NCBI GenBank assembly: GCA_017436865.1
Contig: JAFSCH010000105.1
Coordinates: 1 to 41,665 of the forward strand
Direction of reading: 5' to 3'
Source of the DNA: Lachnospiraceae bacterium
GTDB taxonomy: Bacteria; Bacillota; Clostridia; Lachnospirales; Lachnospiraceae
DNA: 41,665 nt
Shown: positions 1 to 41,665 of the stretch, one piece after another
How positions within the stretch are numbered: position 1 is the stretch's first letter
How the letters are laid out: each line of letters begins with the position of its first letter
Notes under the pieces: generated by a model
The model's input: the letters and a program-made list of their open reading frames with translations, nothing else
Told to the model about the DNA's origin: nothing
The model's database searches: none
Program-made: the position numbers and the translations under genes

Positions 1-150
1 AAAGCAGTGCGAGTTTGCGTAGGACAAGACAAATCAAAGCTGCCGAACGCTCCATTTAGAAAATACCAAATAAGCGTCCCGATATGAGTAGCATGGTAGC
101 CGGCTGGTGCGGCACATACTACTCCACTAAACCTGAATTTATCCAATCTT
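1..150 (-). other. Unexplained open frame at left edge
   Basis: A minus-strand frame stays open from a TTG at the very end of the PIG-L gene to the window edge (at least 48 codons). The conceptual peptide has a cysteine-containing stretch and an aromatic stretch (LIWYFLNGAF). The stretch looks more G+C rich than its neighbours. I do not recognise it. There is no ATG in this frame and no clear ribosome binding site, so it may be a structured RNA, a repeat or a mobile-element end rather than a gene. It is cut by the window edge. Confidence 0.2.
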
Positions 151-828
151 GCGAATAAGCATGAAAGCTTCTGCACGCTGCATTCCAACTGTCATACCAC
201 GTGCTTTGGACAATACATCCATTCCTTCCAAGGAACGTGGATGTGGAAATTCACACAGTTCTGATACATAACAGTTCATTGCTTCTTCTTTTTTCTCATA
301 ATAATCTGTAATATCCACATAAACGTTTGGACAAAAGACTGGTTGTCCACTATAATCAAAATTCCATTCTGTAGAAGAAAGCGTTTCAAACGCATAAATC
401 TCCTTGACCGGATAGTTTTTTCCGATTGGTCTCGTTGCTGTCAAAACTGCTCTAGCTGTATATTGATGGTCAATATTCAAATCGCCACTATAATGTGTAT
501 AGATTATCTCCGGACGAAGCTCACGAACTTTTTTCTCTACTTCCTTCACAATATCCAATAAATCTACCTGATCAAAACGGTTATCTGGAAAATCTGCAAA
601 GAAAACATCCTTATAACCAATGGCTTTTGCACTTTCCATCGTATTCTTGTGAAGCTCCTTCACCACTTCCTGACTGATATCTTCTCTTTTCTCTCCACGA
701 GAAGTTTGTCCTTCTCCTAAAATAATGGCATATACCTCATCACCACAAGCCGCATGCTTTGCTGCTGTTCCACCAACTCCCAGAATCTCATCATCTGGAT
801 GAGCTGCTACTACTAACACTGTTTTCAT
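139..828 (-). CDS. PIG-L family N-deacetylase
   Basis: A 229-residue, zinc-dependent deacetylase of the PIG-L/LmbE family, which removes N-acetyl groups from GlcNAc-type sugars. The metal-binding HPDDE motif is at residues 10-14, and the second histidine region (THYSGDLNIDH) is near 111-121. The length is normal for the family, and there is no signal peptide, so it should act in the cytoplasm. It is the last gene of the pseudaminic acid operon visible here, lying after a formyltransferase homologue. That pairing suggests a deacetylate-then-formylate modification of the nonulosonic acid or its precursor. The substrate is inferred from context only. The gap before it (829-1094) contains hairpins, so expression may be reduced relative to upstream genes. 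Confidence 0.9.
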   Translation of the reverse strand: MKTVLVVAAHPDDEILGVGGTAAKHAACGDEVYAIILGEGQTSRGEKREDISQEVVKELHKNTMESAKAIGYKDVFFADFPDNRFDQVDLLDIVKEVEKKVRELRPEIIYTHYSGDLNIDHQYTARAVLTATRPIGKNYPVKEIYAFETLSSTEWNFDYSGQPVFCPNVYVDITDYYEKKEEAMNCYVSELCEFPHPRSLEGMDVLSKARGMTVGMQRAEAFMLIRKIG

Positions 829-851
829 ATATTAATTCCCATGCCTTTCCT

Positions 852-911
852 ACACCTGCAAACTTTGGGCCGCAGGCACAAATTTGCGTATGAAAAATTT
901 ATTATTCATAC
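852..911. repeat. Two small inverted repeats
   Basis: CCTGC and GCAGG arms near 855-875 and GTATGAA/TTCATAC arms (888-894 and 905-911) form small hairpins just upstream of the PIG-L gene. The GCAAA/TTTGC content resembles the hairpins at 5604-5699. Function is unknown. Confidence 0.4.
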
Positions 912-951
912 TAATCCTCCATGTCAGCCTTTTGCTGCCTCAAATAGTAAT

Positions 952-971
952 GAAAAAGCGCCAGCTTTTTC
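952..971 (-). terminator. Possible terminator hairpin
   Basis: Perfect 8-bp arms (GAAAAAGC/GCTTTTTC) close a four-base loop. The run of T falls inside the 3' arm instead of after it. It lies between the formyltransferase and PIG-L genes, so it could cause partial termination. It could equally be one of the many hairpins of this operon. Confidence 0.4.
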
Positions 972-973
972 CG

Positions 974-1039
974 GTGTGAAATATAATAACCCTTCACAAA
1001 GGACCCTCTAGTCCGAGTGATTAGAGTTATTTTTCACAC
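974..1039. repeat. Long imperfect inverted repeat
   Basis: GTGTGAAA...TAATAAC at 974-990 pairs with GTTATTTTTCACAC at 1026-1039. A nested pair, CTCTA (1006-1010) and TAGAG (1022-1026), lies inside it. The unit would fold into one branched structure on either strand, just downstream of the formyltransferase stop codon. No known riboswitch or RNA family is recognised. Confidence 0.5.
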
Positions 1040-1094
1040 TATTCACGTCTTTCTGATATCTACCTAATTTACAGATGCACAATACATTTTGTCA

Positions 1095-1790
1095 TTACGC
1101 TTCACTACGTTTATTGAATATTACTTTTGCTTCCACAATGTCTCCACTTTCTGACAAGACCGCATTCTCAAAACTCAAACGATATTCACCAAATTCGATA
1201 TATGCCCTTGGATATCCTTCTGCATCAAGCATTCGAATATAGTCATAAATTTTATCTAATTCCATATCCGATGTTATTTCTCCATCTTTTTCTGTTCTTC
1301 GTTTAAAAAGCACAGGGGCTCCTGTTTGCTCCACAGGCACTAATTGCTCTTCTAAAAATTTGGGGATCATTTCTCCAAAAATCACATCCGAACAGCGAAC
1401 AAAGATTTCCTGTGCAGAACCCTCTAAAGTCAATGGTTTTTTCATATAAACAGGACCTCCATCAATCGTTGATGTAACCTTGATAGCAGATATCTTCGTC
1501 TCTTTATGTCCTCTGACAATCAGATTCTGTAAAGGACTTCCACCTCTTCCATAGGGTAAATCTGTCATGTGAAATACAACACAATTCCAATTCTTCGTAA
1601 TCTCATCTGGAACAATATATGACCAATGAGGCATCAGGATGTAATCTGGTTCAAATACTTTCACGTTTTCTATTGTAAACTCTTCCTTTTTGGTATATAT
1701 TACAATCTCATGAATTCCGGCATATTTTTCCTGCAATACCTTTGCTCTTTCTATGTTCCAGGATTTAATCGTTGCAATCACTATCTTCAT
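1095..1790 (-). CDS. Formyltransferase-like protein of pse cluster
   Basis: A 231-residue protein related to the methionyl-tRNA/sugar N-formyltransferase fold, which uses 10-formyl-tetrahydrofolate. The signature region is HMTDLPYGRGGSPLQ at residues 74-88. It contains the catalytic histidine (H74) and is followed by the conserved aspartate in TSTIDGG (D110). The asparagine of the usual N-x-H motif is replaced by valine (V72). It is shorter than true Fmt (about 310 residues), and the C-terminal tRNA-binding domain is missing, so a role in translation initiation is unlikely. It sits between pseH and a PIG-L deacetylase, which fits formylation of an amino sugar, for example the 7-amino group of pseudaminic acid. 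Formamido-pseudaminic acids are known in other bacteria. The substrate here is inferred. Confidence 0.75.
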   Translation of the reverse strand: MKIVIATIKSWNIERAKVLQEKYAGIHEIVIYTKKEEFTIENVKVFEPDYILMPHWSYIVPDEITKNWNCVVFHMTDLPYGRGGSPLQNLIVRGHKETKISAIKVTSTIDGGPVYMKKPLTLEGSAQEIFVRCSDVIFGEMIPKFLEEQLVPVEQTGAPVLFKRRTEKDGEITSDMELDKIYDYIRMLDAEGYPRAYIEFGEYRLSFENAVLSESGDIVEAKVIFNKRSEA

Positions 1791-1810
1791 GCCTAATCAC
1801 TCTATCCTTT

Positions 1811-2287
1811 CTAGCTTCTGATTCTTTTCATAAATTCCAGATATTGTTCCTTTTCATCCATATCATAACCACACTTTTCAAATGCTTTGGCAGATGCAAT
1901 ATTGGCATGCTTTACCTGTCCCTTGCAATAGATAACATCCATTCGCAGTTCTCTAAGCTTCTCCTCCGCCATCAAAATCATGCGTGTTCCATAGCCCTGA
2001 CCACGTTTCTCTGGATCAATACTATAATCTATCAATGCTTCTCCGTCCTCAATAGACAAACGTATCTGTCCAATATTTTGAACTTCTCCCGCATTATTCG
2101 TACTACATAAGATATATTTCAAAACGTCTCGGTCTGCCAACATTTTCACAAACCATGCACGATGTGTCTCGTATGGTATCTGTTCCGTATGAAATGCATT
2201 CTGTCTTGTCACAGGATCATTTGCCCACTGAAATAATAAATCAATATCTTTTCCTGTTACCTCTCGTAATGTTAAACCCATTACCAT
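1811..2287 (-). CDS. pseH: Pseudaminic acid N-acetyltransferase PseH
   Basis: A 158-residue GNAT acetyltransferase. The acetyl-CoA pyrophosphate-binding motif RGQGYG lies near residues 95-100, preceded by the beta-strand DYSIDP. PseH acetylates the 4-amino group of UDP-4-amino-4,6-dideoxy-beta-L-AltNAc, the product of PseC. The opening (LREVTGKDIDLLFQWANDP.TR) is typical of PseH/RimJ-like proteins, and the surrounding pseB, pseC, pseF and pseI genes support the assignment. Two start codons are possible. The second ATG (position 2281, peptide MGLTLREV) has a GAGG at better spacing than the first. It lies just upstream of the formyltransferase gene in the same operon. Confidence 0.85.
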   Translation of the reverse strand: MVMGLTLREVTGKDIDLLFQWANDPVTRQNAFHTEQIPYETHRAWFVKMLADRDVLKYILCSTNNAGEVQNIGQIRLSIEDGEALIDYSIDPEKRGQGYGTRMILMAEEKLRELRMDVIYCKGQVKHANIASAKAFEKCGYDMDEKEQYLEFMKRIRS

Positions 2288-2328
2288 TTACCTCATAAAA
2301 ATGGAATTCTATACTTACTTGTTTCAAA

Positions 2329-3384
2329 CTAATTTAAATCTTCTTCTCTTAAAGGTGTTCCTGCTTTGAGAGCCCTATTAGCAAACTTTCCCAACACTTC
2401 CTTATAGAATTTTGGCTTCATACCATATGCCGGACGAATACTTCTGATGTTTTCTGGTGTCAAGGCCTCGCCCTTTGCAATATCCTTCACCACAAATAAA
2501 GAACGACGGAAGCAAGCATTTGATTCCTCTTGTTTTGACACACCATAAGTCACAACACCTCTAGCCTTTTCTACTTCTCGTACCTTTTCAATCATTTCCT
2601 TAAATTCCTGTGGTTCCATAGAGAACGTAGAATCCGGATTCTTTATTTCTCTGCTGACACAAAAATGCTTCTCAATAATCGTTGCTCCCATTGCCACTGC
2701 CGTTGCTGCACTAAAATAGCCTAGAGAATGATCCGATAATCCTACCGGAATACCAAATCGTTGCTTCATATCTACGATTGTTCCTAGATTCATCTCTTCT
2801 ACCTTGGCCGGATAAGCACTAGAACACTTCATAATCGCAAGCTGATGATTGCCCTGACTGTAAATCGCCTCAATTGCCTCTTGAATCTCCTCTAACGTTC
2901 CCATACCAGTTGACATAATAATCGGTTTTCCTTTTGATGCAATATACTCAAGCAAAGGAATATCAACCAATTCAAAAGATGCAATTTTATAAAAAGGCAT
3001 CTCCAGCTCTTCCAGGAAATCAACAGAAGTTTTATCAAATGGAGTAGATAAGAAATCAATTCCTACCTTTCTTGCTTCATCACGAAGCTCCTTCTGCCAC
3101 TCCCAAGGTGTATAGGCTTTCTGATACAGGCTATACAAATTTTCTCCTTCCCAGGTTCCCTTGGAAATATTGAAATAATCATTATGGCAGTCAATCGTCA
3201 TCGTGTCCGGTGTATATGTCTGAATCTTGATACAATCAGCTCCGATTTCCTTGGCTGCATGAATAATTTCCTTAGCATGCTCAATACTTCCTGCATGGTT
3301 TCCTGACATCTCTGCAATAATATACGCCGGATAACCATCTCCAATTCGTCTGCCATTTACTTCTATATACTTTGTATTCTCCAT
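2329..3384 (-). CDS. pseI: Pseudaminic acid synthase PseI
   Basis: A 351-residue cytoplasmic enzyme that condenses 2,4-diacetamido-2,4,6-trideoxy-L-altrose with phosphoenolpyruvate to give pseudaminic acid. The NeuB-type TIM barrel spans about residues 15-280 and includes AEMSGNHAGS near the start. A C-terminal antifreeze-like SAF domain spans about 290-350 and ends GTPLREEDL. The SGNH version of the N-terminal motif and the RSIRPAYGMKPK linker are characteristic of PseI rather than sialic acid synthase (NeuB usually has EIGVNHNG) or legionaminic acid synthase. The length matches the family. It is in one transcription unit with pseF upstream and pseH downstream. Confidence 0.92.
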   Translation of the reverse strand: MENTKYIEVNGRRIGDGYPAYIIAEMSGNHAGSIEHAKEIIHAAKEIGADCIKIQTYTPDTMTIDCHNDYFNISKGTWEGENLYSLYQKAYTPWEWQKELRDEARKVGIDFLSTPFDKTSVDFLEELEMPFYKIASFELVDIPLLEYIASKGKPIIMSTGMGTLEEIQEAIEAIYSQGNHQLAIMKCSSAYPAKVEEMNLGTIVDMKQRFGIPVGLSDHSLGYFSAATAVAMGATIIEKHFCVSREIKNPDSTFSMEPQEFKEMIEKVREVEKARGVVTYGVSKQEESNACFRRSLFVVKDIAKGEALTPENIRSIRPAYGMKPKFYKEVLGKFANRALKAGTPLREEDLN

Positions 3385-3427
3385 TGTCGTAACGATACCT
3401 TTCTTTTATTCTACATCGCTGTGTTTT

Positions 3428-4117
3428 CTATAAACCACGCAGAATTTTATATTTCATCTCTGCTATTTTCCAATCTTCTATTGTATCAATATCCTGTACA
3501 CTGCTTTCATCCTGAATAAACGGCACAACATGTTTCATCCAAATTGCCTTCTGTTCCATAAAGCTCTTGGTATTTAGACAATAAAACTGTCCACAATCAT
3601 GATAAAAAGGCTCAAGATCCTGTGAACGAAGCTTCATATTCTCAGGCCACTTTGGTTCTAAGCGATTATCATGAATCACAACACAGCGCTGTGGCGGAAA
3701 TGAAAACTTCACAACAGGAATGCAGGCATCTGCTTTCTCTTGTTCCAATAACATCATGGCTGTTTTTATGGCATTTGCTGTCACAAACGGTGCTGTTGGA
3801 TAGATGCAACACATCTGTTCAAAGCGCTTTCCTATTCTGTCATAAGACTCCAATACCTCTGCCAGTACTTCTGCTGTTGTTGCATAATCATTAGAAGTAT
3901 CCTCACTCCGAAAGAATGGAACCTGTGCTCCCGCTTTTCTGGCAACCTCTGCAATCTCTTCATCATCGGTAGATACCATGACCTCGTGAAACATATCCGA
4001 CTGTAAAGCCGCTTCAATACTATATTCAATAATTGGTTTTCCAAGAAATGGCTTAATATTTTTCCTTGGAATTCTCTTACTTCCGCCTCTTGCGGTAATA
4101 ATTGCTACACTTTTCAT
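3428..4117 (-). CDS. pseF: CMP-pseudaminic acid cytidylyltransferase PseF
   Basis: A 229-residue nucleotidyltransferase that activates pseudaminic acid with CTP, giving the donor for glycosyltransfer. The N-terminal signature ARGGSKRIPRKNIKPFLGKP (residues 9-28) is that of CMP-nonulosonate synthetases, and the length is that of PseF/NeuA cores. A GATAGGGG sequence lies just upstream of the ATG. It is the first gene after a hairpin-rich gap that includes a terminator behind pseC (4347-4376), so it either depends on readthrough or has its own weak promoter. I could not identify a convincing one. Confidence 0.92.
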   Translation of the reverse strand: MKSVAIITARGGSKRIPRKNIKPFLGKPIIEYSIEAALQSDMFHEVMVSTDDEEIAEVARKAGAQVPFFRSEDTSNDYATTAEVLAEVLESYDRIGKRFEQMCCIYPTAPFVTANAIKTAMMLLEQEKADACIPVVKFSFPPQRCVVIHDNRLEPKWPENMKLRSQDLEPFYHDCGQFYCLNTKSFMEQKAIWMKHVVPFIQDESSVQDIDTIEDWKIAEMKYKILRGL

Positions 4118-4151
4118 ATATTTGCCCCTATCCTGCTAATCTAAAACTCTC

Positions 4152-4344
4152 TTATTTCTACCAGAAATAATACATGGGAACAAAGTGGACAAGTCCACAT
4201 CATCTCCCTAAATCCCTCTCTCTAGAGGGACTTGTTCACTTTGTCGCGCGAATCGCATATCACGAAGTGATAATTTCCTTATGCGATTCTGCGCATATTA
4301 TTTTTGAAGTAATAGGACAGTTCAAAGAACTTTCCTATTACTTC
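4152..4344. repeat. Array of four nested hairpins between pseC and pseF
   Basis: Four successive inverted repeats fill this gap. (1) TTATTTCT/AGAAATAA, 4152-4170. (2) 16-bp arms 4181-4196 and 4228-4243 with one G-T pair, with TCCCTCT/AGAGGGA inside. (3) 10-bp arms GAATCGCATA/TATGCGATTC at 4250-4259 and 4280-4289, extended by GCGC on both sides (one bulged base), with a competing TATCAC-GAA-GTGATA inside. (4) 12-bp arms 4306-4317 and 4333-4344, with AGTTC-AAA-GAACT inside. No coding frame explains them. They look like inserted palindromic elements or a structured leader. Confidence 0.8.
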
Positions 4345-4376
4345 AAAAAGCCCGTGGGTATTTCCCTCCGGGCTTT
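4345..4376 (-). terminator. Rho-independent terminator after pseC
   Basis: AAAGCCCG (4347-4354) pairs with CGGGCTTT (4369-4376). A further GGG/CCC pair closes the inner loop. On the minus strand the stem is followed by a run of five T. It lies about 8 bases beyond the pseC stop codon and would separate pseB-pseC from pseF onward, unless termination is partial. Confidence 0.8.
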
Positions 4377-4383
4377 GTCTCTT

Positions 4384-5577
4384 CTATTTGCGATAGTATG
4401 CTACTATCTTCTTTACCGCACTAATTACATCTTCCACATCCTGATCTGTCATACCATAGTACAACGGAAGACTTAGCATCTCATCGTACAGTTTCTCTGC
4501 GTTTGGACAGATTCCTTTCTTGTAGCCCAGCTTGTCATAATATGGATGGTAATATACAGGAATATAATGCACATTACAACAGATATTTTCTGCTCCTAAC
4601 GCTTCAAAAAATCCTTTTCTGTCAATGGTAAGCATCTCTGGTCTGATTCTAAGAATATAAAGATGTCTTGTTGTATCAGACTCCGCTATCTCCTGTTGTA
4701 CAAAAAGTTCAGAAATTTCAGCAAACGCCTCATTATATCGCTTAACAATCTCTTTTCTTCTTGCGCTGAACATTGGAAGCTTATCCAACTGACTTATAAT
4801 CAATGCACATTGAATATCTGTTAATCGGTAATTATATCCTAAATCAATTTGTTCATAGTACCAAGGTCCATGTGGTTCTCTTTCTAATAGTTCAGGAATT
4901 CTAGTTATACCATGAGCCCGGTACAATACTAGCTTCTGATACAATTCTTCACTATTAGTAAGAACTGCTCCACCCTCGCCACCTGTTACGGTCTTAACAG
5001 GATGAAAACTAAAAGTTGTCATATCTGCGATGCTACCAACCATTTTATCTTTATATTTCGTACCAATAGAATGTGCTCCATCTTCAATCAAGGCAATGCC
5101 CTTTTCACGACACATAGCAAGGAGTTCATCAAGCTCTACAGCCTGACCAGTAAAATCTACTGCTACGACTGCCTTTGTCTTTTCTGTAATCTTCTCCTGC
5201 ACACTCTTTGGGTCAATGTTATAAGTATTCGGATTAATATCTGCAAACACTGGCTTTGCGCCACAATATAACCCACAATTTGCAGAGGCTGCAAAGGTAA
5301 TTGGAGTAGTAATCAGCTCATCTCCTTCTGACACGCCTGCTGCCATTGCCGCAATATGTAACGCAGCCGTTCCATTGCTGCATACTACGGCATACTTGGC
5401 TCCTGTCAGCTCACAAAGCTTCTTTTCCAGTTCTGTAATCTTAGGACCACAAGTCAGACAATCACTGGTAAGCACCTCCGTAACTGCCTTAACATCTGCT
5501 TCGTCAATATACTGATGTCCGTAAAATATTTTCGTATCCCTAACCGGAGTTCCTCCGGCAATTGCTGGTTTATTCAT
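4384..5577 (-). CDS. pseC: UDP-4-amino-4,6-dideoxy-AltNAc aminotransferase PseC
   Basis: A 397-residue PLP-dependent aminotransferase of the DegT/DnrJ/EryC1 family. It converts the 4-keto product of PseB to the 4-amino sugar, with glutamate as amino donor. Visible signatures are SNGTAALH (67-74), EDGAHS (165-170, with the aspartate that contacts the PLP ring nitrogen) and the Schiff-base lysine in SFHPVKTVTGGEGG (K195). The start MNKPAIAGGTPVR is typical of PseC. It follows pseB after a gap with three hairpins and is followed by a terminator. Confidence 0.93.
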   Translation of the reverse strand: MNKPAIAGGTPVRDTKIFYGHQYIDEADVKAVTEVLTSDCLTCGPKITELEKKLCELTGAKYAVVCSNGTAALHIAAMAAGVSEGDELITTPITFAASANCGLYCGAKPVFADINPNTYNIDPKSVQEKITEKTKAVVAVDFTGQAVELDELLAMCREKGIALIEDGAHSIGTKYKDKMVGSIADMTTFSFHPVKTVTGGEGGAVLTNSEELYQKLVLYRAHGITRIPELLEREPHGPWYYEQIDLGYNYRLTDIQCALIISQLDKLPMFSARRKEIVKRYNEAFAEISELFVQQEIAESDTTRHLYILRIRPEMLTIDRKGFFEALGAENICCNVHYIPVYYHPYYDKLGYKKGICPNAEKLYDEMLSLPLYYGMTDQDVEDVISAVKKIVAYYRK

Positions 5578-5603
5578 ATCAAAACTTTACCTTTCCACGA
5601 CCT

Positions 5604-5629
5604 GTAAGTTTGCAGCTCTGCAAACTTAC
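5604..5629. repeat. Perfect hairpin 1 of pseB-pseC gap
   Basis: Perfect 11-bp arms (GTAAGTTTGCA/TGCAAACTTAC) with a GCTC loop lie about 27 bases from the pseC start codon, where the structure could affect ribosome loading on the minus-strand transcript. It is the first of three back-to-back hairpins. Confidence 0.8.
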
Positions 5630-5633
5630 CAAT

Positions 5634-5662
5634 CGCAAATTCTTCCGTTTATGGAATTTGCG
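5634..5662. repeat. Perfect hairpin 2 of pseB-pseC gap
   Basis: 9-bp arms (CGCAAATTC/GAATTTGCG) close an 11-base loop, TTCCGTTTATG. The loop matches that of the next hairpin at 9 of 11 positions although the arms differ, so the two hairpins look like related copies. Confidence 0.8.
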
Positions 5663-5664
5663 CT

Positions 5665-5699
5665 GATTGCAAAATCTTCCGCCTATGGATTTTGCAATC
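5665..5699. repeat. Perfect hairpin 3 of pseB-pseC gap
   Basis: 12-bp arms (GATTGCAAAATC/GATTTTGCAATC) close the loop TTCCGCCTATG. It starts one base after the pseB stop codon on the minus strand. Without a downstream T run it is not a standard terminator, but it could protect the 3' end of the pseB message. Confidence 0.8.
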
Positions 5700-6695
5700 T
5701 TATTTCTCCAACTCAACATCCTTTAACAGTTCTCTAATCTGCTCTACCGTAAGCCACTCTGTATTGTTTCCTGATGAATAATAGAATTCATCATCAACTT
5801 TCTTACCACTTGGATTTGGACGCTTTGACTCCTGCCAAAACATCTGTGGATAAATAATATAATGCTTATCATATTCAAAAGTAGTCATGGAATCTTCTAC
5901 TGTAACCATTACCTCATGAAGCTTTTCGCCCGGGCGAATACCGATTTCTTTTGTCTTCATACCAGGTGCCATTGCTTCTGCAAGGTCTGTAATCTTGAAA
6001 GATGGAATCTTACTGATGAAAGTTTCTCCACCCTTTGCTTCCTCTAATGCCTTAATTACAAGCTTTACACCTTCCTCTAAGCTAATCCAGAAACGTGTCA
6101 TTCTATAATCGGTAATAGGAAGCTCTGTTGCACCTTCCTTAATTAACTTGTTGAATAACGGAATAATAGAACCACGGCTTCCTGCCACATTACCATATCT
6201 TACGATAGAGAAACTTAACTCCTTATCTCCACAATATGCATTCGCTGCGATAAAGAGCTTATCTGAAACAAGCTTTGTTCCACCGTAAAGGTTTACCGGA
6301 TTTACTGCCTTATCGGTAGATAATGCAACTACCTTCTTAACACCTGTATTCAAGGATGCATCAATTACATTCTGAGCACCTACAACATTGGTCTTAATTG
6401 CTTCATTTGGATTATATTCACAAGCAGGAACCTGCTTCATAGCTGCTGCATGAATGACATAATCAACACCTTCAAAAGCTCTCTTCATACGCTCATAATC
6501 TCTTACATCACCAATAAAGAAACGAAGCTTATCCTTATATTCTTCAAACTCACTTGCCATCATCCACTGCTTAAACTCATCTCTTGAGTAAATGATAATC
6601 TTCTTAGGGTTATAATTCTTCAGAACATATTTTGTAAAACATTTTCCAAAAGAACCAGTTCCGCCTGTAATCAATATTGTTTTATTATTTAACAT
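5700..6695 (-). CDS. pseB: UDP-GlcNAc 4,6-dehydratase (inverting) PseB
   Basis: A 331-residue extended short-chain dehydrogenase that starts pseudaminic acid synthesis by converting UDP-GlcNAc to UDP-2-acetamido-2,6-dideoxy-beta-L-arabino-hexos-4-ulose. The NAD(P)-binding motif TGGTGSFGK lies at 10-18. The active-site region STDKAVNPVNLYGGTK contributes D128, K129 and the Y137-x3-K141 pair. The soluble 331-residue form is that of PseB/FlaA1, not the long membrane-bound CapD/WbpM type. It is first in its operon, with a strong ribosome binding site (GGAGG) about 8 bases from the ATG and a sigma-A promoter at 6749-6777. Confidence 0.94.
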   Translation of the reverse strand: MLNNKTILITGGTGSFGKCFTKYVLKNYNPKKIIIYSRDEFKQWMMASEFEEYKDKLRFFIGDVRDYERMKRAFEGVDYVIHAAAMKQVPACEYNPNEAIKTNVVGAQNVIDASLNTGVKKVVALSTDKAVNPVNLYGGTKLVSDKLFIAANAYCGDKELSFSIVRYGNVAGSRGSIIPLFNKLIKEGATELPITDYRMTRFWISLEEGVKLVIKALEEAKGGETFISKIPSFKITDLAEAMAPGMKTKEIGIRPGEKLHEVMVTVEDSMTTFEYDKHYIIYPQMFWQESKRPNPSGKKVDDEFYYSSGNNTEWLTVEQIRELLKDVELEK

Positions 6696-6748
6696 CTTTC
6701 TTTCCTCCGTTAAAAGCTGTTTTTATTCTCAAATTCTATAAACAATTC

Positions 6749-6777
6749 ATTCTACCACAAACTACCTAATACGTCAA
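6749..6777 (-). promoter_or_regulatory. Sigma-A promoter of the pse operon
   Basis: On the minus strand, TTGACG (6772-6777) and TAGAAT (6749-6754) are separated by exactly 17 bases. Transcription would begin near 6742, leaving a leader of about 46 bases before the pseB ATG. Confidence 0.75.
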
Positions 6778-6803
6778 AAATAGTATGAGAAAAAGTATTT
6801 TTC
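6777..6803 (-). terminator. Weak AT-rich terminator after SGNH gene
   Basis: AAAAATA and TATTTTT arms flank about 13 bases just beyond the SGNH protein stop codon and run into T-rich sequence. The stem has no G-C pairs, so termination would be leaky and the long polysaccharide transcript may run into pseB. Confidence 0.35.
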
Positions 6804-6804
6804 T

Positions 6805-8151
6805 TTATTCATCAAAGCCAAGCTGTGCTACTACCTCACCTATTTTCATATCATAGACAATTACAGACCAGTTCTTCTGTGGTTCATAGTAACTTTCACC
6901 TTCAATAAAAACATTTAATATCTTTCTCTCTCTGACAAAAACCACCTCTAAATCCTCAATCTTTTTGTGTGAAATCCCATCATCTTCCCATACTTTTGTA
7001 TAAACCGGCTCACCTTTCACATAAATCCACTGATACTGAATCTTGTCTTTACCACCTTTATAAGTGAGGATGGTCACATAATCTTCTTTATTATCCAGCA
7101 TTTCCTTACATTCCGTAACGGTTGACACATTAGAAAAAGCATCTTCTGTCAGTCTCAACCTTTCTTGATATGCAAGCGCCGCATCCCAGCTATTATGTTC
7201 TTCATCCATTCTTCTGTCTGTGAGCTCAAAGTTTTCTTTCAGATAGGCGCCCATATGAGTAGAAACTTTTGCCGCCCCCTGCTCATTTAAATGGTAACTG
7301 TCGCGAAAATCTGTCGCTACATCTAAGCCTACTTCCTGCACTAAAGCATTATAATCAATAAAGGCAAGTCCCTTTTCACCAGAAACCTTTTCTATTTCCG
7401 AAGAAAAATACTGATACCAATCTGCCTTTGGTGACTTAAACAGTAAAAAGGTAATTCCCTTTTTTTCACAAATCTCTGCCATTTCATTGAGACAGGCTAC
7501 TGCACGCTCATCAAGCCATGCACTTCCCTCTTGCTCATAAGCCGATAAATCAACTGGTGCATCCGAAATCTGATGTGTACGCATATACCCTTTATTCCAG
7601 TTCGTTTTATCTTCTGTCATGTATATATAATCCTGTTTGGAAATTTCCTTCCACCGCTCATGATATCGAAGTAACGGAAATGCATAGGAAATATATTCCT
7701 CATCTATCTTTCCTAACAGCTGATACAAACACTTAAGCTTATCAAGAGTAAACGGCATATCGGTAAGTCCCCATAGAATACTATTCTCTCCAAGTGCTGT
7801 CACATTTTGTCCCGGTATATAATTCACCTCTAATGCCACCACCTTGGGTTTCTGCCTTTTCAATGCTTCCTTCAAATAAAGCAACGAAATATCCATAGAC
7901 TGTGAAGAACTTGCAAAATTGCAGGCAGCAATTCCGTACTCTTCATAAAGAACCAATGGATCAATCGTGCAAAAACAATTACTACTTCCTAGAAAAAGCA
8001 CTTCTATGTCATTTTTCTTTTCAGCATAAAATCCATTCACGATAGCTGTAGAATCTTGCACATATTTTGCTTTTAAAATTTCCTGTCCTATCCCCAAAAC
8101 AGTCATTGTCATAATTACAAATACAACAACTGCAAAAATCCTCTTCTTCAT
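6805..8151 (-). CDS. SGNH-hydrolase-like O-acyl transfer partner
   Basis: A 448-residue protein with an N-terminal membrane anchor/signal segment (about residues 4-22) followed by an extracytoplasmic SGNH-like domain. The catalytic serine is in the FLGSSN block near residue 55, and the D-x-x-H motif (DSYHLN) is near residue 284. Genes of this type (DltD, AlgJ/AlgX and DUF1574-like) work with a neighbouring MBOAT membrane acyltransferase to place acetyl or similar groups on exported polysaccharide, and the MBOAT gene lies 11 bases upstream. Residues beyond about 310 form an extra C-terminal region that I do not recognise. It is the last gene of the polysaccharide operon. Confidence 0.75.
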   Translation of the reverse strand: MKKRIFAVVVFVIMTMTVLGIGQEILKAKYVQDSTAIVNGFYAEKKNDIEVLFLGSSNCFCTIDPLVLYEEYGIAACNFASSSQSMDISLLYLKEALKRQKPKVVALEVNYIPGQNVTALGENSILWGLTDMPFTLDKLKCLYQLLGKIDEEYISYAFPLLRYHERWKEISKQDYIYMTEDKTNWNKGYMRTHQISDAPVDLSAYEQEGSAWLDERAVACLNEMAEICEKKGITFLLFKSPKADWYQYFSSEIEKVSGEKGLAFIDYNALVQEVGLDVATDFRDSYHLNEQGAAKVSTHMGAYLKENFELTDRRMDEEHNSWDAALAYQERLRLTEDAFSNVSTVTECKEMLDNKEDYVTILTYKGGKDKIQYQWIYVKGEPVYTKVWEDDGISHKKIEDLEVVFVRERKILNVFIEGESYYEPQKNWSVIVYDMKIGEVVAQLGFDE

Positions 8152-8162
8152 AACCTATTCCT

Positions 8163-9653
8163 TTAAAACTGAAAGTATATAAACTGTGTTGCATCATAGC
8201 CTTGTCCATAGATTCCAAAAACAAGAATCATCACCAACAATACTATCGAAATAAGATATTGTGCTACAAGACTCTGCCCCTTTACCAAAGTATCAAAATA
8301 CATCTTTTTCTTTTCATACAGCCAATCAACCAATATCAATATAAAAATGGCAAAAAAGAGAACTTCCATCTCCTTCTCATCCAGTCCCATATGATAAATA
8401 TTTCCGGCTGTTAAGGACCAAATATCAAATCTAGTAATCATACGTTCCAGATAATAAATTCCATCATGCACACTCTCTGCACGGAAAAAAATGAAGGATA
8501 CAACAGACAAAGCAAACGTTACAAGAACCTGCAATGCTTGATACCCTGCTTTTTCTATACGAATATGTAACATTGTATTCAGCTTTTTCTTAATTGGGCG
8601 AAGAATATCACCTACAACAATCATTCCTCCCTGGATGGCTCCCCAAAATACAAAATGCCAGCTTGCTCCATGCCATAAGCCACTAATCAAAAATGTAATC
8701 ATCGTATTCAAATAATATCTAGCCTTTGAACAACGACTCCCTCCCAGTGGTATGTAAATATAATCTCTAAGCCATGAGCTTAACGATATATGCCATCTTC
8801 TCCAGAACTCACCAATACTTTTTGAAAAGAATGGAGCTGCAAAGTTCTGCATCAGCTGAATACCAAGAATGTTTGCTGCACCAATCGCAATTGCTGAATA
8901 GCTTGCAAAGTCACAATACAACTGTATAAGGAACAATACACCGCCAAATAAAAGTGCTACTCCTTCCAGCATATAATATGCCCCAAAGACTTCATCCACC
9001 AAGATTGCCGCGCGGTCAGCAATTACCATTTTCATGAAATAGCCCCATAGCATAAGAAGCAAACCTCTTGTTACCTTTTCAAAGTTCCATGATGGCCTTT
9101 CGGAAATAATCTTGATCTGCCCCAACAAATTTTTGCTTCGTTCTATCGGTCCCGCCACAAGCTGTGGAAAAAAGGACACAAATAACGCATAGTTGATAAA
9201 ATTACTCTCCGCCTTGATATCTCCCCGATAGACATCTAGCATATACCCTAATGCCTGAAACGTATAAAAAGAAATCCCAACAGGAAGAATAATATCCAAC
9301 CCACCCTCCCGTAAAGCAACTCCAAATACAGCCATCAACTCTGCAATTGTTTCATGTAAAAAATAGAAATATTTAAAGAAAATCAAGATAGCAAGATTAG
9401 AAACAAGTCCTGTCAACAAAACCAATCGACGCTGAAGCTTTTGTGTATTTTCAAAACATTCCATCACCCTTGCACAGACATACGTAATAATCGTTGATGT
9501 AAGAATCAACACCGCATACTTTGGACTCCACCCCATATAAAAATAATAACTTGCCGCCAAAAGCCAGTATGATCTGGCTTTCTTTGGCATCATATAAAAG
9601 CATAATACAACAAGTGGAAAAAAAACTGCAAAGTTAAAACTTGTAAACTGCAT
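8163..9653 (-). CDS. MBOAT family membrane O-acyltransferase
   Basis: A polytopic membrane protein of about 496 residues in the AlgI/DltB/PatB branch of the MBOAT family, which moves acyl groups across the membrane for polysaccharide O-acylation. The family core is clear: SIGEFWRRWHISLSSWLRDY, then IPLGGS, then the invariant histidine in SGLWHGASWHF. I place the start at the ATG giving MQFTSFNFAVFFPLVV, which aligns with the usual AlgI opening. An ATG four codons upstream (9665) is also possible, and neither has a strong ribosome binding site. It acts with the downstream SGNH protein. The acyl donor and target sugar are unknown. Confidence 0.9.
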   Translation of the reverse strand: MQFTSFNFAVFFPLVVLCFYMMPKKARSYWLLAASYYFYMGWSPKYAVLILTSTIITYVCARVMECFENTQKLQRRLVLLTGLVSNLAILIFFKYFYFLHETIAELMAVFGVALREGGLDIILPVGISFYTFQALGYMLDVYRGDIKAESNFINYALFVSFFPQLVAGPIERSKNLLGQIKIISERPSWNFEKVTRGLLLMLWGYFMKMVIADRAAILVDEVFGAYYMLEGVALLFGGVLFLIQLYCDFASYSAIAIGAANILGIQLMQNFAAPFFSKSIGEFWRRWHISLSSWLRDYIYIPLGGSRCSKARYYLNTMITFLISGLWHGASWHFVFWGAIQGGMIVVGDILRPIKKKLNTMLHIRIEKAGYQALQVLVTFALSVVSFIFFRAESVHDGIYYLERMITRFDIWSLTAGNIYHMGLDEKEMEVLFFAIFILILVDWLYEKKKMYFDTLVKGQSLVAQYLISIVLLVMILVFGIYGQGYDATQFIYFQF

Positions 9654-9711
9654 ACATATACCCATTATTGTTGATTACATCACAATAACTCTTCCCTTTA
9701 TCTTATCATTC

Positions 9712-9738
9712 GTAACTATTTTTCCCCTTCATAGTTAC
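9712..9738. repeat. Inverted repeat before MBOAT gene
   Basis: Perfect 8-bp arms (GTAACTAT/ATAGTTAC) at 9712-9719 and 9731-9738 enclose an 11-base C-rich loop and touch the stop codon of the upstream glycosyltransferase. There is no T run after it, so termination is doubtful. Confidence 0.5.
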
Positions 9739-10772
9739 TATCCTTTTTCTTTTAACTTACCTGCAAACTTACGATAAACATACAATAGCTTAAAATAGAA
9801 CAAAAATGTCAACGGTGACTTAATATGTAAAGCCGCCATCTTTTTCTGCTCCTCATCATATTCCTGTAGATAATAAGGATTATCCTGAAAATCAGGGAAT
9901 TCTTCAATCATTCCCTTTGCTATCAGCTTTAGAAAAGCGAGCTTCGGATATTTAATCCCAAGCATATAAGTATATAATGTATTCATATAATATAATTTTG
10001 TAAAAGCAAACTCAAATTCCTTACGATACATCTTATAGAATCCATACTTACGTGCTTCCTCAATCAGCTTCTTTCCCATTAAAAGCCTTGCCTCACACTT
10101 TTCCATATTAATAGCATGAACCGTAGATTCATCATGCTGATAATAATAATATAACGGTTCTTCTACCTTCTCAAAATGAGTAAAATGCAACATCCAAATA
10201 GGAGAAGCGCAGTTATCTTCGTAAAAGGTCTTTTCTGGAAATCGCAAATGATTTTCATCAATTACGGATTTTAGATAAATCTTAATTACCATACTTCCCG
10301 GATTCATAACCCAAAGCTTTCCTTTTTCGATATTCATAATCCCCGTTTGCTCACGCGTATTATTAGGCATAATCTTGCCAATTTTCATACTCTGCTCTGT
10401 TGTCATATGATAATCGCAACCTACTACGTCCGCACCAGTTTCTTCTGCCTTGCGCACCAATTTTTCATACATATCCGGTGCTACCCAGTCATCTGAATCA
10501 ACGAAGCCAATCCAAGTACCACTTGCTACTTCCATCCCCATATTTCTTGCACCGCCCTGTTTTCGATTCTCATAGGACTGTAATGCTTTAAATTTCCAAG
10601 GATATTTAGACTCATATTCTTTTAAAACTTCAAAAGATTCATCCGTTGAAGCATCATCAACTGCAATAATCTCATAATCTGAAATCGTCTGGTTTACAAG
10701 AGAATCCAGACAAAAACGCAATTTATTCCCTGCCACCATATTATGCACAGGAACTACTATACTAAGCTTCAT
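9738..10772 (-). CDS. Glycosyltransferase family 2
   Basis: A 344-residue GT-A glycosyltransferase. It opens with LSIVVPVHNM and has the nucleotide-binding DDASTD block near residues 39-44, GGARNMG near 72, and the metal-binding FVDSDDW (D-x-D) near 91-97. There is no obvious membrane segment, so it should work at the inner face of the membrane adding one sugar to the lipid-linked repeat unit. Donor and acceptor cannot be read from the sequence. It lies between the ABC flippase and the acyltransferase pair. Confidence 0.9.
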   Translation of the reverse strand: MKLSIVVPVHNMVAGNKLRFCLDSLVNQTISDYEIIAVDDASTDESFEVLKEYESKYPWKFKALQSYENRKQGGARNMGMEVASGTWIGFVDSDDWVAPDMYEKLVRKAEETGADVVGCDYHMTTEQSMKIGKIMPNNTREQTGIMNIEKGKLWVMNPGSMVIKIYLKSVIDENHLRFPEKTFYEDNCASPIWMLHFTHFEKVEEPLYYYYQHDESTVHAINMEKCEARLLMGKKLIEEARKYGFYKMYRKEFEFAFTKLYYMNTLYTYMLGIKYPKLAFLKLIAKGMIEEFPDFQDNPYYLQEYDEEQKKMAALHIKSPLTFLFYFKLLYVYRKFAGKLKEKG

Positions 10773-10837
10773 ACCATCCCCAAGCCTTTCCCATACGTAA
10801 CCGTTCCGTTACTACACTATTTACTATACTCCATAGA

Positions 10838-12577
10838 TTAACGCACTTGTACAATTGCCCCATCTTCAACTCTGAAAACCATATCGCATTTTTCAATTGT
10901 CTGTAAACGATGGGCAATAATAATCAATGTTTTTCTACCATGTAAACGATTAATGGACTCCATAATTGCAGCTTCTGTATCATTATCTAATGCAGAAGTT
11001 GCTTCATCCAAAATCAATACCTCAGGGTCATTATACAGTGCTCTTGCAATACCAATACGCTGTCTTTGTCCTCCTGACAGACGAATACCACGTTCACCAA
11101 TTCCTGTGTAAACTCCTTCCGGCAATGTCTTTACAAATTCATCGAGTTGTGCTTCCTTTAACGCATACCAGAGCCTCTCATCATCAATTTCCTCCTCTGG
11201 TACACCAAAAGCAATATTTTTTCTGATATCTGCATCTAATAAGAAAATCATCTGAGGAATATATCCTACATTTGCAAGCCACTCTCTGTAATTCTCCTGA
11301 ATATCTGCTTCATCTGCCTTTACCTTACCCGTTTCCAGTTTTAAAAGCCCTAACAAAATATCAATAATGGTTGTCTTTCCTGCACCACTGGCACCCACTA
11401 CACCAATAGACTTTCCAATTGGAAATGATACACTGGCATGATTGAAAATCAGCTTGTCTGAATTTGGATAATGATAAGTAATGTCTTCTAAATTAACTGC
11501 CTTTGTAACCGGAAGCTTTTCCTTTGCAACGATAGCATAAGAAATATCGGTATTCTCTTCACTTGTTTCCTCTACCAAATTATCACTTACATTAAAGAAA
11601 AACGGCTCATTAAATGCCATACTGGTCATCTGGTTGTTGATTCTGCTCGCTGCAGGAAGTAAACGCATCGCCGCAATACCAAATGCTGCCAACAAGGAAA
11701 TCATACCACCTACATCAACTCCTGAAACAATAAGCACTAAAATATAACCTAGTAAGCCTGCCATACAAACCGTCTCAATTAACAGCTTTGGTGTATTGTT
11801 GAAAAGACTGAAACGCTCCATTGCCTTTACATAGCCTTCTCCTACTTTGCAGTACTCATTAATAAAATACTGCTCTTTACCTGCCACTTTAATATCCTTA
11901 ATACCCTGTATTGTCTGTGCAATCCATGAAAACATACTAGCACCATAATCTTGATTTTCCTTACCAGTACGATTCATAATTGGCTTAATGATGCTCTTAA
12001 TCACCACCAGTGTTACCACCAGCAATACCCCAATAATAATCGTCATTACCGGATCTTTCATCGCAAGAGCCACTACAAGGAATAACGCCACTACCACCTC
12101 TGATGCTATCTGTAACACAGACTGAATCAATGCATACATATTGCTAACATCTGCTGTAATACTTCTCTGAATCACAGAAGTTTCCGCATTTAGATAATAC
12201 TCATAATCCTTCTTTACAAAGCTTTTCATCAGATTCGCCGCTGTCTTAAATTGGTTAGAATAAACAAATCGATATAAGCTTCTCTGGAAAATGAATTGAA
12301 AAATACTTTTTCCTACATATAAGAAAATCAAAAACAGAATAGCCAACACAGAGAACTGGACTGTTCCGCTCAAATTCAGCATCTCGCAAATCGTTTTGTA
12401 AGTATCTCCCTGCTCTAAAGATGCTGGATTCGTAATCAATTCCACGACTGTCATAACCATTAATACGGTTACCGTTTCCAACGCACCGGAAGCAACCATC
12501 ATACAAAATAGTCCAAACATAGATTTCTTTTGTTTTTTATCCATTAAGATGTTTATTTTTTTTAAGATTTTTAACAT
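10838..12577 (-). CDS. PglK-like ABC exporter / lipid-linked glycan flippase
   Basis: A 579-residue fused ABC half-transporter with a membrane domain over about residues 15-325 and an ATPase domain over 355-579. Walker A is GASGAGKTT (395-403), the signature is LSGGQRQR (500-507), and Walker B is VLILDEATSALD (520-531). The N-terminal part resembles PglK (WlaB), the flippase for undecaprenyl-diphosphate-linked oligosaccharides. No Wzx-type flippase is present in the operon, so this protein may carry the repeat unit to the outer face before polymerisation. Its start codon directly abuts the stop of the GT52-like gene (GTGGAG, then TAA, then ATG), suggesting coupled translation. Confidence 0.85.
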   Translation of the reverse strand: MLKILKKINILMDKKQKKSMFGLFCMMVASGALETVTVLMVMTVVELITNPASLEQGDTYKTICEMLNLSGTVQFSVLAILFLIFLYVGKSIFQFIFQRSLYRFVYSNQFKTAANLMKSFVKKDYEYYLNAETSVIQRSITADVSNMYALIQSVLQIASEVVVALFLVVALAMKDPVMTIIIGVLLVVTLVVIKSIIKPIMNRTGKENQDYGASMFSWIAQTIQGIKDIKVAGKEQYFINEYCKVGEGYVKAMERFSLFNNTPKLLIETVCMAGLLGYILVLIVSGVDVGGMISLLAAFGIAAMRLLPAASRINNQMTSMAFNEPFFFNVSDNLVEETSEENTDISYAIVAKEKLPVTKAVNLEDITYHYPNSDKLIFNHASVSFPIGKSIGVVGASGAGKTTIIDILLGLLKLETGKVKADEADIQENYREWLANVGYIPQMIFLLDADIRKNIAFGVPEEEIDDERLWYALKEAQLDEFVKTLPEGVYTGIGERGIRLSGGQRQRIGIARALYNDPEVLILDEATSALDNDTEAAIMESINRLHGRKTLIIIAHRLQTIEKCDMVFRVEDGAIVQVR

Positions 12578-13711
12578 TTAATTCTCCACCTTATGCTCAT
12601 TTGCCAGTGACAAACCGGCTTTTTTATTAAATGCATGCTTTTCAGGTTCCTCATAAGCATCCCAAAAGCTTGCCCCAAGATTAATCTTCTCCTCCACAAA
12701 ATCCATAGAATTCATGGCTGTAGTAAGAATTGAAATTGCTTTTTTAACACGAAGTCCTTCAAACATATTCAGTACTTCAATTGGAAATCTTCCACGAAGT
12801 ACCACACATTCAGGACATAACTTTACATAATCTATCATATCTCTAGGATGTGGTTTTATCAATACCCGATACCCCTGACAATATTTCGATATAATATCAA
12901 GACATACCTTTTTTCTTGCCTCTTCATCTACTGGATGTGGCTCTGTTAGGAACATGGCAAATTCCTCATCTGCACTTCTTGGCTTCATTTGCTCCAATAA
13001 CGTATCCGCATCTTCGATAAACGCCTGAATCATTTTCTTCTTCTGTTCACTGGTAAGCGCCTGCTCCAAAGGCTTTCTTGGCACTTCTACAAATCGTGGG
13101 CAATCCGTTGGCACTACACTTCGATCGTTAATCTCCATATCAAGACAATATTTGCCCCAGCCATTCATAATGAAAATAAGATTATGTCTGGAAAACCATG
13201 CTTTTAATTTGAAATGTCCATGATTTGCCACATACGCATCATCCAGATTCTTCAAACAGTCAAGTCCATCCTCAACGGCATGATAGTAAATCTTCTTGTA
13301 ATTCAGATAATAACCAATCGGATCACTATCACAGAACACATAGATATCCTGATATGCCTGAAAATCAATGGTAATATATGGTTCTTCACATTTCGGAAGA
13401 CGTTTTGTAAAAATCATACGATTTACCATATGCTTTAAGATATTGCTATAATTCTGTCGATACTTTGCAAGCTCCGGGAAAAAATTCTCATGCTTTTCAT
13501 CAAGTTTTAATACCTCATGAAAAATACCTGTTTTTTCCAATCTCTCACCAAGATTCTCAAATTTCGTAGAAATCTCACTTAATGCAATATCACCTTTTTG
13601 ATAATTTGCATCTTCTCTTTGAAGCTTCATTTCCTTTAAAATTGCCACATAAACATGATAAAAGGTATGACAGACATAAATTCTGCTCTTTGTCTTTTTT
13701 GACTGTTTCAT
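12578..13711 (-). CDS. GT52-like sialyltransferase homologue (candidate nonulosonate transferase)
   Basis: A 377-residue cytoplasmic protein with the layout of bacterial CMP-nonulosonate transferases (GT52 and relatives). It has an N-terminal Rossmann start (RIYVCHTFYHVYVA), an acidic-acidic-glycine motif in HAVEDGLDCL (E147-D148-G149), a His-Pro motif in IKPHPRD (288-289), then RFPIEVL (308-314) and an ILTTAMNS segment near 328-335. In sialyltransferases the ED/DG and HP motifs supply the catalytic base and bind the CMP phosphate. The pse operon next door makes CMP-pseudaminic acid, so this is the best candidate to attach it to the glycan. Family membership is judged from motifs only, and donor specificity is inferred. 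Confidence 0.6.
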   Translation of the reverse strand: MKQSKKTKSRIYVCHTFYHVYVAILKEMKLQREDANYQKGDIALSEISTKFENLGERLEKTGIFHEVLKLDEKHENFFPELAKYRQNYSNILKHMVNRMIFTKRLPKCEEPYITIDFQAYQDIYVFCDSDPIGYYLNYKKIYYHAVEDGLDCLKNLDDAYVANHGHFKLKAWFSRHNLIFIMNGWGKYCLDMEINDRSVVPTDCPRFVEVPRKPLEQALTSEQKKKMIQAFIEDADTLLEQMKPRSADEEFAMFLTEPHPVDEEARKKVCLDIISKYCQGYRVLIKPHPRDMIDYVKLCPECVVLRGRFPIEVLNMFEGLRVKKAISILTTAMNSMDFVEEKINLGASFWDAYEEPEKHAFNKKAGLSLANEHKVEN

Positions 13712-13737
13712 AATAACTCCTAGTGTAATCTCTCTTT

Positions 13738-14928
13738 TTAACTTCTAGTATATTCGTAACCGGCTCTTGGTTTGATAACAGGTGCTATACTCAAAGGTCC
13801 TTTCTCCTGAATCACTTGTTTTCCTTGCATAAGTCCCTCACAAAAATCGTATAAACGATTTGCTGCCTCCTTTGGATTCCATGTCTTAGTCATTGTCTCA
13901 TACGCATGAATTCCCAATTCCTTACGCAACTTCTCATTTTGTGCAAGCATTGTTACCAATTCCTCAAATTCTTTATACCTACCTGTCTTATAGACTAGTC
14001 CATTATACTCATGTTTTATCAGGAAAGGTACAGCACCTATGCCATGCCCTGCTACAACTGCACAAGCACTGTTCATTGACTCATTTAAGACAGCGCCCCA
14101 GCCTTCTAAGTAATCGCTTGTAAAGAGGAATATATCTGCCTCTTCCATAAATCGTCTCACATTTTTCGGTGGCTGGAATCCATGAAATATAACTTTTTTC
14201 TGTAAATCATATTTTTCTACCATCCGATGAAGCTTTTCCTCAAGCTCACCACCACCTACCATATCTAGCTGAAACGATATTCCTTTTTTCTTTAAATAGC
14301 GTGCAATTTTGATTGCATACTCAGGATGTTTTAACTTCAAAAAACGTCCCGCCCACAAAATTCGCACCTGTGACTTTCCCCTTTCATCCAAATGAAGTTT
14401 TCGAAAAAATAGAGAATCCAAAGAATACTCCTTTACCTCCGGAAAATATCCCCATTGAAACTTTTTCTCAGGATATGCCTTTACAATCTCAAAATCTGAA
14501 GCCACATAAGCCCCGTGACAGAGCAAATATACTGGTTTTTCACGATACTGTGTATGATCCTCGTGTTTCTTCTTTAAACCTCTTGGTGAAATCGCCTTCC
14601 ATTGTCCTTCGCGATACAATCTCTCACTGGAACGGATTACAATCTTTCCAGCTTGTAATCTTGGTTTAATATAGCTCTCATCCTCTACACCACCAAAGAT
14701 AACAATATCGCTTTCCATCAGTAATTTGGCACAGTTTTCCGGTTCTTCGTAATACAGCTTTAGATAAGGAAGCTCAGAAAGCTCACTTCCCCATCCCATC
14801 TTTACTCGATCCTCTTCCATTGGCTCTGTCTGAACAAAAGCAAAATCAGTACCAAGTTTCCGATATAACTCCTTCGCCAAAGGAATCTGATGATGATTAA
14901 TATAATTAGATACTATGGTTAATGTCAT
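13738..14928 (-). CDS. Glycosyltransferase family 4
   Basis: A GT-B glycosyltransferase of about 396 residues. The C-terminal donor-binding domain shows ILWAGRFLKLKHPEYAI, FHGFQPPKNV, then the E-x7-E-type region GWGAVLNESMNSACAVVA. I chose the ATG at 14928 (peptide MTLTIVSNYIN) because GGAG lies 7 bases upstream and this is the normal family opening. An in-frame ATG further upstream would add a run of basic residues inside the previous gene. Even so it overlaps the end of the upstream GT4 gene by 23 bases, pointing to coupled translation. Confidence 0.88.
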   Translation of the reverse strand: MTLTIVSNYINHHQIPLAKELYRKLGTDFAFVQTEPMEEDRVKMGWGSELSELPYLKLYYEEPENCAKLLMESDIVIFGGVEDESYIKPRLQAGKIVIRSSERLYREGQWKAISPRGLKKKHEDHTQYREKPVYLLCHGAYVASDFEIVKAYPEKKFQWGYFPEVKEYSLDSLFFRKLHLDERGKSQVRILWAGRFLKLKHPEYAIKIARYLKKKGISFQLDMVGGGELEEKLHRMVEKYDLQKKVIFHGFQPPKNVRRFMEEADIFLFTSDYLEGWGAVLNESMNSACAVVAGHGIGAVPFLIKHEYNGLVYKTGRYKEFEELVTMLAQNEKLRKELGIHAYETMTKTWNPKEAANRLYDFCEGLMQGKQVIQEKGPLSIAPVIKPRAGYEYTRS

Positions 14929-16207
14929 GATAAATCTCCAATAATCTACGGTAATTTTTCTCTGCGTCATGCGTTTTTTGCGCATGATCACGAGCATTTG
15001 ATGAAAAACTCATCGCCAGCTTATCGTCCTCAAAAATACGCAGAATTGCCTCTTTCAACTGCTGTGGCTTATTCTTATCATAAAGAATACCATCCCGATT
15101 ATGAGTCAAAAGATTATGAACTCCACCTACATCTGCACTAACAATAGGAACACCGAGCAACATCGCTTCACCTACGGAATTAGGAGAATTCTCTATTGCA
15201 GAAGGGCATAAAAAAACATGTGTTTTTAAATATCTTGCACATATTTTATCTGAATTCAGTCTTCCTAAGAACTTCACATGATCCTCAAGTTTTCTCTTGC
15301 GAATGATATCAAGAAGATACTTTCCATAACCAGATATTTTTATCTTATCCTTAATGCTTTTATTGGCTGTAATCACATCACCAGCTACATAAACTACCGT
15401 TTCAGGATATTCCTCCACGATATCCGGTAAAATATCCAATACATAATGCAAACCCTTGATTGGATAGTTGCCTTGACTTAAAAACAAGGAATATTGCTGT
15501 ATTCTGTCTATGTTCCAGCTATCATGATAGAACTCATCACGAAGCGTTTCATTCATAAAATGATATTTTGCCTGTGGCGCAAGCTTTTGAGTCATCTCTT
15601 TATCAAAATCTGTTCTTCCTGTCACATGCCCTGTCAGAGCAAGTGCCTGTTTCTCATTCTCACCACGCTGTACAAACTTCTGTTGTTGCTCTAATAAACC
15701 GTCCTTTTTTAATATATCACGAAAGGTTTTTTTCTTCTGCACAGTCAATGGTAAATCTGCCATATATACATCGGCGATTGCTCCACACAATCCCTGAATA
15801 CCTATAAGAGTACGTTCTGGTCGTGCAAATGCCTTTGCCATGGCAAGTGTATGCGGATACTCTGTTCCAAAAATATGCACAATATCCGGTTCAAAGTCTT
15901 TAACAATTGCACCAAGACTTTCCTCCAAAGAAGCATCATATTGCTCTGGATGTACCGTATCCTCACGGAACACATAATAAGCTACTCCCTTCACAGAATT
16001 CTTTACAAACAAGGAATTATCTCCCTCTGCAAGTTTAAAATCATCCGAAGAAGGAAAACAAATAGCAAGTGTTATATTATTATTTTCCTGTTCCTGCATA
16101 AGCTTAGAAGCAAGCCCTGACAACCAGCCTTCCTTAACAACAATTTTATGCCCCAGACTTCTGGCTATAAATGGAAGCATAATATTGCATAACCATAAAA
16201 CTTTCAT
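14906..16207 (-). CDS. Glycosyltransferase family 4
   Basis: A 433-residue GT-B glycosyltransferase. The N-terminal acceptor domain includes EPDIVHIFGTEYPHTLAM, and the C-terminal donor domain includes LFLSQGNYPIKGLHYVLDIL, KFLGRLNSDKI and the nucleotide-sugar-binding SPNSVGEAMLLGVPIVSADVG (E-x7-E). The layout resembles EpsF/CapM-like enzymes. No membrane segment is seen. The next gene starts inside its last codons. Confidence 0.88.
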   Translation of the reverse strand: MKVLWLCNIMLPFIARSLGHKIVVKEGWLSGLASKLMQEQENNNITLAICFPSSDDFKLAEGDNSLFVKNSVKGVAYYVFREDTVHPEQYDASLEESLGAIVKDFEPDIVHIFGTEYPHTLAMAKAFARPERTLIGIQGLCGAIADVYMADLPLTVQKKKTFRDILKKDGLLEQQQKFVQRGENEKQALALTGHVTGRTDFDKEMTQKLAPQAKYHFMNETLRDEFYHDSWNIDRIQQYSLFLSQGNYPIKGLHYVLDILPDIVEEYPETVVYVAGDVITANKSIKDKIKISGYGKYLLDIIRKRKLEDHVKFLGRLNSDKICARYLKTHVFLCPSAIENSPNSVGEAMLLGVPIVSADVGGVHNLLTHNRDGILYDKNKPQQLKEAILRIFEDDKLAMSFSSNARDHAQKTHDAEKNYRRLLEIYHDINHSI

Positions 16208-16258
16208 GGTATCCCTCCAATTTTTCGCTTTCTCTCTTAATTATTACCTCGTAATTAT

Positions 16259-17095
16259 TCAGTATTTTCGTAATTTATAAATCATTGTTTTTAATCCATT
16301 ATAAACACCCGAAAAATATTTATTTTCTGCAAGGATGCTACGCAAAGGTGCTAATGTCATCAGCATAATCAACCGGAACTTTAACACTTTTCCCTTTCCC
16401 ATATAATGCTCGGTAATCTCTCTGTGCTGCCTTGCAGACTGTTTCTTATGCTCCTTGGTTTCTGAATAACCTCCACCCTCATAAGATGCTGTCATAATTG
16501 GCAAATAGCATATTCTTGCCCTTTTCTTATAAAAGCACCATAAAAAGTGTTCATAATCCGCTCTGACATTGTATTTTGGTTCATATCCTCTTTCTGCGAA
16601 CATACTCTTATGATAAAAGCAAGTCTGATGACAAGGCACATTACGATAGCAGGTAAAATCATTCATCTGCGGAGCAGCATAAATAATATTACCCAACGCT
16701 TTATGATACATATTTCCATATACAATATCAGGACACTCACCAAACTCTTTCTGTTTTTCTATAATACCACTTGTTATTTTTTCTAATACATACGCATCAT
16801 AAAAAGAATCTCCCGTGTTTAGAAACAAATAATAATCCCCCGTTGCATAAGTACACGCCTGATTCATGGCATCGTAGATACTAGAATCTTTGCAGCTAAT
16901 AATCCGTATTTTCTCCATCTTCTGTACAAAACGGCTTCTTACCTGTTCTATCGATCCGTCTGTAGATTCTCCATCCTTGATAACAATTTCATAATTCTGA
17001 TATTTCTGATTTATAATGGTTTCTATTGTATCTAGTAAGCGTTGTCCCGAATTTAAACATACAACTAGAATACTATATTTTATTTCCTGTTTCAT
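16259..17095 (-). CDS. Glycosyltransferase family 2 (WcaA/CpsO type)
   Basis: A 278-residue GT-A enzyme opening YSILVVCLNSG, with EIVIKDGESTDGS near 35-47, SIYDAMNQACTYATGDY near 77-93 and NTGD in the metal-binding position near 97-100. The DGxSTDG plus IYDAMN plus N(S/T)GD pattern is that of WcaA-like enzymes of exopolysaccharide operons. A basic C-terminal region may contact the membrane. Sugar specificity is unknown. Confidence 0.88.
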   Translation of the reverse strand: MKQEIKYSILVVCLNSGQRLLDTIETIINQKYQNYEIVIKDGESTDGSIEQVRSRFVQKMEKIRIISCKDSSIYDAMNQACTYATGDYYLFLNTGDSFYDAYVLEKITSGIIEKQKEFGECPDIVYGNMYHKALGNIIYAAPQMNDFTCYRNVPCHQTCFYHKSMFAERGYEPKYNVRADYEHFLWCFYKKRARICYLPIMTASYEGGGYSETKEHKKQSARQHREITEHYMGKGKVLKFRLIMLMTLAPLRSILAENKYFSGVYNGLKTMIYKLRKY

Positions 17096-17125
17096 TGATT
17101 ACCTCAAACATCATTTTTCTAAACG

Positions 17126-18277
17126 TTATTTATATAGATATCGTTCTGCTTCAAACAGCCAGCTTCTATACGGAAGTAAACCAACTCCCGGTTTATCTGC
17201 TCCAGCAAGAAATACAATAAATAAAATAACGCACGCTATACAAACAATACACTTAACTCTTTTATGAATCTTTTCTTCCTCGATTCCCGAAAGAATCATT
17301 GGAATTAGAAACAATTGTGTTACCGAAAAATAATAAGCAATTCGTGTTACTACTGGTAAAAAGGAGAAGAACACACACACTACTACCGAAAGTAAATTTA
17401 GTTGCGCATAGAATAGCAGTTCTCTGTCCTCCTGTTCTTTTCGATATCGCATGTGATACCAAAGATACAGCCCCATTACAAGTACACCTCTTAGAATACT
17501 AATCGGACTGGTTCCTCCCTCTAAATACACCGTATTCTCATAAGAAGGATAAAACAATAAAGCAATCTTTAGTATTATTCCCTTAGCTAGAAAACAACCC
17601 GCACTAAACGCAATTCCTGTAATAATCATCCATCTCTTCCAGACAAAAGATGCCATCCAATACACTGGAATCGTAAGTAATACCGACTTATGGAATAACG
17701 ATGCAAGTAAAACACAAAATACAAACTTAATCAAATCCCTGTTTAAAACATAACGCATCGCATACAAAACAATTCCCAACGCAAAATAATAACGCATGGT
17801 ATTATATGTTTGAAAATACAGTCCTAACATCATAAACAGAAAATAAGTCATTGAAAAATCTGTACTCTGCTCATAAAATGCCTTTATAAAAATATATAAT
17901 GTCGCAAAAGCAAATACGGCAAACACAAGCTCATAGTATTCTCCACCTGCCAAAGTATAAATAATCCTTACCAACCAGTTAAATCCAGCCTCTGTTACCA
18001 CATAACCGCCTACATATACCTCATGAGCTGTCTGAGTGTATTGTCTATAGTCATTACCTATACCAAAACGTAACGCAGAACAAAGAAAAAGAATCATAAA
18101 AATTCCTACCAAATATATGCGATTTAGACTTTCTCTTCTTGTTTGTAAGCCTGTTCCTTTATATGCACGAATTCTACCTGTTCTTTGTTCACATATTTGT
18201 ACCTTACTAGCCATAAATATTGTGACTGCTGCAATTAATATATAAAAGAAAATCGAAATTACCATATCCGTCGACAT
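17126..18277 (-). CDS. EpsG-like polysaccharide polymerase
   Basis: A 383-residue integral membrane protein with around ten hydrophobic segments. The EpsG family motif FGIGNDYRQYT lies near residues 71-81, after the first segments. EpsG proteins play the Wzy role, joining lipid-linked repeat units on the outer face of the membrane. It sits between two glycosyltransferase genes. With the Wzz-like gene at 19145-20221 and the sugar transferase at 20221-21618 it completes a Wzy-type export set, except for a normal Wzx. Confidence 0.85.
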   Translation of the reverse strand: MSTDMVISIFFYILIAAVTIFMASKVQICEQRTGRIRAYKGTGLQTRRESLNRIYLVGIFMILFLCSALRFGIGNDYRQYTQTAHEVYVGGYVVTEAGFNWLVRIIYTLAGGEYYELVFAVFAFATLYIFIKAFYEQSTDFSMTYFLFMMLGLYFQTYNTMRYYFALGIVLYAMRYVLNRDLIKFVFCVLLASLFHKSVLLTIPVYWMASFVWKRWMIITGIAFSAGCFLAKGIILKIALLFYPSYENTVYLEGGTSPISILRGVLVMGLYLWYHMRYRKEQEDRELLFYAQLNLLSVVVCVFFSFLPVVTRIAYYFSVTQLFLIPMILSGIEEEKIHKRVKCIVCIACVILFIVFLAGADKPGVGLLPYRSWLFEAERYLYK

Positions 18278-18295
18278 AAAAAACCTTCAAAACCC

Positions 18296-19090
18296 TTATA
18301 AATGTTTCACAGAATGTATTCCCCGTTTCATCATCGCAAAGGCTTCCTTTCTTGGAATATCCTTACACATCACATCTGCATGAGCCAACAAAAATCTTAA
18401 TGCCATGAGTACTGCCAATTTCCCATACAGAAAATGATACAAAACTCCTCTATCTACAAAAAACTTTTCATGATACCCGTTAAACCATGTGGATTCTCGT
18501 TCTATTTCCATACCAATTTCCACGGGAACTGCATAAACCTTTAAACCATACTTCAAGCAATCTTTTAAAAACAAACTATCCTCACCATTACTGTACTTAG
18601 CTCCACCACCAAACAACAGCGAAAATGTTACATGAGCCGCATGTAACTTCTCTCTTCTTACAGCAAAAGAATAGGTTGGATAACGTCCCGCATTCCATAT
18701 ATGCACCCTGTGAAATTGTTCTGTGTAATAAGTCGCCCTTGACTCACCTACACGCATATTAAACAATAACATATCTGCCTCTGGGTGCTTTTCAAATTCC
18801 TTTAAAATCTTTTGTTCATACCCTGCATCATAGACAATATCCTCATCTGAAAACAACACAATATCTGCTGTTGCCCGCAACAATGCATTATTACGACTTA
18901 ATCCAACACCCTTTTCCACAAAACTGTAACAGCTAATTTTTTTCCCTGCATGCTCATACTCCTGAACAGCGAAGGCATCCGTCTGATTAATAATAACAGC
19001 ATCGCTTTCCAAATGCATTCTCTCTGCTAATGTAGACACATCCTGTCCAACCGCTGATACAAGAACCTGTAAATTCATATTAATAACCAT
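18296..19090 (-). CDS. GT2-like glycosyltransferase
   Basis: A 264-residue GT-A fold protein. It opens MNLQVLVSAVGQD, has GVGLSRNNALLRATADIVLFSDED (a G-x-SxxRN block followed by the acidic D-E-D metal site, about residues 62-85), and a later SFAVRREKL and GGGAKYSNGEDSLFL region typical of acceptor-side GT2 loops. The start is uncertain. An ATG at 19090 and one four codons later (19078) share an AAAGG sequence that is too close to the first and rather far from the second. Function is inferred from family and operon position. Confidence 0.75.
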   Translation of the reverse strand: MVINMNLQVLVSAVGQDVSTLAERMHLESDAVIINQTDAFAVQEYEHAGKKISCYSFVEKGVGLSRNNALLRATADIVLFSDEDIVYDAGYEQKILKEFEKHPEADMLLFNMRVGESRATYYTEQFHRVHIWNAGRYPTYSFAVRREKLHAAHVTFSLLFGGGAKYSNGEDSLFLKDCLKYGLKVYAVPVEIGMEIERESTWFNGYHEKFFVDRGVLYHFLYGKLAVLMALRFLLAHADVMCKDIPRKEAFAMMKRGIHSVKHL

Positions 19091-19144
19091 ACCTTTCCAG
19101 AAATCTCGTCACCGTCGACTCCAACCAAATAACAAAATCTCATC

Positions 19145-20221
19145 TTATTGTATTCCGTAAAGCTTCATCCACTTTCGATTCACATCTACCAAAATTGCAC
19201 CTATTATCTTGCAATCTTGATTTTCTAACTGGTTTATCTTCTCTATCACAGCTTCTCTACAAGGCTTTCCAAAAGGAATTGCAAGAATCACGCCATCTGT
19301 TCGACGAATAGCATCATAATCCTCTTTTGTCAGAATCTCCTTCGCCTGAGCCTTCAACTCAACCTTTACAGAATTCTTATCATATATAGACATTACTATT
19401 TCTCTACATTTTTGTGCATAGTCTCCAGCTACAACATCTGCTATTATCATTTGCTTACCACACATCTTTTCGATATGATACTGCAATGCAAGCCGTAATG
19501 CAATTTCTTGTGTTCCTTGCGCTTCATTCCCACTTTTATACAGCAAACCAAATACTGGTATATTCAAGCTCTGCAAAATGGAACGCTTTGTATAATATCT
19601 GCTTCCCATGCAAAAGCTCGCTGCAATAGCAAACATTCCAAGTAACACACCACATACTGCTCCTAGGAATGCTGCACGCCATGTAAATAATGGTTCCTCC
19701 ACCTGTACTACACCATTATTTTCTATTTGCACAATCGAATCAATCTCAACGATCTTCTCCACACGACTCGCCAAGGTTTCAAGCGACTGCTTGGTTATTT
19801 CGCTGACAGAAGCAACCAATTCCGCATCCAGTCCCTTAACAGTAATCGTCAGATACCTTACATCTGATAAAATATCAGCCGTTATCATATCTTTCACATA
19901 CGCCCTACTGTAATCCGAACCTAAGATTTCCATCGTATTACCTAAAATCCAATCAGAAGCCATGACATCATTCCATGTAAAATCATTATAATAGTCTTTC
20001 CCGTCTATTCGACCCTCTGCAAACTCAATATAATATTCCGTTTCTGCCTGATACATTGTCCCTTCTGAAGTCATAACCGTTATAAGCAAATAGAGACCGC
20101 TGCCCAAAACGGCACCGGCCACTCCCATCAGAAGCAAATATGGCAATTTATGCAGGAAACAAACTAGCAATGCTTTGCTATCAATGCCCTCCTGCCAATA
20201 CTTTGATTCGCATGCCTGCAT
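19145..20221 (-). CDS. Wzz-like chain-length protein with degenerate kinase-like tail
   Basis: A 358-residue protein. An N-terminal membrane segment (about 28-50) and a second one (about 182-207) enclose an extracytoplasmic Wzz domain with a coiled middle part. The cytoplasmic tail (about 225-358) has the look of a bacterial tyrosine kinase domain (DAIRRTDGVILAIPFGKP, then KIIGAILVDVN), but no Walker A P-loop and no tyrosine cluster at the C-terminus. It therefore probably controls chain length but cannot phosphorylate. The start overlaps the stop of the upstream sugar transferase (shared base 20221). The fusion and degeneration are judged by eye. Confidence 0.75.
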   Translation of the reverse strand: MQACESKYWQEGIDSKALLVCFLHKLPYLLLMGVAGAVLGSGLYLLITVMTSEGTMYQAETEYYIEFAEGRIDGKDYYNDFTWNDVMASDWILGNTMEILGSDYSRAYVKDMITADILSDVRYLTITVKGLDAELVASVSEITKQSLETLASRVEKIVEIDSIVQIENNGVVQVEEPLFTWRAAFLGAVCGVLLGMFAIAASFCMGSRYYTKRSILQSLNIPVFGLLYKSGNEAQGTQEIALRLALQYHIEKMCGKQMIIADVVAGDYAQKCREIVMSIYDKNSVKVELKAQAKEILTKEDYDAIRRTDGVILAIPFGKPCREAVIEKINQLENQDCKIIGAILVDVNRKWMKLYGIQ

Positions 20222-21618
20222 TACTTCTCTTCCTCCTCTTTTCTGATTTCCTTCATTGCTGTAATCTGGTTTTCTTCCACACCTTCTGTACTATCCGGCT
20301 GGAACAAAATCTTTAGGGTAAGAAGCATCAGCTTTAAATCAAGCCATATACTATAATTCTCTATATAAAATAAATCTAATTTCAACTTGTCATACGGAGT
20401 TGTATTGTATTTTCCATACACCTGCGCATACCCCGCAAGTCCTGCCTTTACCTTTGTTCTAAAGGTGAATTCCGGCATTTCCTCCTGATATTGCTTAATA
20501 ATCTCCGGCCGTTCCGGTCTTGGACCAATAAATGACATCTCACCTTTTAGAATATTGAATAACTGAGGAAGCTCGTCTATTCTGACCTTACGAATAAACT
20601 TACCAATTGGTGTAATTCGATTATCATTCTTAGAAGCCAATCTGGCAACTCCATCTTTTTCTGCATCCGTACGCATACTGCGGAATTTTAAAATCTTAAA
20701 TTCCTGCATATCTCTCGTACAGCGTACCTGCTTATAAAGCACCGGACCGCCATCATAGCACTTTACCAAAATTGCTGTAATCAACATAAAAGGCGAGCTC
20801 AGGATAATCAGTACCAAAGAACAAATAATGTCCACTGTACGTTTGATAAATCTCTGCTCTACCGTCATAGAATACTCTCTTGTAAAAAGAATCGGTGTAT
20901 CAAATAAATGAAGCTGTTCTGAGCCACGAATCAAAATATCCGGAATCTTTGGCATCATATACACTCGAATATCTTTACTATAGCAAAACTTTAACAGTTT
21001 ACTTCTAAGTGCTGTATTAATATCCCACAGGATAACGCCATCATAACGGCACATAATTTCTTTTTCTAATTCCTGCTGCCCTTCATCCTCATGCACACAT
21101 TTTACAATGTTATACTTGTCTTTTCTACTCTCAAACTTCTGCAAAATACTTTCAATAGGTCTGTCACCACTAATCAATAACAAATTCCTTGGTGGAAACA
21201 GTTGTGCATAAAATCGTTGACAGATAAACGTCCACAGAGCTGCAAAAAGCAACTGCGCCAACGTCATACCAAGTATTGGATAAACCGTAACCAACTTTAA
21301 AGAGAGCAAACAAATCTGAAAATAAGAAATTGCATTTACAAACAAAAGTGATAAAACCTGTGAAAAATATACATCCATAGGTTTTAAATATCCTATTTTC
21401 AAACCACCATACGTCGCAGAAAAGAAAAGAAGCAATAACAAATATACTGCTGCCAACAACCAAAAACCTTTTCCTGTGAAATTTCTCCACATATATTTCT
21501 GCATAATATCGTTGTATATAACACGCCATACATATACATATGCAGCGGTATGTACCAGCAATCCAATTAAAGAAAGCTGCAATACGATAATTCTTTTTAC
21601 AGATTCTAAACGTCTCAC
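20221..21618 (-). CDS. Polyprenyl-phosphate sugar-1-phosphate transferase (initiating)
   Basis: A 465-residue membrane enzyme that starts repeat-unit synthesis by placing a sugar-1-phosphate on undecaprenyl phosphate. It has four or five N-terminal membrane helices (to about residue 140), a cytoplasmic CoA-binding-like middle region, a helix near 268-288, and the C-terminal catalytic domain (about 262-450). That domain has KRTVDIICSLV, FKILKFRSMRTDAE, RVRIDELPQLFNIL in the form RKVRIDELPQ, GPRPERPE, and KAGLAGYAQVYGKYNT. The length fits the WbaP/CpsE class. The transferred sugar is unknown. Confidence 0.93.
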   Translation of the reverse strand: MRRLESVKRIIVLQLSLIGLLVHTAAYVYVWRVIYNDIMQKYMWRNFTGKGFWLLAAVYLLLLLFFSATYGGLKIGYLKPMDVYFSQVLSLLFVNAISYFQICLLSLKLVTVYPILGMTLAQLLFAALWTFICQRFYAQLFPPRNLLLISGDRPIESILQKFESRKDKYNIVKCVHEDEGQQELEKEIMCRYDGVILWDINTALRSKLLKFCYSKDIRVYMMPKIPDILIRGSEQLHLFDTPILFTREYSMTVEQRFIKRTVDIICSLVLIILSSPFMLITAILVKCYDGGPVLYKQVRCTRDMQEFKILKFRSMRTDAEKDGVARLASKNDNRITPIGKFIRKVRIDELPQLFNILKGEMSFIGPRPERPEIIKQYQEEMPEFTFRTKVKAGLAGYAQVYGKYNTTPYDKLKLDLFYIENYSIWLDLKLMLLTLKILFQPDSTEGVEENQITAMKEIRKEEEEK

Positions 21619-21645
21619 TCTTTCACCTCAATGTCACTACTATCC

Positions 21646-22419
21646 TTATACTCTGCGAAGTACTGCACGCAATGCCCAGAAACACATACAATATGCACTA
21701 TAAAATACATTTAACTTTTCCTGCTTGCGATATAATCTCCAAATTCTTTTTATCGCTTCCAGTTTATTGGAAGATAAAGTATTAGCACTTCTGCGATATT
21801 TTACAAGGTTTTTGTCAAGCCCATACGCCTTTCCATAAACCTTTAATAAATGCCACCAGGTTGCTGTATCCTCACTTGCAATCTTCGGCATAAAGATATC
21901 TTCATCTTTTATTTTTGAACGGTCAATCATAACCGTAGACGTAAAAATAGTTGTATTTTTTAAAGCCTCAGAATAAACAATCTCTTCCGGAACCCTAACA
22001 ATCTTTCCAAGCCCCTTACCATATTCATCTGCAAATTCATATCCAGTAAATACAAAACCTGCCTGTTTCTCTTGCATAAAATGTATTTCTTTCTCAAGCT
22101 TTTCAGGCTCCCATAAATCATCTGAATCCAAAAAACACAAATATCTACCTTTTGCATAAGAAACACCATAATTCCTTGCAGCCGCAGCTCCCTGATTCGT
22201 TTCCTGATGTATCAAGCAGATCCTTGCGTCCTTTGCTGCTTTTTCCTCAATAAGAGCACAACTTCTATCCTTTGAGCAATCATCTACCAAAAGCAGCTCC
22301 CAATCTTCATAAGTCTGCTTCTGTACACACTCTATGGTTTCTTCAATAAAGCGCTCTACCTGATATACCGGAACGACAATACTAACCAAACTATCTTTAT
22401 CGCCAAATTCTCTCATCAA
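21646..22419 (-). CDS. Glycosyltransferase family 2
   Basis: A 257-residue GT-A enzyme. SIVVPVYQVE opens the domain, LLVDDCSKDRS lies near 38-48, GAAAARNYG near 77-85, and the D-x-D-containing FLDSDDLW near 96-103. There are no membrane segments, apart from a hydrophobic patch near the C-terminus. Its start directly follows the stop of the GtrB-like gene, so the two are likely coupled. Confidence 0.9.
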   Translation of the reverse strand: MMREFGDKDSLVSIVVPVYQVERFIEETIECVQKQTYEDWELLLVDDCSKDRSCALIEEKAAKDARICLIHQETNQGAAAARNYGVSYAKGRYLCFLDSDDLWEPEKLEKEIHFMQEKQAGFVFTGYEFADEYGKGLGKIVRVPEEIVYSEALKNTTIFTSTVMIDRSKIKDEDIFMPKIASEDTATWWHLLKVYGKAYGLDKNLVKYRRSANTLSSNKLEAIKRIWRLYRKQEKLNVFYSAYCMCFWALRAVLRRV

Positions 22420-23361
22420 TTAAAATTCTTCCTTTACCAAATATTTTGGTCTGTCCTTCACTTCCATATACATTTTACTCATGTACTGTCCCATAATACC
22501 AAGACAAAGCAATTGAACTCCTCCAATAAAGGAAATAATGCAAATCGTTGATGGCCATCCCGCAACAGGATCTCCATATATCATGGCTCTGATAAAAATA
22601 AAAAACATAAATACAAACGCCAGAGCACAGAACAAAATACCAAATAAAGACGCCATAGAAAGCGGTACGGTCGAAAACGCCATAATTCCATCTAAAGAAT
22701 ATAAAAACAGCTTCCAGAAAGACCACTTTGTCTCTCCTGCCACACGTTGTACATTCTCATATTCAATCCACTTTGTTTGATATCCTACCCAGCCAAAAAT
22801 CCCCTTTGAAAAACGATTGTATTCTCTCATGGATAAGATTGCATCCGTTACCTGTCTTGTCATCAAACGATAATCTCTTGCACCATCTACAATTTCAGTC
22901 TTAGAAATCTTACGCATCAACCCATAAAATCTTCTGGCAAAAAAGGAACGAATCGGCGGTTCTCCCTTTCTATCTACTCTTCTGGTTGCCACTGAATCAT
23001 ATCCTTGTTCAATATAACCATACATTTCCGGTAAAATTGCAGGAGGATCTTGTAAATCCGCATCCATTAATACGGTAAAATCACCCTTTGCTTTTTCTAA
23101 ACCAGCAATAATAGCAGCCTCTTTTCCAAAATTTCTAGAGAATGAAACCAAATGTACTCTTTCATCCTGTTCACGCAGCTTTTTCACCGCTTCTACGGTT
23201 CGGTCTTTAGAACCATCATCTACAAACACAAATTCCAGCTCTATATCTTTTTCATGAAAAAATGCTTCCTGCTTTTTAGTCTCTGCATAAAACAAAGGCA
23301 CACTTTCTTCTTCATTATAGCAGGGCACAATAATACTTAATGTCTTTCCATATACTTTCAA
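22420..23361 (-). CDS. Membrane GT2, dolichol-phosphate-sugar synthase/GtrB type
   Basis: A 313-residue protein with an N-terminal GT2 domain: LSIIVPCYNEE, then VFVDDGSKDRT, then SFSRNFGKEAAIIAGLEKAKGD, then the metal-binding MDADLQDPP. Two C-terminal membrane helices span about 225-255 and 270-292. This class loads a sugar onto polyprenyl phosphate, giving a lipid donor for modification of glycan on the outer face. Its ATG overlaps the stop of the Spo0A-like gene by 4 bases (ATGA), so the two are translationally coupled. Confidence 0.9.
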   Translation of the reverse strand: MKVYGKTLSIIVPCYNEEESVPLFYAETKKQEAFFHEKDIELEFVFVDDGSKDRTVEAVKKLREQDERVHLVSFSRNFGKEAAIIAGLEKAKGDFTVLMDADLQDPPAILPEMYGYIEQGYDSVATRRVDRKGEPPIRSFFARRFYGLMRKISKTEIVDGARDYRLMTRQVTDAILSMREYNRFSKGIFGWVGYQTKWIEYENVQRVAGETKWSFWKLFLYSLDGIMAFSTVPLSMASLFGILFCALAFVFMFFIFIRAMIYGDPVAGWPSTICIISFIGGVQLLCLGIMGQYMSKMYMEVKDRPKYLVKEEF

Positions 23362-23726
23362 GCTATCTGCTCCTTACTTACCTTATCTCGCAACACCCTA
23401 ATTACTTCTGTATTCGTAGGTCTTTCCGAGCTTCTCTCGTAATACTCACAAAAAACCTCTCTTAAAGCCTCATGATTTCCTTTTATCCATGCTGTTTCAA
23501 TACTATTTCTAATTGCACGTTCTACCTGCTTATCATTTGCCTTAAAACGCTTTGCAATTTCCGGATACAAAAGCTTTGTTACACTTGTAACCACTTCTTC
23601 ATCAAAACATGCTATCAATACAGCTTCTCTTAAATAACGATATCCTATCTGGCTCGCCTGAAATCCACATCGAAGTAACAGGTATGTAGTATATTTCAAA
23701 ATTTCTACTCGGTCGTTTGTATTCAT
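23358..23726 (-). CDS. Stand-alone Spo0A C-terminal DNA-binding domain protein
   Basis: A 122-residue protein that is almost entirely a Spo0A effector domain. Matching blocks are GYRYLREAV (28-36), LLYPEIAKRF (52-61), the recognition helix region VERAIRNSIETAWIKGN (68-84) and RPTNTEVI (102-109). All have direct counterparts in the C-terminal domain of Bacillus Spo0A. The receiver domain is absent, so phosphorylation cannot control it. I chose the ATG at 23726 behind GGGGGAG. A GTG at 23744 would add six residues and overlap fcl. It lies between fcl and a GtrB-like gene (4-base overlap with the latter), so it is made together with the glycan enzymes and is likely a local regulator. Targets are unknown. 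Confidence 0.9.
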   Translation of the reverse strand: MNTNDRVEILKYTTYLLLRCGFQASQIGYRYLREAVLIACFDEEVVTSVTKLLYPEIAKRFKANDKQVERAIRNSIETAWIKGNHEALREVFCEYYERSSERPTNTEVIRVLRDKVSKEQIA

Positions 23727-23743
23727 ACACTCCCCCGCCAGCA

Positions 23744-24685
23744 CTACATTCTAGCATCCTGCACATTGTCACGAAACCAGTCATAAGCTAATTGTACGCC
23801 TTCTTCCAAGTCCACCTTATGCTCCCAACCAAGTCCATGAAGCTTTGTTACATCGGTCAGTTTTCTCGGGGTTCCATCCGGCATATCTGTATTCCAAATA
23901 ATATCTCCTTCAAAACCAACTACCTTCTGTACTGTTTCAGCCAGCTCTTTAATAGAAACTTCCTTACCTGTACCAATATTTACATGCTGCTCACCGCTAT
24001 AATTTTCTAATAAGAATACACAAGCATCTGCCATATCATCTACATACAAAAATTCACGAAGCGGTGTGCCAGTGCCCCAAAGTTCTACACTTGGTGCTCC
24101 ATTTACTTTTGCCTCATGGAACTTACGAATCATAGCCGGCATAACATGTGAACCAGACAAATCATAGTTATCATGTGGACCATAAAGATTAGTAGGCATA
24201 CAACTGATAAAATCATCGCCATACTGCTTCTTGAAAAACTTACACATCTCAAGTCCTGCAATCTTAGCAATTGCATAAGCCTCATTCGTAACCTCTAATG
24301 CTCCAGTCAATAAAGCATCTTCCGGAATTGGCTGCGGAGCCATCTTAGGGTAAATACAAGTACTTCCCAAGAAAAGTAATTTCTTTACTTTATAGTCATG
24401 ACATGCCTTAATCACATTACACTGAATCTGCATATTTTCATACGCAAATTCCGCTGGTGCCGTGTTATTCGCATTAATTCCACCAACCTTAGCAGCAGCA
24501 AGCACAACTACATCTGGCTTCTCTTCCTCAAAAAAGGTACGAACTGCAGCCTGATTTGTTAAATCCAGCTCTTTATGTGTTCTTCCTATTACATTTGTAT
24601 ATCCTTTTGCCTGAAGATTTCTTACGATTGCAGAACCAACCAACCCTCTGTGACCTGCTACATATATCTTATCTGTCTTATTCAT
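23744..24685 (-). CDS. fcl: GDP-L-fucose synthase
   Basis: A 313-residue extended SDR enzyme that epimerises and reduces GDP-4-keto-6-deoxy-D-mannose to GDP-L-fucose. The NADP-binding [12 protein letters not shown] lies at 12-23, the active-site [16 protein letters not shown] near 107-122, and the Y-x3-K catalytic pair in [10 protein letters not shown] near 134-143. [23 protein letters not shown] is the typical substrate region. It follows gmd directly, giving a complete two-step route from GDP-mannose. Confidence 0.95.
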
Positions 24686-24697
24686 ATTTAAACCTTT

Positions 24698-25768
24698 CTA
24701 CGCGTTCTGTGCCTTATATTCCTCACAAGACATACCAGCAATTGTCTTTAAATCAGAATCCATCATCATAGATACAAGTCCTTTAAAGTCAACCTTTCTC
24801 TTCCAACCAAGCTCTTTTTCCGCTTTTGTAGAATCACCCCAAAGGAATTCAACCTCGGCAGGACGGTAGAATTCAGGATTTACATCTACCAAAAGCTTAC
24901 CTGTCTTTTCATCATATCCCTTTTCATTGACACCTTCGCCTTCCCAGCGAATCTTGATACCAAGCTCTGCAAAAGCTGCCTCTACGAATTCACGCACCGT
25001 ATGTGTTTCATTTGTCGCAAGAACATAATCTCCCGGAACTGCCTGCTGAAGCATTAACCACATTCCTTCAATATAATCTCCTGCAAATCCCCAGTCTCTC
25101 TTTGCATTCATATTTCCAAGTGAAAGCTTGTCCTGCTTACCTGCAATAATATTAGCAATAGCAAGTGTAATCTTTCTAGTTACAAAGTTCTCACCTCTTC
25201 TTGGTGATTCATGATTGAAAAGAATACCATTACATGCAAACATATTATAAGACTCTCTGTAATTAACCGTAATCCAATAAGAATATAACTTTGCTACACC
25301 ATATGGACTCTTTGGATAAAATGGTGTCTTTTCACTCTGTGGAGCTGTTTCTGGAAGTCCTCCAAACAACTCAGAAGTAGATGCCTGATAAAAACGACAA
25401 TTTCCACCATTTACGCGAATTGCCTCTAACAACTTTAATGTGCTTACACCTGTTGCATCGGCTGTATATTCAGGTACTTCAAAAGAAACACCAACATGAG
25501 ACTGTGCTGCAAGATTATAAACCTCTGTCGGTCTAATCTCACCAATCAGTCTCATAAGGTTAGAAGAATCTGTTGTATCTGCAAAATGCAGGAAAAATTT
25601 AACTTTGTTATATTCTGAATTTAATAAATGGTCAATTCTTGCAGTATTAGAAATACTGTGTCTTCTTACCAAGCCATGTACCTCGTAACCCTTCTCTAAT
25701 AAAAACTCTGCAAGGTAAGAGCCATCTTGACCTGTAATACCTGTAATCAGTGCAATATTTTTATTCAT
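24698..25768 (-). CDS. gmd: GDP-mannose 4,6-dehydratase
   Basis: A 356-residue extended SDR enzyme that makes GDP-4-keto-6-deoxy-D-mannose. [18 protein letters not shown] (residues 9-26) binds the cofactor, [10 protein letters not shown] lies near 127-136, the catalytic [12 protein letters not shown] near 152-163, and [16 protein letters not shown] near 183-198. It is the first gene of the polysaccharide operon, with AGAGG 7 bases before the ATG and a good promoter about 95 bases upstream. Fucose or a related 6-deoxyhexose is therefore expected in the glycan. Confidence 0.96.
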
Positions 25769-25848
25769 AATTATACCTCTCTTAATTTATATACTTTTGT
25801 AACTATTCACAATGCGTATGCCTGCTAAACAATTACTAATATTTTTCC

Positions 25849-25894
25849 ATGTTGCCTTCTATAGTATACACGCCTAAAATGTGCATGGCAACAT
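25849..25894. promoter_or_regulatory. Operator-like palindrome around gmd promoter
   Basis: ATGTTGCC (25849-25856) and GGCAACAT (25887-25894) are perfect inverted half-sites. The right arm covers the -35 box, and the left arm lies near the transcription start. The -10 box lies between them. The layout is what one expects of a repressor site, but the protein is unknown. Confidence 0.45.
25863..25891 (-). promoter_or_regulatory. Sigma-A promoter of the polysaccharide operon
   Basis: On the minus strand, TTGCCA (25886-25891) and TATACT (25863-25868) are spaced by 17 bases. A TG pair sits directly before the -10 box. The predicted start is near 25856, about 90 bases upstream of the gmd ATG. Confidence 0.75.
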
Positions 25895-25902
25895 AATTTT
25901 AA

Positions 25903-25928
25903 GTTACTGCTCTCTCCGTTCCAGTAAC
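25903..25928. promoter_or_regulatory. Second inverted repeat upstream of gmd promoter
   Basis: Perfect 7-bp arms GTTACTG (25903-25909) and CAGTAAC (25922-25928) lie just upstream of the -35 box of the operon promoter, where an activator could bind. The rest of the 316-base gap 25769-26084 holds the two divergent promoters and nothing else that I recognise. Confidence 0.4.
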
Positions 25929-25984
25929 ATGCAAAAATCTATCCTATATTTGCTTCAGAAATAGTTTTTATCATCATCCCACTA

Positions 25985-26013
25985 TTGTCAATTAACATAA
26001 TTTTGATTATAAT
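25985..26013 (+). promoter_or_regulatory. Sigma-A promoter of the yuiD-like gene
   Basis: TTGTCA (25985-25990) and a perfect TATAAT (26008-26013) are spaced by 17 bases. The predicted start is near 26020, about 65 bases before the ATG at 26085. Confidence 0.8.
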
Positions 26014-26084
26014 ACATTATGTACAAATGCAATCCGCTATATTCTGATTGCTTATATACAAAATAACTAAAGCAGGTATTACTT

Positions 26085-26540
26085 ATGGAACAATTATCAT
26101 TATTATTTGGAAATCGAATTTTACTCTCAGCAGTTTCTGGCTGGCTGATGGCACAGGTTCTCAAAACTATTATTCATTTTTATTTCACTAAACAATTTGT
26201 TGCTGAACGTCTTGTCGGAAGTGGCGGCATGCCCAGTTGTCATTCCGCAACTGTATGCGGACTTTCTACTGCAACAGGTATGCAATTCGGTCTTGGCAGC
26301 TTCGAATTTGCAGTAGCCACAATTTTTGCCATTGTTGTTATGTATGATGCCATTGGCGTACGTCGCGAAGCTGGTAATCAAGCAAAAATCATCAACGAGA
26401 TGATGGAAATTTTCGAAAGCATGAATAAAGAATTATCAACGGAAGACAAATTAAAAGAGCTTGTCGGTCACACACCTCTACAAGTGCTTGTGGGAGCTAT
26501 TCTAGGAATTCTGATTGCTGTCATCACGATGTCTTTGTAA
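26085..26540 (+). CDS. Divergent PAP2 family membrane protein (DUF212, YuiD-like)
   Basis: A 151-residue membrane protein with about four hydrophobic segments. The family motifs are clear: GGMPSCHSATVCGLSTATG (about residues 46-64), in the position of the PAP2 phosphatase histidine region, and YDAIGVRREAGNQAKIINE (about 87-105). PAP2 relatives act on lipid phosphates, but the function of this divergent group is not established. It is the only complete plus-strand gene in the window and marks the border between the housekeeping genes and the polysaccharide operon. It has its own promoter and ends in a palindrome shared with rfbD. Confidence 0.92.
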   Translation: MEQLSLLFGNRILLSAVSGWLMAQVLKTIIHFYFTKQFVAERLVGSGGMPSCHSATVCGLSTATGMQFGLGSFEFAVATIFAIVVMYDAIGVRREAGNQAKIINEMMEIFESMNKELSTEDKLKELVGHTPLQVLVGAILGILIAVITMSL

Positions 26541-26549
26541 CTTTATACC

Positions 26550-26593
26550 AGAATATATAAAGGGGATTTTAACAAATCCCCTTTATATATTCT
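26550..26593. terminator. Shared palindrome between convergent genes
   Basis: Perfect 19-bp arms (26550-26568 and 26575-26593) with a six-base loop TTAACA. The loop holds the rfbD stop codon, and the right arm encodes the last residues of RfbD. It lies 10 bases after the yuiD-like stop. It probably ends or stabilises both transcripts, although no T run follows on either side. Confidence 0.65.
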
Positions 26594-27429
26594 GCAATCG
26601 CATCTTCCCACTGTGCAAACATGTGGTTCGTGGTCAATTTCAGCATATAATTCTCCAATATAGAATAGGATGGTCTTGGTGCCACCGTAGCTTTGGCATT
26701 TGCACTATATTCTTCTGAACTAATAGCTTCTACCATCGTATTCTTACCCGCGAGACGGAAAATCTCTTTTGTAAAGTCTGCCCAGTTAGTAGAACCTTCA
26801 CACGTTCCATGGAACAATCCATAATTATCTGTTGGTAATAAATATGCAATTGCTTTTGCAAGTTCAATTGCGCTTGTAGGCGAACCATACTGATCACAAA
26901 CAACTCGCACCTTATCATTTGTTTCTGAAAGACGCAACATCGTTTTCACAAAATTTTTGCCATCTCCATACAACCATGCAGTACGAATAATAAAATGCTC
27001 CTTTGCAAATTCCTTTACAAAATTCTCTCCAGCAAGCTTCGTCTTTCCATACATACTCTTTGGTCCTGTTGGATCAAATTCCAAATATGGAGATGTTGCA
27101 TCTCCACCAAAAACATAATCTGTTGATATATGAATCATCTTTGCCTGATTTTGTGTTGCTGCAATACTAAGATTTCTTGGTCCTATCGCATTAATCTTAT
27201 ATGCATTATCCACATCTGTTTCACAAGCATCTACATTTGTATGTGCTGCACAGTTGATGATAGCATAAGGTTTTACCTCTGCTACCATCTTTGTTACCGC
27301 ATCAATATTTGTTATATCAAGCTCTGCAACATCCGTATTCACACATTTGTATTCTGTACTATTTTCATAAATCTGATTAATCGCACGACCAAGCTGTCCA
27401 TTACAACCTGTCACAATAATTTTTTTCAT
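26569..27429 (-). CDS. rfbD: dTDP-4-dehydrorhamnose reductase (RmlD/RfbD family)
   Basis: A 286-residue SDR reductase of the last step of dTDP-L-rhamnose synthesis. TGCNGQLGRAI (7-17) binds the cofactor, NCAAHTNVDACE near 60-71 and STDYVFGG near 101-108 are family signatures, and the catalytic Y-x3-K is in YGKTKLAGE near 128-136. No rmlA, rmlB or rmlC is in the window, so the rest of the pathway must be elsewhere, or this copy reduces another sugar. It lies 21 bases downstream of leuA, an unusual partner. Its last codons form one arm of a palindrome. Confidence 0.9.
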   Translation of the reverse strand: MKKIIVTGCNGQLGRAINQIYENSTEYKCVNTDVAELDITNIDAVTKMVAEVKPYAIINCAAHTNVDACETDVDNAYKINAIGPRNLSIAATQNQAKMIHISTDYVFGGDATSPYLEFDPTGPKSMYGKTKLAGENFVKEFAKEHFIIRTAWLYGDGKNFVKTMLRLSETNDKVRVVCDQYGSPTSAIELAKAIAYLLPTDNYGLFHGTCEGSTNWADFTKEIFRLAGKNTMVEAISSEEYSANAKATVAPRPSYSILENYMLKLTTNHMFAQWEDAIAEYIKGIC

Positions 27430-27450
27430 AATCGAAAATCATACCTTTCT

Positions 27451-29130
27451 CTATCTTTTACCAATTCCTAAACGATTTACCGCAGAAAAAATAGCTCTAA
27501 CCGAGGCTCTTGTAATATTAGAACTTACACCTACACCATAAGTAACGGTTCCTTCCTCCACATCCAGCATATGAATATATGCTGCCGCCTGTGAATTTGC
27601 ACCGCTTTGTAACGCATGCTCTTCATAATCAAGTACTCTAATTTTAACTCCAAGCCTTTCCTGAAGCCCTCTTTGAACCGCGTCAATAGGACCATTTCCC
27701 TTGGCTGAAAAACTCTTTTCCACACCATGATCTGTATAAACCACTTCTACTGCTGTATCAAATTGTGACACAGTCTCTCCTGACAAGTCCTCTACACGAA
27801 GCTTTTTGAAATGAATTGGTTCCTTACGTTCCAAATAGTTCTCTTTGAACTTCTCCATAATCTGTTCTGGTGACACCTCTCCCTGTGTCTCAGAAAGTTT
27901 CTGAATAATATTAGCAAATTCCTTATGCATACCCTTAGGAAGCTTAAATCCAAAGTAAGTATCCATAATAAAGGCAACTCCACCCTTTCCAGACTGAGAA
28001 TTAATACGAACAATCGGTTCATACTCACGCCCAATGTCAGCCGGATCAATCGGAAGATACGGAACCTCCCAATATGGATTGTTTCTCTCTCTCATAGCAG
28101 AAACACCTTTATTAATAGCATCCTGATGTGAACCCGAGAATGCAGTAAATACCAATTTTCCTGCATAAGGATGTCTTGGATGAATCGGCATCTTCACACA
28201 TCTCTCATAGATTTCAATAATATCATTTACTCTTTCGATCTTTAGTTCCGGATCAATTCCTTGTGAAAACATATTATATGCAATATTTAAAATATCAACA
28301 TTACCGGTTCTCTCACCGTTTCCAAACAAAGTACCCTCAACTCTGTCAGCACCTGCAAGCATAGCAAGTTCTGCAGCCGCAACACCAGTACCTCTGTCAT
28401 TATGCGGATGAATACTTAATATAATACTTTCCCTATTCTTAAAATGTTTATTCATCCATTCAATCTGATCTGCATAAACATTTGGTGTATTCATTTCTAC
28501 GGTAGAAGGCAAATTGATGATAATTGGATTTTCCTTAGTTGCCCCCCATGTTTCCTGAACTGCTGTACAAATATCCAACGCGAAATCAAGCTCGGTTCCG
28601 GTAAAACTTTCCGGTGAATATTCTAAAATAATCTTACCAGGAAACTTTGCAGCTCTTTCCTTAACCATATTAGTTCCCTTAATCGCAATATCAATAATCT
28701 GTTCTCTATCCATATGAAAAACAACATCTCTCTGTAAAGTAGATGTAGAATTATAAATATGTACTACTGCCTGCTTGCAGCCTTCAATCGCCTCAAACGT
28801 TCTATCAATCAACTCTTCTCTACACTGAGTTAACACCTGAACACAAACATCATCAGGTATCATCTTGCGTTCAATCAACTGACGAAGAAAATCAAACTCA
28901 ATCTGACTCGCTGCCGGGAAACCAATTTCAATCTCCTTGAACCCCATATTTATAAGAAACTGGAAAAATTCAATCTTTTCATCTACTACCATCGGATCAA
29001 TCAGTGCCTGATTACCATCTCTCAAATCAACGCTACACCAGATAGGCGCTTTTTCAATCTCCTTATTTGGCCATTCTCTTTCCGGATAATTTACTACCGG
29101 ATTTCTATGATATCTTCTATAATTCAACAT
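27451..29130 (-). CDS. leuA: 2-isopropylmalate synthase
   Basis: About 559 residues, the first committed enzyme of leucine synthesis, which condenses acetyl-CoA with 2-oxoisovalerate. APIWCSVDLRDGNQALIDPM holds the metal-binding R-D pair near residues 28-47, SIHPHNDRGTGVAAAELAM near 237 supplies the two metal histidines, and the C-terminal region (about 430-559) is the leucine-binding LeuA dimer domain. It is the long LeuA type. I chose the ATG at 29130 (MLNYRRYHRN) because GGCGGAG lies 5 bases upstream. An earlier in-frame ATG would place that binding site inside the gene. A terminator hairpin lies directly upstream, and I see no leader peptide or T-box. Confidence 0.95.
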   Translation of the reverse strand: MLNYRRYHRNPVVNYPEREWPNKEIEKAPIWCSVDLRDGNQALIDPMVVDEKIEFFQFLINMGFKEIEIGFPAASQIEFDFLRQLIERKMIPDDVCVQVLTQCREELIDRTFEAIEGCKQAVVHIYNSTSTLQRDVVFHMDREQIIDIAIKGTNMVKERAAKFPGKIILEYSPESFTGTELDFALDICTAVQETWGATKENPIIINLPSTVEMNTPNVYADQIEWMNKHFKNRESIILSIHPHNDRGTGVAAAELAMLAGADRVEGTLFGNGERTGNVDILNIAYNMFSQGIDPELKIERVNDIIEIYERCVKMPIHPRHPYAGKLVFTAFSGSHQDAINKGVSAMRERNNPYWEVPYLPIDPADIGREYEPIVRINSQSGKGGVAFIMDTYFGFKLPKGMHKEFANIIQKLSETQGEVSPEQIMEKFKENYLERKEPIHFKKLRVEDLSGETVSQFDTAVEVVYTDHGVEKSFSAKGNGPIDAVQRGLQERLGVKIRVLDYEEHALQSGANSQAAAYIHMLDVEEGTVTYGVGVSSNITRASVRAIFSAVNRLGIGKR

Positions 29131-29150
29131 ATTCTCTCCGCCTTTCATAG

Positions 29151-29175
29151 AAAAAGCCCGAATTGAATTCGGGCT
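29151..29175 (-). terminator. Rho-independent terminator between ptsH and leuA
   Basis: AGCCCGAA (29155-29162) and TTCGGGCT (29168-29175) form a perfect stem with a five-base loop. On the minus strand it is followed by a T run. It ends 12 bases past the HPr stop codon and about 8 bases before the leuA ribosome binding site, so leuA must depend on readthrough or on a promoter inside ptsH. Confidence 0.85.
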
Positions 29176-29187
29176 GATTCTTTCCCT

Positions 29188-29451
29188 TTATTCGCCTAGA
29201 CCTTCTTCAATCGCCTTTACAATCGCTTCCAAAGCTTCTTTTTCATCCGCTCCGTCACAAAAGATTTCAATTTCATCACCACACTTTACACACGCTCCAA
29301 GCACACTTAAAACGCTCTTTGCATTAGCAGTGCTTTCACGAAATGTAAAAGTAATCAACGAACTATATTGCATCGCTTCCTTACACAAATTTCCTGCCGG
29401 TCGCAGATGCAAGCCCGTCGGATTCTTAATAACTACTTTTTGGCTTACCAT
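29188..29451 (-). CDS. ptsH: Phosphocarrier protein HPr
   Basis: An 87-residue protein of the phosphotransferase system. The phosphorylated histidine is H15 in GLHLRPAG. The regulatory serine, target of HPr kinase, is S46 in NAKSVLSV, matching the standard positions exactly. The L after H15 (usually A) is a minor deviation. A strong GGAGGG lies 6 bases before the ATG. It is followed by a terminator. Its position between glmM and leuA is unusual, and ptsI is not nearby. It could be the main HPr or a second regulatory copy. Confidence 0.93.
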   Translation of the reverse strand: MVSQKVVIKNPTGLHLRPAGNLCKEAMQYSSLITFTFRESTANAKSVLSVLGACVKCGDEIEIFCDGADEKEALEAIVKAIEEGLGE

Positions 29452-29540
29452 ATCTTCCCTCCAAATATCCAGTACCTATTCAATTCCTCCATAGTATAAC
29501 AGCAATCCTATCTAAAATTGCTACACAAACGAATTTCTAA

Positions 29541-30890
29541 TTACAACATTACATTCTGTATTAATTCAGCAAGTGCCTTTGCTTCCTGCTCAATCATCGC
29601 CTGATCTTTTCCTTCAATCATAACTCTGACTAATGGCTCTGTTCCTGATGGTCGAATCAACACTCTTCCTTCCCCTGCAAACTTAGCAGTTGTCTTTTCA
29701 ATCGCTTCTGCAATCTCAGAATATTCCATATAGCTTTCTTTTTTGTGATTAGGAACCTTTGCTCCTACCAAAGCTTGTGGAAGTACAGTCATTATTTTTG
29801 CAAGCTCTGATAACGGTTTTCCTGTTTCAACCATTACTTGTAACAGATGAAGTGCACTAAGCAATCCATCTCCTGTTGTATTCTCATCCAAGAATATAAT
29901 ATGTCCTGACTGTTCTCCTCCTAAATTTGCTCCAATTTCCTGCATTCTTTCCAAGACATAGCGGTCACCAACCTTTGTCTGTTCAATATGAACACCATTT
30001 TCCTTACCCATAAGGAAAAATCCAAGATTACTCATAACCGTTGCCACGATAGTATTGTCTTTTAACTTGCCCTGTGATTTCATATGGTTACCAACAATCG
30101 CCATAATCTCATCACCGTCTACCTGCTTACCATTTTCATCCACTGCAAGAAGTCTGTCTGCATCACCATCAAAAGCCAAACCAACCTGTGCGTGTTCAAA
30201 CACTACTCTTGCTTGAAGTTCTTCCATATGAGTAGAACCACAATTTGCATTAATATTTGTTCCATCTGGATTGTTATGAATAGCAACAATCTCCGCTCCA
30301 AGCTCTTTCAATGTTTCTACCGATGTGTAATAAGATGCACCTTCCGCGCAATCTACTACTATCTTCATGCCTCTTAAATCTACAGGAACCGATTTTACCG
30401 CATGATTGATATACTCTTCTCTTGCATCGGTACGATATTTAATTTTACCAACACTTGGCCCTGTAGGGAACTGTACATCTTTCATGCCATTCTTGATCAG
30501 TGCATCTATTTCATCCTCTAACGCATCCGGTAACTTAAATCCATTTCCATCAAAAAACTTAATGCCATTAAACTCTACCGGATTATGCGATGCCGAAATA
30601 ACAACACCTGCATCCACACGATATTTTCTTGTCAGATATGCAATTGCCGGAGTTGGAATAATTCCAACATAGACAACATTCGCTCCAACAGAACAAGCTC
30701 CTGCCATTAATGCATTCGCCAACATATCACCAGAAATTCGAGTATCACAACCTACCATTATTGTTGGCTTATGCTCTTTCTCTTTCGATAACACATATGC
30801 TCCCGCCTGACCAAGTTGCATAGCCAGTAACGGTGTTAATTCATCATTTGCTACACCTCTTACACCATCTGTTCCAAATAATCTAGCCAT
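29541..30890 (-). CDS. glmM: Phosphoglucosamine mutase GlmM
   Basis: A 449-residue enzyme that converts glucosamine-6-phosphate to glucosamine-1-phosphate, a precursor of UDP-GlcNAc for peptidoglycan and for the pse pathway. The active-site phosphoserine is S101 in SASHNP, the metal loop DGDADR lies near 240-245, and the sugar-phosphate loop RPSGTEPLVRVM near 414-425. The length is normal. It sits in the conserved order cdaA-cdaR-glmM, in which GlmM can bind and restrain the cyclase CdaA in other Firmicutes. Confidence 0.97.
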   Translation of the reverse strand: MARLFGTDGVRGVANDELTPLLAMQLGQAGAYVLSKEKEHKPTIMVGCDTRISGDMLANALMAGACSVGANVVYVGIIPTPAIAYLTRKYRVDAGVVISASHNPVEFNGIKFFDGNGFKLPDALEDEIDALIKNGMKDVQFPTGPSVGKIKYRTDAREEYINHAVKSVPVDLRGMKIVVDCAEGASYYTSVETLKELGAEIVAIHNNPDGTNINANCGSTHMEELQARVVFEHAQVGLAFDGDADRLLAVDENGKQVDGDEIMAIVGNHMKSQGKLKDNTIVATVMSNLGFFLMGKENGVHIEQTKVGDRYVLERMQEIGANLGGEQSGHIIFLDENTTGDGLLSALHLLQVMVETGKPLSELAKIMTVLPQALVGAKVPNHKKESYMEYSEIAEAIEKTTAKFAGEGRVLIRPSGTEPLVRVMIEGKDQAMIEQEAKALAELIQNVML

Positions 30891-30927
30891 ATTACTCCTC
30901 CTAAAATCTGTCTAAATATAGTAACAC

Positions 30928-32250
30928 TTATTCTATTACTTCATTTTTCGTACTTTCTTCTGTTTCTTTATTCTGATCCACCAATACAACTGTCAGACTG
31001 TATGGTGCTTTCAAAATAACTCCCTCCGAAAGATTAAACGTAATCTCACCCACATAACTTCCTGCTGTCCATTCTGTGATACCCTGCGTTTCAGCAATAT
31101 TTTGCATATCCACAACACCAATCACATCATTTTCTTTAATCTTTCGAATATCATCTTCCACACCACTTACAGATATTGTGTAATCCTTAATCTCTTTATT
31201 CTCAAATTCACGAATATACACCTCATAACCATCCGGTGCATTTCCTACCGCAAAATTTTTAACCGGTATGTCATATTCTTTTGTAACCAACGGTTCAATT
31301 CCTACAGTTACACTCACATTACCATCAAAACTAGTCTCTGCTAACTGCACACCATTCGGCAAATATTTGCGAATATTGACCACCGTTGTCATATCATCAC
31401 TCAATCCATCCACTGTTAATGCTGCATCTGCCACATTTATCTCTGACACACTATCAAGTACATTCTTTCGTCCAGCAATCTTTACTTTTTCCGGAACCTT
31501 AGTAATCTGATGTCTTACCACATATCCCTCTTTCGGTTTACCTTGTACCGCAAACTTCAATGGTACTTCCTTGGTTCCTAAAATCGTAACTGCAACATTT
31601 ATCGTCGAAATGTTCGTTTTTATAGAATTGCTCTCTATCTCCTCTCCTTCTGCATTACAGAACTTTAATTCCACGCTCGAAGTAATATCCGTCGCATATC
31701 CGGAAATATTTGCAACAGCCTCTACTCTATCAATCTGTTCAACTAAGGACTCCGGTCCTGACAAACGTACAACATTCTGACTCGGTGTTACTGTTCCTAC
31801 AATATACCCTTCCGCCGGTGCCCCTGCCGTTGAAGTATTAATCATCTTCTGTACCTGTTTCATGTCCTCAATCGACAACTTCATATTATCTACGGAAGCC
31901 GAAAACTCTAACTCTGTGTTATTTTTAAGACTGGACACTTTTATAGTAACCGTATTCATAAAAGTCAACTCGGATAAGTCTGCCACCGCCTTAATATCTT
32001 CTTTATTAATATAACTTATGATAGATTTCTTACCTGTGACCTTGACATTAATTGCATCTGTTCCTTCCAACACCTCGTAAACCTTGCCTTCATCAGCAAT
32101 TTTGTCTTCATTAATAATCTCTACCGGAACATTATAAAAAGTTTTTTCGCCTATAGGATCCGTAATATTATTTACTACAAACCACAATCCTATCGAAAAG
32201 ATAAGAGCTAGCATCTTCAATCCAAGATTATGTGTCAGCTTATTTTTCAT
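30928..32250 (-). CDS. cdaR: CdaA regulator CdaR (YbbR-domain protein)
   Basis: A 440-residue protein with one N-terminal membrane anchor (about residues 10-27, LKMLALIFSIGLWFVVN) and four extracytoplasmic YbbR repeats covering about 40-425. A short acidic tail follows. CdaR binds the diadenylate cyclase CdaA and changes its activity. Its start lies within the last codons of cdaA (11-base overlap), consistent with equal production. Confidence 0.95.
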   Translation of the reverse strand: MKNKLTHNLGLKMLALIFSIGLWFVVNNITDPIGEKTFYNVPVEIINEDKIADEGKVYEVLEGTDAINVKVTGKKSIISYINKEDIKAVADLSELTFMNTVTIKVSSLKNNTELEFSASVDNMKLSIEDMKQVQKMINTSTAGAPAEGYIVGTVTPSQNVVRLSGPESLVEQIDRVEAVANISGYATDITSSVELKFCNAEGEEIESNSIKTNISTINVAVTILGTKEVPLKFAVQGKPKEGYVVRHQITKVPEKVKIAGRKNVLDSVSEINVADAALTVDGLSDDMTTVVNIRKYLPNGVQLAETSFDGNVSVTVGIEPLVTKEYDIPVKNFAVGNAPDGYEVYIREFENKEIKDYTISVSGVEDDIRKIKENDVIGVVDMQNIAETQGITEWTAGSYVGEITFNLSEGVILKAPYSLTVVLVDQNKETEESTKNEVIE

Positions 32251-33112
32251 CTCTAGCCCTTCCTTTCCATAATCTATGCTTCTTCTCTTCTATTTCTTTA
32301 TTCTGCACTATCTGCAATTTTTCTTTTAGTGCATTTGAATCTAGATTACGATACAATTTACCTTCATATGTAACACTTACCTGTCCTGTTTCCTCGGAAA
32401 CAATAATTGTCAAAGCATCTGTAACTTCTGAAATACCAATACCTGCTCTGTGTCTAGTTCCCAAATCCTTACTAATACCCAAATTATCAGAAAGTGGAAG
32501 ATAACAAGTTGCCGATACAATTCTATTTCCACGTATAATAACCGCACCATCATGCAACGGAGTGTTATGTTCAAAAATATTAATCAAAAGCTGGCTTGAA
32601 ACAATACCATCCACCTCAATTCCAGTTCTCTCATAATCCGAAAGGGTCACCTGTTGCTCAATTACCATGAGCGCTCCTGTTTTAACCTTACCCATTTCAA
32701 AGCTTGCCTTCACAATATCATTTACCGTTTTATCCGAGAAACGTTCAAATACCGTTTTCTCAAAAGGGAAAATATTAGAAATGAAATTTTTTCTTCCTAT
32801 TTCCTCTAACGCACGCCTTAATTCAGGCTGTAATATTACTACTAACCCAATCACTGCAATACTAATAACATTTTCTACAATCCATAGTATCGTATTCATC
32901 TGAAAAATAAGCGCGAAGAAAATAAACACAGAAATAATCAGAATACCTTTCATAAGAACCCACGCTTTGGTATTCTTAATCCATGTCATAATATGGTACA
33001 CTAAAAAGGATATAATGAGTATCTCCACTATATCCTCCCACCTCACGCTTAACCTGTGCCAAGAAAGAGTTGAAATATATTTATTTACAAAGTTAAAAAT
33101 CTGTTCTCCCAT
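32240..33112 (-). CDS. cdaA: Diadenylate cyclase CdaA
   Basis: A 290-residue membrane-bound enzyme that makes c-di-AMP from two ATP. Three N-terminal membrane helices (about 27-45, 52-72, 76-95) precede the DAC domain. The catalytic motifs are DGA (188-190, in HDGAVIIRGN) and RHR (220-222, in GTRHRAGIG). It starts a conserved cdaA-cdaR-glmM block. c-di-AMP controls potassium and osmolyte balance and cell-wall integrity in Firmicutes. Two unknown membrane-protein genes lie immediately upstream in the same direction. Confidence 0.97.
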   Translation of the reverse strand: MGEQIFNFVNKYISTLSWHRLSVRWEDIVEILIISFLVYHIMTWIKNTKAWVLMKGILIISVFIFFALIFQMNTILWIVENVISIAVIGLVVILQPELRRALEEIGRKNFISNIFPFEKTVFERFSDKTVNDIVKASFEMGKVKTGALMVIEQQVTLSDYERTGIEVDGIVSSQLLINIFEHNTPLHDGAVIIRGNRIVSATCYLPLSDNLGISKDLGTRHRAGIGISEVTDALTIIVSEETGQVSVTYEGKLYRNLDSNALKEKLQIVQNKEIEEKKHRLWKGRARDEK

Positions 33113-33133
33113 CTTCTACTATTCCAGTCATTT

Positions 33134-34114
33134 TTATTTTAACGTTCTCTTTGTTTCCGAATTTCTCTGCGGATGATTTACCGCTTTATCCGGAACACGT
33201 ATTGTCTTTACCCTCTTCTCAGGCGTCGCAACCGTATTCTTTGGCACTGCTTTTACATAATAATAATATTCATCATCTTCAAACTGCACCATTTCTGTAC
33301 GAGAGTAATCTACGTTAAATACAAAGAATTCCAATACTTTAACCAGCAATGCTGATATAACACTTCCAATAATTAGTCCTACTATAGAAACATTTGTATT
33401 GAACATTAAATCCCCAAACAACAAAAGCAATATATTCACTAACGTTCCTGTTATAATCGCAATTGTCCAAGCATAATCTATACTAAGTCTTCTAATAAAA
33501 TATACTATAACAATTGTAGCAGCAAACGCTACCAAAACAACAAGCATTGTCTTATTACCCAACACACCATCTATAATATAACGAAACTTTTCTACTGCCC
33601 CTTCTGTATCAAATGCATTCAGTGCAGAAGCACTCTCATTCATATACCCAATGACATAATAAACGATAACGCCACAAGCTACTGAAACAGCCGACACCGG
33701 TGTTCCTATCAACCCCATAGCAATCGGAACCACATACGGAATTTTAAAAACAAAAAATAACGGAGTTAATAATACCACCACCGCATCTTTTGGTGAAAAA
33801 CGAAAGTACAAAATGAACATAAGCAAAAAAACTGCCAAGGCAACAACTGCACATTCCAGTGAAAAAGCATACAAATGCACTAAAGCAACAGCCGCCGCTA
33901 AAACCACCGTCAGATTTAAAGGCAAAAAAGAGCAAAACAACGCTAGAACCAAAACAATTGCTATGTTATTCAAAGCGCCCATATATCCTATTACTTGATT
34001 AATCATAGTAAAGGCCATAAATGCCAATACAAATTTTAATACCGGTGTAATATACACCTCATATTTTCCATAAAATCTTTTCAGTTGCTCTCTTAGCACC
34101 AGTAATTTAGTCAT
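33134..34114 (-). CDS. Polytopic membrane protein of unknown function
   Basis: A 326-residue protein with about eight or nine hydrophobic helices, a long loop near residues 160-185, and a hydrophilic C-terminal tail (about 270-326) rich in acidic and tyrosine residues (FEDDEYYYYVK) and then basic residues. I do not recognise the family. It lies 21 bases upstream of cdaA and 35 bases downstream of another small membrane protein, so it may be co-transcribed with the c-di-AMP genes. A role as a transporter or as a partner of CdaA is only a suggestion from position. Confidence 0.85.
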   Translation of the reverse strand: MTKLLVLREQLKRFYGKYEVYITPVLKFVLAFMAFTMINQVIGYMGALNNIAIVLVLALFCSFLPLNLTVVLAAAVALVHLYAFSLECAVVALAVFLLMFILYFRFSPKDAVVVLLTPLFFVFKIPYVVPIAMGLIGTPVSAVSVACGVIVYYVIGYMNESASALNAFDTEGAVEKFRYIIDGVLGNKTMLVVLVAFAATIVIVYFIRRLSIDYAWTIAIITGTLVNILLLLFGDLMFNTNVSIVGLIIGSVISALLVKVLEFFVFNVDYSRTEMVQFEDDEYYYYVKAVPKNTVATPEKRVKTIRVPDKAVNHPQRNSETKRTLK

Positions 34115-34149
34115 AACCTATCCTCTCACAACTCTATTTTCTGTCTATT

Positions 34150-34548
34150 TTATTTTTTACCCTCTTTATCATAGAGATACGCAAGTTTTTTCAAATTATT
34201 GTAATACATCTTCAAACTTCTCTTTGCCTTTGCATAGCGGCGTGTAAAAACCAAATAGGATATCAAAGCATATACTACTGTAAATCCAATATAATTTAAC
34301 AGTATATTCCTTCCTAAATCCAATAAATCCATTTTGTAAATTCCAGTCATCAGTACTTCAAAATCATAAAACACAAATAAGGCAAAACAAATAGCAAACG
34401 CAATCGTCGCATTAACAATCGACTTAATCACTTGCAGGCTGATATAATCACCCCTAAAGTAACTGCCGATAGCAACGTTGCGTTTCCCTTCATTTGCCTC
34501 ATAAGATGCCATTTTGGTCATTAATTTTATACGTTCTTCGTTTAACAT
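34150..34548 (-). CDS. Small two-helix membrane protein of unknown function
   Basis: A 132-residue protein with a hydrophilic N-terminus (about 1-40), two membrane helices (about 42-62 and 84-104) and a basic C-terminal tail with YAKAKRSLKMYYNNLKKL, which could form a coiled or membrane-surface helix. I do not recognise it. GGGAAAG lies before the ATG. It takes the place where flgM follows yvyF in Bacillus, but it has no FlgM features. Confidence 0.8.
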   Translation of the reverse strand: MLNEERIKLMTKMASYEANEGKRNVAIGSYFRGDYISLQVIKSIVNATIAFAICFALFVFYDFEVLMTGIYKMDLLDLGRNILLNYIGFTVVYALISYLVFTRRYAKAKRSLKMYYNNLKKLAYLYDKEGKK

Positions 34549-34616
34549 TTTCTTTCCCTTTATGCATATACTTTAATACAGCACCGTAGCCTTCCCTATC
34601 GCTGTCAGATAAATGT

Positions 34617-35033
34617 TTATCGTTTATCCAAGAAACGCATTTTACTGCTATGATCTGTTTGCTTCTTAGGTGCCGAAGTTACAACCACCTTTGGTTTTTC
34701 AATAACACTGGAAAGATTCTTCGCCATAGCTCCTTTACATTTTTCACAGTATTTTCCTGCACGAATCATGACTCCACACTTCTCACAAGGAAGTTTAATC
34801 GGAGAATCTTCCGTAAACTCAAGGCGTTCTTCTCGTATCCATTGCTGAATCTGAGCTGTTTCCACTTCACATTCCGCCGAAACTTCTCGGATATCTGCAC
34901 GAGGATTTTCACGAATATATTTCTTTACTGTCTGAAAAACTTCTTCATTTTTTTCTCTACATCCCTGACAAATAGGTAAACCAGAAATATAGTTAAACAA
35001 TTTCCCACATTTTTTGCAGTTTCTTACGTTCAT
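34617..35033 (-). CDS. YvyF-like flagellar operon zinc protein
   Basis: A 138-residue cytoplasmic protein with a four-cysteine N-terminal site (CKKCGKLF...CQGC), a helix-turn-helix-like middle (ADIREVSAECEVETAQIQQWIREERLEF) and a second four-cysteine site (CEKCG...CEKC). The layout is that of the TIGR03826/YvyF group encoded beside comF and flgM in Bacillus. I chose the ATG at 35033 (MNVRNCKKCG) because GGAGGG lies 6 bases upstream. An earlier in-frame ATG would put that site inside the gene. It follows comF, as in Bacillus. The molecular role is not established. Confidence 0.85.
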   Translation of the reverse strand: MNVRNCKKCGKLFNYISGLPICQGCREKNEEVFQTVKKYIRENPRADIREVSAECEVETAQIQQWIREERLEFTEDSPIKLPCEKCGVMIRAGKYCEKCKGAMAKNLSSVIEKPKVVVTSAPKKQTDHSSKMRFLDKR

Positions 35034-35046
35034 AAAATTCCCTCCA

Positions 35047-35769
35047 TTACATTCCCTCACCGATGCAAAGGGTCAAATAATAAACCTTCCCCACACCATG
35101 CTGCCTTAATTCCCTTGCAACAGCATCTATTGTACTGCCCGTGGTATAAATATCATCCACAACGATAGTTTTATTTAATTTTACAACATCTGAATGGATA
35201 AGAAAAGCCTTTTTCAAATTATTTTGTCTTTCTTGTACATTCAATTCTTTTTGAGGAACTGTATTCCTTACTCTGGTTACCAATTTACTATAACATGGTA
35301 TTCCTGTAAGCTTTGACAATTCCTTTGCAAGCAACTCCGCCTGATTATATCCACGTCTTGTTTTACGGCTTACATGAAGCGGAACCGGAATCAATGCATC
35401 TGCACCAATTCTTTCTATTTCCCCTGCAAGATTTTCAATCATATCTTTTGCATAGTATTTTGCATATTCACTCCGTTTACTATACTTAAACCGATAAACA
35501 CTACTTTTCATACTTTGATAATCATATAGCGCAAACCCGTATTCATATTCATGTTTTCTTTTCTCACAATCCTTGCAAAACATTGCATTCTCATCCTGCA
35601 TCTGCTTACCACATTTACGGCATCTTGGTTCTTTAATATATTTTATCTTTCTATAACACTCATTACACGCAAGCCCCTGACCCATCGGAACAATATCATC
35701 ACACACAGGGCAACGCCTTGGATAAACAAGATTTACTATTTTTTCTATATACCTGCTGCAATTTCGCAT
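35047..35769 (-). CDS. comF: ComF family protein (phosphoribosyltransferase-like)
   Basis: A 240-residue protein. The N-terminal zinc-binding region has CPVCD, CNEC, CRKCGKQM and CKDCE (about residues 19-68). The C-terminal phosphoribosyltransferase fold has the PRPP-binding motif VVDDIYTTGSTIDAV near 203-217, and RGYNQAELLAKEL near 143. ComFC-type proteins act in DNA uptake and transformation, apparently with ComFA. ComFA is not in this window. The start overlaps the end of recD2 by 25 bases. Confidence 0.95.
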   Translation of the reverse strand: MRNCSRYIEKIVNLVYPRRCPVCDDIVPMGQGLACNECYRKIKYIKEPRCRKCGKQMQDENAMFCKDCEKRKHEYEYGFALYDYQSMKSSVYRFKYSKRSEYAKYYAKDMIENLAGEIERIGADALIPVPLHVSRKTRRGYNQAELLAKELSKLTGIPCYSKLVTRVRNTVPQKELNVQERQNNLKKAFLIHSDVVKLNKTIVVDDIYTTGSTIDAVARELRQHGVGKVYYLTLCIGEGM

Positions 35770-37985
35770 ATTCTCGCCTTCAATCCCGTATATCGTTTCT
35801 GCTCATTTTCATTTGCAATCATCTGCATAACCGTATCCTTGCTTCCAAGAATCGTCACACAACTTTTCGCTCTGGTAACTCCCGTGTACAACAAATTCCT
35901 ATTAAACAACATTCTAGGTCCTGTTAAAAGAGGCATAATAACAGCAGGATACTCACTTCCTTGCGATTTATGGATTGTAATTGCATAGGCAAGCTCTAGT
36001 TCATCCAAACCACCTAACGGATATGTCACCCTTCTGGCATCATCAAATTCTACTTGTACCGTTTTGGCTGTTTCATTAATTTCTTTTACAATTCCCACAT
36101 CGCCATTAAAAACGCCAAGTCCTCTGTCTATCGTAATTCCATACTTACTAACAACTTCCCATTCCAGTTGATAATTATTCTTCATCTGCATTACTTTATC
36201 GCCTTCACGCAAAACACCATCCCCATGAGAAATTTGTAATTTCTTATCTGAAGGTGGATTCAAATATTGTTGCAAAATCTGATTCAACATTTCCACCCCA
36301 AGTGCCCCTTTTCGCATAGGCGTAAGCACTTGAATATCATATATTCCAGCTTTCACAAATTTAGGAAGTTTTTCTGTAATCAACTGAATCATATGCTTGT
36401 AAATAACATTTACATTATCCCTTGCAAGAAAAAAGAAATCCATACTTTTATTATCAAGCGCAATCTGTTTTCCTTCATTAATCAAATGAGCATTGGTAAC
36501 AATATCACTCTCTCCCGCCTGACGGAAAATCTTCTCCAGCATCACACTCGCAAAACAATTACTTTCCATCAAGTCCTTCAACACTTGCCCAGGCCCAACA
36601 CTCGGCAGCTGATTTCGATCTCCCACAAGAATCAGTCTTGTACCCGGTGTAATAGCTTTTAAAAGCGCCTGAAACAAATAAATATCTACCATCGACATCT
36701 CATCTATAATAATCACATCAACCTCTAACGGATTCAATTCATTTCTTTCAAAGGTTGCATTTCTATCTTCTGATGCAGAGCCATTCAACTCCAACAAGCG
36801 ATGAATTGTTTTTGCCTCAAATCCTGTTGCTTCCGTCATACGTTTCGCTGCTCTTCCTGTAGGTGCTGCAAGAAAAATATCACAACCTTCCTCTTCAAAA
36901 TAACGTATCATCATATTAATCGTTGTGGTTTTTCCAGTTCCCGGTCCTCCGGACAAAATAAAGATTCCATTTTCTATGGCATCCATAACTGCTTTGCGTT
37001 GCAATTCATCAAGCTCCATTTGGTTGACTTCTTCCAATTTTTTCAACTTTTTTTCCAGCCTATCACGCTCTACTTTTGTAAGACGCTCTGCATCCCCAAA
37101 TGCTTCCTGCAACTCATGAAGAATTCTTGCACAATTTAGTTCCGCATAAAAATTCGGCATACTATAAATGCACTTTTCACCATTTTGTTCTTTCATAACA
37201 AGTTTTTTATCCATTGCAAGATTTGCTATCTGCGGTTCTATCTGTTGTTCTGTAAGCTCCAGCATCATAGCTGCTTTGGATAGCAAAAGCGATTCAGGAA
37301 GATACACATTTCCTTCTGCCCCCGCCTGCATAAGAGTATATAGTATGCCACTTCGAATACGATAATCCGAATCTGTATGTATTCCTATTTTACTCGCAAT
37401 CTCATCAGCAATACGAAATCCAACACCCGAAATATCTTCCGCCAGCTGATACGGATTCTCTTGCATTACCTTATACAACCTCATCCCATATTGATTGTAT
37501 ATCTTCAACGCAAGGGTATTAGAAATACCATATTTTTGTAAAAAAAGCATTGCTTCTCTGACATCTCTTTTTTCTTCTACCTGTGCTGCAATTTCTCTAG
37601 CAATTCTCTCGCTAATACCTTTTACCTCAACCAGGCGTTCAGGTTCTTCCTCTATGATTCGAAATGTATCATTTCCAAATTTTTTAACAATCCTTGCAGC
37701 CAGCGCAGCTCCAATCCCTTTAATCGCACCTGATGCAAGATATCTTTCAACTGCTACCGCATCCTCTGGAGGCACTACCACATAATGATCCACCTTAAAC
37801 TGCATTCCATACACTGCATGTTCTATATATTCACCATGCACCTCTATGCATTCACCCTCATCAAGCCTTGTAAAAGTGCCCGTACAGGTAATTTCACTCT
37901 CATCAGACATGAGATTGATAACTCCATAACCATTGGCCGGATTCTTATATATAATATGCTCCACGAAGCCCTTTATTGTCTCCAA
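35745..37985 (-). CDS. recD2: RecD2 family ATP-dependent DNA helicase
   Basis: A 5'-3' helicase of superfamily 1B, about 746 residues. The order is an N-terminal OB-like domain (YVEHIIY-type start), helix-hairpin-helix repeats (GIGAALAARIVKKFG and GVGFRIADEIASKIG), Walker A GGPGTGKTT (about 346-354), the IIDEMSMVD Walker B, GDRNQLPSVGPG, and the C-terminal AITIHKSQGSE and YTGVTRAK motifs. I chose TTG at 37985 (METIKGFVEH) because GGAGGGAG lies 5 bases upstream and family members start there. The upstream ATG at 38036 has no such site and adds 17 unrelated residues. It works in DNA repair without RecBC. Confidence 0.93.
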   Translation of the reverse strand: METIKGFVEHIIYKNPANGYGVINLMSDESEITCTGTFTRLDEGECIEVHGEYIEHAVYGMQFKVDHYVVVPPEDAVAVERYLASGAIKGIGAALAARIVKKFGNDTFRIIEEEPERLVEVKGISERIAREIAAQVEEKRDVREAMLFLQKYGISNTLALKIYNQYGMRLYKVMQENPYQLAEDISGVGFRIADEIASKIGIHTDSDYRIRSGILYTLMQAGAEGNVYLPESLLLSKAAMMLELTEQQIEPQIANLAMDKKLVMKEQNGEKCIYSMPNFYAELNCARILHELQEAFGDAERLTKVERDRLEKKLKKLEEVNQMELDELQRKAVMDAIENGIFILSGGPGTGKTTTINMMIRYFEEEGCDIFLAAPTGRAAKRMTEATGFEAKTIHRLLELNGSASEDRNATFERNELNPLEVDVIIIDEMSMVDIYLFQALLKAITPGTRLILVGDRNQLPSVGPGQVLKDLMESNCFASVMLEKIFRQAGESDIVTNAHLINEGKQIALDNKSMDFFFLARDNVNVIYKHMIQLITEKLPKFVKAGIYDIQVLTPMRKGALGVEMLNQILQQYLNPPSDKKLQISHGDGVLREGDKVMQMKNNYQLEWEVVSKYGITIDRGLGVFNGDVGIVKEINETAKTVQVEFDDARRVTYPLGGLDELELAYAITIHKSQGSEYPAVIMPLLTGPRMLFNRNLLYTGVTRAKSCVTILGSKDTVMQMIANENEQKRYTGLKARICEIAAGI

Positions 37986-38052
37986 AGTATCTCCCTCCGA
38001 ATTTATCCTATCCTCTATCATAGCAAGGAAGTACAAGAAATACCATTCAAAA

Positions 38053-38058
38053 ATTATA
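38053..38058 (-). promoter_or_regulatory. Possible -10 box for recD2
   Basis: A perfect TATAAT on the minus strand lies between the upstream terminator and the recD2 start. No good -35 box is at the right distance (TAAATT at 17 bases), so this is a weak call. Confidence 0.3.
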
Positions 38059-38089
38059 AAATATTCTTAAATTCAAATTTAACCAAAAC

Positions 38090-38119
38090 AAAAACCCAGC
38101 CACTAAAGTGTAGCTGGGT
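38090..38119 (-). terminator. Rho-independent terminator of the mbl-flagellar operon
   Basis: ACCCAGC (38094-38100) and GCTGGGT (38113-38119) form a stem followed on the minus strand by a T run. The stop codon of the FlgJ-like gene lies in the loop, so the last codons are part of the terminator. Confidence 0.85.
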
Positions 38120-38480
38120 CAATTGCACTATATTGTCTTTTCATCTGTTCATATAAGGTCTGGGCAATTCCAAGACAATTCTGTTCCGTTGCCTGCGCGG
38201 TCAACTCCTGAACAGCAGTATCTTTAAAATAATCTACCATTTTTGCTGCATATCCATTTTCTTCCTCGTCAGAAAAATCAGTTGCTGTTTTCATCATCGC
38301 ATCAAAAACCTGCTCTATGAAATATGCCTCAAACTCTTTGCATACATCCATCAACTCTTCATCCGATGCATTCACGCAAGCATCTGTATCAAGTTTTGAT
38401 TCCAGCGCCGAAGTCTTTCCGCTTGTTGCTGAATTCATAAGATAATCAGAATACGATGAACCCATTCCATTTATTTCCAT
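38103..38480 (-). CDS. FlgJ-like rod-binding protein (no muramidase domain)
   Basis: A 125-residue protein matching the N-terminal rod-capping domain of FlgJ: DEELMDVCKEFEAYFIEQVFDAMMKTA, then YAAKMVDYFKDTAVQELTAQATEQNCLGIAQTLYEQM. The C-terminal muramidase domain of enterobacterial FlgJ is absent, as is usual in many Firmicutes. I chose the ATG at 38480 because GGAGGT lies 7 bases upstream. It is the last gene of the mbl-flhO-flhP unit and should help assemble the flagellar rod. Confidence 0.85.
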   Translation of the reverse strand: MEINGMGSSYSDYLMNSATSGKTSALESKLDTDACVNASDEELMDVCKEFEAYFIEQVFDAMMKTATDFSDEEENGYAAKMVDYFKDTAVQELTAQATEQNCLGIAQTLYEQMKRQYSAIDPATL

Positions 38481-38522
38481 AAGCACTACCTCCAAGTCTG
38501 TAAAATCAAATTTCTACATTTC

Positions 38523-39338
38523 CTATCTCTTCAACTGATTTGCCTGCTGCAGCATCTCATCTGAAGTTGTAATCACCTTGGAGTTCATTTCATAAGCTCT
38601 TTGTGCCACAATCAGATTAACCATTTCATCCGCAATCTGTACATTCGAACCTTCTAAGTAGCCCTGTTTCAAGCCACTCTTGGTAAGATTATCATTATCT
38701 GCTTCGCTTAACGCTTCACCACTAGCTGGTGTTATTTCATATAAACTATCACCAATCTTACTTAAACCTGCCGGATTACTAACCTGCCAAAGACCAATTG
38801 TCATATCTAAACTTTCATAAGTACCTTTTTCGTTCGGATAGAAAAGAGTACCTTCTTTACTTACAGTAAGCTTATCCACCACCATGTCCTCTTCCAGTAC
38901 AATCGGCTCACCTTCTGTGCTTAGTACAGGAAGTCCATCTGATGTTGTTAGGGTCAAACCTTCTTCACCAATTGCAAACACAAAATGTCCATTTCTAGTA
39001 TAATATGTATTCCCATCGGCGCCCTGAATACCAAACATTCCCTGTCCATCAATCGCAAAATTTGCAGGACCTGCCTGTTCTAAAAAGCTACCCTGTGTAA
39101 AAATAGAAGTAATGGATGAATTTCTAACTCCAAGACCAACTTCTGCCCCAATTGGTTTATTTTCACCATTTGCAGTTGTTGTCTTTGTCTGTATCGTCTG
39201 ATACAAAAGAGACTTAAACTCCATTGCCTCTGCCTTGTATCCGGTTGTATTTACATTTGCAAGATTATTTGAAATATTATCAACATTTAACTGCTGTGCA
39301 ATCATACCTGTTGCACCAGTCCATAAAGATCTTACCAT
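38523..39338 (-). CDS. flhP: Flagellar rod/hook-basal body protein (FlgG/FlhP type)
   Basis: A 271-residue FlgG-family protein. The conserved N-terminal helix region is MVRSLWTGATGM...NNLANVNTTGYKAE, the middle domain contains GPANFAIDGQGMFGI, and the C-terminal segment is GSNVQIADEMVNLIVAQRAYEMNSKVI followed by ADEMLQQANQLKR in the form SDEMLQQANQLKR. These ends build the coiled-coil rod. The order mbl, then two FlgG-like genes, matches mbl-flhO-flhP of Bacillus. The symbol is chosen by synteny; by sequence alone it could equally be called FlgG. Confidence 0.85.
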   Translation of the reverse strand: MVRSLWTGATGMIAQQLNVDNISNNLANVNTTGYKAEAMEFKSLLYQTIQTKTTTANGENKPIGAEVGLGVRNSSITSIFTQGSFLEQAGPANFAIDGQGMFGIQGADGNTYYTRNGHFVFAIGEEGLTLTTSDGLPVLSTEGEPIVLEEDMVVDKLTVSKEGTLFYPNEKGTYESLDMTIGLWQVSNPAGLSKIGDSLYEITPASGEALSEADNDNLTKSGLKQGYLEGSNVQIADEMVNLIVAQRAYEMNSKVITTSDEMLQQANQLKR

Positions 39339-39390
39339 AATTATTCCTCCTCACTATGTCCTTTTATCAAACTTAACGGGCATTTGCTCA

Positions 39391-40170
39391 TTAAATTCTA
39401 CCTATCTGATTCACGGATTTATCCAATGATTCATCATAGGTTGTAATCAGTTTCTGGTTCGCTTCATATTGTCTCTGAATGCTAATCATATTCACCATTT
39501 CAGTCACTACCGAAATATTTGACATTTCCACATATCCTTGATGAATACGGAAGTCTGTTGCATCATTCGCCACAGCACCTTCCTTCGCATCCCACATGCT
39601 TTCACCATAATGAGTTAGATAATTGGTATCTTCAAATTCTGTAATTTTTAATTTTGTCACAAGCACGTCATCCTGATAGATGCTTCCATCTTCCATGATT
39701 ACCGTATTACCTGCCGTAGTTGAGAGCTGAATCCTTCCATTCTCACCAAGTACATAATCACCATCCTTTGTTGTTAGATAGCCATCCTTAGTAAGCGTAA
39801 AATTACCAGCTCTTGTATATTTTGTAGAAGTCTCTCCAGCCTTATTGGTAAATTCAATATTAAAGAATCCATCACCGGAAAGTGCTAAATCATAGGTATT
39901 ACCTGTATCTCTGAGCGACCCCTGACTAAAGTCTGTATACGTTTCTCCTATTTTTACACCAAGACTCATATTACCTAATCGTTTTGGTGTGTTAGGATCC
40001 TCTGTAGTATCTTTGATTTTAACTGCCATTACTTCTGAATATGCCTGGCTTGTAGAACCTTCTTTTTTGAAACCTACGGTATCTGCATTAGCCAGATTGT
40101 TCGACATGATGTCCATTCTATACTGCTCATTCAGCATGCCAGTATAGGCTGTGTAAAGACCTCTAAGCAT
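39391..40170 (-). CDS. flhO: Flagellar rod/hook-basal body protein (FlgF/FlhO type)
   Basis: A 259-residue protein of the FlgF/FlgG family. The N-terminal region is MLRGLYTAYTGML...NNLANADTVGFKKE, the middle is LALSGDGFFNIE, and the C-terminal segment is QGYVEMSNISVVTEMVNMISIQRQYEANQKLI with SLDKSVNQIGRI at the end. It lies 41 bases after mbl and before the second rod gene. The name follows the Bacillus gene order. Confidence 0.85.
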   Translation of the reverse strand: MLRGLYTAYTGMLNEQYRMDIMSNNLANADTVGFKKEGSTSQAYSEVMAVKIKDTTEDPNTPKRLGNMSLGVKIGETYTDFSQGSLRDTGNTYDLALSGDGFFNIEFTNKAGETSTKYTRAGNFTLTKDGYLTTKDGDYVLGENGRIQLSTTAGNTVIMEDGSIYQDDVLVTKLKITEFEDTNYLTHYGESMWDAKEGAVANDATDFRIHQGYVEMSNISVVTEMVNMISIQRQYEANQKLITTYDESLDKSVNQIGRI

Positions 40171-40211
40171 ATGTTCCTCCTAATTGTCATCAATTAAGAG
40201 GCAGTCTGTAA

Positions 40212-41207
40212 TTAGATATCTTCCCTGTATCCTGCAAGAAATTCTACGTATTTACCTGTTCCTATCGCTACTGCTGTCATAGGATCTTCTGCTGTCATTG
40301 TATTGATTCCTGTTCTGGACTCTACCAAATCCTCCAGTCCACGAAGCAAACTACCACCACCGGTTAATACAATACCACGGTCTGCAATATCTGCTGCCAG
40401 CTCAGGTGGAGTTCTTTCCAAAACATTATGAATCGTATCAATAATCTGAGAAGTGGCCTCACGTAATGCTTCCTCTGTTTCCTCTGATGAAACACGAATT
40501 GTCTTAGGAAGACCTGTCACAAGGTTACGTCCTCTGACGTCCATGTAATCTACTTCTGCTCTCTTGAATGCTGACCCAATTTTGATTTTAATGTCTTCTG
40601 CTGTTCTCTCACCAATCAAAAGATTGTGCTTCTTTCTCATGTAACGGACGATTGCTTCATCAAAGTCATCGCCTGCAACCTTAATAGATGCGCTGACTAC
40701 AGTACCTCCAAGAGAAATGACAGCGATATCAGATGTACCACCTCCAATATCTACAATCATATTTCCACAAGGCTTGCTAATATCAATACCAGCACCAATT
40801 GCTGCTGCAATTGGCTCCTCGATAATAGAAACGTCTCTTGCTCCTGCCTGATAGGTAGCATCCTCTACTGCTTTCTTCTCTACTTCGGTTACACCACTAG
40901 GTACACATACTGCAATTCTTGGTTTGCGAAATGTTTTTCTTCCAAGAGCTTTCTGAATGAAATGCTTCATCATCTGTTCTGTAACCTTATAATCAGAAAT
41001 AACACCCTGACGAAGTGGTCTTACCGCTACGATGTTTCCAGGGGTTCTACCTAACATTAATCTCGCATCTTCTCCAATGGCTTTTATCTTCTCCGTATCT
41101 CTATCAAAGGCAACTACGGAAGGCTCTTTTAAAACAACTCCCTTTCCTCTGATGTAAACTAATATACTTGCTGTTCCAAGGTCTATTCCAATATCTGTAT
41201 ACTGCAT
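40212..41207 (-). CDS. mbl: MreB/Mbl actin-like cell-shape protein
   Basis: A 331-residue actin-family ATPase that forms membrane-bound filaments guiding side-wall synthesis. The phosphate-1 loop IGIDLGTASILVYIRGKG is near residues 7-24, the phosphate-2 region MIVDIGGGTSDIAVISLGG near 155-173, and the adenosine loop IVLTGGGSLLRGLEDLV near 284-300. The length is typical. Mbl rather than MreB is suggested by the two flagellar rod genes downstream; mreC and mreD are absent. Confidence 0.93.
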   Translation of the reverse strand: MQYTDIGIDLGTASILVYIRGKGVVLKEPSVVAFDRDTEKIKAIGEDARLMLGRTPGNIVAVRPLRQGVISDYKVTEQMMKHFIQKALGRKTFRKPRIAVCVPSGVTEVEKKAVEDATYQAGARDVSIIEEPIAAAIGAGIDISKPCGNMIVDIGGGTSDIAVISLGGTVVSASIKVAGDDFDEAIVRYMRKKHNLLIGERTAEDIKIKIGSAFKRAEVDYMDVRGRNLVTGLPKTIRVSSEETEEALREATSQIIDTIHNVLERTPPELAADIADRGIVLTGGGSLLRGLEDLVESRTGINTMTAEDPMTAVAIGTGKYVEFLAGYREDI

Positions 41208-41280
41208 TACTTTTTCTGCCCCTTTCTAATGGTTATCTATCTTCATTATACCCAATGATATCACTTTAACATACTAGGCC

Positions 41281-41308
41281 ATTATAACCTAATCTAACCA
41301 TTTTTCAA
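41281..41308 (-). promoter_or_regulatory. Sigma-A promoter upstream of mbl
   Basis: TTGAAA (41303-41308) and a perfect TATAAT (41281-41286) on the minus strand are spaced by 16 bases, about 75 bases before the mbl ATG. A second TATAAT (41245-41250) has no clear -35 box. Confidence 0.6.
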
Positions 41309-41349
41309 AGGGGTTTCATACTTTTTTTATAAGAAATACCCTAAGAACT

Positions 41350-41378
41350 CCGATATTGCCATCTGTTAACTATATCGG
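41350..41378. repeat. Inverted repeat overlapping sigma-28-like box
   Basis: CCGATAT (41350-41356) and ATATCGG (41372-41378) are perfect 7-bp arms. The right arm coincides with the -10 box of the sigma-28-like promoter, so a protein bound here could control it. Confidence 0.5.
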
Positions 41379-41399
41379 TCGCTTTTACATAATACTTTA
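41372..41399 (-). promoter_or_regulatory. Sigma-28 (sigma-D)-like flagellar promoter
   Basis: On the minus strand, TAAA (41396-41399, in the context TAAAGTAT) and ACCGATAT (41372-41379) are separated by 16 bases. The sigma-D consensus is TAAA, then 14-16 bases, then GCCGATAT, so only one base of the -10 box differs. It lies upstream of mbl and the rod genes. Confidence 0.6.
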
Positions 41400-41420
41400 G
41401 CTTTTTTCGAAATATTATGT
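41387..41420. repeat. AT-rich inverted repeat upstream of mbl
   Basis: Perfect 8-bp arms ACATAATA (41387-41394) and TATTATGT (41413-41420), flanking the -35 side of the sigma-28-like promoter. It may be an operator. The rest of the 410-base gap 41208-41617 holds the promoters and hairpins listed separately. Confidence 0.4.
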
Positions 41421-41532
41421 AAATATATTATATAATCTGACAATTGTTTTGTAAACCAGTTAATTTGTGATTTTTTTACAAATTTATGCAACAGCATTTT
41501 CCTTTCGAAGAACTTTCCTATGGAATAAAAAT

Positions 41533-41547
41533 AGTGTCTTCGACACT
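41533..41547. repeat. Small hairpin near right edge
   Basis: AGTGTC-TTC-GACACT is a perfect stem of six pairs with a three-base loop, like the GAA-loop hairpin at 4258-4272. It lies 12 bases after a 14-base sequence (41508-41521, AAGAACTTTCCTAT) that also occurs at 4325-4338. Confidence 0.5.
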
Positions 41548-41559
41548 TCAGCTCCCCTG

Positions 41560-41590
41560 CCCCTCAATCTTTGAGGGGTAGGTTTTTCTT
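41560..41590 (+). terminator. Terminator-like hairpin before edge gene
   Basis: CCCCTCA (41560-41566) and TGAGGGG (41572-41578) close a five-base loop and are followed on the plus strand by a T run. No plus-strand gene lies upstream, so it may insulate the following gene from outside transcription or form the end of an insertion sequence. Confidence 0.6.
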
Positions 41591-41617
41591 TTGCCTTTTT
41601 TGTTCTATAATTATTTC

Positions 41618-41665
41618 ATGAACATACTACAAGAAATATTCAAAGATAATTACGAACAAATGATT
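41618..41665 (+). CDS. Start of a possible IS91-like transposase (cut by window edge)
   Basis: Sixteen codons from an ATG at 41618 run to the window edge, reading MNILQEIFKDNYEQMI. The LQxIFxDxY pattern resembles what I recall of the opening of IS91/IS1294-type transposases in Clostridia, where a zinc-binding domain follows. A TATAAT lies at 41606-41611, too close to the ATG to be its -10 in a usual leader, and no ribosome binding site is clear. With so few residues the call is tentative. Confidence 0.4.
   Translation, partial: MNILQEIFKDNYEQMI

Follow-up and report, generated by a model that had tools for sequence, protein, structure and literature searches.

A Spo0A effector domain without a receiver encoded in a glycan operon of Lachnospiraceae with a truncated main Spo0A

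Endospore formation is considered to be gated by the phosphorylation of Spo0A, and the isolated C-terminal domain of the protein is one of the constitutively active variants known in Bacillus subtilis. Envelope and capsule loci have operon-specific regulators of another kind, with UpxY, LoaP and RfaH being NusG-type antitermination factors. A second constitutively active B. subtilis Spo0A, Sad67, turns on early sporulation genes, yet in rich medium it does not suffice for efficient sporulation, which it supports when a second signal is supplied (PMC4689505, in the portion of the text available). The Spo0A_C domain (PF08769) has further been described, in the available part of another study, as enriched in mobile elements of gut Firmicutes (PMC6907783). 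Among the matches listed from the open-licence literature, as far as their text was accessible, we found no description of a receiver-less Spo0A in Lachnospiraceae or of a Spo0A_C gene in glycan loci.

The gene reported here combines features of these systems. It encodes the same domain and fold as the Bacillus Spo0A effector domain (PDB: 1fc3, 1lq1; PF08769), but differs from Bacillus Spo0A in being without a receiver, in the replacement of S210, R211 and H218 (positions here and below presumably being those of B. subtilis Spo0A numbering), and in being a second gene, placed in a glycan operon, beside a main Spo0A. Like UpxY, LoaP and RfaH it is a small regulator encoded among polysaccharide genes that are probably under its control, and unlike them its product contains PF08769 only. 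As in Sad67, Spo0A is freed of phosphorylation control (PMC4689505, available portion); Sad67-type variants are laboratory alleles, whereas the present gene is natural and fixed in a genus, and is accompanied by a natural deletion that leaves about 38 N-terminal receiver residues in the main Spo0A.

The short Spo0A_C gene and its glycan operon

The window, a 41,665-nt stretch of a Lachnospiraceae assembly (GCA_017436865.1, contig JAFSCH010000105.1), carries on its minus strand a 122-codon gene (23358..23726; ATG at 23726, stop at 23358), for which we use the working label spoC; a possible alternative GTG start at 23744 would extend the product to 128 residues. The initial annotation had described the product as essentially only the Spo0A effector domain and had proposed a profile search, which bears this out: PF08769 matches residues 15-115 (108.6 bits, cut-off 25; E 1.9e-31), and Pfam yields no further family at an E-value of 0.001, neither the NusG N-terminal domain nor the receiver (PF00072), with just 14 residues preceding the domain and fcl lying upstream. 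The full-length Spo0A model (NCBIfam TIGR02875) aligns solely over its positions 152-258, scoring 90 bits against a cut-off of 200. The protein possesses the C-terminal DNA-binding domain of Spo0A and lacks the receiver domain of a two-component response regulator. Its PDB matches are 1fc3 (E 5.6e-22) and 1lq1 (E 2.1e-21), whose fold the predicted structure equals, and by sequence and structural model DNA binding by this protein is likely.

All genes of the surrounding unit lie on the minus strand. The first is gmd, encoding a GDP-mannose 4,6-dehydratase (24698..25768; TIGR01472, 538.4 bits, cut-off 415), followed by a gene for an fcl-like NAD-dependent epimerase (23744..24685; Pfam), which is directly upstream of spoC. 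The latter overlaps by 4 nt the TTG start (23361, preceded by AAGGAG) of GT2a, a GtrB/PgfS-like GT2 glycosyltransferase (22420..23361), so that the position originally noted for spoC, between fcl and a "GtrB-like" gene with a 4-base overlap, is confirmed; that name is the one given in the initial annotation, and the PgfS model scores GT2a at 328.6 bits, below its cut-off of 500. Further genes encode a second GT2 glycosyltransferase (GT2b, 21646..22419; Pfam), an exopolysaccharide-type polyprenyl glycosylphosphotransferase (Bac_transf, 20221..21618; TIGR03025, 335.3 bits, cut-off 295.55), a Wzz-like membrane protein (19145..20221; named by position and appearance, without a Pfam match) and an EpsG-type polymerase (17126..18277; PF14897, 190.8 bits). 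Elsewhere, the window contains pseudaminic acid genes (1811-6695), with PseB, PseC, PseF and PseI above cut-off and a PseH-like GNAT below it. Rfam gives no match anywhere in the window.

A probable promoter of gmd-fcl-spoC-GT2a, TTGCCA-17-TATACT (25863..25891, minus strand), has 10 of 12 matches. Promoter-like sites as such are not commoner in this region than in shuffles (32 versus 29.0, all shuffles in this work being random first-order chains rather than exact dinucleotide permutations); the specific pattern TTGYCA-16..19-TATACT occurs upstream of gmd in 13 of 32 loci of the genus and in none of the shuffled sequences. When six intergenic stretches from upstream of the operon are aligned, a promoter region proves to be conserved between the window and two close relatives, and a third has its -10 as well.

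In the window's genus, spoC is present in 37 of 38 genomes, the exception (G025) being 84% complete. In all 36 loci fetched in addition to the window it is the neighbour of GT2a on one strand; the longest frames of the two overlap by 83 nt at one extreme and are separated by 116 nt at the other. At 34 of these 36 loci fcl is found no more than 300 nt upstream. Two loci (L072, L073) have no gmd or fcl between spoC and a divergent PAP2-like gene, and most of the fetched loci share the conserved surroundings glmM, ybbR and cdaA. Loss of the receiver through a sequencing error in the upstream DNA, the caveat attached to the initial annotation, is excluded because that DNA encodes fcl and the same short gene recurs in 37 of 38 genomes; the broader proposal of a sequencing or assembly error confined to this assembly, in favour of which nothing was found, is refuted by the same architecture in 36 other genomes of the genus.

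The aligned copies of the spoC product are 45-89% identical to the window protein (20 copies). Across the fetched loci its identity to the window is 48-89%, against 86-95% for GT2a, and pairwise dN/dS is 0.09-0.19 (8 pairs) as opposed to 0.01-0.05 for GT2a. Such faster evolution might be taken to mean that spoC is a decaying, functionless Spo0A duplicate carried along in the operon. However, its dN/dS is clearly below 1, none of the 37 copies in the genus has a stop within the match, and 22 columns are invariant among 21 aligned copies, all of which renders decay very improbable. The gene is clearly under purifying selection, though evolving faster than GT2a.

Glycan-linked relatives and the truncated main Spo0A

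From a collection scan with 431 confirmed loci of short Spo0A_C genes, the best 80 were retained. All 32 taken as belonging to the window's genus (L118-L149) and 43 of the 48 others (L150-L197) have a homologue of GT2a, GT2b, Bac_transf, Wzz or GTx19 nearby; of the remaining five, three (L187-L189) adjoin gmd/fcl, whereas neither kind of neighbour is present at L184 or at L191, the latter being a 3.7-kb contig. In a tree built on 107 aligned columns from 132 effector domains, with bootstrap values yet to settle, the glycan-linked short proteins form one group (92/99, not starred), within which the window's genus is nested (100/100), so that common ancestry of the glycan-linked copies is moderately supported. 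The other short Spo0A_C proteins of the family are scattered in the tree apart from this group, at least three of them (L104, L109, L111) near sugar genes as judged by sequence inspection. Conversely, L084 and L184 (G186) are group members without recognisable adjoining glycan genes; in G186 (L221, L272-L276), which has six short Spo0A_C genes alongside a truncated Spo0A, four of the six (L273-L276, L274 being the L184 copy) lack such neighbours, L273, L275 and L276 standing outside the tree set.

Several other forms of Spo0A_C genes were encountered in the family. A third kind (L092, L096, L100), outside the glycan group, has a short N-terminal piece resembling the start of a receiver. The one-contig genome G146 (L078-L083) has eight short Spo0A_C genes, one match containing a TAG, in addition to a full-length Spo0A. 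As in the mobile-element PF08769 proteins, the short protein of Kineothrix has relatives in phage records, namely 14 of a phage collection, the best at 74% identity; the ten listed (H1-H10; MT838085.1 and others) are from human faeces and unannotated. The spoC gene of the window's genus differs from such mobile versions in belonging to a conserved locus, which in most of the fetched cases adjoins glmM, ybbR and cdaA.

A feature missed by the initial annotation is that the main Spo0A of these organisms has lost most of its receiver, so that the spoC product is not the paralogue of an ordinary, phosphorelay-controlled Spo0A. The main, higher-scoring Spo0A_C protein was detected in 37 of 38 genomes of the genus (all but G024, 85% complete) in frames of merely 174-247 codons, and no full-length Spo0A was found among the 38. 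Over the first ~38 residues (MEQLN..DNE..) six truncated proteins align without gaps to four full-length counterparts from sister genera; they then lack about 95 residues, including the VVLLDIxMP stretch which we take to be the site of the phospho-acceptor, and rejoin in the linker before the effector domain; a second comparison of the truncated proteins took in 22. A full-length control has a Pfam receiver match that is missing from the two truncated proteins searched, and the N-terminal remnant of truncated Spo0A is predicted, with low confidence, as one helix.

Within the family, 82 of 120 sampled genera gave a match. The main Spo0A has a frame of at least 260 codons in 66 of these, 13 of which were read and all 13 have a whole receiver; it is truncated in 10 genera plus the window (nine of the ten were read whole and that of G098 as the piece after a stop), and five genera gave lower-scoring matches only, by hand count. 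Sixteen genomes with named loci, selected for carrying the short gene and including three of the window's genus, all have main Spo0A frames of 180-224. The truncated proteins form one clade in the effector-domain tree (100/96).

A split, stand-alone receiver was considered and rejected for eight truncated genomes, in which the best matches to a Spo0A receiver query scored 55-68 bits, the range of other response regulators; the same query scored 117-123 bits in three full-length controls. No receiver occurs within the 1.5 kb examined beside spoIVB in 18 truncated genomes. Some genomes depart from the common arrangement: the window's own (G000; L001, L002), G014 and G021 each have two high-scoring Spo0A_C genes with frames of truncated size, L001 following an SpmB-like gene (named by sequence inspection) and not spoIVB; the main truncated gene of G098 (L244) has an in-frame TAG and is possibly a broken copy; and G128, of a genus with full-length Spo0A, encodes a second, 161-aa Spo0A (L268:4614-5096) whose effector domain is preceded by no more than a short N-terminal piece, possibly an independent truncation.

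All 10 genera with a truncated Spo0A in the family sample carry a glycan-group short protein, nine of them beside glycan-gene homologues (L084 being the exception), and among the matches listed no fetched and treed short protein of a full-length genus falls in this group, a comparison that leaves out the 161-aa copy of G128 and second copies in frames above 250 codons. Given that the truncated lineage is a single clade, these counts do not represent independent events.

Recognition helix, 0A boxes and the proposed role

The recognition-helix segment of the spoC product, KQVERAIRN (codons at 23505..23531, minus strand), corresponds to SRVERAIRH of Spo0A, whose tallied residues we take to be DNA contacts. 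The view that this helix is well preserved holds for the central VERAIR; its flanks are replaced, S210 by K, R211 by Q and H218 by N. The same pattern, mostly K/Q, Q/K, VERAIR and N, is typical of the 61 rows of the glycan group, in which E213 and R217 are kept throughout, R214 in 58 (it is G in 3 of 37 rows of the window's genus), and N replaces H218 in 55, with S210 retained in one and R211 in three. With an intact core and altered edges, the helix may have shifted in specificity, and the short protein may not read 0A boxes, which could instead be read by the truncated main Spo0A.

Upstream of the window operon (25769-26084) the box TGTCGAA is absent, and across the genus no 0A-box enrichment is seen before gmd, spoC or GT2a, with glmM alone having a small excess (three one-mismatch sites; 0.7 expected, largest shuffle 3). 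The sister short genes of other genera present a different picture. The 0A-box core TGTCGA is the top-scoring of all hexamers in the 250 nt upstream of them, being found at 20 of 50 loci left by an 8-mer redundancy filter (3.65 expected), many of which are Acetatifactor-like with a kinship exceeding what this filter removes; there are 30 sites in all, with 4.0 expected and 12 in the largest of 100 shuffles. Before 16 other gene classes of the same loci it amounts to 0-3 sites each, within the shuffles. The full box TGTCGAA occurs 12 times (1.46 expected; 57 loci), and an 8-mer search, though the hexamer score did show a signal, gave nothing clearly above shuffles in this DNA. When measured from the conserved GVPAH codon, TGTCGA lies within 260 nt at 29 of 57 sister loci and is absent within that distance at 28, Kineothrix included. 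At 13 of the 57 a box precedes a -10-like TATRNTA by at most 4 nt (shuffled 0.02), and at 12 there are two boxes with starts 49-51 nt apart (shuffled 0), the second often beside the Shine-Dalgarno sequence by inspection. This geometry suits repression.

Other candidate sites were noted in the window's genus. The palindrome TTACTGGAACGGAGAGAGCAGTAA (25904-25927) was rejected as an operator, being a dispersed repeat with 22 copies, allowing up to two mismatches, in the window's own genome, 13-15 in three relatives and none in Kineothrix or G089. A dyad, TTGTCA-N3-TGACAA with up to two mismatches, lies no farther than 220 nt from gmd at 17 of the genus's 32 loci (shuffled 0.5, largest 2) and is not found in the window; about 12 of the 17 overlap the -35 by position, half of the dyad being the -35 itself, and it is a candidate operator only.

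On the basis of these observations we favour, with a probability of roughly 0.55, the interpretation that the spoC product is a phosphorylation-independent, autoregulated local regulator of envelope-glycan genes, which split from Spo0A in the lineage with a receiver-less Spo0A. According to this proposal, the effector domain of Spo0A was duplicated in a lineage of Lachnospiraceae whose main Spo0A also lost its phospho-acceptor region, and the copy would have taken on dedicated local control, most likely by repression, of transcription of an envelope or secreted glycan operon and probably, in a self-limiting manner, of its own gene. Loss of the phospho-acceptor together with duplication of the effector would then have replaced the phosphorylation of a single Spo0A, as the point of control, by the abundance of two unregulated effectors with different recognition-helix edges. 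The core idea of the initial annotation, that of a possibly constitutive regulator of glycan output, likely stands: the bare effector domain, purifying selection, the fixed glycan locus and the box cores of sister genes favour it, and the absence of TGTCGAA from 25769-26084 goes against it. The occupant of the boxes in the cell, the operator in the window's genus and the regulatory target itself can at this point be no more than proposed.

The boxes also lend themselves to a different interpretation, in which the main, truncated Spo0A would bind them and control the glycan locus as one of its ordinary targets, the short protein no more than fine-tuning it by negative feedback. The boxes are of the Spo0A type, their enrichment is specific to the DNA upstream of the short gene, and the main protein retains SRVERAIRH in all 56 rows of the tree set (21 full-length, 35 truncated). 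Nevertheless, no boxes precede the operon in the window's own genus, and we consider this interpretation quite unlikely.

Sporulation genes and the initiation of spore formation

Genomes of the lineage with the truncated Spo0A retain several sporulation genes. SpoIVA is found in 34 of 36 genomes of the window's genus, and SpoIVB in all 20 genomes inspected, including two full-length controls. Genes of the sigF type occur in 30 of 30 genomes, two above the curated cut-off; as the model also matches in 10 of 14 control genomes, we rely on the strong matches (~280-317 bits), which are common to truncated and full-length genomes. SpoIIE and SpoIIAA are each detected in 28 of 28 (20 truncated, 8 controls), none above cut-off. 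The SpoIIE match begins at position 410-429 of 764 in the truncated lineage (frames of 395-495 codons; L288-L307, the window's genome being L291) and at 205-314 in the eight full-length controls (472-644 codons).

These genes bear on the alternative that the short protein acts on the sporulation circuit, competing or pairing with the truncated Spo0A at 0A boxes and so setting the threshold for spore entry, its place among glycan genes making its expression report envelope synthesis. Compatible with this are its presence in every truncated genus of the sample, the box cores upstream of the sister gene, the precedent of the constitutively active Sad67 (PMC4689505, available portion) and, at 5 of 19 truncated loci, TGTCGYA 32 nt before TTTGACA upstream of spoIIE. 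However, this spoIIE signal is weak, a permuted control heptamer giving 21 matches in the same DNA against 27 for the box, and TTTGACA is also a -35. Moreover, no box enrichment is seen upstream of spoIIAA, the edges of the recognition helix are unlike those of Spo0A in nearly all rows, and a conserved adjacency to glycosyltransferases would be unneeded for such a role. We regard a function in the sporulation circuit as unlikely. The truncation of the main Spo0A makes a link between the short protein and sporulation more interesting, not more certain.

The published record on spore formation in these bacteria is mixed. In one set all 24 Lachnospirales genomes, Acetatifactor included, were predicted to be non-sporulating (PMC12536801, available part). 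This counts against sporulation free of phosphorylation, although a prediction based on the annotation of sporulation genes might itself go astray where spo0A is truncated. According to the same source, the presence of spo0A serves as a marker when sporulation is predicted. Relatives of Kineothrix alysoides by 16S have been counted within "anaerobic spore-forming" families (PMC9229247), a classification that does not amount to a sporulation test. Some human-gut Lachnospiraceae with a relatively complete sporulation gene set were said to have "had lost spo0A" (PMC11170972, available part); because that study searched for gene names in a Prokka annotation, the truncated spo0A may bear on its claim.

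The truncated main Spo0A suggests that the start of spore formation has been rewired in relatives that carry the short gene. We tentatively propose, as a possibility short of even odds, that in a gut lineage of Lachnospiraceae that comprises Kineothrix, Acetatifactor and their relatives sporulation begins without phosphorylation of Spo0A. The acceptor region would have been lost once, at the base of the lineage, and at about that time a bare copy of the effector domain would have become fixed in the envelope-glycan locus, behind boxes of the 0A type; whether a spore forms would then be decided by how much of each of two unphosphorylatable effectors is present, with surface-sugar synthesis linked to one of them. 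With SpoIVA, SpoIVB, SpoIIE, SpoIIAA and sigF-type genes kept, an acceptor-less Spo0A and a second effector in a glycan locus, this lineage would offer a natural test of whether the phosphorylation of Spo0A can be dispensed with and of the way in which entry into sporulation is coupled to surface glycans.
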